Shown: positions 1 through 64,000 of the stretch, in pieces
How positions within the stretch are numbered: position 1 is the first letter of the stretch
Layout: every line of letters starts with the position of its first letter
NCBI RefSeq assembly: GCF_002836775.1
Contig: NZ_PJAQ01000028.1
Location: 1-64,000 of the forward strand
Direction: 5' to 3'
Length of the DNA stretch: 64,000 bases
From: Colwellia sp. 12G3
GTDB lineage: Bacteria > Pseudomonadota > Gammaproteobacteria > Enterobacterales > Alteromonadaceae
The notes under the pieces: model-generated
Told to the model about the DNA's origin: nothing
What the model saw: the letters and a program-made list of their open reading frames with translations, nothing else
The model's database searches: none
Program-made: the position numbers and the translations under genes

Positions 1-303
1 CAGTTCCCTCTTCAGTAGATAAGGGCTCCCGCAACCAATCTAACTGTAAACTCCTTATAAAGTATTATCCAATCTAGCTTAAGCAACTGTCCAAGTAAAA
101 TCCCAAAAATAATTATAAAACTCGAACTCGTCTAAGTATCAATTATAAATAGCCGAAGGTTTTCGTTATTTTTTATAATCTCATTACCGTAAAAATCTCA
201 ATCCTAATACTCTCTATTCCTCAATCGAAAGCCTGCGTTGATTTATTTTCCCTATCCACAACAAAATCACAATCCTCTGAATCCAAACCACATTCAATAG
301 TAA
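1..303. other. Non-coding AT-rich stretch
   Basis: I see no convincing gene, RNA or repeat here. All frames are broken by frequent stops. It may be the tail of an intergenic region shared with a gene left of the window. Confidence 0.4.
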
Positions 304-384
304 GACCAATTTGATTAAATCAATGCCTTGCCTCTAAGCCTTTTAATTCTCGCTGAGTGGGAAAGCACTTAATCAACTTGGTAT
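304..384. repeat. Internally deleted MITE-like element, family A
   Basis: An 81-bp sequence in which the left terminal repeat (ACCAATTTGATTAAA) is joined directly to the last ~65 bp of the longer element at 7012-7277. Only about two mismatches separate the shared 65 bp. It ends in TTAATCAACTTGGTAT, the inverted complement of the left end. It looks like a short deletion derivative of family A, sitting just upstream of the DUF808 gene. Confidence 0.75.
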
Positions 385-387
385 AAT
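379..387 (+). promoter_or_regulatory. Extended -10 promoter at the repeat junction
   Basis: The sequence TGGTATAAT matches the extended -10 pattern TGnTATAAT. Its first six bases belong to the right end of the family A element and the rest to the flank. No good -35 box is visible, as is usual for extended -10 promoters. Transcription would begin near 394, about 80 bp before the DUF808 start codon. Activity is inferred. Confidence 0.45.
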
Positions 388-474
388 ACAATTCTTCTTT
401 GCAATTGTTATTGAATAATAAGGTTAAGATAAATATAGTGTTGTCGTTAACAAACATAAATGACAAGGATTTTT

Positions 475-1425
475 ATGGCTGGTGCAAGTTTACTGACGTT
501 ATTAGATGATATTGCCATGCTGCTCGATGATGTCGCGGTTTTATCAAAAGTTGCCGCTAAAAAAACAGCAGGAGTTTTAGGTGATGATCTGGCTGTAAAT
601 GCTGAACAACTTTCGGGTGGTTTAAAAGCAGACCGAGAGCTGCCCGTAGTATGGGCTGTTTTTAAAGGCTCGATGCTCAACAAAGCGATTCTTGTACCTA
701 TTGCTTTATTACTGAGTTACTTCCTACCTATGGTGATCATGCCGTTGTTAATGCTAGGTGGTGCTTATTTATGTTATGAAGGCTTTGAGAAAGTTTGGCA
801 TAAGTTCTTCCATAATGATAAACACATAGAACAACATGAAGAACTAGTGAGTGCACTGCAAGATGAAAATATAGATATTACTCTTTATGAAAAAGATAAA
901 ATCAAAGGTGCCATTCGTACCGACTTTATCCTTTCAGCAGAAATTATTATTATTGCTTTAGGCACTGTCGCAGATAAACCGATAACAACTCAAATATCAG
1001 TCTTAATTTTTATTGCCATTTTGATGACTGTAGGTGTTTATGGCTTAGTCGCCGGTATTGTAAAAATTGATGATGGTGGCCTGTTACTCATTAAAGATAA
1101 ATCCGTTAACCTTTGGGGCAAATCAAAACGTGCCTTAGGTTACTTTATGATTGCTTTTGCACCTAAACTCATGAAGTTTTTAGCTTTTGCAGGCACTGTT
1201 GCTATGTGGCTTGTCGGAGGCTCACTCATTACTCATGGTATTCCTGCTTTTCATCACACCATTGAAATAGCAATAAATTTTGCCAGTAACCTCCCTATAT
1301 TTTCAGGGTTCTTAGTTGCAATTACCCCACTGTTAATCGACTTATTTGTCGGCTTTGTTTTAGGTGCAATACTGGTATTTATTTCTTTAGCGGTAATGAA
1401 AGTCGCTAAGAAAATAAAGAACTAG
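475..1425 (+). CDS. DUF808 family inner-membrane protein (YedI-like)
   Basis: The 316-residue protein begins MAGASLLTLLDDIA, the usual opening of the DUF808/YedI family, so I take the ATG at 475 rather than the in-frame ATG at 460. AAGGA lies just before 475. It has about six hydrophobic segments, including residues ~65-90, ~155-200, ~230-260 and ~285-315, with a charged stretch around 100-140. Full length for the family. The family is conserved in proteobacteria but has no established function. The gene is single, converges with the HopJ/DUF2999 pair, and shares a hairpin terminator with it. Confidence 0.88.
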   Translation: MAGASLLTLLDDIAMLLDDVAVLSKVAAKKTAGVLGDDLAVNAEQLSGGLKADRELPVVWAVFKGSMLNKAILVPIALLLSYFLPMVIMPLLMLGGAYLCYEGFEKVWHKFFHNDKHIEQHEELVSALQDENIDITLYEKDKIKGAIRTDFILSAEIIIIALGTVADKPITTQISVLIFIAILMTVGVYGLVAGIVKIDDGGLLLIKDKSVNLWGKSKRALGYFMIAFAPKLMKFLAFAGTVAMWLVGGSLITHGIPAFHHTIEIAINFASNLPIFSGFLVAITPLLIDLFVGFVLGAILVFISLAVMKVAKKIKN

Positions 1426-1437
1426 AGAGATAAAAGT

Positions 1438-1477
1438 AATGGTTAGTTAATCGCTAATGAGCACTTAACTAACCATT
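1438..1477. terminator. Bidirectional hairpin between DUF808 and HopJ genes
   Basis: A perfect 13-bp stem (AATGGTTAGTTAA and its complement) encloses a 14-base loop that can form a second small stem. It lies between two convergent genes. No long T-run follows on either strand, so termination is plausible but not certain. Confidence 0.55.
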
Positions 1478-1521
1478 AAACACGATGGGTAACAGGTATA
1501 TCTGAGTTTTAGTCAATAATA

Positions 1522-1887
1522 CTAGAGGGATGTTAACGCAATTGATTTAAATTTAATTGCCTGCCAACCACTTTGTATAAAGTTACGAATATTACCATGG
1601 TCATTGCCTTGAGGATTATTTATCACGTCATCACGATAAAACCGTCCAAAACAAGCCAACGTTTGTTGCTCTGTTAACTTATTCAACTGAGCAAAATAAA
1701 ATATCTTGCAAGAGCCTTCATTAGTGCCTGCTTCATTAAGTAAGTCACCATTAGCGAACGTTGCAGGCACATAGCTATAGTTTTCACTAATAACCTGCAT
1801 TACTTGCTCAAAACTTATTTCATCAGCACTTGTATCTAGTTTAGTTATAAAGTTAGCTAAGGTAATGCTTACTTCTTCAGTACTCAT
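1522..1887 (-). CDS. HopJ-type family protein
   Basis: This 121-residue soluble protein matches the HopJ type III effector family from memory: a helical N-terminus, then Y-x-P-x-x-F-x-N-G, and a C-terminal part with F-x-R-F-Y-R-D-D-V and H-x-N-I-R-x-F-I-x-x-G-W. Despite the name, the family is widespread in free-living marine gammaproteobacteria that lack type III secretion, so an effector role here is unlikely. There is no signal peptide. Its start overlaps the stop of the DUF2999 gene (TAATG), which implies translational coupling. Real function unknown. Confidence 0.82.
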   Translation of the reverse strand: MSTEEVSITLANFITKLDTSADEISFEQVMQVISENYSYVPATFANGDLLNEAGTNEGSCKIFYFAQLNKLTEQQTLACFGRFYRDDVINNPQGNDHGNIRNFIQSGWQAIKFKSIALTSL

Positions 1888-2147
1888 TAAATATCACCGG
1901 CTTTTAATCTTGCTTTTGCTTCCTCTACTTTAGAGAAATCTAAACCTAGCTCATTTACTGCCTGTTCAATAAGTCCTGGATCTGCCATCACTAAACTCAT
2001 AATCGCTTGTAGTTTTTCAGGTGGAATGCCAAGTTGTGCAATGAATGCCATTGCCATCATAGGATTTTCAGTGAGCGCCTGAAAAAGCTCATTAATTTTT
2101 TCATCACTGATATTTAGTTCTTTTAATATTTGGATAATCGGGTTCAT
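1887..2147 (-). CDS. DUF2999 family small protein
   Basis: An 86-residue, helix-rich acidic protein that fits the DUF2999 family of Alteromonadales and Vibrionales. It has leucine-rich helices, an internal M-A-M-A-F stretch and a charged C-terminus (E-E-A-K-A-R-L-K-A-G-D-I). It has no signal peptide, membrane segment or catalytic motif. It is the first gene of a two-gene operon with the HopJ-family gene. Function is not known. Confidence 0.8.
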   Translation of the reverse strand: MNPIIQILKELNISDEKINELFQALTENPMMAMAFIAQLGIPPEKLQAIMSLVMADPGLIEQAVNELGLDFSKVEEAKARLKAGDI

Positions 2148-2240
2148 TGAATTTTCTCATTGTTAAGACATTAATTAATAATACAGCTATTTTAACAAAT
2201 AAAATCCATTGATAAAGCATCTGCTGTCTTTAAAAATAAT

Positions 2241-3311
2241 TTACTCCGATTGATCGGTTACTTTATCAGCGGTTTTATCTGTATTGGTCGTTTTAAGCCT
2301 TTGCCGATATTGTGCTTTAGCTAGTTTTTGTAAATCGGCAACCTCGTCACTTTCATCGACAATTTCACGGCCGAGGAAAGTTTCAATGGCATCTTCTAGT
2401 GTTACCACCCCAGCAGTTTGACCAAAATGATCTTCTACAATAAATATATGTTCATGACGCTTAATAAATAGATCAAGTAAATTTAGCACTGGCAACCGTT
2501 CCGACACCCTACCTATAGGGCTAATAATATTTTCAAGACTTTCCTGTCCTTGTCCCTGTCTTTCGTTTTCATATAAGTTAGCTTTAATAACAACACCACA
2601 AATATTATCAATACTGTCATCATAAACGGGAATTCGGGTAAAATTTGCTGTCTTTTCATTGTTAATAGCTTCCGTAATTGTTACCTCTTTAGCTAAAGCA
2701 TGCACAACAGTGCGTGGTGTCAAAATATCTTTTGTTTTGGTCTTTCGTAATTCTAAAATATTTTCAAGTAATTGATTTTCTTTCTTATCGAGTGTTCCAC
2801 CTTTATGGCTGAGCGCTGCGACCATCAGTACCTCTTCCCTTGTAATGACATCTTTATTTTTACGGCTAAACAAACGAGTAAGTAATGATGAAAGCCAGAC
2901 AAGGGGATAAATAATTTTAACTAAAAAAGAAATGATATAGGCAGAAGGTATTGCTAAAGTACGCCAGAAGTTAGCCCCCAGTGTTTTAGGAATAATTTCA
3001 GAGAAATATAAGATAGCCAAAGTCAGTAAAAAAGCAATAAGGGTTTCTTTTTGCTCGCCAAAAATACGAACAGCTTGAGCACCAACACCAACCGCCCCCA
3101 TTGTGTGAGCAAACGTATTAAGGATCAGAATACTTGAAATAGACTGATCTAGATTATTCTTTACCTTAGCTAATTTTTTTGCCCCTAGTGCTTTAGCCGC
3201 AAGTTTTTGTGCCACAAATGCAGGGCTGACTGAAAGTAAAACGGCCTCTAAAATAGAGCATAAAAATGAGACTCCAATAGCAAGCACAAGGTAAATCATA
3301 AGTAATGCCAT
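2241..3311 (-). CDS. CNNM/CorB-like transporter with CBS pair
   Basis: The 356-residue protein has an N-terminal CNNM (DUF21) membrane domain, residues ~1-190, with four hydrophobic segments and the family motif F-S-E-I-I-P-K-T-L-G. A linker with E-E-V and T-P-R-T-V follows, then two CBS domains at ~210-325 (T-R-I-P-V-Y-D-D, then G-V-V-T-L-E-D-A-I-E). CNNM proteins are linked to Mg2+/divalent cation export. The C-terminal CorC/HlyC domain of longer relatives is absent, and the protein ends in a charged tail. A second CNNM gene lies at 57100-58134. A family B repeat sits ~60 bp upstream of its start. Confidence 0.88.
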   Translation of the reverse strand: MALLMIYLVLAIGVSFLCSILEAVLLSVSPAFVAQKLAAKALGAKKLAKVKNNLDQSISSILILNTFAHTMGAVGVGAQAVRIFGEQKETLIAFLLTLAILYFSEIIPKTLGANFWRTLAIPSAYIISFLVKIIYPLVWLSSLLTRLFSRKNKDVITREEVLMVAALSHKGGTLDKKENQLLENILELRKTKTKDILTPRTVVHALAKEVTITEAINNEKTANFTRIPVYDDSIDNICGVVIKANLYENERQGQGQESLENIISPIGRVSERLPVLNLLDLFIKRHEHIFIVEDHFGQTAGVVTLEDAIETFLGREIVDESDEVADLQKLAKAQYRQRLKTTNTDKTADKVTDQSE

Positions 3312-3371
3312 TATTGTCTATATTCCCTTTGTCCCATACCCGAGCAATCCCCCATAAAATATTTAACCGTT

Positions 3372-3633
3372 ATACCCGTTACCAATCAAAGTGCGGGAAT
3401 TCAGTGGGAAATAAAATAGCGTTAGGCAAGGAGGATAATTTAAGCATAGTCATTCTGTGCTTTGATTATTTAACGCCACATAAAGCGATTTTAAACCCAT
3501 AAAAGAAGCGCTTGAGCAACATCACCCCATCGTTTCTGTGATTTATAAGGGAATAACCCTTATTTCATAACCGCGCCTTGAATTGAAATTGCTCAAGCAC
3601 TCTGAAACCTGCATCTTGAATGATAACGGGTAT
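3372..3633. repeat. MITE-like element, family B
   Basis: A 262-bp non-coding element bounded by ATACCCGTTA and its inverted complement TAACGGGTAT. The similarity of the ends continues imperfectly for several more bases. It contains an internal near-palindrome ATAAGGGAATAACCCTTAT and an inverted repeat of TTGAGCAA/TTGCTCAA. No transposase is encoded. A decayed piece of the same family lies at 47760-47795. No clear target duplication is seen. Confidence 0.75.
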
Positions 3634-3839
3634 TTACATTATAGTATTAAATTAAGGACAATATTACAGATGGGTAGTTATAGGTAATTGGAAATATACG
3701 GTTAATGAGTCAAACAGGTCTTTAATGATACTTACCTACCCCCATAAGAAAATAAAAAGTATAATAGAGCTGTTTTACCTAAGTAAAATAGACAATAACC
3801 AAATTAGTACCTATTACCCTAAGCATTATTAAACTAACT

Positions 3840-4349
3840 ATGTCATCACCATTGAAGTATTTATCAGCCTATTCTCAGCAAGTACAAACTCAGGTTCAGC
3901 AAATGCTTGACCAAAAAAAACTTGCCCAATATTTATTGACTAAATACCCTACTACCCATGAAATAAGTAACGATAAAGCTTTACGCTGTTATGTGATGGC
4001 ATTAAAAAATCAATATTTAAAGAAATCTGCACCGTTAAGCCAAATAAAATATGATGATAAAATTCACATTATCAACAATGCTTTAGGTTTACATACTTAT
4101 ATTTCTCGTGTGCAAGGTAATAAGCTTAAGAGCAAAAATGAGCTTCGTATTGGTAGCCTCTTTAAAAAAGCCCCTGAAGCTTTCCTAGCCATGATTGTGG
4201 TGCATGAATTAGCGCATTTAAAAGAGAAAGAGCATAACAAAGCATTTTATAAACTATGCCAAAGCATGTTGCCTGAGTATCATCAATTGGAATTAGATTT
4301 ACGTATATACCTTACGCAATTAGAAGAGCTAGGTGATATTTATAACTAA
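3840..4349 (+). CDS. YgjP-like M48-type metallopeptidase domain protein
   Basis: A 169-residue cytoplasmic protein with the zinc-peptidase motif H-E-L-A-H (HExxH) around residues 122-126. A nearby E-K-E-H-N-K-A-F-Y and a C-terminal helix are typical of YgjP/WLM-like gluzincins (DUF45). E. coli YgjP is of similar size. There is no signal peptide. Its substrate is not known from sequence. It is followed by the tiny gene at 4452, about 100 bp downstream on the same strand. Confidence 0.85.
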   Translation: MSSPLKYLSAYSQQVQTQVQQMLDQKKLAQYLLTKYPTTHEISNDKALRCYVMALKNQYLKKSAPLSQIKYDDKIHIINNALGLHTYISRVQGNKLKSKNELRIGSLFKKAPEAFLAMIVVHELAHLKEKEHNKAFYKLCQSMLPEYHQLELDLRIYLTQLEELGDIYN

Positions 4350-4451
4350 GATCCAAACATTTTAAATGTTAGAAAGAGCTTCCTCCCACTTGTTTGATGA
4401 GCTATTTTTATATAAATTACTGCTTAACTACCAAAAGAATAAAATACGAAG

Positions 4452-4622
4452 ATGTCTGAAACTAAGATTACGTTTGAATTGGAAAAACAAAACAAGAATA
4501 GTGTCCGCTATAAAGAAATCCCCAAAGATGGCATGCCACCAATTTTAGGCTCTATTTATGTACAAAAGTGGTATGCGGGTAATAGTAAATATCTAGAAGT
4601 GACTATTAATAAAGTGGATTAA
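4452..4622 (+). CDS. Small conserved-looking hypothetical protein (56 aa)
   Basis: The frame starts MSETKITFELEKQNKNS and ends in LEVTINKVD, giving 56 residues with an evenly charged composition. A strong terminator lies ~40 bp beyond its stop, as expected of a real transcript end. The body (K-E-I-P-x-x-G-M-P-P-I-L-G-S-I-Y-V-Q-K) reads as a compact beta-rich domain. It overlaps a different frame (4366-4548) that I regard as spurious. Family not recognised. Confidence 0.7.
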   Translation: MSETKITFELEKQNKNSVRYKEIPKDGMPPILGSIYVQKWYAGNSKYLEVTINKVD

Positions 4623-4660
4623 TACATTTGGCTTTAAATTTAATGGGATGAAAAACCAAA

Positions 4661-4698
4661 AAACCAGAATACCTTATTAAGGTAATTCTGGTTTTTTT
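4661..4698. terminator. Rho-independent terminator, usable on both strands
   Basis: AAACCAGAAT-ACCTT pairs with AAGGT-AATTCTGGTTT around a short loop and is followed by seven Ts. The minus strand has a T-rich run on the other side, so it can end both the 4452 gene and the convergent 4738-4905 gene. Confidence 0.85.
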
Positions 4699-4737
4699 AG
4701 TTTAACCGCTAGTAAAACTAACGGTTATCATTTCTTG

Positions 4738-4905
4738 CTACGATTGATATAACATAGCTAGAAAATCTTTAGACTCATTCAATTGGGTAAATTTAAACAA
4801 TTTTGAACCGGCTTGGTCTTTAACAACAACATTTAATTTGTTAATTGAAATAGACTTTACTGGTGCTTCAATAGCGTAAATCTTACCTTGATAAGTATAA
4901 GACAT
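4738..4905 (-). CDS. Small hypothetical protein (55 aa)
   Basis: The frame begins MSYTYQGKIYAIEAPVKS, preceded at good spacing by a strong AAGGAG ribosome binding site, and ends in FLAMLYQS. It is predicted soluble and beta-rich. It converges with the 4452 gene on a shared terminator. Nothing in it suggests a catalytic role, and I do not recognise the family. The ribosome binding site and the terminator are the main support. Confidence 0.7.
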   Translation of the reverse strand: MSYTYQGKIYAIEAPVKSISINKLNVVVKDQAGSKLFKFTQLNESKDFLAMLYQS

Positions 4906-5274
4906 AATATAACTCCTTTAATTGCGTAAACACGCAATATTAAAAAGCCCATAACTGCATATACATAATGATAATAATACGATGAACTAACCGAGAATGA
5001 CTCGGGATCTCATGCAGCAAAAAGCTTTAATTTAATAACTTTTTATTAAGGTATTGGCTGACTGTGAAAGGGAAAGACAAAACACGAAAAAATCACTGGG
5101 GATTAACGTTAATTAGCTGAGGAAGGCTAATCAACGTTAGAGAATATACGGGGCTTTGTAGGAAAAGTAAACATCTATTTTATAAGTATTCGATAATAGC
5201 ACTAAAACAACCGGTTAAATTGAAATCAATGTGACCTAATACTCACGTTATAGCTAGGTAATATGCAGGTTTAA
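4906..5274. other. Intergenic region with two hairpins
   Basis: No gene seen. It contains a small perfect hairpin near 4991-5005 (CCGAG/CTCGG) and a larger one at 5105-5138, where AACGTTAATTAGC pairs with GCTAATCAACGTT apart from one mismatch. Neither is followed by a T-run. The part nearest 4905 should hold the promoter of the 4738-4905 gene. Confidence 0.5.
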
Positions 5275-6201
5275 CTAGCTAAGGCACTTTATCGATAAAA
5301 TATCACATTCAACATTATCGAGTATCTTTTCAATAGTATTACCGATGAATTTTCCATTATTACCCATGCCCATGACTAATAAATCTATTTGGCATGATTT
5401 CACTAAATCTGGTAATTCATATTCGGCAGAACCAGCGACTAAATGTGTCGATTTTTCAGTAAATTCATAATCCTTAAGTAATTCGTCAAATATAACTTTA
5501 TGATGATGTTTTATCGCATCACTATAATCGTTAAAATCACCATTAACTAAGCTATGGTCCATACCTACTGAACTCATACCCTGCCATAATTCAATGCCTA
5601 TAGGTTGATAACAATGGCAAACCTGCAATTCTCCATCAAATAACTCAGCCATTACCAAACCAGCTTGTAGAATATTAGTATCTAATCGCTCGGTTTTATC
5701 GTGTGTTTTTTCAGGATCAACCGCAGCCATAATCTTATGATATGAATAGTCGCTAATGTTCTTAGTGAGTAATAAAGGGACCTTACAGTGCTCTAACAAT
5801 TGCCAATCACTGGGGGTGAAAAATATTTTATTAATAATAGAATCTTGTTTGGTTGACTTAATGACCAGAGAAACGTCAGTACTCGCTACTTTTGCTAATA
5901 CTGCACAACTAACATCGCAATGCCAAACAACATCGATGTTAACCACTATATTAAGTGCTTTGACTTCAGATACATAGGTTTCTAACCAACGAACTTTCGA
6001 AGCTAAATACTCTTTTTGTAACGCTTCTAATTGTGTTTGATTGAAGTTCCAATGGCTAACAAATTGACTATTATAAGCCACAAGAAATAGCTCGATACTT
6101 GCTGATGTTTTTTCCGCAATGTTAATGGCTTGCACTAACGCTGCTTGATGATCACTAGTCGAGTCCATCACCACCAAAATATTTTTAATCAATCTCATCA
6201 T
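5275..6201 (-). CDS. Tandem universal stress protein (UspE-like)
   Basis: The 308-residue protein carries two Usp domains. The first spans ~1-150 (starting K-N-I-L-V-V-M-D) and the second ~155-308. The second has the ATP-binding style motif G-M-G-N-N-G-K-F-I-G-N-T with a following E-K-I-L, and ends C-D-I-L-S-I-K. This two-domain layout and length match UspE. It is cytoplasmic. There are two adjacent start codons, and the AGGAG site suits the second (6198) slightly better. It stands alone, with a long upstream region. A second Usp-type gene is at 60702. Confidence 0.85.
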   Translation of the reverse strand: MMRLIKNILVVMDSTSDHQAALVQAINIAEKTSASIELFLVAYNSQFVSHWNFNQTQLEALQKEYLASKVRWLETYVSEVKALNIVVNIDVVWHCDVSCAVLAKVASTDVSLVIKSTKQDSIINKIFFTPSDWQLLEHCKVPLLLTKNISDYSYHKIMAAVDPEKTHDKTERLDTNILQAGLVMAELFDGELQVCHCYQPIGIELWQGMSSVGMDHSLVNGDFNDYSDAIKHHHKVIFDELLKDYEFTEKSTHLVAGSAEYELPDLVKSCQIDLLVMGMGNNGKFIGNTIEKILDNVECDILSIKCLS

Positions 6202-6372
6202 TAGCTCCTAAATAGCAGTTATCCAAGTGATATTACTGCGATAAAAATCGCTATTCACTAAGAAAGTAATTTGCTGTTTCCCTAACTTAAAAATTAGTTG
6301 ATTTACAGACTTTTAGCAACGTATTTACCTTGATTTTTCCTACTAGTTGATCTAAATAATGTATCCTTTATC

Positions 6373-6467
6373 TGTAATGCCATGTCTAACCATTTAAACG
6401 AACAATGGCACATTTTTTGATAGTATTAATTTTCGAGATAATGTGCCTTGCCCCCCATGGCATTACA
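6373..6467. repeat. Nested inverted repeats, unexplained
   Basis: Outer arms TGTAATGCCATG (6373-6384) and CATGGCATTACA (6456-6467) are perfect complements. Inside them GGCACATT (6407-6414) pairs with AATGTGCC (6440-6447). This would fold as one long stem-loop of ~95 bases or could be two operator pairs. It lies between the divergently oriented Usp gene and the secreted 122-residue gene. Confidence 0.6.
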
Positions 6468-6606
6468 TTTTATTCTGAACTATTTCCCGCTTTATTAGGA
6501 ATAAGTTAATCTACTGATAGATTAAAGGTTAACTTACCTGTATTAACTTGCTTGTACTTACTAAGTGTAACAATTAAAAATATAGCCAATAGAAGGACGT
6601 TTTTAA

Positions 6607-6975
6607 ATGAAAATGATCATAGTTTTTGTTCTTATTTTAACTATTTCATATGTTTCTCATGCTAAAGATGCTGCTGACATAGCAATAGATGCGGTAAAAT
6701 CACATGAAAAAATCATTCATTTTCTTAAGGATAAATCCTCAAATGACTACCAAGTCACCTACCAGCAATTAGAACTCGGTGGGATTTGTGGTTTCGTTGG
6801 TTGTAATTGGCGACAACTCGTTTCTGTTATCATTACCTCCAAAAGTTCAAATAATCCATCTAAGACTATTTTAGTATTAGTTGAGGGCCTAACATCAACT
6901 ATCGATAGCAAACCAACAGTTAGCTTTGTTAATCTAAAAACTAGCTTAGAAAATGAATTGATTGTTATTAACTAA
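6607..6975 (+). CDS. Secreted or periplasmic hypothetical protein
   Basis: A 122-residue protein with a signal peptide of about 19 residues (MKMIIVFVLILTISYVSHA, then K-D-A-A-D). The mature part has a striking L-G-G-I-C-G-F-V-G-C-N-W-R-Q-L-V-S-V motif around residues 56-74. Its two cysteines, three residues apart from each other across a glycine-rich turn, could form a disulfide. AAGGAC precedes the ATG. It is not in an evident operon. Family and function not recognised. Confidence 0.7.
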   Translation: MKMIIVFVLILTISYVSHAKDAADIAIDAVKSHEKIIHFLKDKSSNDYQVTYQQLELGGICGFVGCNWRQLVSVIITSKSSNNPSKTILVLVEGLTSTIDSKPTVSFVNLKTSLENELIVIN

Positions 6976-7011
6976 TCTATTTATTCTCACCTCTTACCAA
7001 AAAAGTAACTT

Positions 7012-7277
7012 ATACCAATTTGATTAAATTTCTTCCCAACTCAGAGCTCTGATCGATATTCAATAACAAGGCAAATTTGTTTCGGTTTAGTCATTCTAAA
7101 TCAAATAAACTTAACGATGTTAATGAACATCGAGAAAGCTCCCAGAGGGCGAGTTTAAAAGGTTTACATGCTGCGTTATTGATTTTGATAAGGGAATAAC
7201 CATTCTCTTCAATCAATGCCTTGCCTCTAATCCTTTTAATTCTCGCTGAGTGGGAAAGAACTTAATCAACTTGGTAT
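7012..7277. repeat. MITE-like element, family A (full copy)
   Basis: A 266-bp element with terminal inverted repeats ATACCAATTTGATTAA and TTAATCAACTTGGTAT (15 of 16 positions pair). It has no open frame for a transposase. Its last ~65 bp recur at 304-384. An internal ATAAGGGAATAACC is shared with family B at 3372-3633, suggesting related elements. The end repeats of this type are, as I recall, common in Colwellia and its relatives. Confidence 0.8.
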
Positions 7278-7632
7278 TACAAAACTATATTGTACCAAGC
7301 CGATTAATAGCTGCTATCACCTCAACACCCGCTTTATTCTTATAAAACCTGACCGCATAATAAATTGATATAAAGTAATAAAAATATAAAAACTTCTGCC
7401 TTTTATATCAAATACGTTCTTTGTAACGATTTCATTACGATTCCAATTGTTAAATTATTATTAATTTTTTGTTAATAACTTAATTTTACTGCTACGTTTA
7501 ATTTGTCAGCAAAGACTGACTAAAAATCCTCCACATTGACTTAAACGAAATTATGTTTAATTTTTTGGAGAAAATAAAAATAATGTCTGGTTTTTATCCC
7601 AGATACAAAATTAAGTTTAATAGGTATATTTC
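7278..7632. other. Promoter region of the M4 protease gene
   Basis: A 355-bp non-coding, very AT-rich stretch between the family A repeat and the protease start. It must hold the protease promoter. I see a short TCTGG/CCAGA hairpin ~35 bp before the start, but no confident promoter box. Confidence 0.4.
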
Positions 7633-9870
7633 ATGAAAAAATACAATAAGATAACGAAGTTGTCATTACTCGTCGGCGCATCACTAGCAGCATCGGCATT
7701 CAACACTAATGCCACTGAAGTTACTTCCATGATAGTGCAAAACCAAACCGTAAATGGCGTTCCGTCGTTTGTTGTTGGTGAACTAGGAAGTATGACTCAA
7801 AGCACTGCAGCCCAAGCACTAAAAGACATAATTTCTAGCCAGAATGAATTTGCAGCGAACGGTAATGAAAATTTTAACGTTCGTAGACAATGGACAGATG
7901 AATTAGGAAAAACACACACACATTTCGATCAAACCATCAATGGTATTAAGGTTTATGGTACAAGTATGATCATGCATGCCAATAGCTCTGTCGGTGTGTT
8001 AAGTACTGGAAATAGTCAAGCAGACATTTATGGTATTACCGGAAATTTAGCGAAAAGCACTACACCAGCACTATCAACCTTTAATAGTGTGAACTCACTA
8101 AACAGCAGTAATGCCAATACCGGTAAAAATCAAGCGGTAGCTGCAGCACAAAGCATTGGTGAAGTTAACGGCTCTGCAGAGCTTGCTTACCTATATTTAC
8201 CTTTAACTGAAGAAACAAAACTTGCTTATCGGGTAGAAGTTTCTTGGGATAATGGTGGCGAAGATTTTGGCCGTGACTTTGTTTATTTTGATGCGAATAC
8301 TGCTGAAGTATTAAGTCGAGAGGCACAAGTGCACTCTTCAAAAAATTGGAAAACTTATACATTAAATGGCGGCTCTGCCAATTCCGCCCCTGGGTCGTTA
8401 CTCTGTACTAATACTCAAACTTGTGGCGGTAATGCTGCAGCGCAACGCGCACATGATGGTGCCGCAAAAGTTTATGATTATTACCAAAGTAAATTTGGTC
8501 GTGACAGCTTAGACAATAATGGCATGACATTAATATCAAGTGTTGATATGGGTGTCGCGAATGCTTACTGGACTGGGACTCAAATGATTTACGGGCAAGC
8601 ATCAAATGGCTTGAATGATTTTACCAGTGACTTTGATATTATTGGTCATGAATTAACCCATGGCGTTACTGATAAAACAGCAAACCTTGTTTACGCTAAT
8701 GCGTCCGGTGCACTGAACGAAGCTTGGTCAGATATTTTAGGGCTTTCAGCTGAATCATACCGTAATGGCACAACAAGCTCATCTTGGTTATTAGGTGATG
8801 GTTTGTATAACACGCCAGGTAAAGCATTACGTTATATGGACAATCCAACCAAAGATAATTATTCAAAAGATTGGTGGCCAGAACGTATTCCTTACGTGAG
8901 CAATCCAAGTAATAGTAATGACCAAGGTGGCGTACATGGTAACTCAGGTATTGCTAACTTAGCTTATGTATTACTCGTGGATGGTGGTACTCATCCACGT
9001 AACAAATCAGCCGCACAAGTACCTAGTATTGGTATGGCTAAAGCTGAGAAAATATTCTATCGCGCGCTAGTTACCTATATGAATCAAAACACTAACTTTG
9101 CCGGTGCAAGAACAGCAACGGCACAAGCAGCACAAGATTTATATGGTGCAACAGAAAAAAATGCAGTAGAAACAGCTTGGTGTGCTGTAGGAGTTGGCGC
9201 TTGTCCTGATGGCGGAACAGATCCTACTGACCCTGGTGGTAATGTGTTAACCAATGGTGTTGCTGCTGCAAATTTAGGAGCTTCATCAGGTTCAGATATT
9301 GTTTACACCATGGATGTACCTGCAGGCGCAACTAATATTAGTTTTACCTCTAGTGGTGGCTCTGGCGATTCAGACATGTATGTGAAATTTGGTTCAACAC
9401 CAACAGACTCAACATATGACTGTCGTCCATACAAAAATGGCAACAGTGAGTCTTGTTCGGGTACATCGACTGGTGGCAAGTATTATGTCCGTTTAAAAGC
9501 CTATTCAACTTTTTCAGGTGTCAGTCTAACGGGTAGCTACTCAACTAGCACTCCGGGTGGTAACGATCCAATTAATGATACTTTATCTAATATTTCAGTA
9601 ACGCAAGGACAATGGCAACGTTATACGCAAGTATTACCTGCAGGTTATGTCGATATGACTATTAGTATTTCAGGGGGCTCTGGTGATGCTGACTTATACG
9701 TACGTAAAGGAGCACAATCGACATCTACTGTATATGATTGTCGCCCATATAAAAATGGCAACAATGAAAGCTGTAGTTTCACTAGCCCAGGCGAAGGGAC
9801 TTATTACATAGATGTTTATGGGTATACTAACGCCTCTGGAATAACGTTAACGTTACAAGCTAATCCTTAA
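7633..9870 (+). CDS. Secreted M4 zinc metalloprotease (vibriolysin-like) with two PPC domains
   Basis: The 745-residue precursor has a signal peptide (~1-27), an FTP/PepSY propeptide to about residue 200, and the M4 catalytic domain at ~205-510. The catalytic domain shows H-E-L-T-H at 339-343, the third zinc ligand E363 in N-E-A-W-S-D and the catalytic histidine H435 in G-G-V-H-G-N-S-G. After a short P/D/G linker come two bacterial pre-peptidase C-terminal domains (~540-640 and ~655-745). Both contain S-G-G-S-G-D-(S/A)-D-(M/L)-Y-V and Y-D-C-R-P-Y-K-N-G-N. Such enzymes are secreted by type II secretion, self-process and degrade extracellular protein. All key residues are intact. Confidence 0.95.
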   Translation: MKKYNKITKLSLLVGASLAASAFNTNATEVTSMIVQNQTVNGVPSFVVGELGSMTQSTAAQALKDIISSQNEFAANGNENFNVRRQWTDELGKTHTHFDQTINGIKVYGTSMIMHANSSVGVLSTGNSQADIYGITGNLAKSTTPALSTFNSVNSLNSSNANTGKNQAVAAAQSIGEVNGSAELAYLYLPLTEETKLAYRVEVSWDNGGEDFGRDFVYFDANTAEVLSREAQVHSSKNWKTYTLNGGSANSAPGSLLCTNTQTCGGNAAAQRAHDGAAKVYDYYQSKFGRDSLDNNGMTLISSVDMGVANAYWTGTQMIYGQASNGLNDFTSDFDIIGHELTHGVTDKTANLVYANASGALNEAWSDILGLSAESYRNGTTSSSWLLGDGLYNTPGKALRYMDNPTKDNYSKDWWPERIPYVSNPSNSNDQGGVHGNSGIANLAYVLLVDGGTHPRNKSAAQVPSIGMAKAEKIFYRALVTYMNQNTNFAGARTATAQAAQDLYGATEKNAVETAWCAVGVGACPDGGTDPTDPGGNVLTNGVAAANLGASSGSDIVYTMDVPAGATNISFTSSGGSGDSDMYVKFGSTPTDSTYDCRPYKNGNSESCSGTSTGGKYYVRLKAYSTFSGVSLTGSYSTSTPGGNDPINDTLSNISVTQGQWQRYTQVLPAGYVDMTISISGGSGDADLYVRKGAQSTSTVYDCRPYKNGNNESCSFTSPGEGTYYIDVYGYTNASGITLTLQANP

Positions 9871-9891
9871 TTATTTATTAAGGTAAAAGTA

Positions 9892-9921
9892 AAAACTAGT
9901 CAACAACTGTTGACTAGTTTT
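9892..9921. terminator. Bidirectional terminator overlapping a stop codon
   Basis: AAAACTAGTCAACA pairs perfectly with TGTTGACTAGTTTT. It serves the protease on the plus strand. It also contains the stop codon of the convergent gene at 9914-10690, so that gene's 3' end is inside the hairpin. Confidence 0.75.
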
Positions 9922-10690
9922 CGTCTTTTATCGACCATTTATGCTTTATTTCAACTAATTTCCCTGACGTTACTAATTCAGTATAGGCCGTTTGAAAACG
10001 TTCAATGACCTTAGGATCGGTATTAAAACCAAAAGCAATACTTAAGTTATTTTGTAACCCTTTTGCCTCTTGTAATTTTGTTAACGTTGAAAAGTCATAA
10101 TCGATATTTTGGCTTTGTAACGCTAAAGTGAGTTCATTACTGAGGATAATATCTATACGTTGTTTTTCTAACATGAGTAAACTTTGTTCACCTTTAATCA
10201 CTTTATAAATATTTTTAAAGCCGTTATCTATTAAATACTGTTCGGTATTGTTTTCATTTACACTGGCGATAAGCATACTTTTAATTGCATGTAAGGATTC
10301 ATACTCCTTAGTAATCTTACTTTTTAATGCCCAAAAATAGAAACGCTCATATTTTAAAGGTCCGATCCAGTGAAACAATGGATCACGCGCGCTTGTGTGG
10401 GAAATGGAATAGATGAGAACATTAGGCTCCCTGCGTGCAGTACCATAGGCTCTTGCCCAAGGTAAAATGTGAATATCCGGAATATCGCCCGTTATTTTAA
10501 ATAGTTCTGTAATGACATCCGTCGAATAACCACCTAAAGAGCCATCTTCGAGCTTAATTTGATAGGGCGGTAAGTACTCAGTGACAACTTTCACCACCTC
10601 TGATTTCGCTGAAAAGCTTGATAATATAAACAGGCCTGTGATAACCAAAAAAGCTATCTGAGAATTTAAAAATTTACCGTAATAATGCAA
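9914..10690 (-). CDS. Periplasmic solute-binding protein, family 3 type
   Basis: A 258-residue protein with a signal peptide (~1-29, ending S-A-K-S) and a bacterial extracellular solute-binding family 3 fold: T-E-Y-L-P-P-Y-Q near the mature N-terminus, G-G-Y-S-T-D-V, W-A-R-A-Y, and a C-terminal helix ending K-H-K-W-S. It starts with TTG, preceded by AGGG at suitable spacing. A stop lies three codons upstream, so no longer start exists. No transport genes are adjacent, which is common for this subgroup and leaves the ligand open. A similar orphan lies at 46605-47399. Confidence 0.8.
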   Translation of the reverse strand: MHYYGKFLNSQIAFLVITGLFILSSFSAKSEVVKVVTEYLPPYQIKLEDGSLGGYSTDVITELFKITGDIPDIHILPWARAYGTARREPNVLIYSISHTSARDPLFHWIGPLKYERFYFWALKSKITKEYESLHAIKSMLIASVNENNTEQYLIDNGFKNIYKVIKGEQSLLMLEKQRIDIILSNELTLALQSQNIDYDFSTLTKLQEAKGLQNNLSIAFGFNTDPKVIERFQTAYTELVTSGKLVEIKHKWSIKDEN

Positions 10691-11082
10691 TATTAGTTAC
10701 CCTAAATTTATGGAAATACTGACATTCATCGTAACGTATAAAGTAAATAATGACCATATAGAAATCGGCTTACACCTATGTCACTTTAATACGCTTCAAT
10801 ACCCATCTATTATTTAATTTATGTTTCAATCAGCACTATAACTTGAGAGTTATTTTACTTATTGATGCTATAAAAACCTAAGTAATTAAATAGATAAGAC
10901 GAAGACTCTCGCTGTATTTTACCTCAGTGTAAAATGACAACTGCCACTATAAGACGATAGATGATAAAATAATCGCGTTATCCTCAGAGCAAAGCTAATG
11001 CACTCAATAATATGCTTAATCGTCACTAATCATGTTGTAAAAAGTAAATAATTTCCCTCGGATTAACATTCATTTTTATCGT
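10691..11082. other. Intergenic region upstream of the oxyanion ABC operon
   Basis: No gene or repeat identified. It separates the divergent family 3 binding protein gene from the ABC operon and must hold promoters for both. Confidence 0.4.
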
Positions 11083-11166
11083 AAATAGTGTGTAAATCAC
11101 TATTTTAAAGAGATTATACGCCATCGAACCACCCCATTTAACGACATCAATGCTATTGATGTCGTT
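11083..11166 (+). promoter_or_regulatory. Two leader hairpins before the oxyanion ABC operon
   Basis: A first hairpin at 11083-11105 (AAATAGTG/CACTATTT) is followed by a second at 11140-11166. The second is a perfect 11-bp stem AACGACATCAA/TTGATGTCGTT with loop TGCTA, and runs straight into TTTAATAAA. The second looks like a terminator only ~15 bp before the first start codon, so it may act as an attenuator or may mask translation. The regulator or ligand is unknown. Confidence 0.5.
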
Positions 11167-11181
11167 TTAATAAACAGAGAT

Positions 11182-12057
11182 ATGATGAATAAAATGACCA
11201 AACTGTTCGTACTATGTGCGTTAACGCTAAGTGTAAACGTCCTTGTTAGTATTAACGTGAGCGCCACAACATTTACTTTTACCGCGATTCCAGATGCAGA
11301 CGAATCTCAGCTGAGGACCCGCTTCGAAAAAGTTGCTCTCTATTTAGAAAAGAAACTTGGCGTTGAGGTAAAATATGTACCGGTTAAATCTTACTCTGCA
11401 GCAGTAACAGCATTTAAAAACAATCAGGTGCAACTTGCTTGGTTCGGTGGTTTATCTGGCGTACAAGCCCGACGATTAGTGCCCGGTTCAAAAGCGATAG
11501 CGCAAGGTTATGAAGATCAGTTTTTCAAAAGTTACTTTATTGCCCACTATAGTACGGGCTTAGCAATGAGCGAAAATTTTCCTGATATTACCCAGAAAAC
11601 GTTCACCTTTGGTTCAAAAGGCTCAACTTCCGGTAGATTGATGCCGCAATATTATATAGAACAGCATCTAAAAGAAAAACCACAACAAGCATTTAAACGT
11701 GTTGGTTTTTCTGGTGACCATAGCCGTACTATTGCCCAAGTTCAAGCAGGTGCCTACCAAGTTGGTGCTGTAAATTATACAGTATGGGAAAGTGCCCTTG
11801 CCGCTGGAAAAATTGATACCAATAAAGTAAAGGTTATTTGGGAAACCCCCGTCTACCCTGATTACCAATGGACGATACGCGCTGATGTTGATGCCAAATT
11901 TGGAAAACACTTTGCCGATAAAGTTCAAACGGCACTGCTCAATATGGATAGTCCCGAGTTATTAAAAAGTTTTCCACGGTCTTCATTCGTTAAAGCTGAA
12001 AATAAAGATTTTCAACCTGTCGAAGATGTGGCTAAACAAATTGGACTTATCGATTAA
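11182..12057 (+). CDS. ABC transporter substrate-binding protein, PhnD/putative selenate type
   Basis: The 291-residue protein has a signal peptide (~1-28). The mature protein opens F-T-F-T-A-I-P-D-A-D-E-S-Q-L and contains Q-L-A-W-F-G-G-L-S-G-V-Q-A-R and F-T-F-G-S-K-G-S-T-S-G-R-L-M-P. These are features of the PhnD-like branch that includes the putative selenate-binding proteins. It should deliver an oxyanion or phosphonate to the ABC complex encoded next. Its stop overlaps the ATPase start (TAATG). Two ATGs are possible (11182, 11185). Phosphonate is the main alternative ligand; no phn lyase genes are nearby. Confidence 0.82.
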   Translation: MMNKMTKLFVLCALTLSVNVLVSINVSATTFTFTAIPDADESQLRTRFEKVALYLEKKLGVEVKYVPVKSYSAAVTAFKNNQVQLAWFGGLSGVQARRLVPGSKAIAQGYEDQFFKSYFIAHYSTGLAMSENFPDITQKTFTFGSKGSTSGRLMPQYYIEQHLKEKPQQAFKRVGFSGDHSRTIAQVQAGAYQVGAVNYTVWESALAAGKIDTNKVKVIWETPVYPDYQWTIRADVDAKFGKHFADKVQTALLNMDSPELLKSFPRSSFVKAENKDFQPVEDVAKQIGLID

Positions 12058-12755
12058 TGATCACTATTGACAACTTAAACCTTCACTATGATAAAACCGC
12101 TGGTTACAACACGGATATAAAAGAGACCTCTACTCAGGTTATTTTTGATCTGAGTCTGACTATCAATGAAGGTGAAAAAGTTGCCATTATTGGTCCCTCT
12201 GGTGCAGGAAAATCTAGCCTGTTGCATCATTTGTATCAAGAGTTACAAGGCAATGCCGCTCTTTGCTCACAGCGCCAAGGTTTGGTTGATAATTTAAGTA
12301 TCTATCACAATATATTTATGGGGGCTTTGGCTAGACATCACTGGTTATTTAACTTAGTGAATTTAATTAGACCTTTCAAAAAAGAGTTAAGCAATGTTAG
12401 TTCACTTTGCCAACAGTTAGAATTAGACCAGCCACTGGCAAAGAAAGTGGATAAACTTTCTGGCGGACAAAGACAGCGAGTGGCATTAGCAAGAGCCCTG
12501 TATCAACAGCAAAATATTTTTATCGGCGACGAGCCCTTTTCAGCCCTTGATCCATTAATGGCATCAAGACTACTCGAAACCGTATTAAAAAGGCACAAAA
12601 CTGTCATCATGGTAATGCATGATAGAGAATTAGCGATGAGTGCATTTGACCGGGTTATCGCGTTAGATAAAGGTCATCTGGTACTTGATAGCCAACAGCA
12701 CAGTGTTGATCATCAACAGATTACCGCGCTGTATCAAACTAGCGCTGTCGCGTAA
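12057..12755 (+). CDS. ABC transporter ATP-binding protein (PhnC-like)
   Basis: A 232-residue ATPase with Walker A G-P-S-G-A-G-K-S-S (~49-57), signature L-S-G-G-Q-R-Q-R, Walker B I-F-I-G-D-E-P-F-S-A-L-D, and the switch histidine in V-M-H-D. It belongs to the PhnC/oxyanion importer group and is coupled by a one-base overlap to the binding protein. Eight bases separate it from the permease gene. All nucleotide-binding motifs are intact. Specificity comes from the binding protein, so the exact substrate is inferred. Confidence 0.9.
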   Translation: MITIDNLNLHYDKTAGYNTDIKETSTQVIFDLSLTINEGEKVAIIGPSGAGKSSLLHHLYQELQGNAALCSQRQGLVDNLSIYHNIFMGALARHHWLFNLVNLIRPFKKELSNVSSLCQQLELDQPLAKKVDKLSGGQRQRVALARALYQQQNIFIGDEPFSALDPLMASRLLETVLKRHKTVIMVMHDRELAMSAFDRVIALDKGHLVLDSQQHSVDHQQITALYQTSAVA

Positions 12756-12763
12756 GCCGTTTT

Positions 12764-14275
12764 ATGTCACAACTGCAGCAAGTGAAAAACACACATTATC
12801 CTTTGGGTTATTGGCAAAAAGTCACTTTATCAATATTGCTGATCGCACTGATTATTCTGCCGTTTGCCGATATAGAGATTGTTAACTTCGACCCTTTCCT
12901 CGAATTAACTCGCATGGTTGATGGGTTAATGACACCCGATTTTTTCGCGACTGAGTACCTGTTCCAAGCTATCATTCAAACCGTTAACTTTGCCATTTTA
13001 GGTGTTTGTTTAGGCCTAATACTTGGCACTCCCCTCGCGCTAATATACCAACATCCAATAATATCGGGTTGCTGTGCTTTTTTACGTGCGATCCATGAAA
13101 TTTTCTGGGCACTACTTTTTTTACAAATTTTTGGCCTTTCTCCCCTTACCGGAATTTTGGCTATCACTATTCCGTTTGCTGCCACCTTTGCCCGCGTATT
13201 TCACGATATCATTAACCAATCTTCAGACAGCCCTCTAGAGAGTATCGATAGCCGTGCCGATATTATTAGCCGTTTTACTTACGGAAAAATAGCCCAAGTG
13301 ATGCCACAACTTATGGCTTACACTCGCTACCGTTTTGAGTGTGCACTGCGTAGTAGTGCCGTGCTCGGCTTTATCGGTATGCCAACGTTAGGCTTTTATA
13401 TGGAAACCGCGTTCAGACAGGGACACTATAGCGAGGGTGCTGCGTTACTGATAATATTTATAGCCCTTATCGGCACAATTCGTTACTGGTGCCCACCCAA
13501 GTTACTTGGGGTTTATCTTGTTATTGCTTGTGTGACACTCATAGATATTCCTAACGTAGATAGCAGTCTACTGGTGCGTTTTATCAGCCAAGATATTTTG
13601 CCTTCTGCATTAGCAAATGCTTCGAGGTTGGCAGAGGTTCAATGGTCATCACTCTACACTTGGTTTAGTACTCTAATATCAGAGCAAGCCATTCCGGGTG
13701 CCTTAGCTACCATTACCCTGGCACTACTTGCCTTAGCAGTCAGCCACATTGTTACCTTAAATGCTCATGCAATGGCTAGTAAGCACCTATGGCCTACGCC
13801 ACTAACTTGGCTTGGCCAGTTAATCTTATTAATTGGGCGCTCAGTGCCTGAATATATCTTAGCGTTCATCTTTTTAATGCTGCTGGGCCCATCGATGTTA
13901 CCCGCGGTTATCGCCTTAGCCATACATAATGGTTGTGTGATCGCTTATTTGACTGTTAAACAAAGTAACTCCATCGCGCCTCAACAGATGCAGATGAGTA
14001 AACTTAATCAGTTTAACTACCACATAATGCCGAGTATCTATCCCAACATGATGGCCTTGATGTTTTATCGCTTCGAGATCATAGTGCGAGAAACCGCGGT
14101 GTTTGGTATTTTGGGTATTATGACGTTAGGATTTTATATCGACAGTAATTTCAGCGAAATACGTTATAGTAATGCACTCGTGCTTATCACGTGTACTGCC
14201 CTGCTCAATGTTGCCATTGATATACTATCAAGACGACTACTTAAGTTACCGAAAACGAGTCAGACGAGTTGTTAA
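12764..14275 (+). CDS. Fused dual-domain ABC permease (PhnE-like, doubled)
   Basis: The 503-residue membrane protein is two PhnE-type permease halves in one chain. Each half carries the coupling-helix pattern with R-(S/E)-(S/T)-A-V-(L/F)-G-(F/I) followed by a M-x-T-L-G-F-Y segment, once at ~200-215 and again at ~445-465. About a dozen hydrophobic segments are visible. A single doubled permease replaces the usual homodimer or PhnE pair. It is the last gene of the three-gene operon. Confidence 0.87.
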   Translation: MSQLQQVKNTHYPLGYWQKVTLSILLIALIILPFADIEIVNFDPFLELTRMVDGLMTPDFFATEYLFQAIIQTVNFAILGVCLGLILGTPLALIYQHPIISGCCAFLRAIHEIFWALLFLQIFGLSPLTGILAITIPFAATFARVFHDIINQSSDSPLESIDSRADIISRFTYGKIAQVMPQLMAYTRYRFECALRSSAVLGFIGMPTLGFYMETAFRQGHYSEGAALLIIFIALIGTIRYWCPPKLLGVYLVIACVTLIDIPNVDSSLLVRFISQDILPSALANASRLAEVQWSSLYTWFSTLISEQAIPGALATITLALLALAVSHIVTLNAHAMASKHLWPTPLTWLGQLILLIGRSVPEYILAFIFLMLLGPSMLPAVIALAIHNGCVIAYLTVKQSNSIAPQQMQMSKLNQFNYHIMPSIYPNMMALMFYRFEIIVRETAVFGILGIMTLGFYIDSNFSEIRYSNALVLITCTALLNVAIDILSRRLLKLPKTSQTSC

Positions 14276-14577
14276 CGATTGAAAAATATACCCTATTTTT
14301 TATTAGAATCTGTGTTGTTCTATTTTTCCCCCCACTCCCCTTTATTTTTAAGCACTTAACAAAATTGAAAACTCTCACGCTTACAACTCTATATTCATAT
14401 CAAGGTTAAATTGACAACAACTTGATCTAAAGCAATTAACTAAACACCTTTTCGACTACACTCATTTCAAGTGTTATGCTTTTAATTAGAAGAGTTATTG
14501 CAGTTGATGTACTGACTTTACACAATAAACAAGCTATCTCGACCTAACTAGCCCGCAATAATAGGAACAATGGTGTT
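14276..14577. other. Intergenic region before the AMP phosphorylase-like gene
   Basis: About 300 bp with no gene seen. It ends with AGGAAC and a four-codon ATG-GTG-TTA-TGT frame overlapping the real start codon at 14578, probably incidental. It should hold the promoter of the phosphorylase/PRPP synthetase operon. Confidence 0.4.
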
Positions 14578-16107
14578 ATGTTAAAAATCAAGTCTGTTGC
14601 CATTGACACCTTTAAAGAAAACGTCGTTTACTTACATCGCGACTGCCCGCTTTATCGCACTGAAGATTTTCAAGCCTTAATGAAAATTGAGATCTCTGTA
14701 AAAAAAAATGATACCCCTATTCTAGCCGTACTTAATATTGTTGATGATACGAGTATCGTCAACATAGACGAGTTGGGTTTAAGTACTCAAGCATTTAAAC
14801 AACTCAATAAGAAGCAAGGCGTTAAAGTCCAAATTGCGCCAGCACAACCACCAATATCATTGGCCGCGGTGCATAAAAAAATTGCGGGTGAAACGCTCAA
14901 TAAAGAAGATTTTCAACTGATATGCCAAGATATATTAGAAAACCGTTACTCTAAAATGGAAATTGCCGCTTTTTTAGTTGCCTGCAGTCATAGTGGTTTA
15001 GAACGTGAAGAAATATTCTTTTTAACTAAAGCCATGGTTGAGTCTGGAAAAAAACTTAATTGGGGCGAGTCTATTGTCGTTGATAAACATTGTATTGGTG
15101 GTATTCCTGGTAATAGAACCACCATGATAATTATGCCCATTGTTGCTGCCCATGGCATGTTAATGCCTAAAACATCGAGTAGAGCAATAACCTCGCCTGC
15201 AGGTACCGCTGACACCATGGAAGTACTAGCAAAGGTTGATCTTTCCATAGAGAGAATGAAGAATATAGTACAAAAACACCGTGGCATGCTCAGTTGGGGA
15301 GGGACAGCTAAGCTAGCCCCGGTAGATGATATTTTAATTTGCGTTGAACGCCCACTCGCTATGGATTCAACTGGTCAGTTAGTTGCTTCTATTTTATCAA
15401 AAAAAATTGCTGCCGGTTCAACGCACTTACTGATTGATATTCCCGTCGGCCCCTCGGCCAAAGTACATCAAAATCTTGATGCATTAAAACTTCGAAAGTT
15501 ATTTGAATATATCGGTGATCTATTTGGTTTACATATTGAGGTTGTATTCTCTGATGGCTCACAACCTATAGGAAATGGCATTGGTCCTGGGTTAGAAGCC
15601 CGAGATGTAATGCAAGTATTAAGTAATCAAAAGCATGCGCCAAGTGACTTACGAGAAAAGTCACTAAGATTAGCAGGAAGAATTTTAGAGTTTGATCCTG
15701 ATGTTCGAGGCGGGCAAGGTTATGTGATTGCCCGTGATATTCTTGAATCAGGTCGGGCCTATGAAAAAATGCAAGACATTATTGAAGCGCAAGGTAGGCA
15801 AGAAATAACAAAAAACAAAGCACGTTTTGAGCACAATGTGCTTGCCTCAACAGCGGGTTATATACATGCAATCGATAACTTAAAAATATCAACTATTGCG
15901 AGTTTAGCTGGTGCTCCTATCGATAAGATTTCCGGTATTGATTTACATAAAAAAGTGGGTGATAAAGTCAATAAAGGCGATATTCTCTTTACTATTTATG
16001 CTGATTTTAACAGTAACTTTGGCTTTGCTACTGAGTTTGCTAACGATAATGAAGCCTATACCCTAAAAAGCACTCGACCGGTTGAGCATGATAATTATTT
16101 TATATAA
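14578..16107 (+). CDS. Archaeal-type AMP/thymidine phosphorylase family protein
   Basis: At 509 residues this has the length of archaeal AMP phosphorylases rather than E. coli DeoA (~440). An extra N-terminal domain (~1-85) precedes the glycosyltransferase family 3 core. The core shows K-H-C-I-G-G-I-P-G-N-R-T-T (~170-182) and T-S-S-R-A-I-T-S-P-A-G-T-A-D-T-M, both characteristic of that branch. A pyrimidine nucleoside phosphorylase C-terminal domain follows from ~410. AMP phosphorylase makes adenine and ribose 1,5-bisphosphate from AMP and phosphate. Bacterial members are usually labelled putative thymidine phosphorylase. It lies 52 bp before a PRPP synthetase gene. Confidence 0.85.
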   Translation: MLKIKSVAIDTFKENVVYLHRDCPLYRTEDFQALMKIEISVKKNDTPILAVLNIVDDTSIVNIDELGLSTQAFKQLNKKQGVKVQIAPAQPPISLAAVHKKIAGETLNKEDFQLICQDILENRYSKMEIAAFLVACSHSGLEREEIFFLTKAMVESGKKLNWGESIVVDKHCIGGIPGNRTTMIIMPIVAAHGMLMPKTSSRAITSPAGTADTMEVLAKVDLSIERMKNIVQKHRGMLSWGGTAKLAPVDDILICVERPLAMDSTGQLVASILSKKIAAGSTHLLIDIPVGPSAKVHQNLDALKLRKLFEYIGDLFGLHIEVVFSDGSQPIGNGIGPGLEARDVMQVLSNQKHAPSDLREKSLRLAGRILEFDPDVRGGQGYVIARDILESGRAYEKMQDIIEAQGRQEITKNKARFEHNVLASTAGYIHAIDNLKISTIASLAGAPIDKISGIDLHKKVGDKVNKGDILFTIYADFNSNFGFATEFANDNEAYTLKSTRPVEHDNYFI

Positions 16108-16159
16108 TATCCATTACCAATCAGACTATTTTATTAATCACTTTTGTTAGGAAAATATA

Positions 16160-17125
16160 ATGCCACTGATCCTAGGTTTCGATGATTATTTATCACCCGC
16201 TATGCAACTTGCCCAAAGCATGCAAGCTGAATTTGGACTCGTTAAACTACACCAATTTCCTGACGGTGAAACTAAAGTGACACTCCCGGTAAATTTGCCA
16301 AAAAAAATTATTATTTGTCGTACGCTCAACCAACCAAATAATAAGTTAATAGATATTATCATCGCGGCAAGCGCGGCACGCAGTCAGGGTGTTGAGCACA
16401 TAACCTTAGTCGCGCCTTATTTATGTTATATGCGACAAGATATTGCTTTTAATGAGGGAGAGGCCGTTAGCCAAAAAATAATTGGTAAACTACTTAGCGA
16501 GTACTTCGATAGCGTCATCACCATAGACCCTCACTTACACCGCATTAGTAAACTCAGTGAAGCTATTCCAACCAATCAAGCGATTGCCTTGTACGCGACA
16601 AAGGCTATGTCGACATTTTTACAGCAGCACTTTAAAAATCCTATTATTATTGGTCCCGATGAAGAGTCAGCACAATGGGTTAAAGCGATTGCACAACCAC
16701 AAAACTGGCGTTATAGCATAGCTGTAAAGCAAAGATTTGATGATAAACATGTTGCCGTCAGTCTAGGTGAGTTATCAAACGGTGATAAACTGAATTCGAC
16801 CAACATAAGTTCAGCCGACTCCAATTCAGCTGATACTGTTTCAGGTAAAAGCTTACCGGTAAATATGAATAATCAAGACGTAGTGATTGTTGACGATATA
16901 GCCAGTACCGGAAAGACGCTAGAACAAACCATTGTACAATTACAGCAACACCAAACCGCGAGTATCTCAGTATTAGTCAGTCACGCCTTTTTTGTTGATG
17001 GTGCATTAGAGCGTTTAAAAGCTCTAGGTGTTACAAACATTTGGAGTAGTGATAGTGTTATCCATTCAACCAACGCTTTTAGCATCATTGATACTATCGT
17101 TGAGCAATTAAATAATACTCATTAA
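16160..17125 (+). CDS. Ribose-phosphate pyrophosphokinase homologue (archaeal-like)
   Basis: A 321-residue phosphoribosylpyrophosphate synthetase homologue. It has Y-M-R-Q-D-I-A-F-N-E-G-E-A-V-S near residue 95, D-P-H-L-H-R at 123-128 in place of the usual bacterial D-L-H-A-x-Q, and the PRPP loop V-V-I-V-D-D-I-A-S-T-G-K-T at ~241-253. The F-N-E-G-E motif and the D-P-H sequence resemble archaeal enzymes. A Ser/Asn/Asp-rich insertion (~205-235) sits just before the PRPP loop. It forms an operon with the AMP phosphorylase-like gene and is probably not the housekeeping prs. It may make PRPP from the phosphorylase product line. Confidence 0.83.
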   Translation: MPLILGFDDYLSPAMQLAQSMQAEFGLVKLHQFPDGETKVTLPVNLPKKIIICRTLNQPNNKLIDIIIAASAARSQGVEHITLVAPYLCYMRQDIAFNEGEAVSQKIIGKLLSEYFDSVITIDPHLHRISKLSEAIPTNQAIALYATKAMSTFLQQHFKNPIIIGPDEESAQWVKAIAQPQNWRYSIAVKQRFDDKHVAVSLGELSNGDKLNSTNISSADSNSADTVSGKSLPVNMNNQDVVIVDDIASTGKTLEQTIVQLQQHQTASISVLVSHAFFVDGALERLKALGVTNIWSSDSVIHSTNAFSIIDTIVEQLNNTH

Positions 17126-17240
17126 ACGGTACGAATTAAGCAATACTAATTAAATCACACCAATGAAATTAATTCGGATTATAAAATCCACCTAAAAGTG
17201 AAGTAGGTCAGCTTAAGTAAATTTTCTAGGGAAATAATAA

Positions 17241-17285
17241 AGTCCCTGCTACTCAGGTTATTCGTTAACCTCAGTAGCAGGGACT
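17241..17285. terminator. Long hairpin terminator
   Basis: AGTCCCTGCTACT pairs with AGTAGCAGGGACT and continues with AGGTTA/TAACCT after one C:C mismatch, with a loop of about five bases. On the minus strand it is followed by TTTATTATTTC, fitting termination of the small gene at 17345-17536. It may also end the plus-strand PRPP operon. Confidence 0.7.
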
Positions 17286-17344
17286 GATAATGATAAAATG
17301 GGGGCTTTAGTTAATATCGCATCAAGTTTTCCAGCAAAATAACG

Positions 17345-17536
17345 CTATCCACCAACAGGTACTATGCCCTTGATAGTTAATTCACCTAGAGTTTCTGTAA
17401 CATCTATTTTATGGTACTTAAGGGCAAATGACATTGCTTGTAATTTGCACTGATGCTTACCATCAACCAGAATATTACTTTTTGGGGATAACTTTATTTT
17501 ACGGATCGCTTGCGGGGTATTAAATTCCATTTTCAT
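17345..17536 (-). CDS. Small hypothetical protein (63 aa)
   Basis: I start it at 17536 because AAAGGAATC lies directly before that ATG. The longer frame up to 17635 adds an unlikely N-terminus. The protein begins MKMEFNTPQAIRKIKLSPKS and contains V-D-G-K-H-Q-C-K-L and a predicted beta-alpha fold, with no signal peptide. It lies downstream of the nitrate porin gene on the same strand, between two hairpin terminators, so it is likely transcribed alone. Family not recognised. Confidence 0.65.
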   Translation of the reverse strand: MKMEFNTPQAIRKIKLSPKSNILVDGKHQCKLQAMSFALKYHKIDVTETLGELTIKGIVPVGG

Positions 17537-17666
17537 GATTCCTTTAAAGTAGAAACGCTTACCTTGTACATTACGTGTACAACCGTCAGTGTAGGCTAAA
17601 TTAAAAATAATGCTAATCAGGTGAATTTTTATCACTACCCCAATATTTATTATCTATATAAAGCAA

Positions 17667-17698
17667 AACATCGCATCAAAATACTTTGATGCGATGTT
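17667..17698 (-). terminator. Terminator downstream of the nitrate operon porin
   Basis: A perfect 14-bp stem AACATCGCATCAAA/TTTGATGCGATGTT around a four-base loop. On the minus strand it is followed by TTGCTTTATATA. It probably marks the 3' end of the nrtA-nrtB-nrtD-porin transcript. Confidence 0.75.
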
Positions 17699-17792
17699 TA
17701 CTCTATAAAACCTCAAAATGGCTTAACCTTTGCGCTGAATCGAATCAAAGTTGAAACTCATTTCTAGGGTGACTTAAAAACTAGCTTTAGGT

Positions 17793-19004
17793 TTAAAATT
17801 TAGCGTTTAGCCATAACCATATTTTATTTGTATCAACCGTTCCTGCCGTTGCATCACCGGCAGAATAAGCCGCTAATTTGATACCTGCAGTATAGTTTTT
17901 AGTGAAACTATTAGAATAGATGGCATTAAATTCAGAGCCTAAATCATCAACGGTTGCAGAAGCTTCATCGGCATCAAATTTGTGATAGATAACGGCCCAT
18001 TTTCCGCCCGCAACTTTACCGCCAACACTGGCATATAAATCGGCGAGACCTTCTTTAGGCGTATTTAAGAATTGATCTGACCAACCATTAAATTTATGCA
18101 ACGTCGCTAAAGGCGTCGAAAAACCATAATTACCATTATCAGAGCCAAGTAATTCGTAACCCACTTTCAAACCAATACCTGAAAATGCAGTACTTAGTTC
18201 AGCTAAGAGGTAATCAGCGGAGTAAGACGTGGTTGCATTATCAGCATCTTGTTGAGCATATTCTACTTGGTAAGATATTTTTTGTTCACCAATTGACGTG
18301 CCGCCATTAAAACGAATACCAAAGGTATCTAAACCATTATCAGTATCGTTATCAACTTCTAATAAATAGCCGTAAGCAGTGATTTTACCCAATGATGTTT
18401 TGTAAGCTGCATTGAGTAAATGATCATTAGAATCTATATCTTTAGCTTCGGCAAAAATTCTATTACGTTTGGTAATATAACCATAATCTACCGTTAAATC
18501 TTTAATGGGTTGATAAGCAAAAGTTACCCCATCAAATGTTTGCCTATCTTGGCGCCAGCCAACATGACCAACAAAACGATGATTATCCATTGTTATCAAC
18601 TGACGACCCACTTTGATGGCGAGAGATTTTTGTTGGTATTGCAGTAAAAATTGATCAAGCTCTGTTGTTTCAGGATCGGCTATCACTGAATAATCGGTAT
18701 TTTTACCTAAGGTATTATTGTAATCATCCATGCCAAGTACTGTGCGAGAATCTTCAAATTCGATTAAGGAAGAAAAGCCTGCTACCTTACCTGTTTCGTA
18801 AGTTAAACGCGTGCGTAAAGTAAGCGCATCAGCATCTTTTTTGGTGTTGTCTTGATCTACTGTTTCATAACGTAGGTTTAAATTAATCTTGGTTTTACCA
18901 TTAATTACGGCTTCTGCTATTGAAGAATTTTCAGCAAAAGCCATAGATGAACAACTACCTGCTAAGCTGATGGATAGACATAAAGCGATTTTATTCAATG
19001 TCAT
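17793..19004 (-). CDS. Outer-membrane porin of the nitrate uptake locus
   Basis: The 403-residue precursor has a signal peptide (~1-25, ending M-A-F-A). The rest is an alternating beta-strand sequence rich in Y, D and N that ends in the outer-membrane signature phenylalanine (W-L-N-A-K-F). It resembles alginate-export/OprD-like porins, with V-G-R-Q-L-I-T-M-D-N and G-W-R-Q-D-R-Q-T-F-D-G-V in the first half. It is last in the nitrate ABC operon, which suggests that it passes nitrate across the outer membrane in nutrient-poor seawater. That role is inferred from position. A 64-bp tandem repeat separates it from nrtD. Confidence 0.8.
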   Translation of the reverse strand: MTLNKIALCLSISLAGSCSSMAFAENSSIAEAVINGKTKINLNLRYETVDQDNTKKDADALTLRTRLTYETGKVAGFSSLIEFEDSRTVLGMDDYNNTLGKNTDYSVIADPETTELDQFLLQYQQKSLAIKVGRQLITMDNHRFVGHVGWRQDRQTFDGVTFAYQPIKDLTVDYGYITKRNRIFAEAKDIDSNDHLLNAAYKTSLGKITAYGYLLEVDNDTDNGLDTFGIRFNGGTSIGEQKISYQVEYAQQDADNATTSYSADYLLAELSTAFSGIGLKVGYELLGSDNGNYGFSTPLATLHKFNGWSDQFLNTPKEGLADLYASVGGKVAGGKWAVIYHKFDADEASATVDDLGSEFNAIYSNSFTKNYTAGIKLAAYSAGDATAGTVDTNKIWLWLNAKF

Positions 19005-19046
19005 GGGTTAATTTTCCTTTCATGTTTTAAGTTAAGTTATGTTTAG

Positions 19047-19110
19047 TTATTTTTAATTATTTTTAATTATTTTTAATTATTTTTAATTATTTTTAATTAT
19101 TTTTAATTAT
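19047..19110. repeat. Tandem 10-bp repeat (TTTTAATTAT) between nrtD and the porin gene
   Basis: At least six consecutive exact copies of TTTTAATTAT, plus a partial copy at the left end. The array abuts and just reaches the stop codon of the upstream ATPase gene. The 10-bp period puts A/T tracts in phase with the helix, so the DNA may be bent. Copy number is likely to vary by slippage. Confidence 0.85.
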
Positions 19111-20006
19111 TATTGTGTACTGACACGTTTTCTCGGTATTGATTTTGGGGTTACCGCTTTACTGCTAATGTTCTCTACCTTTCTTTGTTTCTCATAAAGG
19201 AAAGTTAATACCTCAGAACGAAGTCGGTTATATTCAATATCTTTGGCAAGCGACAATCGACTGCGCGGGCGTTCAAGTTTAACATCGAGAATTTCACCCA
19301 CAGTGGCTTCAGGCCCATTAGTCATCATCACGATGCGATCAGAAAGCAATACCGCTTCATCAACATCATGGGTGATCATGATCACCGTGTTATTCAGCTC
19401 ATTTTGAATTTCCATCAGTGAGTCTTGCATATGCGCTCGGGTTAAGGCATCAAGGGCACCAAACGGCTCATCCATTAATAAAACTTCTGGCTGCATCGCT
19501 AAGGCACGCGCAATACCGACCCGTTGCTTCATACCACCAGATATTTCATCGGGACGTTTAAACATGGCGTGGTCCATGTGTACAAGTTTTAAGTTGTATT
19601 CAATCCATTCTTTCATTTCACCTTTTGACATGGTTTTGTTGAAGACTTGCTTTACCGCTAGTTCAACATTTTGATATGCCGTTAACCAAGGCAACAATGA
19701 GTGGTTTTGAAAAACAACAGCACGTTCAGGTCCGGGTTCATTTACTTCTTTATTCTGCAGTAAAATACCGCCTTTCGTTGCTTGATAAAGTCCTGCAACA
19801 ATATTAAGTACGGTTGATTTCCCACAACCAGAGTGACCAATCAGCGAAATAAACTCGCCTTTATCAATTTTAAGATCTACATTCTTTAACGCCGTAAAGC
19901 CGCCAGTATCTGTAGGGAAAACCATGTCTATTTGACTAATATTTAAAAAGGCTTGTGCCGTATTCTTTTCTAAAAATTCAGGGTTTTCTAAAGCTGATAA
20001 ATTCAT
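19110..20006 (-). CDS. nrtD: Nitrate ABC transporter ATP-binding protein
   Basis: A 298-residue ATPase with Walker A G-H-S-G-C-G-K-S-T, Q-loop V-F-Q-N-H-S-L-L-P-W-L-T, signature I-S-G-G-M-K-Q-R, and Walker B V-L-L-M-D-E-P-F-G-A-L-D. The H-S-L-L-P-W and G-G-M-K-Q-R forms are typical of the nitrate/sulfonate/taurine importer group. It ends in a basic tail after residue 265. It is nine bases downstream of nrtB. It lacks the NrtA-like C-terminal domain of cyanobacterial NrtC and so corresponds to NrtD. Confidence 0.9.
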   Translation of the reverse strand: MNLSALENPEFLEKNTAQAFLNISQIDMVFPTDTGGFTALKNVDLKIDKGEFISLIGHSGCGKSTVLNIVAGLYQATKGGILLQNKEVNEPGPERAVVFQNHSLLPWLTAYQNVELAVKQVFNKTMSKGEMKEWIEYNLKLVHMDHAMFKRPDEISGGMKQRVGIARALAMQPEVLLMDEPFGALDALTRAHMQDSLMEIQNELNNTVIMITHDVDEAVLLSDRIVMMTNGPEATVGEILDVKLERPRSRLSLAKDIEYNRLRSEVLTFLYEKQRKVENISSKAVTPKSIPRKRVSTQ

Positions 20007-20015
20007 AATGATTCC

Positions 20016-21014
20016 TTAAACGCTTGCGCTTGATTTGTCCCAAGAAACTTTTCGTTGTAGCTCCAGCATCGCTCGGTCCAATAAAAAGCCGATAAAGCCA
20101 ATAACAATGACCGCCGCCATGATACGAGCCAAAGAGTCTGAACTACCATTTTGGAACTCATCCCAAACAAACTTACCTAAGCCGGGGTTTTGTGCCAACA
20201 TTTCTGCAGCAATCAGTACCATCCATGCAACACCAAATGACAAACGCATACCCGTGAAAATCATCGGGACTGACGCAGGTAATACTATTTTTTGAATATG
20301 GGTAAATGTAGGTAGGCGTAAAACTTTACTTACATTGAGTAAGTCGCTGTCTATTGAAGAAACACCAATAGAGGTATTGATTACCATTGGCCACAAGCTA
20401 CATAAGCTAACGGTAATTAACGACGTTAAGAATGACTTTGATACCATAGGATCATCAGAGACATAAAGTGCACTAACAACCATAGTAACTAAAGGCAGCC
20501 ATGCCAGCGGTGATACCGGTTTAAATATTTGCACAATAGGGTTTATTGCTGAATTTAAACGTTTATTTAATCCCATCCAAATACCAAGTGGAATGGCAAT
20601 GATTGCTGCGACTAAAAAACCACAGGTTACCGTGAATAAACTAGTAAGAATTTGATCAAAAAAGGTTTCCTTACCTGTATATGCTCTTATCTTGCCAACA
20701 TAGTTAGGATTGTTCACCTGCTTAGCTAAATTGCGTTTCTCCTGTCGCTGATAAAAGGCTTCAGCTTTTTCTCGCTCTGCGACATGTTCGATATAGAGTG
20801 ACGAAAATTGTTTAACAACCGCATTGGGGCCAGGAAACGTACCTAAAGAGGTATGAATACTTTGTGCTGAAATTGACCATAAAAATAAAAATATTGTTAA
20901 GCCAATAACAGGCAGTAACATCGCATTAGTGATTTTACTTAAGACATTTTTAGAAACTTTCATCACCTGCTTTGTTACGGTTAATTGGCTTGCATTTACT
21001 GTTGTTAAACTCAT
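20016..21014 (-). CDS. nrtB: Nitrate ABC transporter permease
   Basis: This 332-residue inner-membrane protein has about six transmembrane segments and the binding-protein-dependent transport signature around A-A-E-M-L-A-Q-N-P-G-L-G-K-F-V-W-D-E-F, typical of NrtB/TauC/SsuC. An extended periplasmic loop (~75-115) is charged (E-R-E-K-A-E-A-F-Y-Q-R-Q-E-K-R), as in proteobacterial NrtB. It lies 38 bases after nrtA. Together with two copies of NrtD it should form the inner-membrane nitrate channel. Confidence 0.9.
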   Translation of the reverse strand: MSLTTVNASQLTVTKQVMKVSKNVLSKITNAMLLPVIGLTIFLFLWSISAQSIHTSLGTFPGPNAVVKQFSSLYIEHVAEREKAEAFYQRQEKRNLAKQVNNPNYVGKIRAYTGKETFFDQILTSLFTVTCGFLVAAIIAIPLGIWMGLNKRLNSAINPIVQIFKPVSPLAWLPLVTMVVSALYVSDDPMVSKSFLTSLITVSLCSLWPMVINTSIGVSSIDSDLLNVSKVLRLPTFTHIQKIVLPASVPMIFTGMRLSFGVAWMVLIAAEMLAQNPGLGKFVWDEFQNGSSDSLARIMAAVIVIGFIGFLLDRAMLELQRKVSWDKSSASV

Positions 21015-21052
21015 CTATTACCCCTTATATAATCAGCTTTAGCGAATAATGC

Positions 21053-22438
21053 TTAAAGCTTGTCACCCTTTTTAAGACCCAGTGTGAATTTTTCTAAATA
21101 GGCATTAGGTTGATTTCCGTCATAAACAATATCGTCTATAAAATGTTTTTGAGGTGCTTTAAAACCCGTTTCTTTCGTAAAGTCTGGGAAATCACTTGCA
21201 GAAATCAATTTATCGGCAATCAATGATTTAGCCGCTTTTTCGTAGATATCTGGACGATAGACTTTTGCCGCTAAGTCTTTGTACCATTGGTCACTTTTGT
21301 CATCTGAAATCTGTCCCCAACGACGCATTTGCGTTAGATACCAAATAGCATCTGAGTAATATGGAAAGGTAGCGTTATATCTAAAGAATACGTTGAAATC
21401 AGGCACTGCTCGTTTATCACCTTTTTCATATTCAAAAGTCCCTGTCATCGAGTTAGCAATAACATCGTAATCAGCACCCACATAATTAGATTGAGATAAT
21501 ATTTTCACTGCAGCAGGACGGTTAACATTGTTGTTGTCGTCTAACCATTTAGCAGCGCGAATAAGAGCACGTGTTAAACGTATAGTGGTGTTTGGATATT
21601 TTTCTGCAAAATCGGCACTCATGCCGAATACTTTTTCCGGGTTGTTTTTCCATATTTCATAATCGGTAACTACGGGTACGCCAATACCTTTAAATACCGC
21701 TTGTTGGTTCCAAGGTTCGCCGACACAATAACCATGAATAGTCCCAGCTTCCATTGTTGATGGCATTTGTGGCGGCGGCGTTACCGAAAGCAAAGCTTGG
21801 GCATCAATTTGTCCTGAGTTATCCCCCTTGTGCGGTGCATAATAACCTGGGTGTATTCCGCCTGCGGCTAACCAATAACGTAATTCGTAGTTATGAGTAG
21901 ACACGGGAAATACCATGCCCATTTTAAAGGGCTTACCTTCTGCTGCTAAGCTTTCTATAACGGGTTTTAATGAATCTGCTTTGATTGGGTGTACCGGTCT
22001 CCCATCAGCCATTTTGGGAATGTTTGGCTTCATTTTTTTCCAGATATCGTTAGAAACGGTAATAGCGTTACCATTTAAATCCATTGAAAAAGGTGTAATG
22101 ATATGTGCTTTAGTTCCGTATCCCATTGTGGCTGCAATAGGCTGACCCGCAAGCATATGGGCACCATCTAAGGTGCCATCTATCACACCATTAAGTAGCA
22201 CCTTCCAGTTAGCTTGCGCTTCAATGGTGACGTATAACCCTTCATCTTCGAAGTAACCATTTTCATAAGCAATAGCAATAGGTGCCATATCGGTTAGTTT
22301 AATAAAACCAAACTTTAACTCTTCCTTTTCTGGTTCGCCAAGCGTCTGAGCATTAACGATATAAGTGCCTGAACAGACTAGCGCAATACCCAGCGACAAA
22401 CTTTTTAGACTCGAGGTTATAGGTTTTTTCCAATTCAT
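21053..22438 (-). CDS. nrtA: Nitrate ABC transporter substrate-binding protein
   Basis: The 461-residue periplasmic protein has a signal peptide (~1-30, M-N-W-K-K-P then a hydrophobic core). It matches the NrtA/CmpA family: [16 protein letters not shown], a [10 protein letters not shown] stretch, [17 protein letters not shown], and G-Y-C-V-G-E-P-W-N. These residues line the nitrate pocket in the family. AAGGAA precedes the ATG. It is the first gene of the operon, behind a ~260-base structured leader. Bicarbonate (CmpA) is the main alternative, but the ANTAR regulator points to nitrate. Confidence 0.92.
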
Positions 22439-22500
22439 AATGAATTCCTTATAGGGTTTATAAAAATGTGAAAGAGTAAATGTTAAATAATAAAAAAATC

Positions 22501-22553
22501 AAAAAAAAACGCCCACCAATATTCAGCCCATTAAGGTTGATTATTGATGAGCG
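22501..22553 (-). terminator. Leader terminator of the nitrate operon
   Basis: Read on the minus strand, CGCTCATCAATA (22553-22542) pairs over twelve positions, counting G-U pairs, with TATTGGTGGGCG (22521-22510). Nine Ts follow at 22509-22501. It lies ~60 bases before nrtA with no gene in between, so it would stop transcription of the operon unless relieved. Its 5' arm overlaps the second ANTAR hairpin at 22549-22562. Confidence 0.88.
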
Positions 22554-22616
22554 CCATTGCTCGTATAGTGAAAAGGCTTATGCCTATCATTATCCTGCAG
22601 CGTCGTTGCTGTCAGG
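22549..22616 (-). promoter_or_regulatory. Dual-hexaloop ANTAR antitermination element
   Basis: On the minus strand, the first hairpin (22616-22594) has stem CCTGaCAGC/GCTGCAGG with one bulged A and hexaloop AACGAC. The second (22562-22549) has stem GAGC/GCTC and hexaloop AATGGC. Both loops have A at position 1 and G at position 4, the pattern recognised by ANTAR-domain antiterminators. The 3' arm of the second hairpin is also the 5' arm of the terminator, so protein-stabilised hairpins would preclude termination. A third small hairpin (AGGC-ATAA-GCCT) lies between them. Confidence 0.8.
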
Positions 22617-22713
22617 CTTTATTACTTTATTTTTATCGCCGTTGACAAAAATATTTTTTGTTTTGCTGTGTTAACTTAATCTGGTACTTAGTTAATTACT
22701 TACATAGATGAAT

Positions 22714-22729
22714 TGCAGGTATTATGCCA
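22714..22729 (-). promoter_or_regulatory. Putative sigma-54 promoter of the nitrate operon
   Basis: The minus-strand sequence TGGCATAATACCTGCA fits the sigma-54 pattern TGGCAC-N5-TTGCA, with the GG and GC elements at correct spacing and two mismatches. Transcription would start near 22702, giving a leader that contains the whole ANTAR element. A weaker sigma-70 alternative (TTGTCA, 18 bp, TAATAA) lies downstream near 22645-22620. Confidence 0.55.
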
Positions 22730-22812
22730 ATTTGAATTTTATTACTTTTACTGGCCTCACAACGTTTTACTGTGTAATTAGCTATCTTAATTGCACAATA
22801 ATAATGATGAAA

Positions 22813-22829
22813 TGCACCACACTTGTTCA
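22813..22829. promoter_or_regulatory. Candidate NtrC binding site
   Basis: TGCACC-ACACT-TGTTCA resembles the NtrC site TGCACC-N5-GGTGCA, with a perfect left half and four of six matches in the right half. It is ~95 bp upstream of the putative sigma-54 promoter, a usual enhancer distance, and lies just past the nasT stop codon. Confidence 0.45.
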
Positions 22830-22836
22830 TATACCT

Positions 22837-23496
22837 CTATACCTTAGGTGTTGACAGCAGTTGACACACATCAATAATGTTTTTTGCTACCGTCGCCAGT
22901 GATCCTCCTTGATCCATTGCCATTTTCCTTAGCGTGCCATAAGCCTCATTTTCACTTATTTGCTTTTGTTGCATGATCAGCCCTTTTGCTCTTTCAATAT
23001 ACTTGCGACTTTCTAACTGGGTTTTAGCCTGTTTAAGCTCGTTATGTAAAGACTGTACAGATTTAAAGCGTTCATTGGCGACTGAAATAATACTCTTGAG
23101 TCGTTGAGGTAATATTTCATTAACCACATAAGCACTGACACCCGATTTAATCGCGTTCTGAATAACATTGGGTGAATCATTTTCTGCGAATATAACAATA
23201 GGTAAAGGTGATAATTGATTTATTTCCGCCAGATCCCTCAAGGTTGCCTCACTAGGTAAGTCAGTCGCTAGAATAAGAATACTGGGATTACATAAATCAA
23301 TTTGTTCAATCATATTGTCATAAAAAGAGATGTGTTTAGTAATATGATAACCAAAATCCATTAATGCGCTTTTCAGCATAGAGCTAGCGTTTGGTTGCTC
23401 TTCAATTAAAAGCACACTGATATTTTCTAATCCTTGATCAATTGCATTTTTACGCAAAAGATTATTTTTGTTGACCCGTTTATTGTTAAGGCTCAT
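22837..23496 (-). CDS. nasT: ANTAR-domain response regulator NasT
   Basis: A 219-residue regulator with an N-terminal receiver-like domain (~28-145; V-L-L-I-E-E and L-I-L-A-T-D around the phosphorylation pocket) and a C-terminal ANTAR domain (~155-215). The ANTAR part shows Y-I-E-R-A-K-G-L-I-M, E-x-E-A-Y-x-x-L-R-K-M-A and V-A-K-N-I-I-D. NasT binds paired hexaloop hairpins in nitrate-assimilation leaders to prevent termination; such an element lies directly downstream. The acidic pocket is E-E rather than D-D. The usual nitrate-sensing partner NasS is not in this window. Confidence 0.9.
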   Translation of the reverse strand: MSLNNKRVNKNNLLRKNAIDQGLENISVLLIEEQPNASSMLKSALMDFGYHITKHISFYDNMIEQIDLCNPSILILATDLPSEATLRDLAEINQLSPLPIVIFAENDSPNVIQNAIKSGVSAYVVNEILPQRLKSIISVANERFKSVQSLHNELKQAKTQLESRKYIERAKGLIMQQKQISENEAYGTLRKMAMDQGGSLATVAKNIIDVCQLLSTPKV

Positions 23497-23853
23497 TTTA
23501 TTTTCAACCTAGGTAATATTTTTAGTTACAATTATGCAATCACAATTGCTTCTTTCATCAAAACCTAATACAAAATCTAAGCCATATATTATTACGTTAA
23601 ATTACAGTCGCTTAAGCAGTTTTTCATAAAATAATTCAGGTTACTTGCACCAATAAAGTTAGAATGTAATATAACAGCGCCCGCTTATTGCTCATCGTTT
23701 TTAAAGAACAACTAAATAACCAGCATTCGCGGCAACAGTAAAATAGTAAAGTGTATACCCATTAATAAAGCTATTATTCATCATAGAGTTAAGAATAAAA
23801 CCAATAGGTTTCAGATTAACTGAGTAAAAACCAAGCACAATCAGGAGTAAACA
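23497..23853. other. Divergent intergenic region nasT / Kef antiporter
   Basis: About 360 bp without a gene. It must hold the promoters of nasT (leftward) and of the antiporter gene (rightward). I see no clear conserved site. Confidence 0.4.
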
Positions 23854-25689
23854 ATGTTAGAAATGGCTGTGATATATCTCGCCGCGGCAATCATTGCGGT
23901 GCCCATAGCAAAGCGTGTCGGCTTAGGCTCGGTACTGGGCTATTTGTTGGCCGGAATTTTGATTGGCCCTTTCTTATTGGGGTTAGTTGGCGATCAAACT
24001 GATGTGATGCACTTTGCAGAGTTTGGCGTTGTAATGATGCTATTTTTAGTCGGGCTTGAATTACAACCTTCTCGTTTGTGGAAATTAAGACACTCAATTG
24101 TTGGCTTAGGTGGTTTGCAAGTTGTGCTAACCACCCTGCTCATTTCTACTGTCTGCTACCTTGTTTTTTCACTGGTATGGCAAACCTCCCTTGCTATAGG
24201 TTTAATGTTGGCACTCTCGTCAACTGCCATTGTTTTACAAACATTAAATGAAAAAGGTTGGATAAAAGAAGAAGCGGGTCAAAACTCATTTTCTGTATTA
24301 CTCTTTCAAGATATTGCCGTGATCCCCATTTTGGCATTAGTCCCTTTATTAGCCTTTAGTAACAATATTACTACCTCAGGCTCTCATGGAAACCTGATAG
24401 AGCATTTTCCTGTCTATATCCAAACAGCAATATCGCTTGGCGTTATCACAGCGATTATATTGGCGGGTAAATATGTTTCAGCGCCTTTATTTCGTTACAT
24501 TGCAGAAACTCGTTTGCGTGAATTGTTCACTGTTGTTGCCTTATTTCTAGTGATTGTTATCGCGGTCATCATGAAAAAAATTGGTTTATCACCCGCCCTA
24601 GGAACATTTTTAGCGGGTGTGGTTCTAGCCGAAAGTGAATTTAGACATGAATTGGAAGTTGATATTGAACCGTTCAAAGGGCTGTTGCTTGGCTTATTTT
24701 TTATTACCGTCGGCGCTTCAATTGATTTTCCATTACTGTTTGACGAGCTGGGCTTAGTCACGTTATTAGTGGTGTCGTTAATTGCTATTAAAGCAGCAGT
24801 ATTATTTTGTTTAGCAACGTTATTTAACATGGCAAAGAAGCAACGTTTGCTATTTACCCTTGCCTTAGCCCAGGGAGGAGAATTTGCTTTTGTATTGCTA
24901 TCACTTACCTCCACCTTACAAATACTCACACCAGAGCAGAATAAAATCACTACCTTGGTGGTCGCTATTTCTATGCTAATGGCGCCGGTATTATTAATAA
25001 TCTATGAAAAGATACTCGACAAAGAACAAGAAGATGCCCGCGAATTTGATAAACCAGAAGATATTGAAGCAACCAAAAGCGTAATCATTGCGGGTTATGG
25101 ACGTTTTGGTCAAATAGTAGGTCGTCTACTTAGCTCGCAAGGATACCACTTGTCGATTTTAGACCACAGTCCAAGTCAAATTGAAATGTTAAAGAGATTT
25201 GGTAATAAAGTATTTTACGGTGATGCCGCACGAAAAGATTTATTAGAAGCCTCAGGAGCAAATGAGGCACAATTATTAGTAATAGCCATTGATGATGCGG
25301 ATAAAATCATTGAAATTGCCCTACTCGCGCAAAAGCATTACCCAAATTTACAAATTGCTGCTCGTGCAATTGATCGCCATCATGCCTATGAGTTATTACG
25401 TATCGGTGTAAAAGCAATTAAACGAGAAACATTCGAATCTGCCTTAGAGCTAGGAATTTCAGCGTTAGAATTACTTGGAAATAGCCCCGAGGATTCTAAA
25501 CGTGCAGGCAAGTTATTTTCCGATCACGATAAAGAGTCAATGCATGTTTTATCTAAAGTATGGGGTGATGATCATAGTTATGGTGTTGCCGTCAAACAGC
25601 GTATGGAACTGCTTCAGCAAGTACTCATTAGTGATAAAGAAGACCAAAGTAAAATGCAGACTTGCCAAAAGTCAAAAGAAGCTAATTAG
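23854..25689 (+). CDS. Kef-type cation:proton antiporter with RCK/TrkA-N domain
   Basis: The 611-residue protein has about twelve transmembrane segments of the CPA2 family (~1-385), with L-L-A-G-I-L-I-G-P, L-S-S-T-A-I-V-L-Q and the A-Q-G-G-E-F-A-F-V motif. A TrkA-N/RCK nucleotide-binding domain follows (~405-525), opening I-I-A-G-Y-G-R-F-G-Q-I-V-G-R-L-L, a dinucleotide-binding loop. This is the KefB/KefC layout: glutathione- or NADH-gated K+ efflux coupled to proton entry. No KefF/KefG ancillary gene is adjacent. A related shorter antiporter without RCK is at 59421-60587. AGGAG precedes the start. Confidence 0.9.
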   Translation: MLEMAVIYLAAAIIAVPIAKRVGLGSVLGYLLAGILIGPFLLGLVGDQTDVMHFAEFGVVMMLFLVGLELQPSRLWKLRHSIVGLGGLQVVLTTLLISTVCYLVFSLVWQTSLAIGLMLALSSTAIVLQTLNEKGWIKEEAGQNSFSVLLFQDIAVIPILALVPLLAFSNNITTSGSHGNLIEHFPVYIQTAISLGVITAIILAGKYVSAPLFRYIAETRLRELFTVVALFLVIVIAVIMKKIGLSPALGTFLAGVVLAESEFRHELEVDIEPFKGLLLGLFFITVGASIDFPLLFDELGLVTLLVVSLIAIKAAVLFCLATLFNMAKKQRLLFTLALAQGGEFAFVLLSLTSTLQILTPEQNKITTLVVAISMLMAPVLLIIYEKILDKEQEDAREFDKPEDIEATKSVIIAGYGRFGQIVGRLLSSQGYHLSILDHSPSQIEMLKRFGNKVFYGDAARKDLLEASGANEAQLLVIAIDDADKIIEIALLAQKHYPNLQIAARAIDRHHAYELLRIGVKAIKRETFESALELGISALELLGNSPEDSKRAGKLFSDHDKESMHVLSKVWGDDHSYGVAVKQRMELLQQVLISDKEDQSKMQTCQKSKEAN

Positions 25690-25712
25690 ACGACCTGACA
25701 TTATCGCTCATA

Positions 25713-25743
25713 AAAAAGCCCCTACCTCAAAGGTAGGAGCTTT
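25713..25743 (+). terminator. Terminator after the Kef antiporter gene
   Basis: AAAGC-CCCTACCT pairs with AGGTAGG-AGCTTT, followed by TTAATTAACAAGTTTTTTT. It sits 25 bp after the stop codon. Confidence 0.75.
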
Positions 25744-25812
25744 AATTAACAAGTTTTTTTAACTCAAAAATTTAAACTGGCAACTTAATACCGATATAAT
25801 TAAATAAGAGAA

Positions 25813-26409
25813 TTAACTCATTTTTTGTTGGCGAACCAATAAAGTTAACGCCACCAACATTAAAATGATAGCTGTGGGCTCAGGAACATCAACAGGGTTT
25901 CCTGAAGTAACAGAATATGCTTTATCACTAGCACTCACATCAGTAAACGCAGCGCCAAAATCATCACCAAAAGCCAAGTTGCTTAAATCTACAGTGCCTG
26001 AGCCATTGCCAATCACAGTAAAATCAACACTAGCCAAGACAAAACTGCTTACGCCATCTTGTACTACTAAGAGTTCGTCCCACCAGGCATAACTAGTTTC
26101 TGATAAACCTAAGCTGTCGGCCATGTCATCACTAAATTGATCACTACCACCCGCGCCAACATTGAGTTTATTCCCAAAACGGGTAGATACATACTCGATT
26201 ATCGAATTGTCCCAAGAGACATTAAAATCAAAGGTAGCCAATAACTTTTGAAAACCAACAGCGTCTTCTTCAATATCAGAAATGATAAAATCTGCCGTTA
26301 ATACGTCACCAATTTGATAACTGTCTTGATTTAACTCAATGTTTAGTAACGTTGCTTGGCTACTGAGCGAAATTAAAAGTGTTGCTAAAAGTGTTATTAT
26401 TTTTTTCAT
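25813..26409 (-). CDS. PEP-CTERM surface protein with cohesin-like domain
   Basis: A 198-residue protein with a signal peptide (~1-19), a beta-sandwich domain (~22-165) with the cohesin-like pattern D-S-Y-Q-I-G-D-V-L-T ... F-D-F-N-V-S-W-D-N-S-I, and a C-terminal PEP-CTERM signal (V-P-E-P-T, a hydrophobic helix, then R-Q-Q-K). PEP-CTERM proteins are processed by exosortase and end up at the cell surface or in the matrix; the exosortase gene is not in this window. It lies 90 bp downstream of a same-strand nuclease with a dockerin-like end, suggesting a cohesin-dockerin pair. Confidence 0.82.
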   Translation of the reverse strand: MKKIITLLATLLISLSSQATLLNIELNQDSYQIGDVLTADFIISDIEEDAVGFQKLLATFDFNVSWDNSIIEYVSTRFGNKLNVGAGGSDQFSDDMADSLGLSETSYAWWDELLVVQDGVSSFVLASVDFTVIGNGSGTVDLSNLAFGDDFGAAFTDVSASDKAYSVTSGNPVDVPEPTAIILMLVALTLLVRQQKMS

Positions 26410-26498
26410 GGTTACTTCCTTATATATAAATGTTTAAGTAAATTTTAAATTAACGAATGAATTTACTTAAAGTCACTTAAGTAAATTCAAGCTAAATA

Positions 26499-29400
26499 TT
26501 ATTCTGCCGCGCAGCGCGAACGTGTACATAAAGACATTAATGCTCGGACATCACCGCTATTGACTACATTATCGAGGTTGAAGTCATATTTACTATCATC
26601 AACATCACCGCTGCGAACCATAGCGGAGAACTGATTAACATCATTGCGATCGATATCACCATCAACATCAAAATCTCCCACGAGTTCAACCGAGCTATTT
26701 AAATTGAGCGAAACTATAACGGGATCATGATCTGATGCACGGTAAGCATCTTCAGCAAAATATGTCGCTAATTGTTCAGACGATTTATATTCAGTGTTGT
26801 AATCGAAAATATGGGGTTCATCGGCATTGATATGCCAAACAGTGGTATCGACAACTTGACTAGCTAAGTCGTTGCTCGCTAAGGCATGGTCTAAGTACCC
26901 TATTTCACCGCCAAAACTATAAGAGTAAGCTGCACTTCCTAGATGATCTGCCACCAAGTTATGATAATTACTGTCGATAATGGCATTAATAGGATCTTCT
27001 TTACCGTAAGCATTTAAATCACCAATGATAAGAAAGTCACTATCCGTTGAACCCGTAGGATTAGTATTTAACCAAGCAGTTAAACCTTGTGCCGCTTGAG
27101 TTCTCAGTTCATTCCAACATCCTTGACCATCACCTTGATCGAGGTTATTACCCGATGCACTGCCACAACTTCCTTTTGATTTAAAATGATTAACCGCAAT
27201 GGTTAATGCTTCATTAGTCGCAATTTCTTTGAAGGTTTGTACCAGCGGTTGACGGTTGCCATAATCGAATGGACTTTGATTGGTAGTGATTGCATCCCCC
27301 ATCAAGGCAACGGTAGCTGGTTTATAAATAAGTCCAACAGTTATGGCATCGCCACCAATACCCGCTTGGTTGATGCTAACGTAGTTGTATGTTCCAACAC
27401 CCAACTTCACATTAAGCTGTGAAACAAGCTCCGCAATGGCACTGTTACTGGCAAAACCATCATTTTCTAGCTCCATCAGGCCAACAATATCGGCATTGAT
27501 ATCTGCTAGAGCCGACACTATTTTGCTACTTTGACGAGTAAACTCTTCTAACGTATCCGCGCCCCGAGCGGTAGGAAAACCTTGACCCGCGCCATCACCA
27601 TTAAAGTAATTTAATACGTTAAAGCTGGCTACTTTTAACGAACCAGTCCCGGTAATCTCGGGTTGTGCAGTTCTTGCATTAGTCGGGTTAAACTGTGGTG
27701 TGTTACTAGGTAAAATACGATAAGTATTAAAACTATAATCAATAACACCAGTCAAGTTAGCAACAGAGTCACCTAAGCGTAACGTATTTTGATAGCTTAA
27801 TCCCGGCGCCGGAAAGGGCACGTTATCTGGGTTTTGTGCATTATTCATATCATCTAAAGTGATACGATTTCGATTGTTTTTATCTGCTAAAGCAATAGCT
27901 TGCTCACTACCGGCATTATAAATATTGGTAGGAAGAATCAAACGGCCATTAGACAATGTTAACTGACCATAACGCGCCAAATTATAGGTATCACTTACTT
28001 TTAATGTATCCGAAAAGTTTACCGACATGCCTTCAATACTTTCCCAGTAATCAGTAGTTGATACCGGTAAAGACACCATAGTTGCTGCAATGGGCTCACC
28101 AACACCACAATCAACAAAGTCAGTTGTTGCCGTTAACTGAGTACGACCATAGCTCTCTTTTATGCTGCCGTTTATCCGTACTTTATTGCCCACGGTAGGG
28201 AAATTTGCAATAGCGTTGAAATAAACAAAGATGGCTTCAGAAGTCATTAGATCTGTATCGGTATCTTGCGCTTCTTCTTGAACAAAATAGCCTTTTAAAC
28301 TTGGCACAGCAAAAGTAACCGTACCTTCAATCACCTTAACTTCGCCAATAACTGCTGAGTCACTGCCGCTACCTTGGATTACATTAATTTTATCTGCATC
28401 ATCACCACACATTCCGATCACCGGGTCTTCACCTGGGTCTGTCGGTGGCGTAGTAGATAAATGAGCGCCTAAGTTATCAAAAGTATCTTTTGAATTAGTT
28501 TGCCATTGGTCTGCTTTAATAAATTCATCGGTACGGTCGTTATCGCCTGATGTTACCGAAGCTAAGCGGACTAATGAGGTATCTTGACCCCAATTTTGTC
28601 TAACACCATAGGTGCCGATATTATCGATAATTATATCGCCATGAAGCAGTTCGATATAATCATCACCATTAAAATTAACCGCTCCGACAAAATGGTCAAT
28701 ATAAGGGACTAAAGCACTATCATCTGCAATTTGACTCGAGCCTAAAACCACCACATCATTTGCGAGTAGTTGCCCTGTTAAGGTATAGCTCCCCGTAGCT
28801 GTTTGACTACCGTTCGAATAAAGTTTGAATTGATAATCGGCTAAGTCGATAGTTGTATCCGTCGGATTATAAATTTCTATCGCTTTATTAAAGCTCGAAC
28901 CTTCAACGTATTCGGAGAAAAACAAATCAACGCCTGGCTCTGTTGGATCTACCGGATCGATTGGATCAACAGGGTCAACGGGATCTACGGGGTCAACATC
29001 TGAACATGATGCACTGTAAAGCGTTGCAATCCACTCAGGATGGTCAATAAATGGGTTACGGTTTCCTTGAAATTCGTAAATTTTGTTATTTCTATTTATT
29101 TCGAAGTCATCAACAGGATCCGCTTCACTCCACGCTAACAACGTACATAACTTACCTAATTTGGCTTCACCGCCAGACGTTAGCATATCAACAACTTGTA
29201 AATCAGGTGTCACCGAGTCCAACCCGGCATAGCGCGTATCCATATAAAAAACGATACGGGCAACATCACCTTTCACCGCATCTCTTGGCTCAAAAGAGTT
29301 GCCGTCGACGCGGTTTTCTGGCGATTCAGGTAAAGCATTATCGCTATTATCAAAATCTAAATTGCCTCGTGATGAGTTAACTGAAATATCAGTAGGTCTT

Positions 29401-30443
29401 AAATGGTGAATGTCTGAATAAGCAAACGCACTAGAGCTTGGGAAACCATGGCTTTTTGCCCAAACATGTTCACGATTCCAGTTATCAGGATTTGTCGATT
29501 GTGTACCGCTACCGTTTGAGAATTTTTCTTTTGAAAGTCCGCGATAAAATAATATAACATTGTCTGCATTCAGGGGATCTTCATCCGTCACAGTTAATGC
29601 GGTCCAAGCTTCAGAATAAGTTAACTGTTTATGATTGGCTGAAATAACGTCATTGATATTGGTGCGGATGACCTCTGCACTTTGTGCTGAATCAATAGCG
29701 GTAATAACCGGTGCATAATAACTGGCATCATCAAAGTCTGCAGCACTCGCTATTCGGCTCAAATCAGGGCAGTTAAAACAAGCATTCGTCACGGTACCAC
29801 CGTCAGTACTGCCTGAGCCATCATCTACGCCTGAAGTAATTATTACATCATCTAAACGTATATATTCAGTGCCTGAGTTATTTGCCATCGAGACTTTAAT
29901 TTGCAGGCTACTTCCTTGGGGAATGGCTTGGCTGAGTGTGACAGCAGTAAAATCATCAATTAAGGTATGACTATCATTGCCTTTGCCTTGCCAGTTTTCT
30001 ACCCTGACAAATGCGGCATTATCTACTGAATATGAAAGGTCAAAAAAATCGGTTGATTCGTGGCTGCCACTTTCTTCGGCTAAAACAGACAGATTGACAT
30101 TAGTTTGTCCTTCAATGCTAATAGGCTCTGACAACCAATCGACACTGCCATCAACATCTCTAGCCTCAACTTTGCTATTGGTCACTTTAAACCAATCACT
30201 GTTCGCCGTTAATTGAGCATTACTAACATCGATAGACCAACGCGTAACGCCGCTCATATCAACAGTATCAAAAACAGCCCCTTTATTGGCTAAGGTCGCA
30301 TCATTAAAATCTTCTGACCATAGTGTTTGTGCACTTAACGCACTATGAGTAACAAAACTTGAAGCAACACACAGTGCAATCAAGCTGAAATTTAACTTAC
30401 CATTGCCGAAGAATCGACTTGGATTTACCTTACTAGTATTCAT
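26499..30443 (-). CDS. Multidomain secreted nuclease: endonuclease I + lamin tail + EEP + dockerin-like
   Basis: The 1314-residue precursor has a signal region (~1-38), a jelly-roll-like domain (~40-205) and an endonuclease I domain (~235-485) with N-R-E-H-V-W-A-K-S-H-G and Y-S-D-I-H-H-L-R-P. A (V-D-P)n linker (~485-505) leads to a lamin-tail domain (~507-640; L-F-F-S-E-Y-V-E-G), an OB-like region (~690-800) and an ExeM/NucH-type endonuclease/exonuclease/phosphatase domain (~930-1245; A-S-F-N-V-L-N-Y-F, ending S-D-H-D-P-V). The tail (~1255-1310) has two EF-hand-like calcium loops like a type I dockerin. It probably degrades extracellular DNA. ExeM relatives usually lack the endonuclease I part. 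Confidence 0.88.
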   Translation of the reverse strand: MNTSKVNPSRFFGNGKLNFSLIALCVASSFVTHSALSAQTLWSEDFNDATLANKGAVFDTVDMSGVTRWSIDVSNAQLTANSDWFKVTNSKVEARDVDGSVDWLSEPISIEGQTNVNLSVLAEESGSHESTDFFDLSYSVDNAAFVRVENWQGKGNDSHTLIDDFTAVTLSQAIPQGSSLQIKVSMANNSGTEYIRLDDVIITSGVDDGSGSTDGGTVTNACFNCPDLSRIASAADFDDASYYAPVITAIDSAQSAEVIRTNINDVISANHKQLTYSEAWTALTVTDEDPLNADNVILFYRGLSKEKFSNGSGTQSTNPDNWNREHVWAKSHGFPSSSAFAYSDIHHLRPTDISVNSSRGNLDFDNSDNALPESPENRVDGNSFEPRDAVKGDVARIVFYMDTRYAGLDSVTPDLQVVDMLTSGGEAKLGKLCTLLAWSEADPVDDFEINRNNKIYEFQGNRNPFIDHPEWIATLYSASCSDVDPVDPVDPVDPIDPVDPTEPGVDLFFSEYVEGSSFNKAIEIYNPTDTTIDLADYQFKLYSNGSQTATGSYTLTGQLLANDVVVLGSSQIADDSALVPYIDHFVGAVNFNGDDYIELLHGDIIIDNIGTYGVRQNWGQDTSLVRLASVTSGDNDRTDEFIKADQWQTNSKDTFDNLGAHLSTTPPTDPGEDPVIGMCGDDADKINVIQGSGSDSAVIGEVKVIEGTVTFAVPSLKGYFVQEEAQDTDTDLMTSEAIFVYFNAIANFPTVGNKVRINGSIKESYGRTQLTATTDFVDCGVGEPIAATMVSLPVSTTDYWESIEGMSVNFSDTLKVSDTYNLARYGQLTLSNGRLILPTNIYNAGSEQAIALADKNNRNRITLDDMNNAQNPDNVPFPAPGLSYQNTLRLGDSVANLTGVIDYSFNTYRILPSNTPQFNPTNARTAQPEITGTGSLKVASFNVLNYFNGDGAGQGFPTARGADTLEEFTRQSSKIVSALADINADIVGLMELENDGFASNSAIAELVSQLNVKLGVGTYNYVSINQAGIGGDAITVGLIYKPATVALMGDAITTNQSPFDYGNRQPLVQTFKEIATNEALTIAVNHFKSKGSCGSASGNNLDQGDGQGCWNELRTQAAQGLTAWLNTNPTGSTDSDFLIIGDLNAYGKEDPINAIIDSNYHNLVADHLGSAAYSYSFGGEIGYLDHALASNDLASQVVDTTVWHINADEPHIFDYNTEYKSSEQLATYFAEDAYRASDHDPVIVSLNLNSSVELVGDFDVDGDIDRNDVNQFSAMVRSGDVDDSKYDFNLDNVVNSGDVRALMSLCTRSRCAAE

Positions 30444-30762
30444 TTTATCTCTCCAGATTTGTAATTACTATTAGTTAAAAATTATTGCTATGGCTAAAAC
30501 TTCAACTTGATTCTGAACGACTAATGTTACAGTTTTGTTATTTAACAGTAGGATTCTTGTTAATATTGACCATATAGTCAATAGATAATTGCATATAAAA
30601 CAATCACAACGAGGAAATCAATCCGAATGGTCAGATAGAACAAGGGATTCAGGTTGAATTTATTTTGTACAAATAAAATTTAGTAATATTTATCTGTTAT
30701 TTTTATAGGGAGGGACACAATCGAAGTAAAAATATCTAGACATAGTGACTATAAATCGAAGA
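30444..30762. other. Promoter region of the secreted nuclease gene
   Basis: About 320 bp of AT-rich non-coding DNA between the nuclease start and the terminator of the upstream dehydrogenase operon. No distinct site was identified. Confidence 0.4.
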
Positions 30763-30787
30763 CAAAAAAAAGCCCTTCATTGGGCTT
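30763..30787 (-). terminator. Terminator of the aldehyde dehydrogenase operon
   Basis: On the minus strand AAGCCC-AATGAA-GGGCTT is followed by TTTTTT. It lies ~115 bp beyond the aldehyde dehydrogenase stop codon. Confidence 0.85.
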
Positions 30788-30901
30788 AATATACTTAGTA
30801 CACTATTCTGTTAAACCTCAAAATAACAACGTACTGTTTTCACTGAGGTTTTCTATACCGCGTTATGAGTTATGAGTAATGGTTATTGCTCTTAGTGGCT
30901 A

Positions 30902-32329
30902 TTAAAGCTTAATAACTGCCATTTTATCCTGAGACATATCATGCATAGTATAGGCAATGCCGCCAGTATTATAACCCGACTGTTTACGCCCTGCGAAAGG
31001 CATCCAATCAACACGAAAAGCGGTATGATCATTCACCATTACCGCCGTTGCCTCTAATTCACGTATTGCCTTCATGGCGACATCAAGATTTTTTGTAAAT
31101 ACCGACGCTTGAAAGGCATATTCCAACGAATTGGCTTGAGCAATAGCTTGGTCAATATCATCATAGCCATAGACACAAACTACCGGGCCAAAAATTTCCA
31201 TAATAGATACTTTGGCATCAACTGGCGGATCAAGCAGTACAGTGGGTGCATAGGTGCTATCACCCAATCGTTTACCTCCTGTTACTAAGATTGCGCCTGC
31301 CGCTACTGCTTCATCAACCCAATCAGCAACACGATCAACTTCTTTAGGACGAATAAGTGGTCCACATTCGGTAGTTTTATCAATGGCATTACCAACAATA
31401 AGTTTCGCTGCGCCATCAGCCAACAGTTGTGCAATAGCTTTAGCTTTACTTCTCGGCGCAAAAATACGCTGTACAGACACGCACACTTGTCCCGAATGAT
31501 AAAAACCGCCTTTGAGTAAACTTGGGATCATCGCTTCAATATCGGCACTATCTTCAACAATAACAGGGGCAACTCCACCATGTTCTAGTGCACAACGCGT
31601 ACCGGGTGCTAGCTTGGAACGTAACATCCAACCCACTTTTGCCGAACCAATAAAACTAAAAAACCCGACACGAGCATCGGTGATCATTTTTTCAGAGGTG
31701 GGAATATCACAGGCAATAAAACGACACCATTGTGGCGGCAAGCCAGCTTCATGCAAAATATCAACGAATGCTTTACAGGATAACGGCGTATCTCGTGCAG
31801 GTTTAACTAACACAGGACAACCCGCTGCAATGGCCGGAGCAACTTGATGCACAATTAAATTTAATGGATGATTAAACGCTGACACAGCAACGACAACACC
31901 AATAGGCTCTTTGGTAGTAAAGGCTATTCTCCCTGCGCCCGCTTGGGTTAAATCCATTGGGATTTGGCTACCTGCTAATTTAGAAATTTCTTTTGCGCAA
32001 AGCTCTACGCCATCAATAGCTCTGGTCACTTCAACTCGTGCATCAACCAGCGGTTTACCGCCTTCATTGGCGATCAAAAATGCGAGTTCATCTGCTCTTT
32101 CTGAAATTAACACCGCTGCTTTTTTGAGAATACTTATCCGCTCAAAAGCTGGGATCCACTGATGACAATCTTTAAAAAGTTGGTGAGACGTTGCTAAATA
32201 TTTATCAATATCATACCACGTTACTGTTGGTACAGACCCAATATGTGATTGATCGTATGGGTTAACAACGTTGAGTGTTTCGGATGCACTACTTCTTCTA
32301 GGGTCATTTTTTTGTTCTATATCGTCCAT
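30902..32329 (-). CDS. NAD(P)-dependent aldehyde dehydrogenase
   Basis: The 475-residue enzyme is a full-length aldehyde dehydrogenase. It has the proton-acceptor glutamate in A-L-E-H-G-G, catalytic Cys283 in H-S-G-Q-V-C-V, the N-H-P-L-N segment near the cofactor site and the E-I-F-G-P-V motif. It oxidises an aldehyde to an acid, or to a thioester in some family members. The substrate cannot be read from sequence. It lies 60 bp downstream of an acetolactate synthase-type gene on the same strand, so both probably act on related short-chain carbonyl compounds. Confidence 0.88.
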   Translation of the reverse strand: MDDIEQKNDPRRSSASETLNVVNPYDQSHIGSVPTVTWYDIDKYLATSHQLFKDCHQWIPAFERISILKKAAVLISERADELAFLIANEGGKPLVDARVEVTRAIDGVELCAKEISKLAGSQIPMDLTQAGAGRIAFTTKEPIGVVVAVSAFNHPLNLIVHQVAPAIAAGCPVLVKPARDTPLSCKAFVDILHEAGLPPQWCRFIACDIPTSEKMITDARVGFFSFIGSAKVGWMLRSKLAPGTRCALEHGGVAPVIVEDSADIEAMIPSLLKGGFYHSGQVCVSVQRIFAPRSKAKAIAQLLADGAAKLIVGNAIDKTTECGPLIRPKEVDRVADWVDEAVAAGAILVTGGKRLGDSTYAPTVLLDPPVDAKVSIMEIFGPVVCVYGYDDIDQAIAQANSLEYAFQASVFTKNLDVAMKAIRELEATAVMVNDHTAFRVDWMPFAGRKQSGYNTGGIAYTMHDMSQDKMAVIKL

Positions 32330-32388
32330 AATATCGCTCTTTAATAAGTTGAAAGTCGTCTAATAACAAGAATCTCGCAATCATAACG

Positions 32389-34047
32389 TTATATCAAACA
32401 AACCTTTTTGGCCAATTCATCAATTAATACTTTTTGATTTTCAGAGTAATCAACAGGCAATTCAACAAGATGAATTCCCCCTGCTGAAAATGCTTTTTCA
32501 TACGTAGGAATAAGGTCTTCAGCAGACATTACTCTATGTCCTGTTGCCCCGTAACTTTCTGCGTATTTAACAAAATCAGGATTGCCAAATTCTAACCCCC
32601 AGTCGGCAAAACCAGCACTGGCTTGTTTCCAACGGATCATGCCATAAGAATTATCATTTAACACGGTCACGACTAAGTTTAATCCTAAGCGAATAGCTGT
32701 TTCTAATTCTTGTGAATTCATCATAAAACCACCATCGCCACATATTGCCATAACTCGTATATTTGGGTTTAGCATTGCAGCCATCATGCCAGAGGGTAAA
32801 CCGGCTCCCATGGTGGCAAGGGCATTATCAAGTAATACAGTATTAGGTTGATAAGCTTTATAATTACGCGCAAACCAAAGTTTATAAATACCATTATCCA
32901 GCGCAATAATATCTTTATCCCCCATCACCTTTCGAATATCGGCAACAAAGCGCTGTGGAATAATAGGGTAACGAGTATCATTTGCTCCATCTTCAATATG
33001 CTCATCAATGGCAAGTTTTATTTTTTCAAAATAACGGCGATCAAAAATAACTTCTCCACCTAATTGATCTTTTAGTGCATCGACAGACGCAGCCAGATCA
33101 CCAATTATTTCTAGTTGGGGGAAATATACTTGATCAACTTGGGCTGATTTATAATTAACATGAATAACTTTTTTACCACCTTCGTCCATAAAAAATGGTG
33201 GTTTTTCAATCACATCATGGCCAATATTAATAATTAAATCTGCACGTTCAATGGCACAATGCAAATAATCGCCAGCCGATAGCGCTGCGGTCCCTAAAAA
33301 TAAACTGGATCGCTCATCAACAACACCTTTGCCCATTTGCGTGACAAAAAAGGGGATTCGCGTTGAATGAACAAAGTTACACATTGCTTTTCGAACATTT
33401 TGACGATTCGCCCCTGCACCAATTAATATTAACGGCATTTTAGCAGCCTTGATTAACGCGACAGCCTCTGCTATTGCCACATTACTAGGGTGAGCATAGT
33501 GGCGTTTATGTGGTGTCATCACCTTGGCGGTACAGTTCTCAGCCGCAATATCTTCTGGCAATTCTAACAGGACTGCACCAGGTCGTTCTTCTTCACAAAG
33601 TCGAAAAGCTTCACGCACTAATGAGGGAATGGTATCACCGTGTACAATTTGTTTAGACATTTTACAAATAGGATCAAACAAGCCAACAATATCAATTATT
33701 TGAAACTGACCTTGCTTCGATTTTTTGATTGGCTTTTGCCCGGTAATCATAAGCAATGGCATACCACCTAAATGGGCATAAGCTGCGGGTGTTGCCAAAT
33801 TTGTTGCGCCAGGGCCCAGTGTTGCCATACAAACACCTACTTTACTGGTCAGGCGGCCATAAGTTGCGGCCATAAAGCCAGCGCCTTGTTCATGGCGAGT
33901 TAACACAAGTTTAATTGTAGAGTTACGTAAAGACTCAACCATATCCAAGTTTTCTTCTCCTGGTACAGAAAAAATATACTCTACCCCTTCAGCTTCCAAT
34001 GCTTGCACAAATAAATCAGATGCTTTTATCGTATTATCTTCACTCAT
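32389..34047 (-). CDS. Acetolactate synthase-type thiamine diphosphate enzyme
   Basis: A 552-residue ThDP enzyme with the three standard domains. The N-terminal pyrimidine domain has the catalytic glutamate in T-R-H-E-Q-G-A-G-F-M. The central domain starts near 195. The C-terminal diphosphate domain has G-D-G-G-F-M-M-N-S-Q-E-L-E-T and N-D-N-S-Y-G-M-I. K-x-K-Q-G-Q-F-Q and L-F-D-P-I resemble catabolic acetolactate synthases (AlsS) more than biosynthetic IlvB. There is no regulatory small-subunit gene next to it. Its operon partner is an aldehyde dehydrogenase, so a catabolic rather than branched-chain amino acid role is likely. Confidence 0.83.
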   Translation of the reverse strand: MSEDNTIKASDLFVQALEAEGVEYIFSVPGEENLDMVESLRNSTIKLVLTRHEQGAGFMAATYGRLTSKVGVCMATLGPGATNLATPAAYAHLGGMPLLMITGQKPIKKSKQGQFQIIDIVGLFDPICKMSKQIVHGDTIPSLVREAFRLCEEERPGAVLLELPEDIAAENCTAKVMTPHKRHYAHPSNVAIAEAVALIKAAKMPLILIGAGANRQNVRKAMCNFVHSTRIPFFVTQMGKGVVDERSSLFLGTAALSAGDYLHCAIERADLIINIGHDVIEKPPFFMDEGGKKVIHVNYKSAQVDQVYFPQLEIIGDLAASVDALKDQLGGEVIFDRRYFEKIKLAIDEHIEDGANDTRYPIIPQRFVADIRKVMGDKDIIALDNGIYKLWFARNYKAYQPNTVLLDNALATMGAGLPSGMMAAMLNPNIRVMAICGDGGFMMNSQELETAIRLGLNLVVTVLNDNSYGMIRWKQASAGFADWGLEFGNPDFVKYAESYGATGHRVMSAEDLIPTYEKAFSAGGIHLVELPVDYSENQKVLIDELAKKVCLI

Positions 34048-34588
34048 AACGTTATTCCTAATCAGCCAATCAATAGTGTTTTTAAAACGCTCGAATAGAA
34101 CGTTATTATTGTGTCATTAAAGACCGGTAAGCTTGCTTGCAGTACCTTTAATGAAAGCGTAACTTTTATCTACACTAAGATTCTAGACTATAGAAAAAAT
34201 GCTTCCATCAATGTGGGGATTTAAGACTGATATTTAATCCAAATGGCCGCTAGAACCGATGGATTTTATCCTGAGTATTATTGGCGTGCTCATATGAACA
34301 GCTTAAGCTGGATCAGAACGCTGAGAATATTTCTGATCATTGAAAGATCGGTATGTGTCTACTAAACTATTTCTCTTAAGGCTATCAAACCTTGTATAAG
34401 CGCATAGCTATTTGAGGATACTGACATTATTAAACAATACACCAGCTGTAGATATAACTTAATACTTCAATTATTTTCGATGGATTTAATGTGATTTAGT
34501 GAAAAGGACTACCTCTTAATAAAATCACAACCAATGCTTTCTCACAGAAATTATTGGTGTCTGACCATTGCACTCTAAAGGAATAAAA
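34048..34588. other. Divergent intergenic region, synthase / hybrid kinase
   Basis: About 540 bp without a gene, between leftward acetolactate synthase and rightward histidine kinase. No distinctive site was found. The unusual length leaves room for a regulated divergent promoter. Confidence 0.4.
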
Positions 34589-36625
34589 ATGCAACAAGCT
34601 CAAGATGCCAAAGATGAATTAATTAAGTCACTTCGAACAGAGCTCAAAGCAGCTCAATTGAATGAACAGCGATTGACCACGCTCATTCAAGCCGCGCCTA
34701 TCTGTATCCATGAAATCAACTTAACAGGCCAAATCACCTCAATGAATGGGGCGGGCCTTAATATGATGAATATGCAAAAAGAAGAAGAGGTTTGTGGTAT
34801 TAATTACATGGATTTTGTTTGTGATAAACAAAAAGTTAAAATAAACAAATTCTTAGAACAAGCCTATCAAGGTGAATCTAATGCTTTTGAGTTTAGTCCC
34901 GATGACTCAGAGCTAACTTTTAGCTCGTGCTTTGCGCCTGTTTTTAACGAAAAAGGCGAGGTAGAAAAAGTCATGGGATTAACCGAAAATGTTACTGAAC
35001 AACGAAACCAGCAGAGAAAATCACGAGAAAATGAAGTTAAATTTCGCAGTATATTTGATAATGCTGGTGTACCAATTTTGAATGAGGATATGTCAGAGCT
35101 TAAAAATGCTTTGGATCAACTTCGTACTGCTGGTGTCACAGATCTCTCTCAATACCTTAGAGAGCATCCTCAAAAGATCATTGAATTTACTGCAATGATT
35201 AAAGTAATAAATGTTAATCACGCCGCGCTTAAAATGTTTAACCTCACTTCGGATGAAAATTTTCTTGAGCAAATTTCAGCGTCTTTTACCCCTGCAGCAG
35301 ATGAAATATTTATAAAGGAATTATGTGCTATATGGGACGGTGCAAAGGAATTTCGTTCTGAGGCTACATTTACAACGCACGAGGGTAATAATATATATTC
35401 TATTATTTCTTATCATATACCTGTTGCAAAAGAAGGGTTCAGAAGTGTACCTGTTAGTATTGTCGATATTACTTTGCAAAAACAAATTGAAGAAGAGTTA
35501 TTCAAATCAAAAAAACTTGAATCTGTTGGCTTGTTAGCCGGTGGAATAGCACATGATTTTAATAATATTCTTGCTGGCCTATTTGGCCATCTTGAATTGG
35601 CGAAACTCAAATTAGCCGCTGACCATCCCGCATATCAACATATCAAAACGGCTAATCAAGCGATGGATAGTGCCACCCATCTGACAAACCAACTACTGAC
35701 CTTTGCAAAAGGTGGTGATCCTTTATTTGAGACGGTTGACATTAAAGAGATTATTGAAGATTCAATAGAATTCTCACTCAGAGGTAGTGGCATTAAAACG
35801 ATTCTAACACTGCCACAAGATTTGTGGATGCTAAATGCCGATAAAGGACGACTATCGCAGGTTATAATCAACCTATTAATTAATGCCGAACATGCCATGC
35901 CCAGTGGAGGGACACTGACAGTAGAAGCTACTAATATTGCGGAATTTACTAATAATTTTGTACCTCATCTGTATGGAAAATTTGTTTGTCTCAAAATTAG
36001 TGATAAAGGCGTAGGTATTTCTAAAGAACAACAAAAATATATCTTTGATCCTTATTTTACCACCAAGCAATCAGGTAGTGGATTGGGATTAGCAATGGCA
36101 CATAGTATTATTGCAAAACATAATGGCTATATCAGTGTTGAATCTGAACTTGATAAAGGCACAACATTCAGTATCTACCTTCCGGCAAAATCTGATGCAC
36201 AGATAAGTGATAAAGTACTTTTAACTGAGACAGAGAATTCTCTAGCACATTCAGGAAATATCTTATTAATGGATGATGATGAAATGATTCTAGATATATC
36301 AGCCGAGATGCTTAAAGCTTTAGGATATTCAGTTGAAACAGCAACTGATGGAAAAAGTGTGGTAGAAAAATATATTAATGCAGATAAACATAGTCAACCT
36401 TTTGATGTCGTTATTATGGATTTAACCATTCCTGGCGGCAAGGGTGGAGAAGAGGTTATAGTCGAGTTGCTTGATATTAATCCACAAGTAAAAGTCATTG
36501 TTTCAAGTGGGTATTCTACGGGTAAGGTTATGTCTAATCATACCGAGTATGGATTCAAGGGTAAGCTTGTTAAACCCTTTAGGATGAAAGTATTAGAAAG
36601 GGAACTCTGTAAAATTCTCGATTAA
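34589..36625 (+). CDS. Hybrid sensor histidine kinase (PAS-PAS-HisKA-HATPase-REC)
   Basis: I take the ATG at 34589, which follows AAAGGAATAAAA. The 678-residue protein has a short coiled coil, a PAS domain (~28-140), a second PAS-like domain (~145-300) and a HisKA domain with phospho-acceptor His322 in G-G-I-A-H-D-F-N-N. An HATPase domain follows (N-L-L-I-N-A-E-H-A, G-V-G-I-S, S-G-L-G-L-A). A C-terminal receiver (~550-678) has acidic D-D-D-E and Asp611 in I-M-D-L-T-I-P-G-G. No transmembrane segment is visible, so it should sense a cytoplasmic signal. No DNA-binding partner regulator is adjacent. Confidence 0.9.
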   Translation: MQQAQDAKDELIKSLRTELKAAQLNEQRLTTLIQAAPICIHEINLTGQITSMNGAGLNMMNMQKEEEVCGINYMDFVCDKQKVKINKFLEQAYQGESNAFEFSPDDSELTFSSCFAPVFNEKGEVEKVMGLTENVTEQRNQQRKSRENEVKFRSIFDNAGVPILNEDMSELKNALDQLRTAGVTDLSQYLREHPQKIIEFTAMIKVINVNHAALKMFNLTSDENFLEQISASFTPAADEIFIKELCAIWDGAKEFRSEATFTTHEGNNIYSIISYHIPVAKEGFRSVPVSIVDITLQKQIEEELFKSKKLESVGLLAGGIAHDFNNILAGLFGHLELAKLKLAADHPAYQHIKTANQAMDSATHLTNQLLTFAKGGDPLFETVDIKEIIEDSIEFSLRGSGIKTILTLPQDLWMLNADKGRLSQVIINLLINAEHAMPSGGTLTVEATNIAEFTNNFVPHLYGKFVCLKISDKGVGISKEQQKYIFDPYFTTKQSGSGLGLAMAHSIIAKHNGYISVESELDKGTTFSIYLPAKSDAQISDKVLLTETENSLAHSGNILLMDDDEMILDISAEMLKALGYSVETATDGKSVVEKYINADKHSQPFDVVIMDLTIPGGKGGEEVIVELLDINPQVKVIVSSGYSTGKVMSNHTEYGFKGKLVKPFRMKVLERELCKILD

Positions 36626-36758
36626 TAATATCAATCCACTGAGAAAGTGAATTAATTACCTAGACTAATGACTCCGCGAGTTACTGTTACCTATTAAAGA
36701 TCAACGAATAAAATTAACACTGCATCGACATTATTTATTATTCATTAATAGCACAATA

Positions 36759-36783
36759 AAAAACGCCCAAAGTGAGCGTTTTA
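36759..36783 (+). terminator. Terminator after the hybrid kinase
   Basis: AAAACGC-CC pairs with GCGTTTT around AAAGTGA. It lies ~135 bp after the stop codon. The minus strand also shows a T-run, so it can serve the convergent lipoprotein operon. Confidence 0.7.
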
Positions 36784-36827
36784 TTGAGCTAAAAATAATG
36801 TAAATTAAAAAAGCCACATCATTGTTA

Positions 36828-37343
36828 TTAATTAACAACAAACATTCTTACTGCTTTTGTATCGTCATCATTTTCCCATACCTCATATCTTGGATTTTTC
36901 GTGTCATCAAAATACCAGATAGCCATCACTAAACGATTCTTATCATTTGCAATAGTTAATGTGCCCGCGTAATCACTTTCAATAGAAGTACGTAACAGGC
37001 AACTATTATAATTTACTTTAATGCCCTCTTCCCCATCAGTAAAATCTGTACAGACTGATAAATAAGCATTACGGTTATCGTCATTTTTATAACTTACCGT
37101 TAACTCATATTCTTGCTTAAGCAGAAACGATTTTGAGACAATAAGCTCAGCCGTTGTATCATAAATAGCATTAGGGTCTGGCTCAATTATCTCCGTTACA
37201 AGTGGAGGCGTAACCACAACGGCAACAGGCACTTCAACGACAGCTAAAACGGGGTCAGGAGTCGAAGACTCACCACCTCCGCCGCCACAAGCCACCATCA
37301 ATAAACTACTTAGTGATATTAACGTAATGTTAGTAAATTTCAT
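36828..37343 (-). CDS. Small lipoprotein downstream of LruC protein
   Basis: I start at 37343, where AAGGAG precedes the ATG; the longer frame to 37391 lacks a site. The 171-residue precursor has a lipoprotein signal with lipobox L-M-V-A-C followed by five glycines. It should be processed at that cysteine and anchored in a membrane. The mature part is a Pro/Val-rich spacer followed by a beta-rich domain (~65-171) with V-S-Y-K-N-D-D-N-R and two further cysteines. It is ten bases downstream of the LruC gene. Function unknown; probably a surface partner of that protein. Confidence 0.8.
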   Translation of the reverse strand: MKFTNITLISLSSLLMVACGGGGGESSTPDPVLAVVEVPVAVVVTPPLVTEIIEPDPNAIYDTTAELIVSKSFLLKQEYELTVSYKNDDNRNAYLSVCTDFTDGEEGIKVNYNSCLLRTSIESDYAGTLTIANDKNRLVMAIWYFDDTKNPRYEVWENDDDTKAVRMFVVN

Positions 37344-37353
37344 GGTCTTCTCC

Positions 37354-39462
37354 TTAATATTTAAACACGTTGTTATTAGCACTCTTTTCAACAGTAAACC
37401 AATCTACATTAAGTGCCCCCGAAGAAGTCACGAAACTATGGAAATTTGGATAAGCATATTTAATATCCATATACTCAACCGGGTGCTGCCACTCATAAGG
37501 AATATTAATAGCCCACGGCATACCGTTAGCATTAATAAAGTACTCACCATTATCAGCATTTGAAGCATCATCACCACGGCCTAAAAAATTTGCTTGAAAG
37601 GCTTCTGTCGGTGCTTGGTTTTTAAGGTGTATTTCAAACCTTCTCCCTGGTGCTTCGCCAAAGACATAACTTCTTTCATGTCCAGCAGAAGCGAAAATAA
37701 AAGGGTCATAAGGAAAGTCAGCTACATCAGCTTTGTTGACATTAGCTTCCAAAGGTATTTCTAATGAAAATGTCATTTGAACGTTTGAGCCACACCCCGT
37801 TTCTGTTCGATAAAATTTACAGCTTTCTCCCTCAGTAACAAAATCCCATAGATCATTCGCTATAATGAATATCGCTTCGTCTTTATCCGCTTCAAGTGGC
37901 GTAATATTTTGCGCTACTCCATTAATTTTGAAAATTAAACGACCGGTGTCAATCTGGCTACGTAATAACCCAGGAAGTCTAAAGGCAAAACCGTTGTGAT
38001 AGGCGGCGCCAATGGCAACGACCTCCCCTTCTATTTTAACGCGCATTAACGTCCCTTCTACGTCGTAAGATGAAAGACGATAGCGCACAACCAAGTCATT
38101 CATATCGTAATCCCCTTCCAGCGGCCAATTATCTTCGAAGGCTAACGTAGCCCAAGTATCAAGAGATGGGTAATGCATGGCTGTTACGTTTTGTTCCGCA
38201 ATATCAATGGCATAATCTTCTACTTCGCCATCAGCAACACCACCAATAGGAGATAAAGACGCTTCTGAGCTTAATCTAAATCGTGTCCACGTCGTGCCCG
38301 TTTCAGCCCAAGTTGGTACATCGTAAGCCACAATGTTACTACCCGAAGTCACAGCCTCAGCCACTATAATTTGCTCGTCAGCATCGAATTCGCCATCTTT
38401 GTCGGAATCGAGCCAAGCATTGACAAAACCATCAGCTGAGGCGGTAATTTCAACAATCGCTGTTTTTCCTGCCTCAATACCCGTTACAAATTTAATACCG
38501 TCATTGTCGTTTACTTCAGAACCATTATCGGCATAGGCATTAGGCTCGTTTATTACCGTTGCTCCCAAGAATAAGGTGCCATCCCCTACATCATGGCGAG
38601 CACCATTATTGTTTATGCTAGAACCATAAGAATCTGGAGCATCACCAAAATCGGTTGTCGGAGACTCTTGAGAAATAATAGGGGCAAGTGCACAACGTGC
38701 GCCATCGTTATTACTCGACGCTGGACCACTGGCAAAAAATTCAGCAACGGGATAACTCCAATTGGTATTTACTCTAAAAATATTACCATCACTATTTCGA
38801 CTAATATATAAGTTACCCGTAACGTCAAAATAAACCGCACCAAAGGTACCTGCCTCTCCCACGTTACTGATTTTTACCGATGTACCCGCTTGCACATCAA
38901 TTTTCCAAAGGTTACCCCAGCGGTCAACTGCATAAGCAAAACCATTGTCGGGATGAAAAGCAAAATCATAAATAGCGAGATTAAGGGTAGTGCCATTAAC
39001 AACATTTTTAATTTGTAAATAATCATCACTGCTTTCGTCTAATGAAACGCGAAACAAACCATAGTTACCACCGGGGCGATATAAATAATAAGCGTTTTCT
39101 ATCACAGAAATATCGCCCACATAAAAACCTTGCTCTGGGATGTTAGCCAGTGGTATTGGCGTTACCTGAAAGTCGGATCCAATACGCACAATAGTACCGT
39201 AGTAGTAATTGAACGCGTACAGGTAACGGTCATGCACACTAAATGCCAGTGCATTCATTTTGTCTTGATTCCAGTCAACAGGTGACGATTTCTCATAAAA
39301 CCCTGTAGCTAGTTGCACACTATATAAGTTTGCTAACTTGTCCTGGATTAAAAAAGCTTCTGCTGGACACTCAGTAAAAGATTGAGCATGTAAGCCAATG
39401 TTGGTCATACCTATGGCAAGAATAATCCCGCTAACTGTGTTTTTCCTGACTGAATTTAACAT
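37354..39462 (-). CDS. LruC-domain secreted protein
   Basis: I start at 39462 (MLNSVRKNTVSG), 66 bp inside the longest frame, where GAGGTG precedes and a normal signal peptide (to ~27) begins. The 702-residue protein has an N-terminal beta-propeller-like region (~30-245), a GEVED-type domain (~270-420; G-E-V-E-D-Y-A-I-D-I) with calcium-loop-like D-S-D-K-D-G-E-F-D, and a C-terminal LruC domain (~430-690; E-D-N-W-P-x-x-G-D-Y-D-M-N-D-L-V). The LruC family is named after a Leptospira protein and occurs in many marine bacteria with unknown function. Likely secreted or surface-exposed, and co-transcribed with the lipoprotein. Confidence 0.82.
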   Translation of the reverse strand: MLNSVRKNTVSGIILAIGMTNIGLHAQSFTECPAEAFLIQDKLANLYSVQLATGFYEKSSPVDWNQDKMNALAFSVHDRYLYAFNYYYGTIVRIGSDFQVTPIPLANIPEQGFYVGDISVIENAYYLYRPGGNYGLFRVSLDESSDDYLQIKNVVNGTTLNLAIYDFAFHPDNGFAYAVDRWGNLWKIDVQAGTSVKISNVGEAGTFGAVYFDVTGNLYISRNSDGNIFRVNTNWSYPVAEFFASGPASSNNDGARCALAPIISQESPTTDFGDAPDSYGSSINNNGARHDVGDGTLFLGATVINEPNAYADNGSEVNDNDGIKFVTGIEAGKTAIVEITASADGFVNAWLDSDKDGEFDADEQIIVAEAVTSGSNIVAYDVPTWAETGTTWTRFRLSSEASLSPIGGVADGEVEDYAIDIAEQNVTAMHYPSLDTWATLAFEDNWPLEGDYDMNDLVVRYRLSSYDVEGTLMRVKIEGEVVAIGAAYHNGFAFRLPGLLRSQIDTGRLIFKINGVAQNITPLEADKDEAIFIIANDLWDFVTEGESCKFYRTETGCGSNVQMTFSLEIPLEANVNKADVADFPYDPFIFASAGHERSYVFGEAPGRRFEIHLKNQAPTEAFQANFLGRGDDASNADNGEYFINANGMPWAINIPYEWQHPVEYMDIKYAYPNFHSFVTSSGALNVDWFTVEKSANNNVFKY

Positions 39463-39952
39463 AGTGAATATCACCTCTACATAAAACGTGTATTGATACT
39501 TAATAGTTAGCAAAAAACACACCAACAATAAACACGTTAAATTTCAGAGCCTTGACTTAATCACTCAGGTATTGATTAGAATAAATCAAATTATTTCGCG
39601 ATATGAAAATGCAAAATGCAAAATGAAACAATTAACCTTGGCTGATTGTGTCATGCTGTTTTGTCTTCATTAATCCAACACGGTAAAAGAAGTAGAGCAG
39701 AGGCTAAAACGGAGTTGTTTGCTATTAAAGCAAACATAAAACTATTACAAAATTAACGCGGTAAAATAGTCGATTAATAATAGCGAGTATTCTGACTTCA
39801 TAGATGATTTGACCACCTAATTGATGTGTTATTATACTCATGATGAAACTTTAACTAGCACTATAAATACGCTAATCAACAATAACTCAGTACATTAATT
39901 GAAGTAATATAAGCGCGAATATCGTCTATTTTTCTACAAGTACGCTCTAACA
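39463..39952. other. Divergent intergenic region, LruC / DUF3108
   Basis: About 490 bp without a gene. It must contain promoters for both divergent genes. A short direct repeat, GCAAAATGCAAAATG, occurs near 39610-39624, but no clear regulatory site. Confidence 0.4.
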
Positions 39953-40789
39953 ATGATGACTAAATTGACCAACGTAACCAAATCAAAGGCATTAACTCTC
40001 AAACTTTTATCCATCTTGAAAGCTTTAGTCCCCTTAATTATCTTTAGTTTTTTCTTATTTACATTCACTAAAAAATTACAAGCCAAGGTGATACCCACCT
40101 TAACTGAAGAAGAGTTCAAAGAGCTGCACCAATGTGATAAAATTTTTGAATATAATATTTATTTTTTTGACCAACATGTTGGCTATTTACACCGAAAGAT
40201 AGCGTGGCATAACAGCTCAGCAGCTACTAAGGCGACAGTAACTTCATACGGAGAAGTAAGCTTCTTGTGGCTTGACTCAACCTATCAACAACAGAGTAAA
40301 ATGCAATACTCACCTCAATATAAGCACTTTATAACGCCAAGCTTCTCACAAAAGCTGACCGGTATTAAAACAAGAGAAATGAACGCTGAAATATCAAATG
40401 ATGGCCTTTCGTCAACGGTAACTTTAAATGCTAAAGTTTCGAACTACCAACAAAAAGAAAAAAATGAACACCAAGCCCTATATGACCTTGATACCTTAGG
40501 TGCACAGATCAGACTAAATTTATTACAAGGAAAAACGCGCTTCACGCTATCTCGCCAAGCCAGTAGTAAAGTTGAAACTTATCAGTTTGAAGTCGCTGGT
40601 GATGAAGTGATTACTCATGAAAAGTGGGGAGAGATAACAACCATTAAAGTAGTAGAAGTGGGTGAACATGACAGTATCGTCTTATGGTTTTCGAGTAAAC
40701 ATGACCATCAATTGATAAAGGCAGAACTCGATATGATATTTTCTCCGGTAGTATGGTTATCTCACTTTAGTCAACAATGTAATTCATAG
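39953..40789 (+). CDS. DUF3108 family periplasmic protein
   Basis: A 278-residue protein with a long signal-anchor-type N-terminus (hydrophobic core ~25-42). The rest is a beta-rich DUF3108-like domain (~55-275), beginning F-E-Y-N-I-Y-F-F-D-Q-H-V-G-Y-L and containing T-S-Y-G-E-V-S-F-L-W-L-D and E-K-W-G-E-I-T-T-I-K-V. DUF3108 proteins are periplasmic and adopt LolA/LolB-like or related beta folds; no function is proven. Two adjacent ATGs (39953 and 39956) are equally possible. It converges with the 134-residue gene, 17 bp apart. Confidence 0.75.
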   Translation: MMTKLTNVTKSKALTLKLLSILKALVPLIIFSFFLFTFTKKLQAKVIPTLTEEEFKELHQCDKIFEYNIYFFDQHVGYLHRKIAWHNSSAATKATVTSYGEVSFLWLDSTYQQQSKMQYSPQYKHFITPSFSQKLTGIKTREMNAEISNDGLSSTVTLNAKVSNYQQKEKNEHQALYDLDTLGAQIRLNLLQGKTRFTLSRQASSKVETYQFEVAGDEVITHEKWGEITTIKVVEVGEHDSIVLWFSSKHDHQLIKAELDMIFSPVVWLSHFSQQCNS

Positions 40790-40806
40790 TTCAAACAATA
40801 GCGGCA

Positions 40807-41211
40807 CTAGCTTTTGGTAATTGTCCAAACATCGACAGCAAGGTTATTATCGGTAATGGCTTTATTCAAACGCTTTAAAAATCGTTCTTTAGTTTTCGGA
40901 TTAACAATTAAAACAATGCCCGCTTTTTTACCTGTCATGGCTGAATAAAATAACGCCTGCCCTAAAGACTCAGCCCATTTTTTTCCCCAATCATATTCAA
41001 TAGCATGCGTATCAGTTAAACAATCAACCCGCGTTTTATCCGGTAGTACATACTCTATTTCACCCGCACAGTGGGCATTAACAAAGTCTGCCTCATGCCA
41101 TTTACCTGACTTAGCTTGCGCTGAAGTGCTGGTAGACAATAAAACTATGAGCGAAAATAACGTAAGTGATGTAAATAGCACAAGCGGTATAGAGGAAAAT
41201 TTTTTAATCAT
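40807..41211 (-). CDS. Exported conserved hypothetical protein
   Basis: The 134-residue protein has a signal peptide (~1-33, ending S-A-Q-A). Its domain has the order D-C-L-T-D-T-H-A-I-E-Y-D-W-G-K-K-W-A-E-S, then Q-A-L-F-Y-S, then G-K-K-A-G-I-V-L-I. This pattern of acidic residues, E-Y and K-K resembles a small PD-(D/E)XK nuclease-like fold, but an exported nuclease of this type is unproven. I recall similar short proteins in other gammaproteobacteria labelled hypothetical. It is a single gene. Confidence 0.7.
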   Translation of the reverse strand: MIKKFSSIPLVLFTSLTLFSLIVLLSTSTSAQAKSGKWHEADFVNAHCAGEIEYVLPDKTRVDCLTDTHAIEYDWGKKWAESLGQALFYSAMTGKKAGIVLIVNPKTKERFLKRLNKAITDNNLAVDVWTITKS

Positions 41212-41465
41212 TTATCGAGTTCTAATCTTTTATTATTATTTTGCTGTAATGAAATTTTTTGATTCAGTAAGCGCCTACTAAGAACGCCATTGTAACTTAG
41301 CCAACAGCCTTAGCACTACTTTGAATTTCATCTGTGTTGGCTAGTTATTTTCCTCTTGTGATGAAATTGTGATAAATCGGTGACTAAATAGAGATATCAG
41401 TCATTTATAATTTAGGTCAAGTTTAATAAATCAATCTATATTCACGGTTGGCTCAGGATAAAATT

Positions 41466-42827
41466 ATGAAAAATATATCGTTCATCACAGCTATCGCATT
41501 AGTGTCGGTACTTACGTTTTATGCCGTCGCGCCAAAATCTACTGAGTACTCAGCGGCAAGGACAACTAGCGCTCAAACTCCAAATGACATCGAAGCAATG
41601 ATGCCTAAATCACAATCAACTGAAAAAATGCCTGCAACAACGCATTTAGAAAGTATTGTACTAGGTGCAGGTTGCTTTTGGGGAGCTGAAAAAAGATATC
41701 AGGCAATTCCCGGTGTTGTTGATGCCATATCGGGTTATGCCGATGGTAAGAATGTCAGTGCCACTTACCGTGAAATTACTAAGAAAAAGCACAAAAATAA
41801 TGTAAATAACCATGCGGAAGTCGTTAAAGTTATCTTTAATAGCGCAAAGGTCAGCTTAGAAACTATTTTACATAGTTACTATGAGGGACATAACCCAACT
41901 CAACTGAATCGCCAAGGCAATGATGTTGGCACGCAATATCGTTCAACGATACTAACGAGTAATGAACAACAAAATGCTATTGCCTTAAAAATAACAGCAC
42001 AGTATCAAACATTATTAACTGATGCTGGTTATGGAAAAATAGAAACCAAAATAAGTTCATTAACTGAGTTTTTTGAAGCTGAGCAATACCATCAAGATTA
42101 TTTAGCCAAAAATCCAAGAGGTTACTGTCCAGATCATTCAACTGGCGTTAAGTTTACTGCTGATACAGATGAAACGAAATTAGCGAATAAAAAAATTGAT
42201 AATTCCCCGTTATTAAAGGGCAAGCATATTGTAGTCATTGAATCAGAAAATTATTGCCCTTATTGTGAGAAATTCAAAAAGAATGTCGCTAATGATTATA
42301 AAGGCACCATTGCGATAAACTTTCGCCTAGCAAGCCAGCTTAAAGGCTTAACTATCAAGACTGAAACGTGGGCGACACCTACTATTTTATTTATTCAAGA
42401 CGGTAAAGAGGTCTTTGGAAAGCAAGGATACATGAGCCCTGAGTATTTTTATAAAGCGTTAGGTGCTTTTAAATTAGGAAAAAGTGAAGCGTTTAATGTC
42501 GCTTTCGATGAGGGAACTGATGGTCGTTTTTGTAAAGAATATGAAATATTCAAGAACACGCCAGATGGCGTTTTTATTGATAAGTTAAGCGGCGCACCCT
42601 TATTTGATACCAATGATCGTTTTAACTCAAAATCTGGTTGGTTATCTTTTACTAAAGCGGTTGATGGTTCAGTGATTGAAAAGCCTGATAATCGTTACGG
42701 TATGGTACGAACAGAAATTCGCTCTAAAACATCCGGCATTCATTTGGGTCACGTATTTCCAGATGGTCCAAATGGACAACCAAGGTTTTGTATTAATGCG
42801 ACGGTATTGGAGTTCAGAGCGAGATAA
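41466..42827 (+). CDS. Periplasmic MsrA-thioredoxin-MsrB fusion
   Basis: I choose the ATG at 41466 after AGGA; a TTG lies at 41448. The 453-residue protein has a signal/anchor (~1-20), MsrA (~60-215) with catalytic Cys70 in G-A-G-C-F-W-G-A-E, a thioredoxin-like middle (~235-335) with C-P-Y-C, and MsrB (~345-453) with catalytic Cys442 in R-F-C-I-N. It repairs both S- and R-methionine sulfoxides in exported proteins, with the middle domain as the reductant relay. The domain order A-Trx-B differs from the Trx-A-B order of Neisseria PilB. The MsrB zinc-binding cysteines are absent. Confidence 0.88.
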   Translation: MKNISFITAIALVSVLTFYAVAPKSTEYSAARTTSAQTPNDIEAMMPKSQSTEKMPATTHLESIVLGAGCFWGAEKRYQAIPGVVDAISGYADGKNVSATYREITKKKHKNNVNNHAEVVKVIFNSAKVSLETILHSYYEGHNPTQLNRQGNDVGTQYRSTILTSNEQQNAIALKITAQYQTLLTDAGYGKIETKISSLTEFFEAEQYHQDYLAKNPRGYCPDHSTGVKFTADTDETKLANKKIDNSPLLKGKHIVVIESENYCPYCEKFKKNVANDYKGTIAINFRLASQLKGLTIKTETWATPTILFIQDGKEVFGKQGYMSPEYFYKALGAFKLGKSEAFNVAFDEGTDGRFCKEYEIFKNTPDGVFIDKLSGAPLFDTNDRFNSKSGWLSFTKAVDGSVIEKPDNRYGMVRTEIRSKTSGIHLGHVFPDGPNGQPRFCINATVLEFRAR

Positions 42828-43181
42828 TAGTCCAAAATGACTTTTGCTTAAATATCAGGGGATCTTAAACCAATTCCATTAATTTACATGCCTATACACT
42901 TGGCTCAGGGACGTCATCCCCGTGGTATCTAAATCGGGGGGCCAGCTTCTAAAAGTGATAGAACAGGACAATATGCGTCCTGCATTGTCTAATAAATAGC
43001 ATCCATGCTACGTTCCGATCAGAGACTTCGAAGATGACGGTAAACCAAATCCTGAGGAAAATGAAGTGGTTAATGGCTTTTTTAGTAAAGTACTTAGTAA
43101 ATAAAACAAAAGAAATTATTTTTCCAGCTAAAGGTTCTATTATTACTATAACCTTTACTTTCATTAACAAAGAACTCGCCT
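42828..43181. other. Intergenic region with several small hairpins
   Basis: About 350 bp with no supported gene; the minus-strand frame at 42949-43170 has no good start. It shows consecutive small inverted repeats: CAGGAC/GTCCTG near 42964-42982, AGCAT/ATGCT near 42998-43009, and a GC-rich patch with CATCCCCGTGG near 42915. This could be a repeat remnant or a small RNA. Confidence 0.4.
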
Positions 43182-43490
43182 ATGAAATTAATTTACACCA
43201 ATGAAAATCAATTTTTAGTAAATAACGCTAAAAATATTCTTGAAAATCATAATATAGAAGTCACCTTAAAAAATGAGTTTGCCTCTGGCGCTGCGGGTTT
43301 ATTAGCGCCTATAGATACCTGGGTAGAATTATGGATTATTAATGATCATGATGAAGAGAAAGCAGAAACAACATTAGCACAGGCGTTAAAGCAGCAAGGA
43401 GAACACGATTGGTTTTGTCAGCAGTGCCAAGAACAAAATGATGCTTCTTTTGATTCTTGTTGGCAGTGCCAAACTGAAAAGGCATCCTAG
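43182..43490 (+). CDS. DUF2007 protein with C-terminal zinc ribbon
   Basis: A 102-residue cytoplasmic protein. Residues ~1-70 match the DUF2007 (putative signal-transducing) fold: Y-T-N-E-N-Q-F-L-V-N-N-A-K-N-I-L and a conserved W-V-E-L-W-I. The tail has a four-cysteine zinc ribbon C-x2-C-x10-C-x2-C (W-F-C-Q-Q-C ... C-W-Q-C), similar to RanBP2-type fingers. The family is common and of unknown function, thought to be regulatory. It is monocistronic and converges with the aminotransferase gene. Confidence 0.82.
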   Translation: MKLIYTNENQFLVNNAKNILENHNIEVTLKNEFASGAAGLLAPIDTWVELWIINDHDEEKAETTLAQALKQQGEHDWFCQQCQEQNDASFDSCWQCQTEKAS

Positions 43491-43604
43491 TTTGCAAACG
43501 GTCATGGAGAGAAAGTACGACCAAATAGCACGGGTAGAATACAAACAGACGAACATGCAGCTAAGCCAGTCATGCCATCATCTTGGCTTGTGCGTTCAAC
43601 ATCC

Positions 43605-44813
43605 TTAAGATGGCTTTAGTTCTTCACCCGCACGTGTGACAGCTAAAACACTAACGACAAGATAATCAATATCTTGCTCAGGAATTGATGCAAGATTAAT
43701 TCGCCCGTTGTTCAAGCCATATACCGCATATTCAGCTCTCAAACTTTCCATTTGCTCTGCTGTTGCGGGCAACATGGCAAACATGCCCTCTTGAGATAAA
43801 ATATAGTCAAAATAATTATCGCCTGAGTGTTGGCGAAATGCCGCGCAAAGCTTTGCTCTTATATCTTTAATTTTGACATTTATTTGTGCCAGTTCATCTG
43901 ACCACATTTTTTTCAATGTAGGCGTTTTCAAAATAGTTTTTACAATTTCAGCGCCATTAGAGGGTGGTACCCAATAAGTGGTTTTACTCATAATGGCGAG
44001 TTGAGATTGTGCTTTGTTGGCTTCTTCTTGTGTTGGACTTAGAATATAAGCAGCGCCGACTCTATCACTGTATACACCGAAGTTTTTCGAACAACTCACG
44101 CAAAGCGCTAAGCGTTCAACCGACTTAGCCATAGTAAGTAAACCCGCAGCATCTTCAGTTAATCCGTCGGCAAAGCCTTGATAAGCAGTGTCGATTAATG
44201 GCAAGAAGTTAGTAGCTTTTGATAGCTGAGCAATTTGCTGCCAGTGTTGTGCGGTTAAACGTAATCCTGATGGGTTATGACACGAGCCGTGAAGTAGCAC
44301 CACGTCATTTTCGCCTAGTTGTTCTAGTGTATTGAACATGCCATGCTCATCAAGCGTCATGGTTTTATGGTCAATAAAAGGATATTCCTCATAAGCCAAA
44401 CCTGCGGCAATAATGGTTGGAATATGATTAGCATACGTTGGGTCACTGACCCAAATTTTGGCATCCGGGTTTGCTAGTTTAATTAAGTCTAATATGGCGC
44501 GTAAGCCGCCACTGCCCCCTGCCGTTTGAACACCGCTGATATAACCATTAACCGTTTGGTTTGCAAACACCAACTCTTGTAGTAATTGAACATACTCAAG
44601 ATCGCCTTTTGAGCCAACATAACTTTTATTTCGTCCTGCATTGGCGAGTAGTTGGTCAGCTTCCTTCACCGCCTTCATTAACAAGGTGTTGTCATTGCTA
44701 TCTTTATAAACACCTACGGTTAAATCAACTTTAAAAGCTCTTTCATCGTTAGATGAGCGTGCCATCAAGTCTATAATTTCATCAGAAGCTGGGGCAGGAA
44801 TATTGGTAAACAT
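43605..44813 (-). CDS. Class I aromatic/aspartate aminotransferase
   Basis: The 402-residue PLP enzyme is of the AspC/TyrB type: L-T-V-G-V-Y near the N-terminus, Q-T-A-G-G-S-G-G at ~105, H-N-P-S-G, the Y-x-x-F-A-D-G loop, the Schiff-base lysine K243 in S-C-S-K-N-F-G, and the C-terminal arginine region G-R-I-N-L-A. It transfers amino groups between an aromatic amino acid or aspartate and 2-oxoglutarate. The usual bulky motifs do not settle which. It is a single gene with a terminator of the upstream helicase gene on its 5' side. Confidence 0.9.
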   Translation of the reverse strand: MFTNIPAPASDEIIDLMARSSNDERAFKVDLTVGVYKDSNDNTLLMKAVKEADQLLANAGRNKSYVGSKGDLEYVQLLQELVFANQTVNGYISGVQTAGGSGGLRAILDLIKLANPDAKIWVSDPTYANHIPTIIAAGLAYEEYPFIDHKTMTLDEHGMFNTLEQLGENDVVLLHGSCHNPSGLRLTAQHWQQIAQLSKATNFLPLIDTAYQGFADGLTEDAAGLLTMAKSVERLALCVSCSKNFGVYSDRVGAAYILSPTQEEANKAQSQLAIMSKTTYWVPPSNGAEIVKTILKTPTLKKMWSDELAQINVKIKDIRAKLCAAFRQHSGDNYFDYILSQEGMFAMLPATAEQMESLRAEYAVYGLNNGRINLASIPEQDIDYLVVSVLAVTRAGEELKPS

Positions 44814-44993
44814 GGGCGCTCTATAACGTTAATTAGATAAAAAACAACGTAATTTAATACATTTAAATCAAGATTCTACTATATCATCTACTCTGATTTT
44901 TGGGAGGATTATAATGCAAATAGCATTCGAGACATTATACGATACGAGTAATGGATAAACTCAAGGCATAAAATAAAAAATCACCAAACGCAA

Positions 44994-45022
44994 AAAGGCC
45001 GATACATTACATACCGGCCTTT
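44994..45022 (-). terminator. Terminator of the DEAD-box helicase gene
   Basis: On the minus strand AAAGGCCG pairs with CGGCCTTT and is followed by TTGCG. It lies ~100 bp beyond the helicase stop. Confidence 0.8.
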
Positions 45023-45125
45023 AAATTTAGTTAAATCTTATTGATGTATCATTGATGTATTATGGGCACTGTACTTTGCTACCTTCTCAATTCACACAGG
45101 TAAAAGCTACATGAAAGCCTACAAC

Positions 45126-46448
45126 TTATTCTGGCTTAGAATATCCTGACCAAATATCGGCATTGACTGCCGCTTTCTTTTTGCGTTTTTTCTTACCTGT
45201 ACCTTCTGGCGCTGCCATAGGTTTTTCTATCGCTAAAATTGAGTCTTCAGTAATTTCATCAACTTCAAAACCTTCAATTTGTTCACGATCAAGACGAATT
45301 TTGTTCTTCTTTTCTATTACGCTAAAGTGATGATAATCTTCATGATCAATTAGTGATAAGGCTAAACCTACTTCGCCAGCACGGCCACTTCGACCAATAC
45401 GGTGCATGTAATCTGAAGGGCTTCTTGGTAAGTTAAAATTAATGACCACTGGCAGCTTTTCGATATCTAGACCACGGGCAGCAATATCAGTAGCAATTAA
45501 CACGTCAATATCCCCTGCTTTAAAGCCATCAAGCACGCGACTACGTTCACTTTGACCTTTGTCGCCATGAAACACTTCGGCAGTGATACCACGTTTAGAA
45601 AGCTTTTCAGCTAAGTGCTCGCAATGATGCTTAGCATTGACGAAAATAAGCACTTGTCGCCATTGATGTAACTTTATTAAATGCTCTAACAACGCTGTTT
45701 TTTCACCTTTGTTAACGGTGAAAACACGCTGTACTAAGGTGCTAGCGTCGCTACTTTGTAATTGTATTTCAATAGGGTTGTTAAGTAATTCTTGCGTTAA
45801 CGTTTTGACTTGTTCAGGAAAGGTCGCTGAGAATAATAAGATTTGTTTTTTCGTTGGCATTAACGCCAATAGCGCTGTTATCTCTTCAGTAAAGCCTAGA
45901 CTCAACATACGGTCGGCTTCATCAAGCACTAAGGTTTTAACCTTATCTAGCTTAATCGCATTACTTGAAATTAAATCGAGTAATCGACCCGGTGTTGCCA
46001 CCAAAATATCTGTGCCGCCGCGTAGTGCAAGCATTTGAGTATTGATTGATACACCACCAAAAACGGCAACGGTTTTAATCTCGCCGTTAAAGTGCACCGC
46101 ATAAGATTTAATGCTGTCAGCCACTTGCTTAGCAAGTTCGCGAGTAGGCACTAAAATCAATCCGCTAACAAAATTACCTTTACTACTTTTGCTGCCCGAT
46201 GATATATCAGCGCGCAATTTTTGTAATAGTGGCAGCGCAAAGGTGGCTGTTTTACCTGAGCCAGTATTTGCCCCAGCAATTAAGTCACGTCCCGCTAGTA
46301 CACTTGGGATAGCTTGCGCTTGAATAGGCGTTGGCTGTAGATATTCCAGCTCAGATAATCGAGCTAATAAAGGTGTAATAAGGCCTAACTCGGCAAAGGA
46401 AGCGGTAAAGCTGGTTGAGGGTGTGACTTTAGTTGTGTCAATGCTCAT
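45126..46448 (-). CDS. DEAD-box RNA helicase (RhlE-like)
   Basis: A 440-residue helicase with Q motif P-T-P-I-Q-A-Q-A-I-P, motif I A-N-T-G-S-G-K-T, Ia P-T-R-E-L-A, Ib T-P-G-R, motif II D-E-A-D, motif III S-A-T, and C-terminal core with R-G-L-D-I and H-R-I-G-R-S-G-R-A-G. A lysine-rich tail (K-K-K-R-K-K-K) resembles RhlE/SrmB-like enzymes that bind structured RNA. It probably unwinds RNA in ribosome assembly or cold adaptation. It is monocistronic. All motifs are intact. Confidence 0.92.
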   Translation of the reverse strand: MSIDTTKVTPSTSFTASFAELGLITPLLARLSELEYLQPTPIQAQAIPSVLAGRDLIAGANTGSGKTATFALPLLQKLRADISSGSKSSKGNFVSGLILVPTRELAKQVADSIKSYAVHFNGEIKTVAVFGGVSINTQMLALRGGTDILVATPGRLLDLISSNAIKLDKVKTLVLDEADRMLSLGFTEEITALLALMPTKKQILLFSATFPEQVKTLTQELLNNPIEIQLQSSDASTLVQRVFTVNKGEKTALLEHLIKLHQWRQVLIFVNAKHHCEHLAEKLSKRGITAEVFHGDKGQSERSRVLDGFKAGDIDVLIATDIAARGLDIEKLPVVINFNLPRSPSDYMHRIGRSGRAGEVGLALSLIDHEDYHHFSVIEKKNKIRLDREQIEGFEVDEITEDSILAIEKPMAAPEGTGKKKRKKKAAVNADIWSGYSKPE

Positions 46449-46604
46449 TAAATTAAAGGGCTCAAAGCTAAGGTAATTGCCCCTATTTTAGCGTATTTAT
46501 GCTCTGTAATACTAATTGAATTAAGTAATACTAAAACTTAATGGTTAAATTATTGTAATAATACTTTTATTGTTGAGATATTAAGTTAAACAGTGCTTTA
46601 ACGA

Positions 46605-47399
46605 TTACTCTACAACGTAATCATTATTTAGATATTTTTGCCAAACAGGTGTTAACTTTCCCTGTTCATTCAATGTCATTATTGTTTTTTCAAACAGGCT
46701 AATCACACAAGTTGGCGTATCTTTATGAAAGACAAAGTTTGTGAATGACGTATCATCTAATGAATAAATAGGTATGATTTTGTGATCTTGATGGTCAAAC
46801 TTTTCAAACTGAAAAGAAGCAACATCTTCAGAGTAGGCTATGGCATCAACTCGCTCGTACAGTAACATTTTCAACATACTAAATGCTGATATAGTTTTCA
46901 CTTGCGTTGCTAAAATCCCATGACTATTCAATAAAGATTGTCCAATGTCTCCTCTTACTACTGCTATATCTAGATTATTCAAACTTGTTTTTTCAATAGT
47001 GGTTACATTCTTGAATTTAGAGCTTAAAGCCATGATGGATATTTTTGTAATGAAAGGTAGAGAGACAAGTTTATATTTTTTTGCTCGTTCAGTTGTCGTA
47101 ACCATTGAGAATCCAGCATGGTCAGGATAACGTTCCGTGTTTTTAAGTAGTCTAGCCCAAGGAACTACTGGTATATCATTTACTTTAATATCTATATCAA
47201 GTCGCTCATAAATTAACGCTAAAGTATCTGAAAATATCCCCACTAAATCACCTGAATTGTCTAGATAGTTATAAGGAGGATAATCTTCAGTTTGCCAATG
47301 AAGGTTAGCTAAAAAAGATTTAGCTAACCTTTCATCACAGCTAATAGCGACAGGAGAGAATAAAATTAATAATAACAATGCAGCTAAAAATTTACTCAT
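46605..47399 (-). CDS. Orphan periplasmic solute-binding protein, family 3 type
   Basis: A 264-residue protein with a signal peptide (~1-20) and a family 3 binding fold: W-Q-T-E-D-Y-P-P-Y-N-Y near the mature start, G-I-F-S-D-T-L, V-P-W-A-R-L-L, and W-Q-K-Y-L at the C-terminus. It has no permease or ATPase neighbour. It resembles the orphan at 9914-10690 in layout (P-P-Y, P-W-A-R, H-K-W/W-Q-K), so both may belong to a sensing or amino-acid-scavenging group found in multiple copies in such genomes. The ligand is unknown. Confidence 0.78.
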   Translation of the reverse strand: MSKFLAALLLLILFSPVAISCDERLAKSFLANLHWQTEDYPPYNYLDNSGDLVGIFSDTLALIYERLDIDIKVNDIPVVPWARLLKNTERYPDHAGFSMVTTTERAKKYKLVSLPFITKISIMALSSKFKNVTTIEKTSLNNLDIAVVRGDIGQSLLNSHGILATQVKTISAFSMLKMLLYERVDAIAYSEDVASFQFEKFDHQDHKIIPIYSLDDTSFTNFVFHKDTPTCVISLFEKTIMTLNEQGKLTPVWQKYLNNDYVVE

Positions 47400-47759
47400 A
47401 AACTTACCTTACATAGACGTTGATTGCTCAATATGTAGTCGGGTGAAATTTTACGTTGTTATTATTTTAAGCTTGTACAATCTAGTTTTTGTGGCCTGAA
47501 TGGAAATTAAAAAACAACACGTTATAACTTTGAATATAAGGGTTATCACGCACTAATTCCTATCCATTAAACTTCGGTTTATGCCAAAACCAGTCGAATT
47601 AAACGCTGTGCATATTCACTTGAAATAGATATTTCAAAGCCATCTTTCCAGTATAGACTGTGCGCCCTAATATGCATTCAACACCATCAAAATAAACGTT
47701 GCGCGAGTCCATAAAAATCATACGAAGCGATAGTAGCGACTATTACCTTTCATATGCCA
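47400..47759. other. Intergenic region between the solute-binding protein and a repeat remnant
   Basis: About 360 bp without a supportable gene. I see nothing specific apart from the promoter expected for the gene at 46605-47399. Confidence 0.4.
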
Positions 47760-47795
47760 GCTATCATTCGAGATGCTGGTTTCAGAGTGCTAGAG
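47760..47795. repeat. Remnant of family B repeat
   Basis: About 36 bases (starting GCTATCATTCGAGATGC, then GGTTTCAGAGTGC) match the reverse complement of the right end of the element at 3372-3633 with only a few changes. The other end of the element is missing. It lies just beyond the stop of the GntR gene. Confidence 0.65.
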
Positions 47796-47820
47796 AAATA
47801 TTTATTAAGTAGAGATCCGG

Positions 47821-48534
47821 TTATTTACTCTCTAACACCGCAATTTGGTTATTCACTATAGCCAAGGTTTCTTTTTGAGTGATCAAGGCAGCATCAAAGG
47901 CGGCTTGAGGTTCTTTATTTTTGATATGCTCAAAAATATCAACATGGGCCTGATACTCTTCAACGGTTACCGCAACCAGTCGATTAGTAAAACGTATGTT
48001 GATTTTAAGTGCTGTCTCAATAAAATTATTTAACTGGATAAAGAAGGGATTATTACTCGCACAGAGCACACTTTGATGAAAATCAATATCCGCTTCATGG
48101 GTATCGTCTTGACCATTGGTCGCATTTTTCATTCTAACTAATGCATGTTCAATGTTTTCTATATCACTCTCTTGGGCAAATTGTGCTGCTAACGATGCCG
48201 CTTCTGGTTCAATCGCTAAGCGAAGTTGTAAAAAATGTCTTAATAGATATAAGTCTGGCTTGCCTAGCAAAATCCAGTTAAGCACATCAACATCAAATAA
48301 ATTCCAATATTTTGAATCAACGACTTTAATACCTTGTCTTGGTCGAGAGCTAATCAAACCTTTTGCCGTTAACATTTTAACCGCTTCTCTGGTTGCCGTT
48401 CGGCTAATGTTAAACTGAGTGCATAAGTCAGCCTCAGAAGGGAGGCTATCACCAACTTTATAAGTTCCTTCCATGATTTTTTTGCCCAACTCATGTACTA
48501 CCTGATGGGCCAAATTACGGTGCGATGGTTCCAT
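47821..48534 (-). CDS. GntR/FadR-family transcriptional regulator
   Basis: The 237-residue regulator has a winged helix at ~10-75 (G-D-S-L-P-S-E-A-D-L, then S-R-T-A-T-R-E-A-V-K-M-L) and an all-helical FCD ligand domain (~95-225) with metal-binding-type D-x-x-F-H (A-D-I-D-F-H) and conserved R-L-A-I-E-P-E-A-A. FCD regulators usually respond to sugar acids or other carboxylates and control a neighbouring catabolic operon. None is adjacent here, so the target is unknown. It resembles the DgoR/UxuR group. Confidence 0.87.
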   Translation of the reverse strand: MEPSHRNLAHQVVHELGKKIMEGTYKVGDSLPSEADLCTQFNISRTATREAVKMLTAKGLISSRPRQGIKVVDSKYWNLFDVDVLNWILLGKPDLYLLRHFLQLRLAIEPEAASLAAQFAQESDIENIEHALVRMKNATNGQDDTHEADIDFHQSVLCASNNPFFIQLNNFIETALKINIRFTNRLVAVTVEEYQAHVDIFEHIKNKEPQAAFDAALITQKETLAIVNNQIAVLESK

Positions 48535-48932
48535 GTGACTGTTTTACCCTGTTTTTAACACTAATGGCCGATTATAAGCCATTTACAATTGTATGACAAA
48601 TCATAGTAATGAAACATAACCCTATCCATAATGACTGAGTTATCAATCAGAAAAGAGATTGACCACCGAATAATTACTAATATGCAAGAGGTTTACCTTG
48701 ATGCCATGTCCGCCATATATTTTCCCCTTGATAGGTTAATTAGAAGCACCCTCATTGTAATGTATGAAGTAAGGATATCTCTATGCATTACTCCTCTTTT
48801 TAGAATGCAAAAATGATTACCCCATATTATTTAATCAATTATTTTGATTGATCTAATGAATTTATAACGTTTGCTTATTTATTGTCGATCCATAAAATAC
48901 GCCATATATTAACACTCTGTTGAAACAGTAAA
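48535..48932. other. Intergenic region with no supported gene
   Basis: About 400 bp. A plus-strand frame at 48631-48816 is open but lacks a start site and looks like random sequence. The left part must hold the GntR promoter. Confidence 0.4.
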
Positions 48933-49064
48933 ATGAAAAAATCATACGGAAGTAAGGTAGATGTATTTGTTGTTATATTTTTATTAATAAGTATATTACT
49001 TGCTAATTTAGCATTAGCTGGTAATGAATTACCCGCAATAAGAGTTGAGTTTTCAAACAAATAA
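48933..49064 (+). CDS. Tiny secreted peptide or gene fragment (43 aa)
   Basis: The frame begins MKKSYGSKVDVFVVIFLL and has a clear hydrophobic signal-peptide core with A-L-A-G as a cleavage-like site. It ends after only ~14 mature residues (N-E-L-P-A-I-R-V-E-F-S-N-K). A hairpin follows immediately at the stop codon. It could be a real small exported peptide or the surviving start of a lost exported protein. It has no strong ribosome binding site. Confidence 0.4.
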   Translation: MKKSYGSKVDVFVVIFLLISILLANLALAGNELPAIRVEFSNK

Positions 49065-49095
49065 GAGAATGAATTTATAATAATAAATAATTCTC
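49065..49095 (+). terminator. Hairpin after the tiny exported frame
   Basis: GAGAAT-AATTTA pairs with TAAAT-ATTCTC across a short AT-rich loop, directly after the stop codon at 49064. It is followed by CTTAAATT, so the T-run is weak. Confidence 0.4.
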
Positions 49096-49305
49096 CTTAA
49101 ATTACTAAAATCTAAAGACAAAACAGGAAGTTTTTTGATATTATTGTCGAATAAATTGGCTTGATTGATTCAAAAATAAACAGAATTAAATGCTGGTTTT
49201 AATAACGTTTTATTAGGTTTGGGTCTGTAGATACACCTCAAACTTAAAAATTCAATTACAAAAATATCACCTTTTTATTAAACAGACTAAGTAGTTGACA
49301 TATTA

Positions 49306-50178
49306 ATGATAGATTCACTCAATACAACCTTCAATTTAACTCAGGTAACTGAGTGGTTTTTTAATAATAAACTGATGATAACCACCCTAGTTATTGCGTT
49401 TGTTTTTATCACTAAACATTTAATTGTTAGATTAATAAAAAAAAAATCTAAACAAGATAAAAGACCCAAAATCAATATGGTAAATAATATATTTACCCTA
49501 TTAATGATTATTGCCATCTTTAATATTTGGTCTGAAGAGATTCAAAAGTTTGCTTTTTCAATTGCCGCCTTTATCGTAGCAATTGTCTTAGCCACACGAG
49601 AATTCATTCAATGTTTTATAGGATTCGTTTACATTTTATCAAGTCGCCCCTTTCGAATTGGTGATTGGGTTCAAGTAGGTAATTATTATGGCGAAGTTCA
49701 TTCTACTGATTGGGCAAAACTAACGCTGTTAGAAGTAGATAAAGATGATTATCAATATACGGGGAAAACACTGTATGTACCTAACAGCCAGCTAATTACT
49801 TCGGTCATAAAAAATCTAAACTTTTTGAAACGATACGCGATGCATCATTTCACTATTGTGCGTGACTGTAGCGTAAACCCCTTTGATTTTATAGATGAAC
49901 TGCAACTCAAAGCACATGAATATTGTGATGATTTTAGAGACGTTGCCATTCGTTATAATCAACTAATAGAGAATAGATTAGAGATAAACATTGCCGGCCC
50001 AGAGCCACATATTCAAGTAGCCACCTCCGAGATTGGCGACACGCAAGTGATCTTTACTATTTTTTGCCCTACAGAAAAAGCCTTGAGAATAGAGCAACAA
50101 CTGACCTCTGATTTTATGACGTTATGGTTTGAGCATAAGGCTATTAAGTCAAATAGAGAAAAACGTATCAAAGGTTAG
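49306..50178 (+). CDS. MscS-family mechanosensitive channel
   Basis: The 290-residue protein has three or more transmembrane segments (~18-40, ~60-80, ~83-115). It then has the MscS beta-domain start R-P-F-R-I-G-D-W-V-Q-V-G and the P-N-S-Q-L motif (~165), with a cytoplasmic alpha/beta C-domain to 290. The pore helix has A-A-F-I-V-A-I-V-L-A-T-R-E-F. It opens under hypo-osmotic stress to release small solutes. It lies 84 bp upstream of proB on the same strand, probably co-transcribed. The family is otherwise represented at 52227 and by a remnant at 56647. Confidence 0.87.
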   Translation: MIDSLNTTFNLTQVTEWFFNNKLMITTLVIAFVFITKHLIVRLIKKKSKQDKRPKINMVNNIFTLLMIIAIFNIWSEEIQKFAFSIAAFIVAIVLATREFIQCFIGFVYILSSRPFRIGDWVQVGNYYGEVHSTDWAKLTLLEVDKDDYQYTGKTLYVPNSQLITSVIKNLNFLKRYAMHHFTIVRDCSVNPFDFIDELQLKAHEYCDDFRDVAIRYNQLIENRLEINIAGPEPHIQVATSEIGDTQVIFTIFCPTEKALRIEQQLTSDFMTLWFEHKAIKSNREKRIKG

Positions 50179-50262
50179 ATTTACTTCTAACATAAAAATA
50201 TTAATTTATAGAAAAACAGCCTTGCTTTGGCTATTTCTGTTTACGGTAAGCGTAGGAAAAAT

Positions 50263-51360
50263 ATGAATTTTAATCGTGTGGTAATCAAAGTTGGTAGTGC
50301 CTTAGTTTCGCCAGATAAAAAAGGCTGTAGTGGTAAGTATATTCAGGCTATCGCAAGCTTTATTACTAAATGCCATCAAAAAAATAAAGAAGTTATTTTA
50401 GTGTCATCGGGTAGCGTGTCCGCTGGACGCCATTTAATTCAGCATGGTTCGCCAATTCCTTCTATTCCAACCAAGCAAGCAATGGCTGCTGTTGGTCAAA
50501 TGAAAATGATGGCTAATTGGCAACGTTTTTTTGATGTGCCCTGCAGTCAATTGTTAATCACTCATGGTGATTTAAAAGATCGTGAGCGCTATATTAATAT
50601 AAAAAATACGCTGCGTATTTTATTAGCCAACGGCATTATCCCTATTGTTAATGAAAACGACACGGTTGCCACTGAAGAATTAAAAGTGGGTGATAACGAT
50701 AATTTAGCCGCTTTAGTTGCCCTTATTAGTGAAGCCGATTGCTTTCTTATTTTAAGTGATATTGACGGTGTTTATACTAAAGATCCTAGAACAAACGACG
50801 ACGCGGTAATGATCAGAGAAATTTCTGAGATCACCGATGAAATTTATGCCATGGCAGGCACAACCAATAACCCTATTGCCACCGGCGGCATGAAAACCAA
50901 AATTCAAGCCGCTGAAAAAGCCGTTGAAAACGGTATTGAAACGTATATATTGAACGGTAGTAACAGCCAAGTATTTGACAAAATCTTAGCAGGAGAAAAC
51001 CCTGGCACGCACTTTTTGGCAAGTAAAGAAGTAAGTAAGGCTAAAAAACACTGGTTAAAGCACACATTAAAAAGTCATGGGCAACTATACCTTGATAGCG
51101 GGGCCGTTAATGCGGTGAAAAATAAAGGGGCTTCACTTTTACCTTCTGGCATTTTATCGATAAACGGTGAGTTTTTAGCTGGAGAGTCACTTGAACTTAT
51201 TGATGCAAAGACCAAAGTCATCATCGCTAAAGGTATTTGCCAATATAACTATCAAGATTTAGTCAAAATAAAAGGCCAGAACTCTGAAAAAATACAAAGT
51301 ATTTTAGGATTTTGCCCAAGTAAAGTGATTGTGCATCGAGATGACATGGTCGTTTTATAA
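50263..51360 (+). CDS. proB: Glutamate 5-kinase
   Basis: I start at 50263 (MNFNRVVIKVGSALV) after AGGA, giving 365 residues, close to E. coli ProB (367). The amino-acid kinase domain (~1-250) has K-V-G-S-A-L-V, S-S-G-S-V-S-A-G, N-E-N-D-T-V-A, G-D-N-D-N-L-A-A and G-G-M-K-T-K. A C-terminal PUA domain (~275-360) has S-G-A-V-N-A-V-K-N-K-G-A-S-L-L-P-S-G. It makes glutamyl 5-phosphate, the first step to proline. The usual partner proA is absent here. Proximity to MscS and RimK genes suggests an osmotic-stress setting. Confidence 0.92.
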   Translation: MNFNRVVIKVGSALVSPDKKGCSGKYIQAIASFITKCHQKNKEVILVSSGSVSAGRHLIQHGSPIPSIPTKQAMAAVGQMKMMANWQRFFDVPCSQLLITHGDLKDRERYINIKNTLRILLANGIIPIVNENDTVATEELKVGDNDNLAALVALISEADCFLILSDIDGVYTKDPRTNDDAVMIREISEITDEIYAMAGTTNNPIATGGMKTKIQAAEKAVENGIETYILNGSNSQVFDKILAGENPGTHFLASKEVSKAKKHWLKHTLKSHGQLYLDSGAVNAVKNKGASLLPSGILSINGEFLAGESLELIDAKTKVIIAKGICQYNYQDLVKIKGQNSEKIQSILGFCPSKVIVHRDDMVVL

Positions 51361-51403
51361 AGCGATGATATGCGCCTAAAGCGTCTAAATTAACTTAGTT
51401 AGC

Positions 51404-52204
51404 TTAGTTAGTAAGAAGGTCTGTCGTCACCTTATTATTTTCTATCGATATCAAGGTGCTTCTTTCAACTTTTATCCAGTGTGCCTTAATGTCTGAAAGC
51501 GGCTCCGACGACACAATAACGCTATTTTCACTCTGACTATAAAATAGAGAAGCGGGCCTAATATCTGCATTTGATGAATAACGAGTAAACAAACTGTGCT
51601 TTCTATTCGTTAACGCAAAGTTTATAAAAGCATTGGTTTCGGCATTGACCTGTTTTCTATAATCATTAATTTTCGATATTGTTGTTTTCATTGCTTGTTT
51701 TAATTTTTCCAATGAGGCTTCTTCATCAAAATTGATTTCATCTAGAAATATTGCAAAAGCACATTCTGAATCGGTATTTCCTTTAATAAAATCAAAGGCC
51801 TTATTTGATAAATCATTTAAGATTAAACGCCTAAACAAGTCAAATTGATCAAGCCTGCCATTATGCATCCATAAGTAACGGCCATATTGAAATGGATGGC
51901 AATTACTTTGGGAAACCGGCATACCAACTGAAGCATCTCTTACATGAGCAAAGAAGTGATGCGTGGGAATTTTACTCGCTATCTGTCCTAAATTTCGATT
52001 ACTCCATGCTGGCTCAACACTAACGAAAGTGCCTGGAATAGGGTCATCATGCTGCGGATACCAACCGATGCCAAAGCCATCCCCGTTGAGGGGATTAACA
52101 CGCATTTTTGCTTTTTTACTCTGCTGTACTAATGAGTTACTCGCATTAAAAATTAAAGTATTCATAAAAATACTTTCACCTGAGTAAGCGATGAATCTAC
52201 ACAT
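51404..52204 (-). CDS. Class II glutamine amidotransferase (YafJ-like)
   Basis: A 266-residue N-terminal-nucleophile hydrolase. Cys2 follows the initiator methionine (M-C-R-F-I-A-Y-S-G), and family motifs G-D-G-F-G-I-G-W-Y, F-A-H-V-R-D-A, N-C-H-P-F and W-M-H-N-G are present, with N-T-D-S-E-C further on. This is the YafJ/DUG3/EgtC-type stand-alone glutaminase. It could release ammonia or act on gamma-glutamyl compounds. It is just downstream of the RimK/MscS run on the minus strand, where gamma-glutamyl chemistry is a common theme; that link is inference. Confidence 0.87.
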   Translation of the reverse strand: MCRFIAYSGESIFMNTLIFNASNSLVQQSKKAKMRVNPLNGDGFGIGWYPQHDDPIPGTFVSVEPAWSNRNLGQIASKIPTHHFFAHVRDASVGMPVSQSNCHPFQYGRYLWMHNGRLDQFDLFRRLILNDLSNKAFDFIKGNTDSECAFAIFLDEINFDEEASLEKLKQAMKTTISKINDYRKQVNAETNAFINFALTNRKHSLFTRYSSNADIRPASLFYSQSENSVIVSSEPLSDIKAHWIKVERSTLISIENNKVTTDLLTN

Positions 52205-52226
52205 AATAATTAAACCGTATTGTTGC

Positions 52227-53102
52227 TTAGCTTTCTTGTTTAGCGTTATTAATGAGCGTTATTGAACCATCCAAATGTACATCTCTTTGTGGGAAGGCAA
52301 TAACAATATTATTCTCTTCAAATAACTCATCTAATCTAAAACGGATATTACTTCTCGTTATGCGTAAACCACCCTCAACACTTGAGTGTATCCAATAGGT
52401 TGTCTCGAACATTAATGAGTTATCGCCAAAATCTTCAAACGTAACCAGTGGTTTCGGTTCCTTCAAAACAGCACTTTCTTCTTCTGTCGCTTGCAAAATA
52501 AGGGCTGCTACTTTTTTTGCTGGTGAACCATAAGCCACACCAACTTTAACGGATGTTCTCACTAATCTATCGACCAAGGTCCAATTAACAACTGTATTTT
52601 CAAGTAATTTACTATTAGGTATCAGTAAATGAACGCCATCAACTCTTCTTATTCTGGTCGAACGAGTATTGATTTCTTCTACAATACCTTTGGCTTCTTC
52701 AACTTCCAAAAAGTCACCTATTCGAATGGGTCTTTCCCACATCAAAATCCAGCCACTAATGAAGTTATTGATAATATTTTGCGCGCCAAAGCCAAAACCA
52801 ATTGCAATAGCACCCGATAAAAACGCAAACGCAGTAATAGGGACGTTAATTAAATCAAGTATTGTTATCGCTATAATCGCAATAGCTATAACGTAAAGAG
52901 CTCGTTGTAACAAGTGGATGATGTTTGGGTCAGTTTTTTTAGTGGTTAAACGGTTAGTTATTAATTTCACCGTCCATTTAGTGACAAAAATACCCACAAT
53001 TAAAAATAGCGGAATCATCAACAAATCAGCTAAAGTAATCGGTTGCTCAGAAATCGTCATGATTTTTGATGATAACAGCGCTTTAACCTGTTCAAAATCC
53101 AT
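52227..53102 (-). CDS. MscS-family mechanosensitive channel (second copy)
   Basis: The 291-residue channel has about three transmembrane segments (~25-45, ~65-85, ~90-120). The last ends in F-G-F-G-A-Q-N-I-I-N-N-F-I-S-G, the glycine/alanine-rich pore helix of MscS. The beta domain follows (R-P-I-R-I-G-D-F-L-E-V, then I-P-N-S-K-L-L-E) and the C-terminal domain ends I-A-F-P-Q-R-D-V-H-L. It is a more canonical MscS than the 49306 copy. It sits between the amidotransferase and the retropepsin-like gene with spacings of ~22 and 27 bases, so an operon with rimK is likely. Confidence 0.9.
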   Translation of the reverse strand: MDFEQVKALLSSKIMTISEQPITLADLLMIPLFLIVGIFVTKWTVKLITNRLTTKKTDPNIIHLLQRALYVIAIAIIAITILDLINVPITAFAFLSGAIAIGFGFGAQNIINNFISGWILMWERPIRIGDFLEVEEAKGIVEEINTRSTRIRRVDGVHLLIPNSKLLENTVVNWTLVDRLVRTSVKVGVAYGSPAKKVAALILQATEEESAVLKEPKPLVTFEDFGDNSLMFETTYWIHSSVEGGLRITRSNIRFRLDELFEENNIVIAFPQRDVHLDGSITLINNAKQES

Positions 53103-53129
53103 AAATAATCCTCATTTATATTTTTATTT

Positions 53130-53552
53130 TTATCCCAAAAACACCTGTGACGGATCAACCAAAAACCTTTCTCCAATGGCTTCGCGCCCAAACAACATTA
53201 AATAACTCATATCAGAGCGATCAGTTAGGGTAATTTCAATCACCCATGACTCGTTTCCTAATTTAACAGTTGTTTCAATGACATACCGTTGCTCTGAAGT
53301 ACCATTAGATGATTTTATTTTGCGTATATCACTTATTGGCGCAGTACAAGTAACGATACGGTTAACATTATGAGCATCGGGGTGAATATCAAAGGTCACA
53401 TTGTATATACCATCAACTATCACTTTTGTAATATTATCGACATGCAATGATGACGTTTTTGCCCCTGTATCGACTCTAACCTCTAAATCTTCAATACCCA
53501 ATTCAGGTAGGTCTATAGCTTCTAGTCGACCAATAATTATTTTATTTTTCAT
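53130..53552 (-). CDS. Retropepsin-like (ATP-dependent zinc protease family) RimK partner
   Basis: A 140-residue single-domain protein of the family once called putative ATP-dependent zinc protease, whose fold is retropepsin-like. The aspartic protease motif D28-T-G-A is followed by K-T-S-S-L-H. A second half has E-I-T-L-T-D-R and F-G-R-E-A-I-G, as typical. Members neighbour RimK, and in Pseudomonas rimABK the equivalent is RimB. It may trim glutamate tails added by RimK or regulate it. It lies 100 bp after the desuccinylase-like gene, with a long hairpin in the gap. Confidence 0.82.
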   Translation of the reverse strand: MKNKIIIGRLEAIDLPELGIEDLEVRVDTGAKTSSLHVDNITKVIVDGIYNVTFDIHPDAHNVNRIVTCTAPISDIRKIKSSNGTSEQRYVIETTVKLGNESWVIEITLTDRSDMSYLMLFGREAIGERFLVDPSQVFLG

Positions 53553-53580
53553 CTTTAATCATCTTCTGTAGTATAAATAT

Positions 53581-53623
53581 GAACTCAAGCTTTAATTTAA
53601 AATTTTGATTCAAGCTTGAGTTC
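53581..53623 (-). terminator. Intercistronic hairpin within the rimK operon
   Basis: GAACTCAAGCTT (53581-53592) and AAGCTTGAGTTC (53612-53623) are perfect complements around a 19-base AT-rich loop. It lies between the desuccinylase-like and retropepsin-like genes. No T-run follows, so it may be a partial terminator or an mRNA stability element that lowers expression of the downstream genes. Confidence 0.5.
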
Positions 53624-53652
53624 AGGTATTAACTCAAATATTAGTTCAAAGA

Positions 53653-54678
53653 CTAATTATCATCATTTTCAGGTAACAATTGCCCTTGCACTGCTTCTAT
53701 ATGCTCGGCAATATCTTCATCATTTTCACTAAAGTAAGCAATGTGGAACATCGCCTCCCCTTCTTGTACCAGTGGTATATTTTGTTTACCAATTAATATA
53801 CCTGCGCGTGCTGCTTGAACGTAACCAATAACATCACCATACGGACTACCAATTTCAGCTAATACTTGTCCCTTAGTAATTTGGTCACCTAAATTGACCA
53901 AATTATGTACAATACCGCTCGCATTGGCTCTTTGCCATTGACTGCCATTGGCAATGAATGGCACTGTTTTTTTCTTTTTCGATGTACTTACTTTTCTGGT
54001 CATGCCTAAATGCTGTAAAACATTCAATATACCCTTCATACCAGCCCGAATTGAAAACTCATCAAACCGTAGCGCTTCACCCGCTTCATATAATAATACT
54101 TTGGTCTGACATTTTACTGCTGACTCTCTCAGTGAGCCATCAACCAAATTAGAATTTAAAATAACCGGTACACCAAAAACTTCGGCTAATGCCTTGGTTT
54201 CACTGTCAGACATATCAGCTCTTATTTGCGGTAAATTAGAGCGATGAATAGCGCCAGTATGTAAATCAATACCGTAATCACAATGTTTCACTATTTCATT
54301 TAATAAAATATGTGCAACTCGCCCTGCCAAAGAGCCTTTTGCAGAGCCTGGAAAGCAGCGATTAAGATCACGACGATCTGGCATATAACGGCTTTGATTA
54401 ACTACGCCATACACATTGACCATAGGCACGGCAATCAAAGTACCTTTGGTGATTTTTAATTTTTTTTCATGAATTAAACGTCGAATAATTTCAATACCAT
54501 TTAACTCATCACCATGTACCGCGGCACTAATAAAAATAGTAGGTCCTGCTTTTTTAGCCCTAATGATATGAACAGGTAAAGAAACATCTGCATCGGTATA
54601 TAATTTAGCAACGGGCAAATCTATTTTTCGTTGCTCGCCCGGAAATATATCAAAATCACCTATCGTCAATTTTTCCAT
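53653..54678 (-). CDS. Succinylglutamate desuccinylase/aspartoacylase family protein
   Basis: I start at 54678 (MEKLTIGDFDIFPGE), with GAGGAT just upstream; the frame to 54705 adds an unlikely end. The 341-residue protein has an AstE/AspA-type zinc carboxypeptidase core (~35-215): A-A-V-H-G-D-E-L-N-G-I-E with the zinc ligands H-x-x-E, R-D-L-N-R-C-F-P-G, and I-D-L-H-T-G. A C-terminal biotinyl-like domain (~245-330) has G-I-V-H-N-L-V-N-L-G-D-Q-I-T-K-G. This family is often paired with RimK and may remove acyl or glutamyl groups. It is 13 bases after rimK. Confidence 0.87.
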   Translation of the reverse strand: MEKLTIGDFDIFPGEQRKIDLPVAKLYTDADVSLPVHIIRAKKAGPTIFISAAVHGDELNGIEIIRRLIHEKKLKITKGTLIAVPMVNVYGVVNQSRYMPDRRDLNRCFPGSAKGSLAGRVAHILLNEIVKHCDYGIDLHTGAIHRSNLPQIRADMSDSETKALAEVFGVPVILNSNLVDGSLRESAVKCQTKVLLYEAGEALRFDEFSIRAGMKGILNVLQHLGMTRKVSTSKKKKTVPFIANGSQWQRANASGIVHNLVNLGDQITKGQVLAEIGSPYGDVIGYVQAARAGILIGKQNIPLVQEGEAMFHIAYFSENDEDIAEHIEAVQGQLLPENDDN

Positions 54679-54691
54679 ACTAAATCCTCTA

Positions 54692-55597
54692 TTACCCTTT
54701 ACCAATGGTCTTATTCATATTGGGTTTTGCATTTTTTTCTAAAAATTCAAACACCATACCTGCAATATTTTTTCCTGTTGCCGTTTCAATACCTTCTAAA
54801 CCAGGTGATGAATTAACTTCCATCACCATAGGGCCATTTTGTGAACGAAGTAAATCAACACCACATAAATTTAAACCCATCACTTTGGCAGCATTAACAG
54901 CAGTTTCTCGCTCTGCTTTAGATAATTTAACCACCTCAGCTGAGCCACCACGATGAAGATTAGAACGAAACTCACCTTCCGCACCTTGTCGTTTCATTGC
55001 GGCAACTACTTTTCCACCAATAACTAAACAACGAATATCGGCACCACCGGCTTCTTTAACAAATTCTTGTACTAAAATATTGGCTTTCAAGCCCATAAAA
55101 GCTTCGATGATTGCTTCAGCAGCTTTGGCGGTATCGGCTAACACTACGCCTATACCTTGAGTACCTTCTAATAATTTAATAACAACAGGCGCGCCACCGA
55201 CGTTTTTAATTAAATCTTTAATATTATCAGGTTTACTAGCAAAACCAGTTCGCGGTAAACCAATGCCTTTACGTGATAATAATTGTAAAGAACGCAACTT
55301 ATCGCGTGAACGGCTAATAGCAACAGACTCATTAATATTAAAGGTACCCATCATTTCAAATTGTCTTGCTACCGCCGTACCATAAAAGGTAACCGATGCG
55401 CCGATGCGAGGAATAATTGCATCATAATGCGGCAATTCTTCACCATGGTAACGAACAGTAGATTTAGTACTAGTGATATCCATATAACAATGCAAGGTAT
55501 CAATAATATCAACTTCATGTCCCATGGCTTCACCCGCTTCTTTTAAGCGTTTTGTTGAATATAAATTTTTATTTCTAGATAAAATAGCGATTCTCAT
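54692..55597 (-). CDS. rimK: Ribosomal protein S6-L-glutamate ligase
   Basis: The 301-residue ATP-grasp ligase matches RimK in length and motifs: [55 protein letters not shown], and [13 protein letters not shown]. RimK adds glutamates to the C-terminus of ribosomal protein S6 and can make poly-glutamate. It heads an operon continuing with a desuccinylase-like protein, a retropepsin-like protein, MscS and an amidotransferase. A palindrome lies 18 bp before its start, facing a divergent LysR regulator. Confidence 0.93.
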
Positions 55598-55614
55598 AAT
55601 AAATACCTTTTGTT

Positions 55615-55639
55615 ATTACTTTTTTATAGTAAAAGTAAT
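55615..55639. promoter_or_regulatory. Palindromic operator candidate between rimK and the LysR gene
   Basis: ATTACTTTT-N7-AAAAGTAAT is a perfect 9-bp inverted repeat with a seven-base spacer, immediately upstream of rimK and ~100 bp from the divergent LysR-type gene. LysR proteins often bind such dyads between their own gene and the target. Confidence 0.5.
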
Positions 55640-55740
55640 GTAATAATTATGCTTAAGTGTATAGTCATATTAAAAAAAATAAAATGCTATATTTTGATGT
55701 GATCAATCAAAAAAATTGATTAGTGGAGTTAAACGGTAAA

Positions 55741-56589
55741 ATGAAGATAGAGTTATTAACAACCTTTCTAGAAGTCAGTAGAACTTTACATTTTAGAATT
55801 GCGTCAGAAAATTTATTTATAACCCAATCAGCCGTCAGTGCTCGAATAAAATTGCTTGAAGGTGATTTAGGGGTTTTATTATTTGATCGTAGCCAAAAAC
55901 ATTTAAAGTTGACCCCTGAGGGTCACCGCTTAATAAAGCACGCTAACGAACTCATTTTTATGTGGCAAAAAGCGAAACAAGATGTTGGCATTGCGCAAAG
56001 TAATACTATGCAATTAGTCATCGGCTCTATGATGTCTATTTGGGATATAGCTTTACAAGATTGGTTGCAAAAAATTCATCGCAATATGGATGACTGTAGT
56101 TTGTTAACAACAACTTACAGCCAAATAGAACTGCATAAAAGTTTATTGAACCGAGTGATAGACATCGCATTTTTATTCGAGCCTATTTTTATTGAAGACC
56201 TTGTTACCGAACAAGTTGCTAATGTGCAACTTCATTTAGTCTCAACACAAGCAGAAGATGTTACCAACGCCTATCATTTAGACAACTTAATTATGGTCGA
56301 TTATGGTGAAGCGGTTAATTCCCAGTACATGCGAGAGTTTCAATACGCTCCTGTGGCAAAGCACTTTATGAGTCAACCAATTATAGCCTTGAATTTTATT
56401 CTAGAAATGGGCGGTAGCGCTTATTTACCGAGACAAATGACCTTTGAGCACATCAGAAAAAACAAACTACATATCGTTGAAAATGCGCCAGAGTACTCTC
56501 GTGAAATTTATGCTAACTACCTTGCAAAAAGCCAAAAAGTCGATGTGATCAAACAAGCTATTGAACTTTTTAATTTTGTTAAAACTTAA
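55741..56589 (+). CDS. LysR-family regulator (HdfR-like), divergent from rimK
   Basis: I use the ATG at 55741 (MKIELLTTFLEVSRTL); the GTG at 55723 lacks a ribosome site. The 282-residue regulator has the N-terminal LysR helix-turn-helix (~3-62; A-S-E-N-L-F-I-T-Q-S-A-V-S-A-R-I-K-L-L-E) and a substrate-binding-like domain (~90-280). The N-terminus resembles HdfR (T-F-L-E-V-S-R-T-x-H-F). Its position opposite the rimK operon, with a palindrome between, makes rimK its likely target. The effector is not known. Confidence 0.85.
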   Translation: MKIELLTTFLEVSRTLHFRIASENLFITQSAVSARIKLLEGDLGVLLFDRSQKHLKLTPEGHRLIKHANELIFMWQKAKQDVGIAQSNTMQLVIGSMMSIWDIALQDWLQKIHRNMDDCSLLTTTYSQIELHKSLLNRVIDIAFLFEPIFIEDLVTEQVANVQLHLVSTQAEDVTNAYHLDNLIMVDYGEAVNSQYMREFQYAPVAKHFMSQPIIALNFILEMGGSAYLPRQMTFEHIRKNKLHIVENAPEYSREIYANYLAKSQKVDVIKQAIELFNFVKT

Positions 56590-56646
56590 AACTGCATTAA
56601 CTATTGATTTACAACGAAATTAAAGCCGAGTGTAAGGTTATTTTAT

Positions 56647-57035
56647 TTATAAACTTTGATCGCCTTTGGTTATGCTGATAGGGAAAGGAATTTCAATATT
56701 CTCTTCATCAAAAGCATTTTTAATTTGTTCATACATGCTGTTTTTTAACTCTAAAAAATTTTCTCTTTTAGCCCAAACTGAAAACTACAACGCGAGTGAT
56801 GAGTATTCAAATCCTTGAAAAATATAAAGTGGTTTTGGTTCTTCCAAACAAAGCGGGTTATCAAACGCTTCTTTTTAAATAATACTTAACTTTTTCATGT
56901 CGTTACCTTCATCGCCACTAATATTCTCTCGTAGCGCATGTATGCACCATTCTTTGCTTTTATGTTCAACAGCAAGGGTAAACGTATTACTTTTTAATAA
57001 ATAACTATTATTTTCCGGAAGAGGTACGACTCCCC
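56647..57035 (-). pseudogene. Remnant of an MscS-type channel gene
   Basis: On the minus strand, a decayed frame ends with S-V-W-A-K-R-E-N-F-L-E-L-K-N-S-M-Y, then E-E-N-I-E-I-P-F-P-I, the typical MscS C-terminus. Just upstream, K-E-A-F-D-N-P-L-C-L-E-E-P-K-P-L and I-F-Q-G-F-E-Y-S-S-L continue it in frames separated by a stop codon and shifts. Further upstream another open piece begins near 57035 (W-W-G-V-V-P-L-P-E-N-N-S). The transmembrane part is gone. It lies among intact MscS genes and so looks like a lost third copy. Confidence 0.7.
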
Positions 57036-57099
57036 ACCATTGTTATTGTTGCATATTCCGAACCACTATGATTTTAATCGTTTTTTTAGGTATAAACCA

Positions 57100-58134
57100 C
57101 TAAGCTATTTGTAATTCCGGTGGTTGCATGCCTTTTAATAATAAGCCAAAAATATCTGCACCGGTAATAATTCGCTTACTCTCGCCCCAAACAAGCAATA
57201 CATCGTGTTCAATAACACCGTCAAATGACTTGTCTGTCGATTCACTTATTTTCATTTTCATAATAGCGCGGTTTAACATTGTCGACTCATCAGTGATAAT
57301 GGTTGGACGATGACAATATTTATAAGGATCAAATTTCTCTGGTTCGAAAAATGCGTCTCTCAGAAAACCATCTGAATCCACTACGATTAACGGCTCGCCA
57401 ATTTCATTAGTTAATACTACCCAGCGGTGCCCAGACTTATTTAATAATTGCAAAAATTCATTATTTGCCCCTGATGTTATATCAGGAATAATAGGTAAAT
57501 CCATTTTCGTTGGTAGTGCGATAATCGAATCAGGGTCAATCAATTCGCCCTCTTCTGCGACTGAAATTTTATCCAGTTTAAAAAAGTTTAATGCGCCAAT
57601 CCCTTCAACATGGTTAATATCTGTTTCTTCAGATTCTATATGTTTACGAATAATGCTACTCAGTTCACTTTCTGCTAAGTAGGTAATACCTTCTTTTCCT
57701 AACCAAGCATCAAGTATTAATGCACTAGGCTTGGCAACAGGATAAAATAATATTTGATAAAATTTAATGACCGGCGATAGTAAACTCCCCATTTTCAAAG
57801 CATTTCTTGAAAAGTAAGCTTGCGGCGTAATTTCGCCAATCACGGTAATTGCAATAGTAGAGAATAAAAAAGCACTAATACCAGCCAAGGCTGAATCTGA
57901 CAACAAGGTTAGTAAGACATTAATCCCTACATTTCCCCATAAAATAGTGGCTAATAAGAAATTAGAATCATTTCTTAAGGCCAAAACATTGTTCGCGGCT
58001 TTGTTGCCTTTACCCGACTCGACTTCAAGCTGAAGACGACTTAATGAAAATAAAGCTATATTTAATCCTGAAAATATTGCCGATTGCGATATACATAACG
58101 CGATAGCAATCCAAGTAATAATATCTAATGACAT
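57100..58134 (-). CDS. CNNM (DUF21) transporter-like protein, second copy
   Basis: The 344-residue protein has an N-terminal DUF21/CNNM membrane domain (~1-180), four hydrophobic segments and the motif I-G-E-I-T-P-Q-A-Y. CBS-like repeats at ~195-330 are diverged: T-K-M-D-L-P-I-I, H-R-W-V-V-L-T-N-E-I-G-E-P-L-I-V-V. The motif Q-A in place of the usual K-x, plus the diverged CBS pair, set it apart from the copy at 2241-3311. It is presumably involved in divalent cation homeostasis. CorA lies divergently upstream. Confidence 0.83.
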   Translation of the reverse strand: MSLDIITWIAIALCISQSAIFSGLNIALFSLSRLQLEVESGKGNKAANNVLALRNDSNFLLATILWGNVGINVLLTLLSDSALAGISAFLFSTIAITVIGEITPQAYFSRNALKMGSLLSPVIKFYQILFYPVAKPSALILDAWLGKEGITYLAESELSSIIRKHIESEETDINHVEGIGALNFFKLDKISVAEEGELIDPDSIIALPTKMDLPIIPDITSGANNEFLQLLNKSGHRWVVLTNEIGEPLIVVDSDGFLRDAFFEPEKFDPYKYCHRPTIITDESTMLNRAIMKMKISESTDKSFDGVIEHDVLLVWGESKRIITGADIFGLLLKGMQPPELQIA

Positions 58135-58344
58135 AGGTCCACCAAGTGAATAATATTTTTGTGTGTTTGTACTTGCTCAAGAGTGTATAGGTGAACAAGT
58201 CGTAAAGATAATTAATAATTTTAGTTAAGATAACAAAAATAAGTGACCAAATTAATCACCCTATTTAACTTTTTATCAAGTAATATTTAGTTTGTACTAT
58301 TTACTTGATAAATAAAATATTAACATTCAAAAAGTGAGAAATTC

Positions 58345-59313
58345 ATGATTAAATGTATGCTTTTAAAAGCCGACAAAACTTGTATTTATGGCGGCGAAGA
58401 ATTGATTAATACGTGGCGTGAGCATACAAACTCTTATTTATGGTTAGATATTGATTCACACGACAAACAAGAAGAGCGACAGCTATTACAAAAGATGGGG
58501 TGCCATTCACTAGCGATAATGGATGCGCAAAGAGACCGTCACCCACCCAAAATAGAGTTATTTAACGATTATATTTTTATGCTTTATCGTGGTATCTATC
58601 AACCCAAAGATGATTTGTTATTTGATCATTTACAAATTAGCATGTTTGTCGGTATCAATATTTTAATCACCAGTCACGCTAAAGATTCTATGTCTATAGA
58701 ACACTTATTTAGCGCTGAAGGTGCGAAGTATTTACGCAAAAGTCCAATCACATTAGCTTTAAGAATATTTCATTTTAGTTGCGGTATTTATTTAAATAAA
58801 TTATTTGAATTTGAAGAGAAATTAGAGACGCTTGAAGATCAGTTTCAGCTTGGCGGTGACGATAAAATGATGCAAGAAATCACCTTATATCGCTCTAGGC
58901 TTACCAAACTAAAAAGAACATTTAGTTATCACAGCAATATTGGCAGTGAGTTAAAAATATTAGTAACCGATGATACGCCAATTATAAATCAAGCCGAGCT
59001 GCATACCGTTATCGATGTACATGAAAGAATTGAGCGTTTATTGAGTTTATCTCAAATGCATTATGATATTTGCAGTGACTTAATTAATGGGTATTTATCG
59101 GTTACCTCGCATCAATTAAATGCCACTATGCGGGTATTAACCGTGATTACCGCAATATTTATTCCGCTAGGTTTTTTAGCGGGAGTTTACGGCATGAATT
59201 TCGAGCATATTCCTGAATTAAAAGTAACTTATGGCTATTATTACTTACTCGGATTTATGGGGTTTATAGCGACAAGTTTAATAGTTTTGTTTAAGAAAAA
59301 ACGATGGCTTTAA
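58345..59313 (+). CDS. CorA-family magnesium/cobalt transporter
   Basis: The 322-residue protein has a soluble N-terminal funnel domain and two C-terminal transmembrane helices (~260-285, ~295-315). The selectivity motif Y-G-M-N is present, followed by F-E-H-I-P-E-L. The tail ends K-K-K-R-W-L. It should form a pentameric Mg2+ channel. The gene is separated by ~210 bp from the divergent CNNM gene and converges with an antiporter gene, so a shared response to divalent cations is plausible. In E. coli the motif is also Y-G-M-N-F. Confidence 0.9.
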   Translation: MIKCMLLKADKTCIYGGEELINTWREHTNSYLWLDIDSHDKQEERQLLQKMGCHSLAIMDAQRDRHPPKIELFNDYIFMLYRGIYQPKDDLLFDHLQISMFVGINILITSHAKDSMSIEHLFSAEGAKYLRKSPITLALRIFHFSCGIYLNKLFEFEEKLETLEDQFQLGGDDKMMQEITLYRSRLTKLKRTFSYHSNIGSELKILVTDDTPIINQAELHTVIDVHERIERLLSLSQMHYDICSDLINGYLSVTSHQLNATMRVLTVITAIFIPLGFLAGVYGMNFEHIPELKVTYGYYYLLGFMGFIATSLIVLFKKKRWL

Positions 59314-59381
59314 CATAGCGTCCATTTAAAAAATGACGACAAACAATCACTTTTTGCAAGTTAGATGATTAAAAATCATTA

Positions 59382-59414
59382 GGACATTAGCCGTATTTAA
59401 TAACTAATGTCCTA
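59382..59414. terminator. Bidirectional terminator, corA / antiporter
   Basis: AGGACATTAG pairs with CTAATGTCCT across a 13-base loop between two convergent genes. On the minus strand AATGATTTTTAATC follows, a moderate T-run. Confidence 0.7.
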
Positions 59415-59420
59415 TTCACA

Positions 59421-60587
59421 TTAAATTTCCTGGTGCTCATATCCTATAAATTTCTTACTTAGTGCTATCCACATAGGACTAATAAGTAAAGATAAGGATA
59501 TAACGCAAATAGCGAGTTGATAACCATGCTGATTAATAATATTGGCTTGGCTACCAACAGCAGCTAAAACAAAACTAAACTCACCTATTTGTGACAATAA
59601 TACTCCTGTATATAGACTTTCTTTCCATGAAAAATTAGATATTTTAAGGATCCCCGCATTAATAAATGTATTAGTCACTAAGGCCGCAAATACTAATGCA
59701 ATAACTTGCAGCCAGTTAGCTATTAAAAAATCGAGGTCAAGCATCATACCGACAGAGATAAAAAATACCGCAACAAAAAGTACTTTTAATGGATGTAAAC
59801 TGTGGTGAACCCACTGAGTTTCTTTAGCTGCTCCAATTAACATGCCACCAAGAAAAGCCCCTAGTGCAGTTGATAATTCGAACCATGCCGTTAGCATAGA
59901 TAAGCCAAAGCAAATACCTAAAGCAGCAAACAATTGCAATTCGTGATCATTTTTCAACCATTTAGATAATGGGATATGAACAACTTTCTTGATAATAATA
60001 AAAGCTAATAATGCTGCTGCGATAATAGAGCCAAAGACTTGCTTACCAATGTGGACACTTTCCACAGTATCTGTTTTATATAAGCCAATAATAATTAACA
60101 TAGGGATAATGGCTAAGTCTTGCGCTAACAATATACCTAATACTCCTTGGCCAACTTTAGAGTCAAGCGTATTACTGTCTTGAAGTAGTTTGATCACTAT
60201 AGCAGTACTACTTAAACTGATGACAAAACCAATAAGAATGACGCGTTCTATACCCCATTGAAAATATAAACCGAGCATCCAAACAAAGCCAACACTTAAG
60301 ATTATTTGAAATAAAGTACCAAAAATTGCGAGTTTCCAATTTTCTATGAGTTTATTTGCATCCGTTTCCATGCCAACAAAAAACAATAAAAAGACAACCC
60401 CCGCAGCGCCTAACCGGGCAATATTTTCTGTGTCATTGACGAGTCCAATTCCCCATGGCCCGATGATAATCCCAACAATTAAATAGGCAACAACATGAGG
60501 TTGATGAATAAGTTTAAGTATGAAGCCTAGTGTGAGTACAATAAAAATTATACTGACCATCTGCGGCATAAATGGGTCTAAATGCAT
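59421..60587 (-). CDS. Cation:proton antiporter (CPA2, no RCK domain)
   Basis: The 388-residue integral membrane protein has about twelve transmembrane segments and matches the CPA2 family: Y-L-I-V-G-I-I-I-G-P-W-G, L-S-S-T-A-I-V-I-K-L-L-Q, and A-L-G-A-F-L-G-G-M-L-I-G. It ends straight after the membrane domain, so it lacks the nucleotide-sensing RCK domain found in the 611-residue relative at 23854. It faces a divergent universal stress gene ~115 bp away, a common partnership for such antiporters. Likely ion K+ or Na+; not decided by sequence. Confidence 0.88.
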   Translation of the reverse strand: MHLDPFMPQMVSIIFIVLTLGFILKLIHQPHVVAYLIVGIIIGPWGIGLVNDTENIARLGAAGVVFLLFFVGMETDANKLIENWKLAIFGTLFQIILSVGFVWMLGLYFQWGIERVILIGFVISLSSTAIVIKLLQDSNTLDSKVGQGVLGILLAQDLAIIPMLIIIGLYKTDTVESVHIGKQVFGSIIAAALLAFIIIKKVVHIPLSKWLKNDHELQLFAALGICFGLSMLTAWFELSTALGAFLGGMLIGAAKETQWVHHSLHPLKVLFVAVFFISVGMMLDLDFLIANWLQVIALVFAALVTNTFINAGILKISNFSWKESLYTGVLLSQIGEFSFVLAAVGSQANIINQHGYQLAICVISLSLLISPMWIALSKKFIGYEHQEI

Positions 60588-60701
60588 AATAATCCTTTAA
60601 CGATATATAACGGGTTTAAAAAATACAAACCGTTGAAAAATTGTAATAAATATTAATAAATACGATATACTCAAATAAAGGTCCTTGGGGTGTAATAACA
60701 T

Positions 60702-61556
60702 ATGATAACAGAGCAATTAATTTGGTTTATCGACAGTCGATTTTATTATCAAACGACCTCGTTGGAGAAAATTATTCGTCTTGCCAACATTCATCAAAAG
60801 TCTATTAAAGTGATTATCGATGCAAGTACCCAACTTACAGGACATGGATATTGGCATTTATTTAATGACAAAGATGCTTTGTCGAAAGAGTTGATGATCA
60901 CCATAGAAGCCAAAAAAACTCAACTGCTTAAGTATTTTTCGATGAGTGCTATCAAAGCAGAAGTGATAATTAACCAATCGGCTAATTATCTCGCGACACT
61001 TAACACTAACGTTGAAAGTAATATTAACAGTATTGTTATTATAGAAGATAATAGCGCTAAAAAACGACACTCTATTTTCCAACATCTCGCTGATATAAAC
61101 GCACCGGTTTTACTCTTAACAAAGAATGCATGGAAACAGCAAATAAGTTTTTTAGTTGCTGTTGATCCTTTACACGAACATGCTCGTCCAGAAATGATAG
61201 ATAACAATATTGTTTCACTGACAAAAAATTGGGTAGACAGGTTAAAGGCTAAGTGGACAGTCGTACATTGTTTTTATATTGCTTCAGTTTTAACTAAATA
61301 TAAAAAAAACATTCAATCAATGCATCGCGATGGTTTGGATGATTTTGCAAAAAAACTTAGAATACCTCCAGAGCAATCTGTTTTATTAGAAGGTATTCCA
61401 GAAGAGGCATTGGTATTATACATTCGTCAACATCACGTTGATATTCTCGCTATTGGTTTGGTTGCTAGAAATCAGTTAGAACAGTTATGGATCGGGAGTA
61501 CAACAACCGCATTATTATGTGATCTTCCTTGTGATATCTTACTTATTAAAAATTAA
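60702..61556 (+). CDS. Universal stress protein family, tandem type
   Basis: A 284-residue protein with one diverged Usp half (~1-135) and one more typical (~140-284). The second half has V-A-V-D-P-L-H-E and ends with the nucleotide-loop-like G-L-V-A-R-N-Q-L-E-Q-L-W-I-G-S-T-T and C-D-I-L-L-I-K. The start ATG at 60702 has GG-rich sequence upstream (CCTTGGGG) but no perfect site. It is divergent from a cation:proton antiporter gene, suggesting joint control in stress and ion balance. Confidence 0.8.
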   Translation: MITEQLIWFIDSRFYYQTTSLEKIIRLANIHQKSIKVIIDASTQLTGHGYWHLFNDKDALSKELMITIEAKKTQLLKYFSMSAIKAEVIINQSANYLATLNTNVESNINSIVIIEDNSAKKRHSIFQHLADINAPVLLLTKNAWKQQISFLVAVDPLHEHARPEMIDNNIVSLTKNWVDRLKAKWTVVHCFYIASVLTKYKKNIQSMHRDGLDDFAKKLRIPPEQSVLLEGIPEEALVLYIRQHHVDILAIGLVARNQLEQLWIGSTTTALLCDLPCDILLIKN

Positions 61557-61594
61557 GGCTATGACATATCACTAACAAACTAAATATTCATATT

Positions 61595-61826
61595 TAACCT
61601 GAACTCTGGATAATGAGTGCTTGATATTTAATCAAAAAGACTGATTTATCTTATAAAACAAAGACATAACAAGGTCAAGGTTGCTATATCCACTATCAAT
61701 GTTTCATTCTATTCTATTATCAAGGCAAAACGTTTATGAATAGCTGGCTATTTATCGACGTTTTAACGCTGAGAATGGGATAAAAGGGAATGTTGAGCAA
61801 GTGCTGCTTATCCAGAGTTCAGGTTA
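61595..61826. repeat. MITE-like element, family C
   Basis: A 232-bp element whose ends are inverted copies of each other over ~29 positions: TAACCTGAACTCTGGATAA, then T-GAGTGCTTG on the left, and CAAGTGCTGC then TTATCCAGAGTTCAGGTTA on the right. It has no open frame of note. It shares no sequence with families A or B here. The interior (61740-61790) has the look of a repeat I associate with Colwellia-like genomes, but I could not compare it. Confidence 0.75.
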
Positions 61827-61830
61827 TTTA

Positions 61831-61896
61831 AAGTAAAAAACTCAAATCAAATAGTTCACTTAAGTTAAATGAACTATAAAATTTGAGTTACTTTAA
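61831..61896. terminator. Long imperfect hairpin downstream of the Usp gene and 61927 gene
   Basis: AGTAA-ACTCAAAT-ATAGTTCA pairs with TGAACTAT-ATTTGAGT-TACTT around a short AT-rich loop. It lies between the Usp gene/repeat C and the convergent gene at 61927-62178. Likely a bidirectional terminator. Confidence 0.65.
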
Positions 61897-61926
61897 GCAT
61901 TATTAACTTGCTTAACCCGCTTGTAC

Positions 61927-62178
61927 CTAATCTTTAGGTAATACTTTTATAGGCTTATAATAACTAGACTCTAGCTCATCATTAACGCACGTTAACAAAT
62001 AAGCATTAAGACTTTGACTTTCAATGCTGTCCTCTTTCGCATAATCTTTACATAAGCTAACAAGACTCATGACATAACTTTCTGATGCTTCCATCAATTC
62101 AGGTTCAGACGCTTCTTCGCTATAAGCTACATTTGAAGATAGCGCTAATAACGTTAGTATCAACATTGTTTTTTTCAT
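61927..62178 (-). CDS. Small exported hypothetical protein
   Basis: I start at 62178 (MKKTMLILTLLALSS) where GAAGAAAG lies upstream; the longer frame to 62217 overlaps the neighbouring gene's stop. The 83-residue precursor has a signal peptide (~1-19, ending A-Y-S). The mature part is acidic and helical, with two cysteines (L-V-S-L-C-K-D-Y and L-L-T-C-V-N-D-E-L) that may form a disulfide. It lies just downstream of the PA3496-like gene on the same strand. Function unknown. Confidence 0.72.
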   Translation of the reverse strand: MKKTMLILTLLALSSNVAYSEEASEPELMEASESYVMSLVSLCKDYAKEDSIESQSLNAYLLTCVNDELESSYYKPIKVLPKD

Positions 62179-62204
62179 TTTTCTTTCTTCCAATAAAAAG
62201 TTAA

Positions 62205-62441
62205 TTAAATATCCCAATAGTTACTAAACGAGTTGAGCTGTCTATCGAGTGATCTTTGTTCATGAATTGAATCCAGTTTTTGCCTGGTAATATATTTATC
62301 TTTAACAGCCTTTCTAATCGCTTTTTTACTATTCAGAGACATTACCGAATCATAATCCATTTCAAAATCTGCAATAGCAGAATCAAAACCTGAATTACTG
62401 TTAATTTCTATATCAGTACTTTCAGACTTATCACTATTCAT
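62205..62441 (-). CDS. PA3496-family-like small protein
   Basis: A 78-residue soluble protein with a low-complexity acidic N-terminus and a C-terminal helical segment K-A-V-K-D-K-Y-I-T-R-Q-K-L-D-S-I-H-E-Q-R-S-L-D-R-Q-L then S-N-Y-W-D-I. This pattern (R/K-x-x-L-x-x-x-x-E-x-R-x-L-x-R-x-L ... Y-W) resembles the PA3496 putative envelope-integrity family. It probably forms an operon with the 83-residue exported gene, 26 bases downstream. The assignment is from memory and tentative. Confidence 0.6.
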   Translation of the reverse strand: MNSDKSESTDIEINSNSGFDSAIADFEMDYDSVMSLNSKKAIRKAVKDKYITRQKLDSIHEQRSLDRQLNSFSNYWDI

Positions 62442-62835
62442 TTTTTTACCTTATAAAAAGAATCCGTTAATTTTCATAAGATAATGTGCTTAATTTTTAA
62501 AATTAGAAAGCAAAAAATTTTTGCTCTGTTAATAAAAATTTTTTATCAAACTGGCTTTATAGGGATAGTTAGAATCAGGAAATAGGAGGGAATTAGCTAA
62601 GAGAAAAGAAGATAAGATCAGAGAAAATAAACATACGACGATTCATATGTTTATCTACAGTATTATTTATAACCGTTCCATTAAGTTTGTGTCTTGTTGT
62701 GCGCAGGAAAAACAATTCTGGAGTAGGCCCTTGATTGACCAATAGTGGGCTATTGGGATTAAGAGTAACGCCGCCTTGGAGTATGTTAACCTGCATCAAT
62801 GGGCAGTGATTTATGGGATTGGTATTACCTGTTTT
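62442..62835. other. Region between PA3496-like gene and mgtE, with possible repeat remnant
   Basis: About 390 bp. A minus-strand frame at 62593-62799 (68 codons) has no convincing start or homology, but its sequence is less AT-rich than the flanks. The minus strand opens at 62827 with TACCAATCCCATAA, similar in style to the repeat ends seen elsewhere here. It may be a fragment of a mobile element; I cannot identify it. Confidence 0.35.
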
Positions 62836-64000
62836 CTAAAGCAATAATAACGTACCACAGCCAAGAAAAGCGATAAAACCAAAGATATCGGTGACTGTTG
62901 TTAGAATTACGGCTCCGGATAATGCGGGGTCTATGTTGAATTTATTTAACATCCACGGCACCCAAACCCCCGAGAGTGAAGCGACAATAATATTACCTAA
63001 GATAGCGATACAAATAGTCAGGGATAACATAGGGTTACCAAACCAGAAAAAGGTAATAATCCCGATAACAGCTGACCATAAAAGACCATTGATCACGCCA
63101 ACTTTCAATTCTTTTTTTACAATATCTTGTCTGTTAGCATCGGTGATTTGCCCTAAGGCTAAACCTCTGATAATTAATGTTAATGTTTGACTTCCTGAAA
63201 TCCCCCCCATTGATGCAACCACAGGCATTAGCACAGCTAAAGCAACTACTTGCTGCAAAGTAGCTTCGAATAGCCCGATAAACCAAGAGGCCAAAAAAGC
63301 AGTGATTAAATTGATCCCTAACCAGATAGCCCTGTTTTTACTACTTAACCAAACATTAGCAAATAAATCTTCTTCATCGCTTAAACCCGCGGATTGTATT
63401 AATTGGTTATCTTTTTGTTGTTCTTTAAATTTAAACGCTGCATGTAAATCTAGACGTCCCGTTAAACAACCCTCCGCATCTATTATAGGTAGTGCCGATT
63501 TTCCGGAAGATATAACTTCATCTACCGCTTCTGTTATGTCTTTATTTGCATCAATTCCCAATATTTCTTGATAAACAACATCAATTAATGGCTTATCATC
63601 GTCCAAGCTTAATAATTGACTAATCGGTATACCACCTAATAACTTAGCTTGATTATCGATAACATAAATGATGTCAGTTAACATGGGTTGATTTCGCGCA
63701 CAAAGCTTCTTTGCTGCTGATACTTTTAACTTGTGCGATACATTAATTTCGTCATAGCTTTGCCAATGGCCCACTTCAATATCTGAGTAATCTTGTGCCT
63801 TTTTAAAGTGTTCTTTTTGTTTTGCTGTCATTTTAGTAACAGCATATTCAATAAATCGCTCACTCAAACCTTCGGTGAGTTCAAGTAAGCTGTTTGCATC
63901 TAGACGGTCAAACAGTGGAAGACAGGCATCTTCATCCAGTTCATTTAATAACATTTGTCTAGATTCATTCTTCATTTCTAGAAAAATGCTTTGTTGGAAA
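62836..64000 (-). CDS. mgtE: MgtE-family magnesium transporter (5' end outside the window)
   Basis: The visible chain has the end of the MgtE N-domain (~1-60), a CBS pair (~80-185; L-P-I-I-D-A-E-G-C-L-T-G-R) and the MgtE membrane domain (~200-379) with five segments. The pore motif P-V-V-A-S-M-G-G-I-S-G-S-Q-T is present, with G-L-A-L-G further on. The ATG at 63973-63975 gives only 379 residues against ~450 usual, and the frame stays open to 64000 with coding-like sequence. The true start therefore lies beyond the window edge. MgtE is a Mg2+ channel gated by cytoplasmic Mg2+ through its N and CBS domains. Confidence 0.9.
   Translation of the reverse strand, partial: FQQSIFLEMKNESRQMLLNELDEDACLPLFDRLDANSLLELTEGLSERFIEYAVTKMTAKQKEHFKKAQDYSDIEVGHWQSYDEINVSHKLKVSAAKKLCARNQPMLTDIIYVIDNQAKLLGGIPISQLLSLDDDKPLIDVVYQEILGIDANKDITEAVDEVISSGKSALPIIDAEGCLTGRLDLHAAFKFKEQQKDNQLIQSAGLSDEEDLFANVWLSSKNRAIWLGINLITAFLASWFIGLFEATLQQVVALAVLMPVVASMGGISGSQTLTLIIRGLALGQITDANRQDIVKKELKVGVINGLLWSAVIGIITFFWFGNPMLSLTICIAILGNIIVASLSGVWVPWMLNKFNIDPALSGAVILTTVTDIFGFIAFLGCGTLLLL

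Follow-up and report, generated by a model that had tools for sequence, protein, structure and literature searches.

A three-hexaloop ANTAR-type leader ahead of nrtABC in Colwellia sp. 12G3 and its NasT clade, in which no NasS was found

The leader that lies between a nasT-like gene and the nrtABC transporter genes of Colwellia sp. 12G3 carries three hairpins whose hexaloops have A at position 1 and G at position 4 (A1/G4), and three such hexaloops are able to form in all 12 distinct nrtA leaders of the clade to which this NasT belongs. We consider it probable that leaders of this kind are started by NtrC and sigma-54, antiterminated by NasT and gated by something other than NasS. Given that the NasT proteins of this clade appear neither to be held by a NasS nor to have the usual receiver aspartate, the gate is most likely NasT abundance or another input, and not the known NasS-nitrate switch.

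Anatomy of the locus and its leader

The stretch of DNA that was analysed (64,000 nucleotides, hereafter the window) is contig C63 of a 5.06-Mb assembly in 68 contigs, and the order on its minus strand is nasT, leader, nrtA, nrtB, nrtC and porin (Table 1). No nasS lies beside nasT. The nrtA-like protein has an apparent signal peptide, as judged by eye without a prediction tool. A porin gene follows nrtABC in all eight relatives that carry nasT, leader and nrtABC on a long enough stretch (L006-L010, L045, L047 and L048), and among the relatives compared the block from nasT to the porin is kept together and its flanks vary.

Other genes of the window deserve a brief record. The plus strand at 11182-17125 encodes a putative selenate/phosphonate-type ABC transporter (TIGR04553, 383 bits) with PhnC- and PhnE-like partners, and directly after these genes in the same region come an archaeal-type AMP/thymidine phosphorylase (PRK04350, 681 bits) and then a ribose-phosphate diphosphokinase. 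Two proteins are encoded on the minus strand at 25813-30443. One, of 198 aa, ends in what by eye looks like a PEP-CTERM tail, and the other, of 1314 aa, combines endonuclease I, lamin-tail and exo/endonuclease domains. Relatives of both adjoin nasT in two other genomes (G084 and G112), again by eye.

Table 1. Coordinates of the leader, its promoter-like sites and the adjoining genes in the window
Feature	Position	Strand	Basis or remark
Candidate NtrC site TGAACAAGTGTGGTGCA	22813..22829	-	10/12 letters of consensus; 0/300 shuffles equal
Second GTGCA half-site	22792..22796	-	motif match
Sigma-54-like promoter TGGCATAATACCTGC	22715..22729	-	8/11 letters of consensus
P0, 10-bp hairpin, hexaloop AACGGC at 22638-22643	22628..22653	-	A1/G4; new relative to the initial annotation
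P1, hairpin with one bulge, hexaloop AACGAC at 22602-22607	22594..22616	-	A1/G4; fold, alignment
Pi, folded linker hairpin, no A1/G4 hexaloop	22565..22593	-	predicted fold
P2, antiterminator hairpin, hexaloop AATGGC at 22553-22558	22549..22562	-	A1/G4; fold, alignment
Terminator stem, overlapping P2	22508..22555	-	fold
Terminator T run, nine T	22501..22509	-	sequence
nasT-like gene, 219 aa, degenerate receiver domain and ANTAR domain	22837..23496	-	PF03861 68.8 bits, PF00072 33.2 bits
nrtA-like substrate-binding protein, 461 aa	21053..22438	-	PF13379 319.5 bits
nrtB-like permease	20016..21014	-	TIGR01183 163 bits, under cut-off 209; PF00528
nrtC/D-like ATPase	19110..20006	-	TIGR01184 347.7 bits, above cut-off
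Porin	17793..19004	-	downstream of nrtABC in relatives too

An initial annotation, made from the sequence letters, had described this leader as a complete motif of two hairpins, with loops AACGAC and AATGGC, and a terminator ending in nine Ts. Both hairpins (P1 and P2) and the terminator were recovered, and the observed elements of the leader are confirmed. The motif proved larger than described, with a third A1/G4 hexaloop hairpin (P0) upstream and a further predicted hairpin (Pi) between P1 and P2. The segment from 22505 to 22620 folds at -44.3 kcal/mol (z -6.2), which none of 200 shuffles equalled. Because the 5' arm of the terminator stem begins within the P2 loop, P2 and the terminator are mutually exclusive, just as had been proposed. 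P0 and P1 are 36 nt apart from loop start to loop start and are joined by an 11-nt linker. Two marks of an ANTAR-target RNA, namely at least two A1/G4 hexaloop hairpins and a last hairpin that overlaps an intrinsic terminator, are found here.

Two routine searches failed to return the leader. A scan of the minus strand for terminators did not report the leader terminator because it permits loops of no more than eight, and the structure was recovered by folding. A covariance search with the ANTAR RNA model had also been suggested, and across the window Rfam had no match that reached its gathering score; six matches between 22350 and 22950 at E values up to 10 were of unrelated kinds and far under their gathering scores, and were set aside.

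The NtrC site and sigma-54-like promoter named in the initial annotation are likewise present. We scored both kinds of site against a consensus, with shuffles as the control. Taken by itself the sigma-54-like site of the window is weak, because 4 of 100 shuffles match it, which makes it moderately rare. A sigma-54-like GG-N10-GC element with 8-10 of 11 letters stands upstream of the hairpins in all 12 clade leaders (0-4 of 100 shuffles equal), and the best NtrC-like match falls at -97 to -101 relative to this element in ten of them. The NtrC-like score lies above nearly all shuffles (at most 7 of 300 equal) in nine leaders and does not exceed the shuffles in L008, L009 and L045. Nine leaders have a second GTGCA, at -66 to -68 relative to the sigma-54-like site. 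The genome also encodes NtrC over the curated cut-off (737 bits). At the level of sequence, the GG-N10-GC element and upstream NtrC sites expected of an NtrC/sigma-54 promoter are both in place, and transcription would be expected to start at about 22703, upstream of all the hairpins.

Conservation within the clade and across the family

The 12 leaders comprise those of the window, L005, L006/G038, L007, L008, L009, L010, G003, G076, G030, G135 and G023, where L006 (Colwellia echini) and G038, which is of the same genus as the window genome, are counted as one genome, and L011 is outside the set since its sequence ends ahead of the leader. All three hexaloops appear in the unconstrained minimum-energy fold of ten leaders; in G003 and G023 the full set was obtained by stem search, with not all of the loops in the minimum-energy fold. 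In G003 the distance between P0 and P1 is 77 nt, and the place that Pi occupies in the others is taken by an additional, fourth A1/G4 hexaloop, AGCGAT. The most distant member is G023; its loop spacings are still 35 and 50, and its loops AGTGTT, ATCGAG and ACAGGC are entirely unlike those of the other leaders and yet all A1/G4. When each of the 12 leaders was shuffled 300 times with dinucleotide composition preserved, none of the 3600 sequences folded with more than one A1/G4 hexaloop, compared with three in eight of the real leaders and two in the other four (L008, L048, G003 and G023) by the same strict count; in L008 and L048 there is a bulge near the P1 loop.

The comparison with relatives that the initial annotation had called for bears out the conservation of the A1/G4 loops in all 12 clade leaders. 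P0 itself is A1/G4 throughout the set, shares the AAYGGC loop type of P2 in 10 of 12 leaders and lies 35-37 nt from P1, loop to loop, in 11. An alignment of ten leaders (A2, with G003 and G023 left out) fits the P0-P1-Pi-P2 structure with 86.6% of cells paired and with a covariation score of 0.183 versus 0.111, and in neither respect did any of 500 shuffles score as high. Changes on both sides are seen in 9 of 30 pairs (2 of 500 shuffles as high), and further pair types are weakly above shuffles (22 of 500). By helix, the paired cells amount to 96% for P0, 90% for P1, 69% for Pi, where 4 of 10 pairs have changed on both sides, and 100% for P2. Covariation is silent on P2 because its four pairs never vary across the ten sequences.

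In the same ten leaders the linkers measure 7-12 nt between P0 and P1 and 29-33 nt between P1 and P2. The longer linker is taken to be folded, because Pi is predicted in all ten folds. PMC8164766 states a linker range of 2-25 nt for ANTAR RNAs, within which the P0-P1 linker falls and beyond which the P1-P2 linker extends; PMC8934654 describes the loss of EutV antitermination upon the addition of 20 nt. Taken together, the sequences support an ANTAR-type antitermination leader, with A1/G4 hexaloops, exclusion between P2 and terminator, and NtrC- and sigma-54-like sites, that is conserved in the clade. No such leader lies downstream of nasT in G034 and G078, the two clade genomes in which NrtA was not found.

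To place P0 in a wider setting, 91 sequences upstream of nrtA in the family were scanned, two of them duplicates of clade leaders. The P2-terminator arrangement was returned in 89 of the 91, although the one returned for L146 lies inside the gene and is spurious. In 23 of the 91, P2 is preceded at 26-31 nt by a canonical partner hexaloop, from which it follows that a third hexaloop is not generally needed. Eleven of these 23 canonical leaders fold with an upstream hairpin of loop AANAGC at -76 to -103, and stem search gave one more at -105. These hairpins keep A1, have A and not G at position 4, and differ in their stems (for example, L078, L097 and L106). Their occurrence in canonical leaders would make a P0-like hairpin older than the clade, and the many other family leaders that fold with P2 alone indicate that upstream hairpins are not universal. 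As read from its loop letters, the clade form of P0 is the one that bears the full A1/G4 code.

One further leader of the family should be mentioned. In G098 (L085 and L162) the leader of nrtA contains A1/G4 hexaloops and a P2 resembling that of the window, and the genome gave no NasT match at 1e-10; a NIT domain found elsewhere in that genome, in a 428-aa frame, suggests NasR as the regulator of this leader.

The reach of the leader within the genome appears to be narrow. A search for other ANTAR targets with model R1, in which 150 of 7083 first-look candidates were scored, returned this leader only at E values up to 10; the model is itself narrow, because it missed the G023 leader and found that of G003 only at E 0.004. 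The P2 pattern has one exact match in the genome, and its two-mismatch version is uninformative since it matches 23 places and its reversed control also 23. Contig C41 of the same genome (G000, L198) carries narK, a kinase/phosphatase-like gene, nirB, nirD and nasA in one region. Strong NtrC-like and sigma-54-like sites precede nirB-nirD-nasA and narK, and neither an A1/G4 hexaloop nor a T run was found between promoter-like site and gene. The same is true of nirB in G135 and G078, and in G038 the corresponding stretch before nirB contains a single AT-rich A1/G4 hairpin and no terminator. Since the leader is absent before nirBD-nasA and narK, gating by NasT here appears to be limited to uptake.

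NasT in genomes without a detected NasS

Nine genomes make up the window clade in the NasT tree (G000, G038, G078, G135, G076, G034, G030, G003 and G023; support 100/98), of which G076 is 84% complete and the other eight 99-100%. Searched with PF13379, which reports NasS beside NasT at about 245-251 bits in the control genomes G033, G077 and G173, none of the nine yielded a NasS, the matches being NrtA and weak ones of at most 52 bits. NrtA is in fragments in G076, and not even NrtA was found by this model in G034 and G078. G034 (L042) and G078 (L043) nevertheless keep an intact nasT though nasS, nrtA and leader were not found. Of the features expected of a NasS-NasT system, the nasT with an ANTAR domain is present, and nasS was not found in these nine genomes.

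Across the family, the NasT query finds a match at 1e-10 in 82 of 196 genomes. For G024, G129 and G149 the match is confined to the ANTAR part and lies in long frames, and in G129 a NIT-ANTAR protein of the NasR type was confirmed. Among the other 79 NasT genomes, a NasS-like match to an NrtA query at E values up to 1e-30 was seen in 53 and none in 26; outside the nine clade genomes and G113, where the family model likewise found no NasS, these calls were made without that model and could overlook a weak NasS. On a tree of these 79 proteins the NasS label must change at least six times, and in four cases well-supported branches force the change. The number of NasS losses is approximate, given the midpoint rooting of the tree and the long branches of several rows. 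In G112 (L165, 3029-3853), a gene for a family-3 solute-binding protein lies on the opposite strand between nasT and nrtA, in the place where NasS would be expected.

The NasT proteins of the clade differ from the others in their receiver domain. The receiver aspartate is present in 51 of 53 NasTs from NasS-bearing genomes versus none of the nine from the clade, where the position holds A, V, S or G (Ala77 in the window). Loss of this residue is not a rule of NasS loss, because the other NasS-less groups are mixed (kept in 7 of 8 in the G050/G113 group and in 3 of 9 in the rest). The ANTAR positions A170, K171, E182, A185, K191 and M194 are identical in all 79 NasTs. With its ANTAR residues fixed and its receiver aspartate gone, the clade NasT is, as judged from these positions, a protein that has kept its RNA-binding half and lost its switch half. 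It has receiver and ANTAR domains only and is not a NIT-ANTAR fusion of the NasR kind.

Possible gating and relation to known systems

The initial annotation had read the logic of the leader as NtrC AND nitrate, the latter through NasT. The NtrC part finds support in the conserved promoter-like sites, and the nitrate part is not supported in the form given, with no NasS found. In the NasS-NasT systems studied so far, it is NasS and not NasT that senses nitrate. Nitrate gating would need another sensor, because NasS is the known one and none was found in the clade. Moreover, loss of NasS in Paracoccus leads to constitutive expression, as described in PMC3795266, and for this reason the nitrate condition is not transferable from the studied systems.

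We picture the leader as a conditional terminator ahead of nrtABC. Under nitrogen limitation, NtrC and sigma-54 probably start transcription near 22703, and P0 and P1 would be the first hairpins to fold in the nascent RNA. Together they could form a two-loop docking site for NasT, as their 11-nt linker fits the published dual-hexaloop spacing. Pi would then fold the long P1-P2 linker such that P2 emerges near the docked NasT, which may be relayed to P2 from P0 and P1. NasT on P2 would keep the 3' arm of P2 from the terminator and let RNA polymerase continue into nrtABC, and the terminator would form when NasT is lacking. Our suggestion that the input is NasT dosage or a new signal, read through a relay in which P0 and P1 load, Pi positions and P2 acts, is a tentative one.

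Several other readings must be weighed. NasT might be a constitutive antiterminator and NtrC the sole regulator, with the terminator mainly stopping transcription that began at the nasT promoter or that occurs while NasT is scarce. This is a possibility to be taken seriously, if short of probable, given that NasS was not found, that the receiver aspartate is lost, that the Paracoccus nasS mutant is constitutive (PMC3795266) and that nasT and leader stand in tandem, where neither visual inspection nor the scan of that strand showed a separate terminator for nasT. However, a strong terminator and three docking loops have been kept in 12 leaders, which suggests that the choice between the two structures matters. 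We regard it as unlikely that nitrate gating persists through another cytoplasmic sensor, such as a NIT-domain protein or an unrecognized solute-binding protein, in place of NasS. NIT domains do occur elsewhere in the genome, and the at least four well-supported changes and the 26 of 79 NasT genomes without a NasS match show that its loss is tolerated, perhaps through a replacement, but nasT has no linked candidate partner in the clade, and the NIT matches lie in frames of 694-1090 aa without ANTAR, the single ANTAR match of the genome being the nasT-like gene.

P0 could also be a structural or RNA-stability hairpin that does not bind NasT, leaving P1 and P2 alone to matter. Canonical family leaders manage with two A1/G4 hexaloops, and the AANAGC hairpins of 11 of the 23, plus the one from stem search, imply that G4 is dispensable at this place; yet the invariable A1/G4 code of the clade P0, its usual likeness to the P2 loop and its nearly constant distance from P1 make such a bystander role rather doubtful. 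It is most improbable that the leader is a decaying relic of NasS loss. NasS is gone, and nrtA and the leader have been lost in two clade genomes, but in the genomes that have nrtA, compensating changes have maintained the hairpins, the loops and the terminator. The preferred reading remains a NasT-antiterminated, three-hexaloop leader with a gate other than NasS.

We found neither a NasS-less NasT nor a three-hairpin ANTAR leader described in the open-access PMC literature, and either may be in print. A NasT that lacks NasS raises the question of what role an ANTAR antiterminator serves without a ligand-bound inhibitor. With the NasS-NasT systems of Paracoccus, Azotobacter and Pseudomonas, the present case shares a receiver-ANTAR NasT encoded before nitrate-assimilation genes and a leader between regulator and target, whereas here NasS was not found, the receiver aspartate is lost and the leader precedes the transporter only and not nirBD-nasA. 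Control of nitrate uptake or assimilation by an ANTAR protein is also a feature of NasR (in Klebsiella, and in G129), but NasR has its own NIT sensor domain and the window protein does not.

Among RNAs, the closest counterparts are the dual-hexaloop ANTAR targets of the eut, amiE and nasF leaders, which have in common with the clade leaders the A1/G4 hexaloops with a C-G closing pair, the exclusivity of second hairpin and terminator, and an adjoining gene for an ANTAR protein. The clade leaders differ in having three A1/G4 hexaloops, a P1-P2 linker that is predicted to form its own hairpin, and a P0-P1 pair that has the usual spacing without overlapping the terminator. In the model for EutV, as set out in PMC8934654, the dimer is first recruited by one hexaloop and then passed to the antiterminator hexaloop while the latter is being transcribed. 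By analogy, successive binding to upstream and then antiterminator hexaloops would be common to both cases, with two upstream hexaloops here instead of one. The three-hexaloop leaders are therefore a natural variant for a direct test of the recruitment model, since nature has varied, among them, the rule of spacing, how many docking sites there are and what part a folded linker plays. On the sequence evidence, the leader carries the switch of the initial annotation with three putative docking loops in place of two, and no gene was found for NasS, the usual nitrate-sensing partner.
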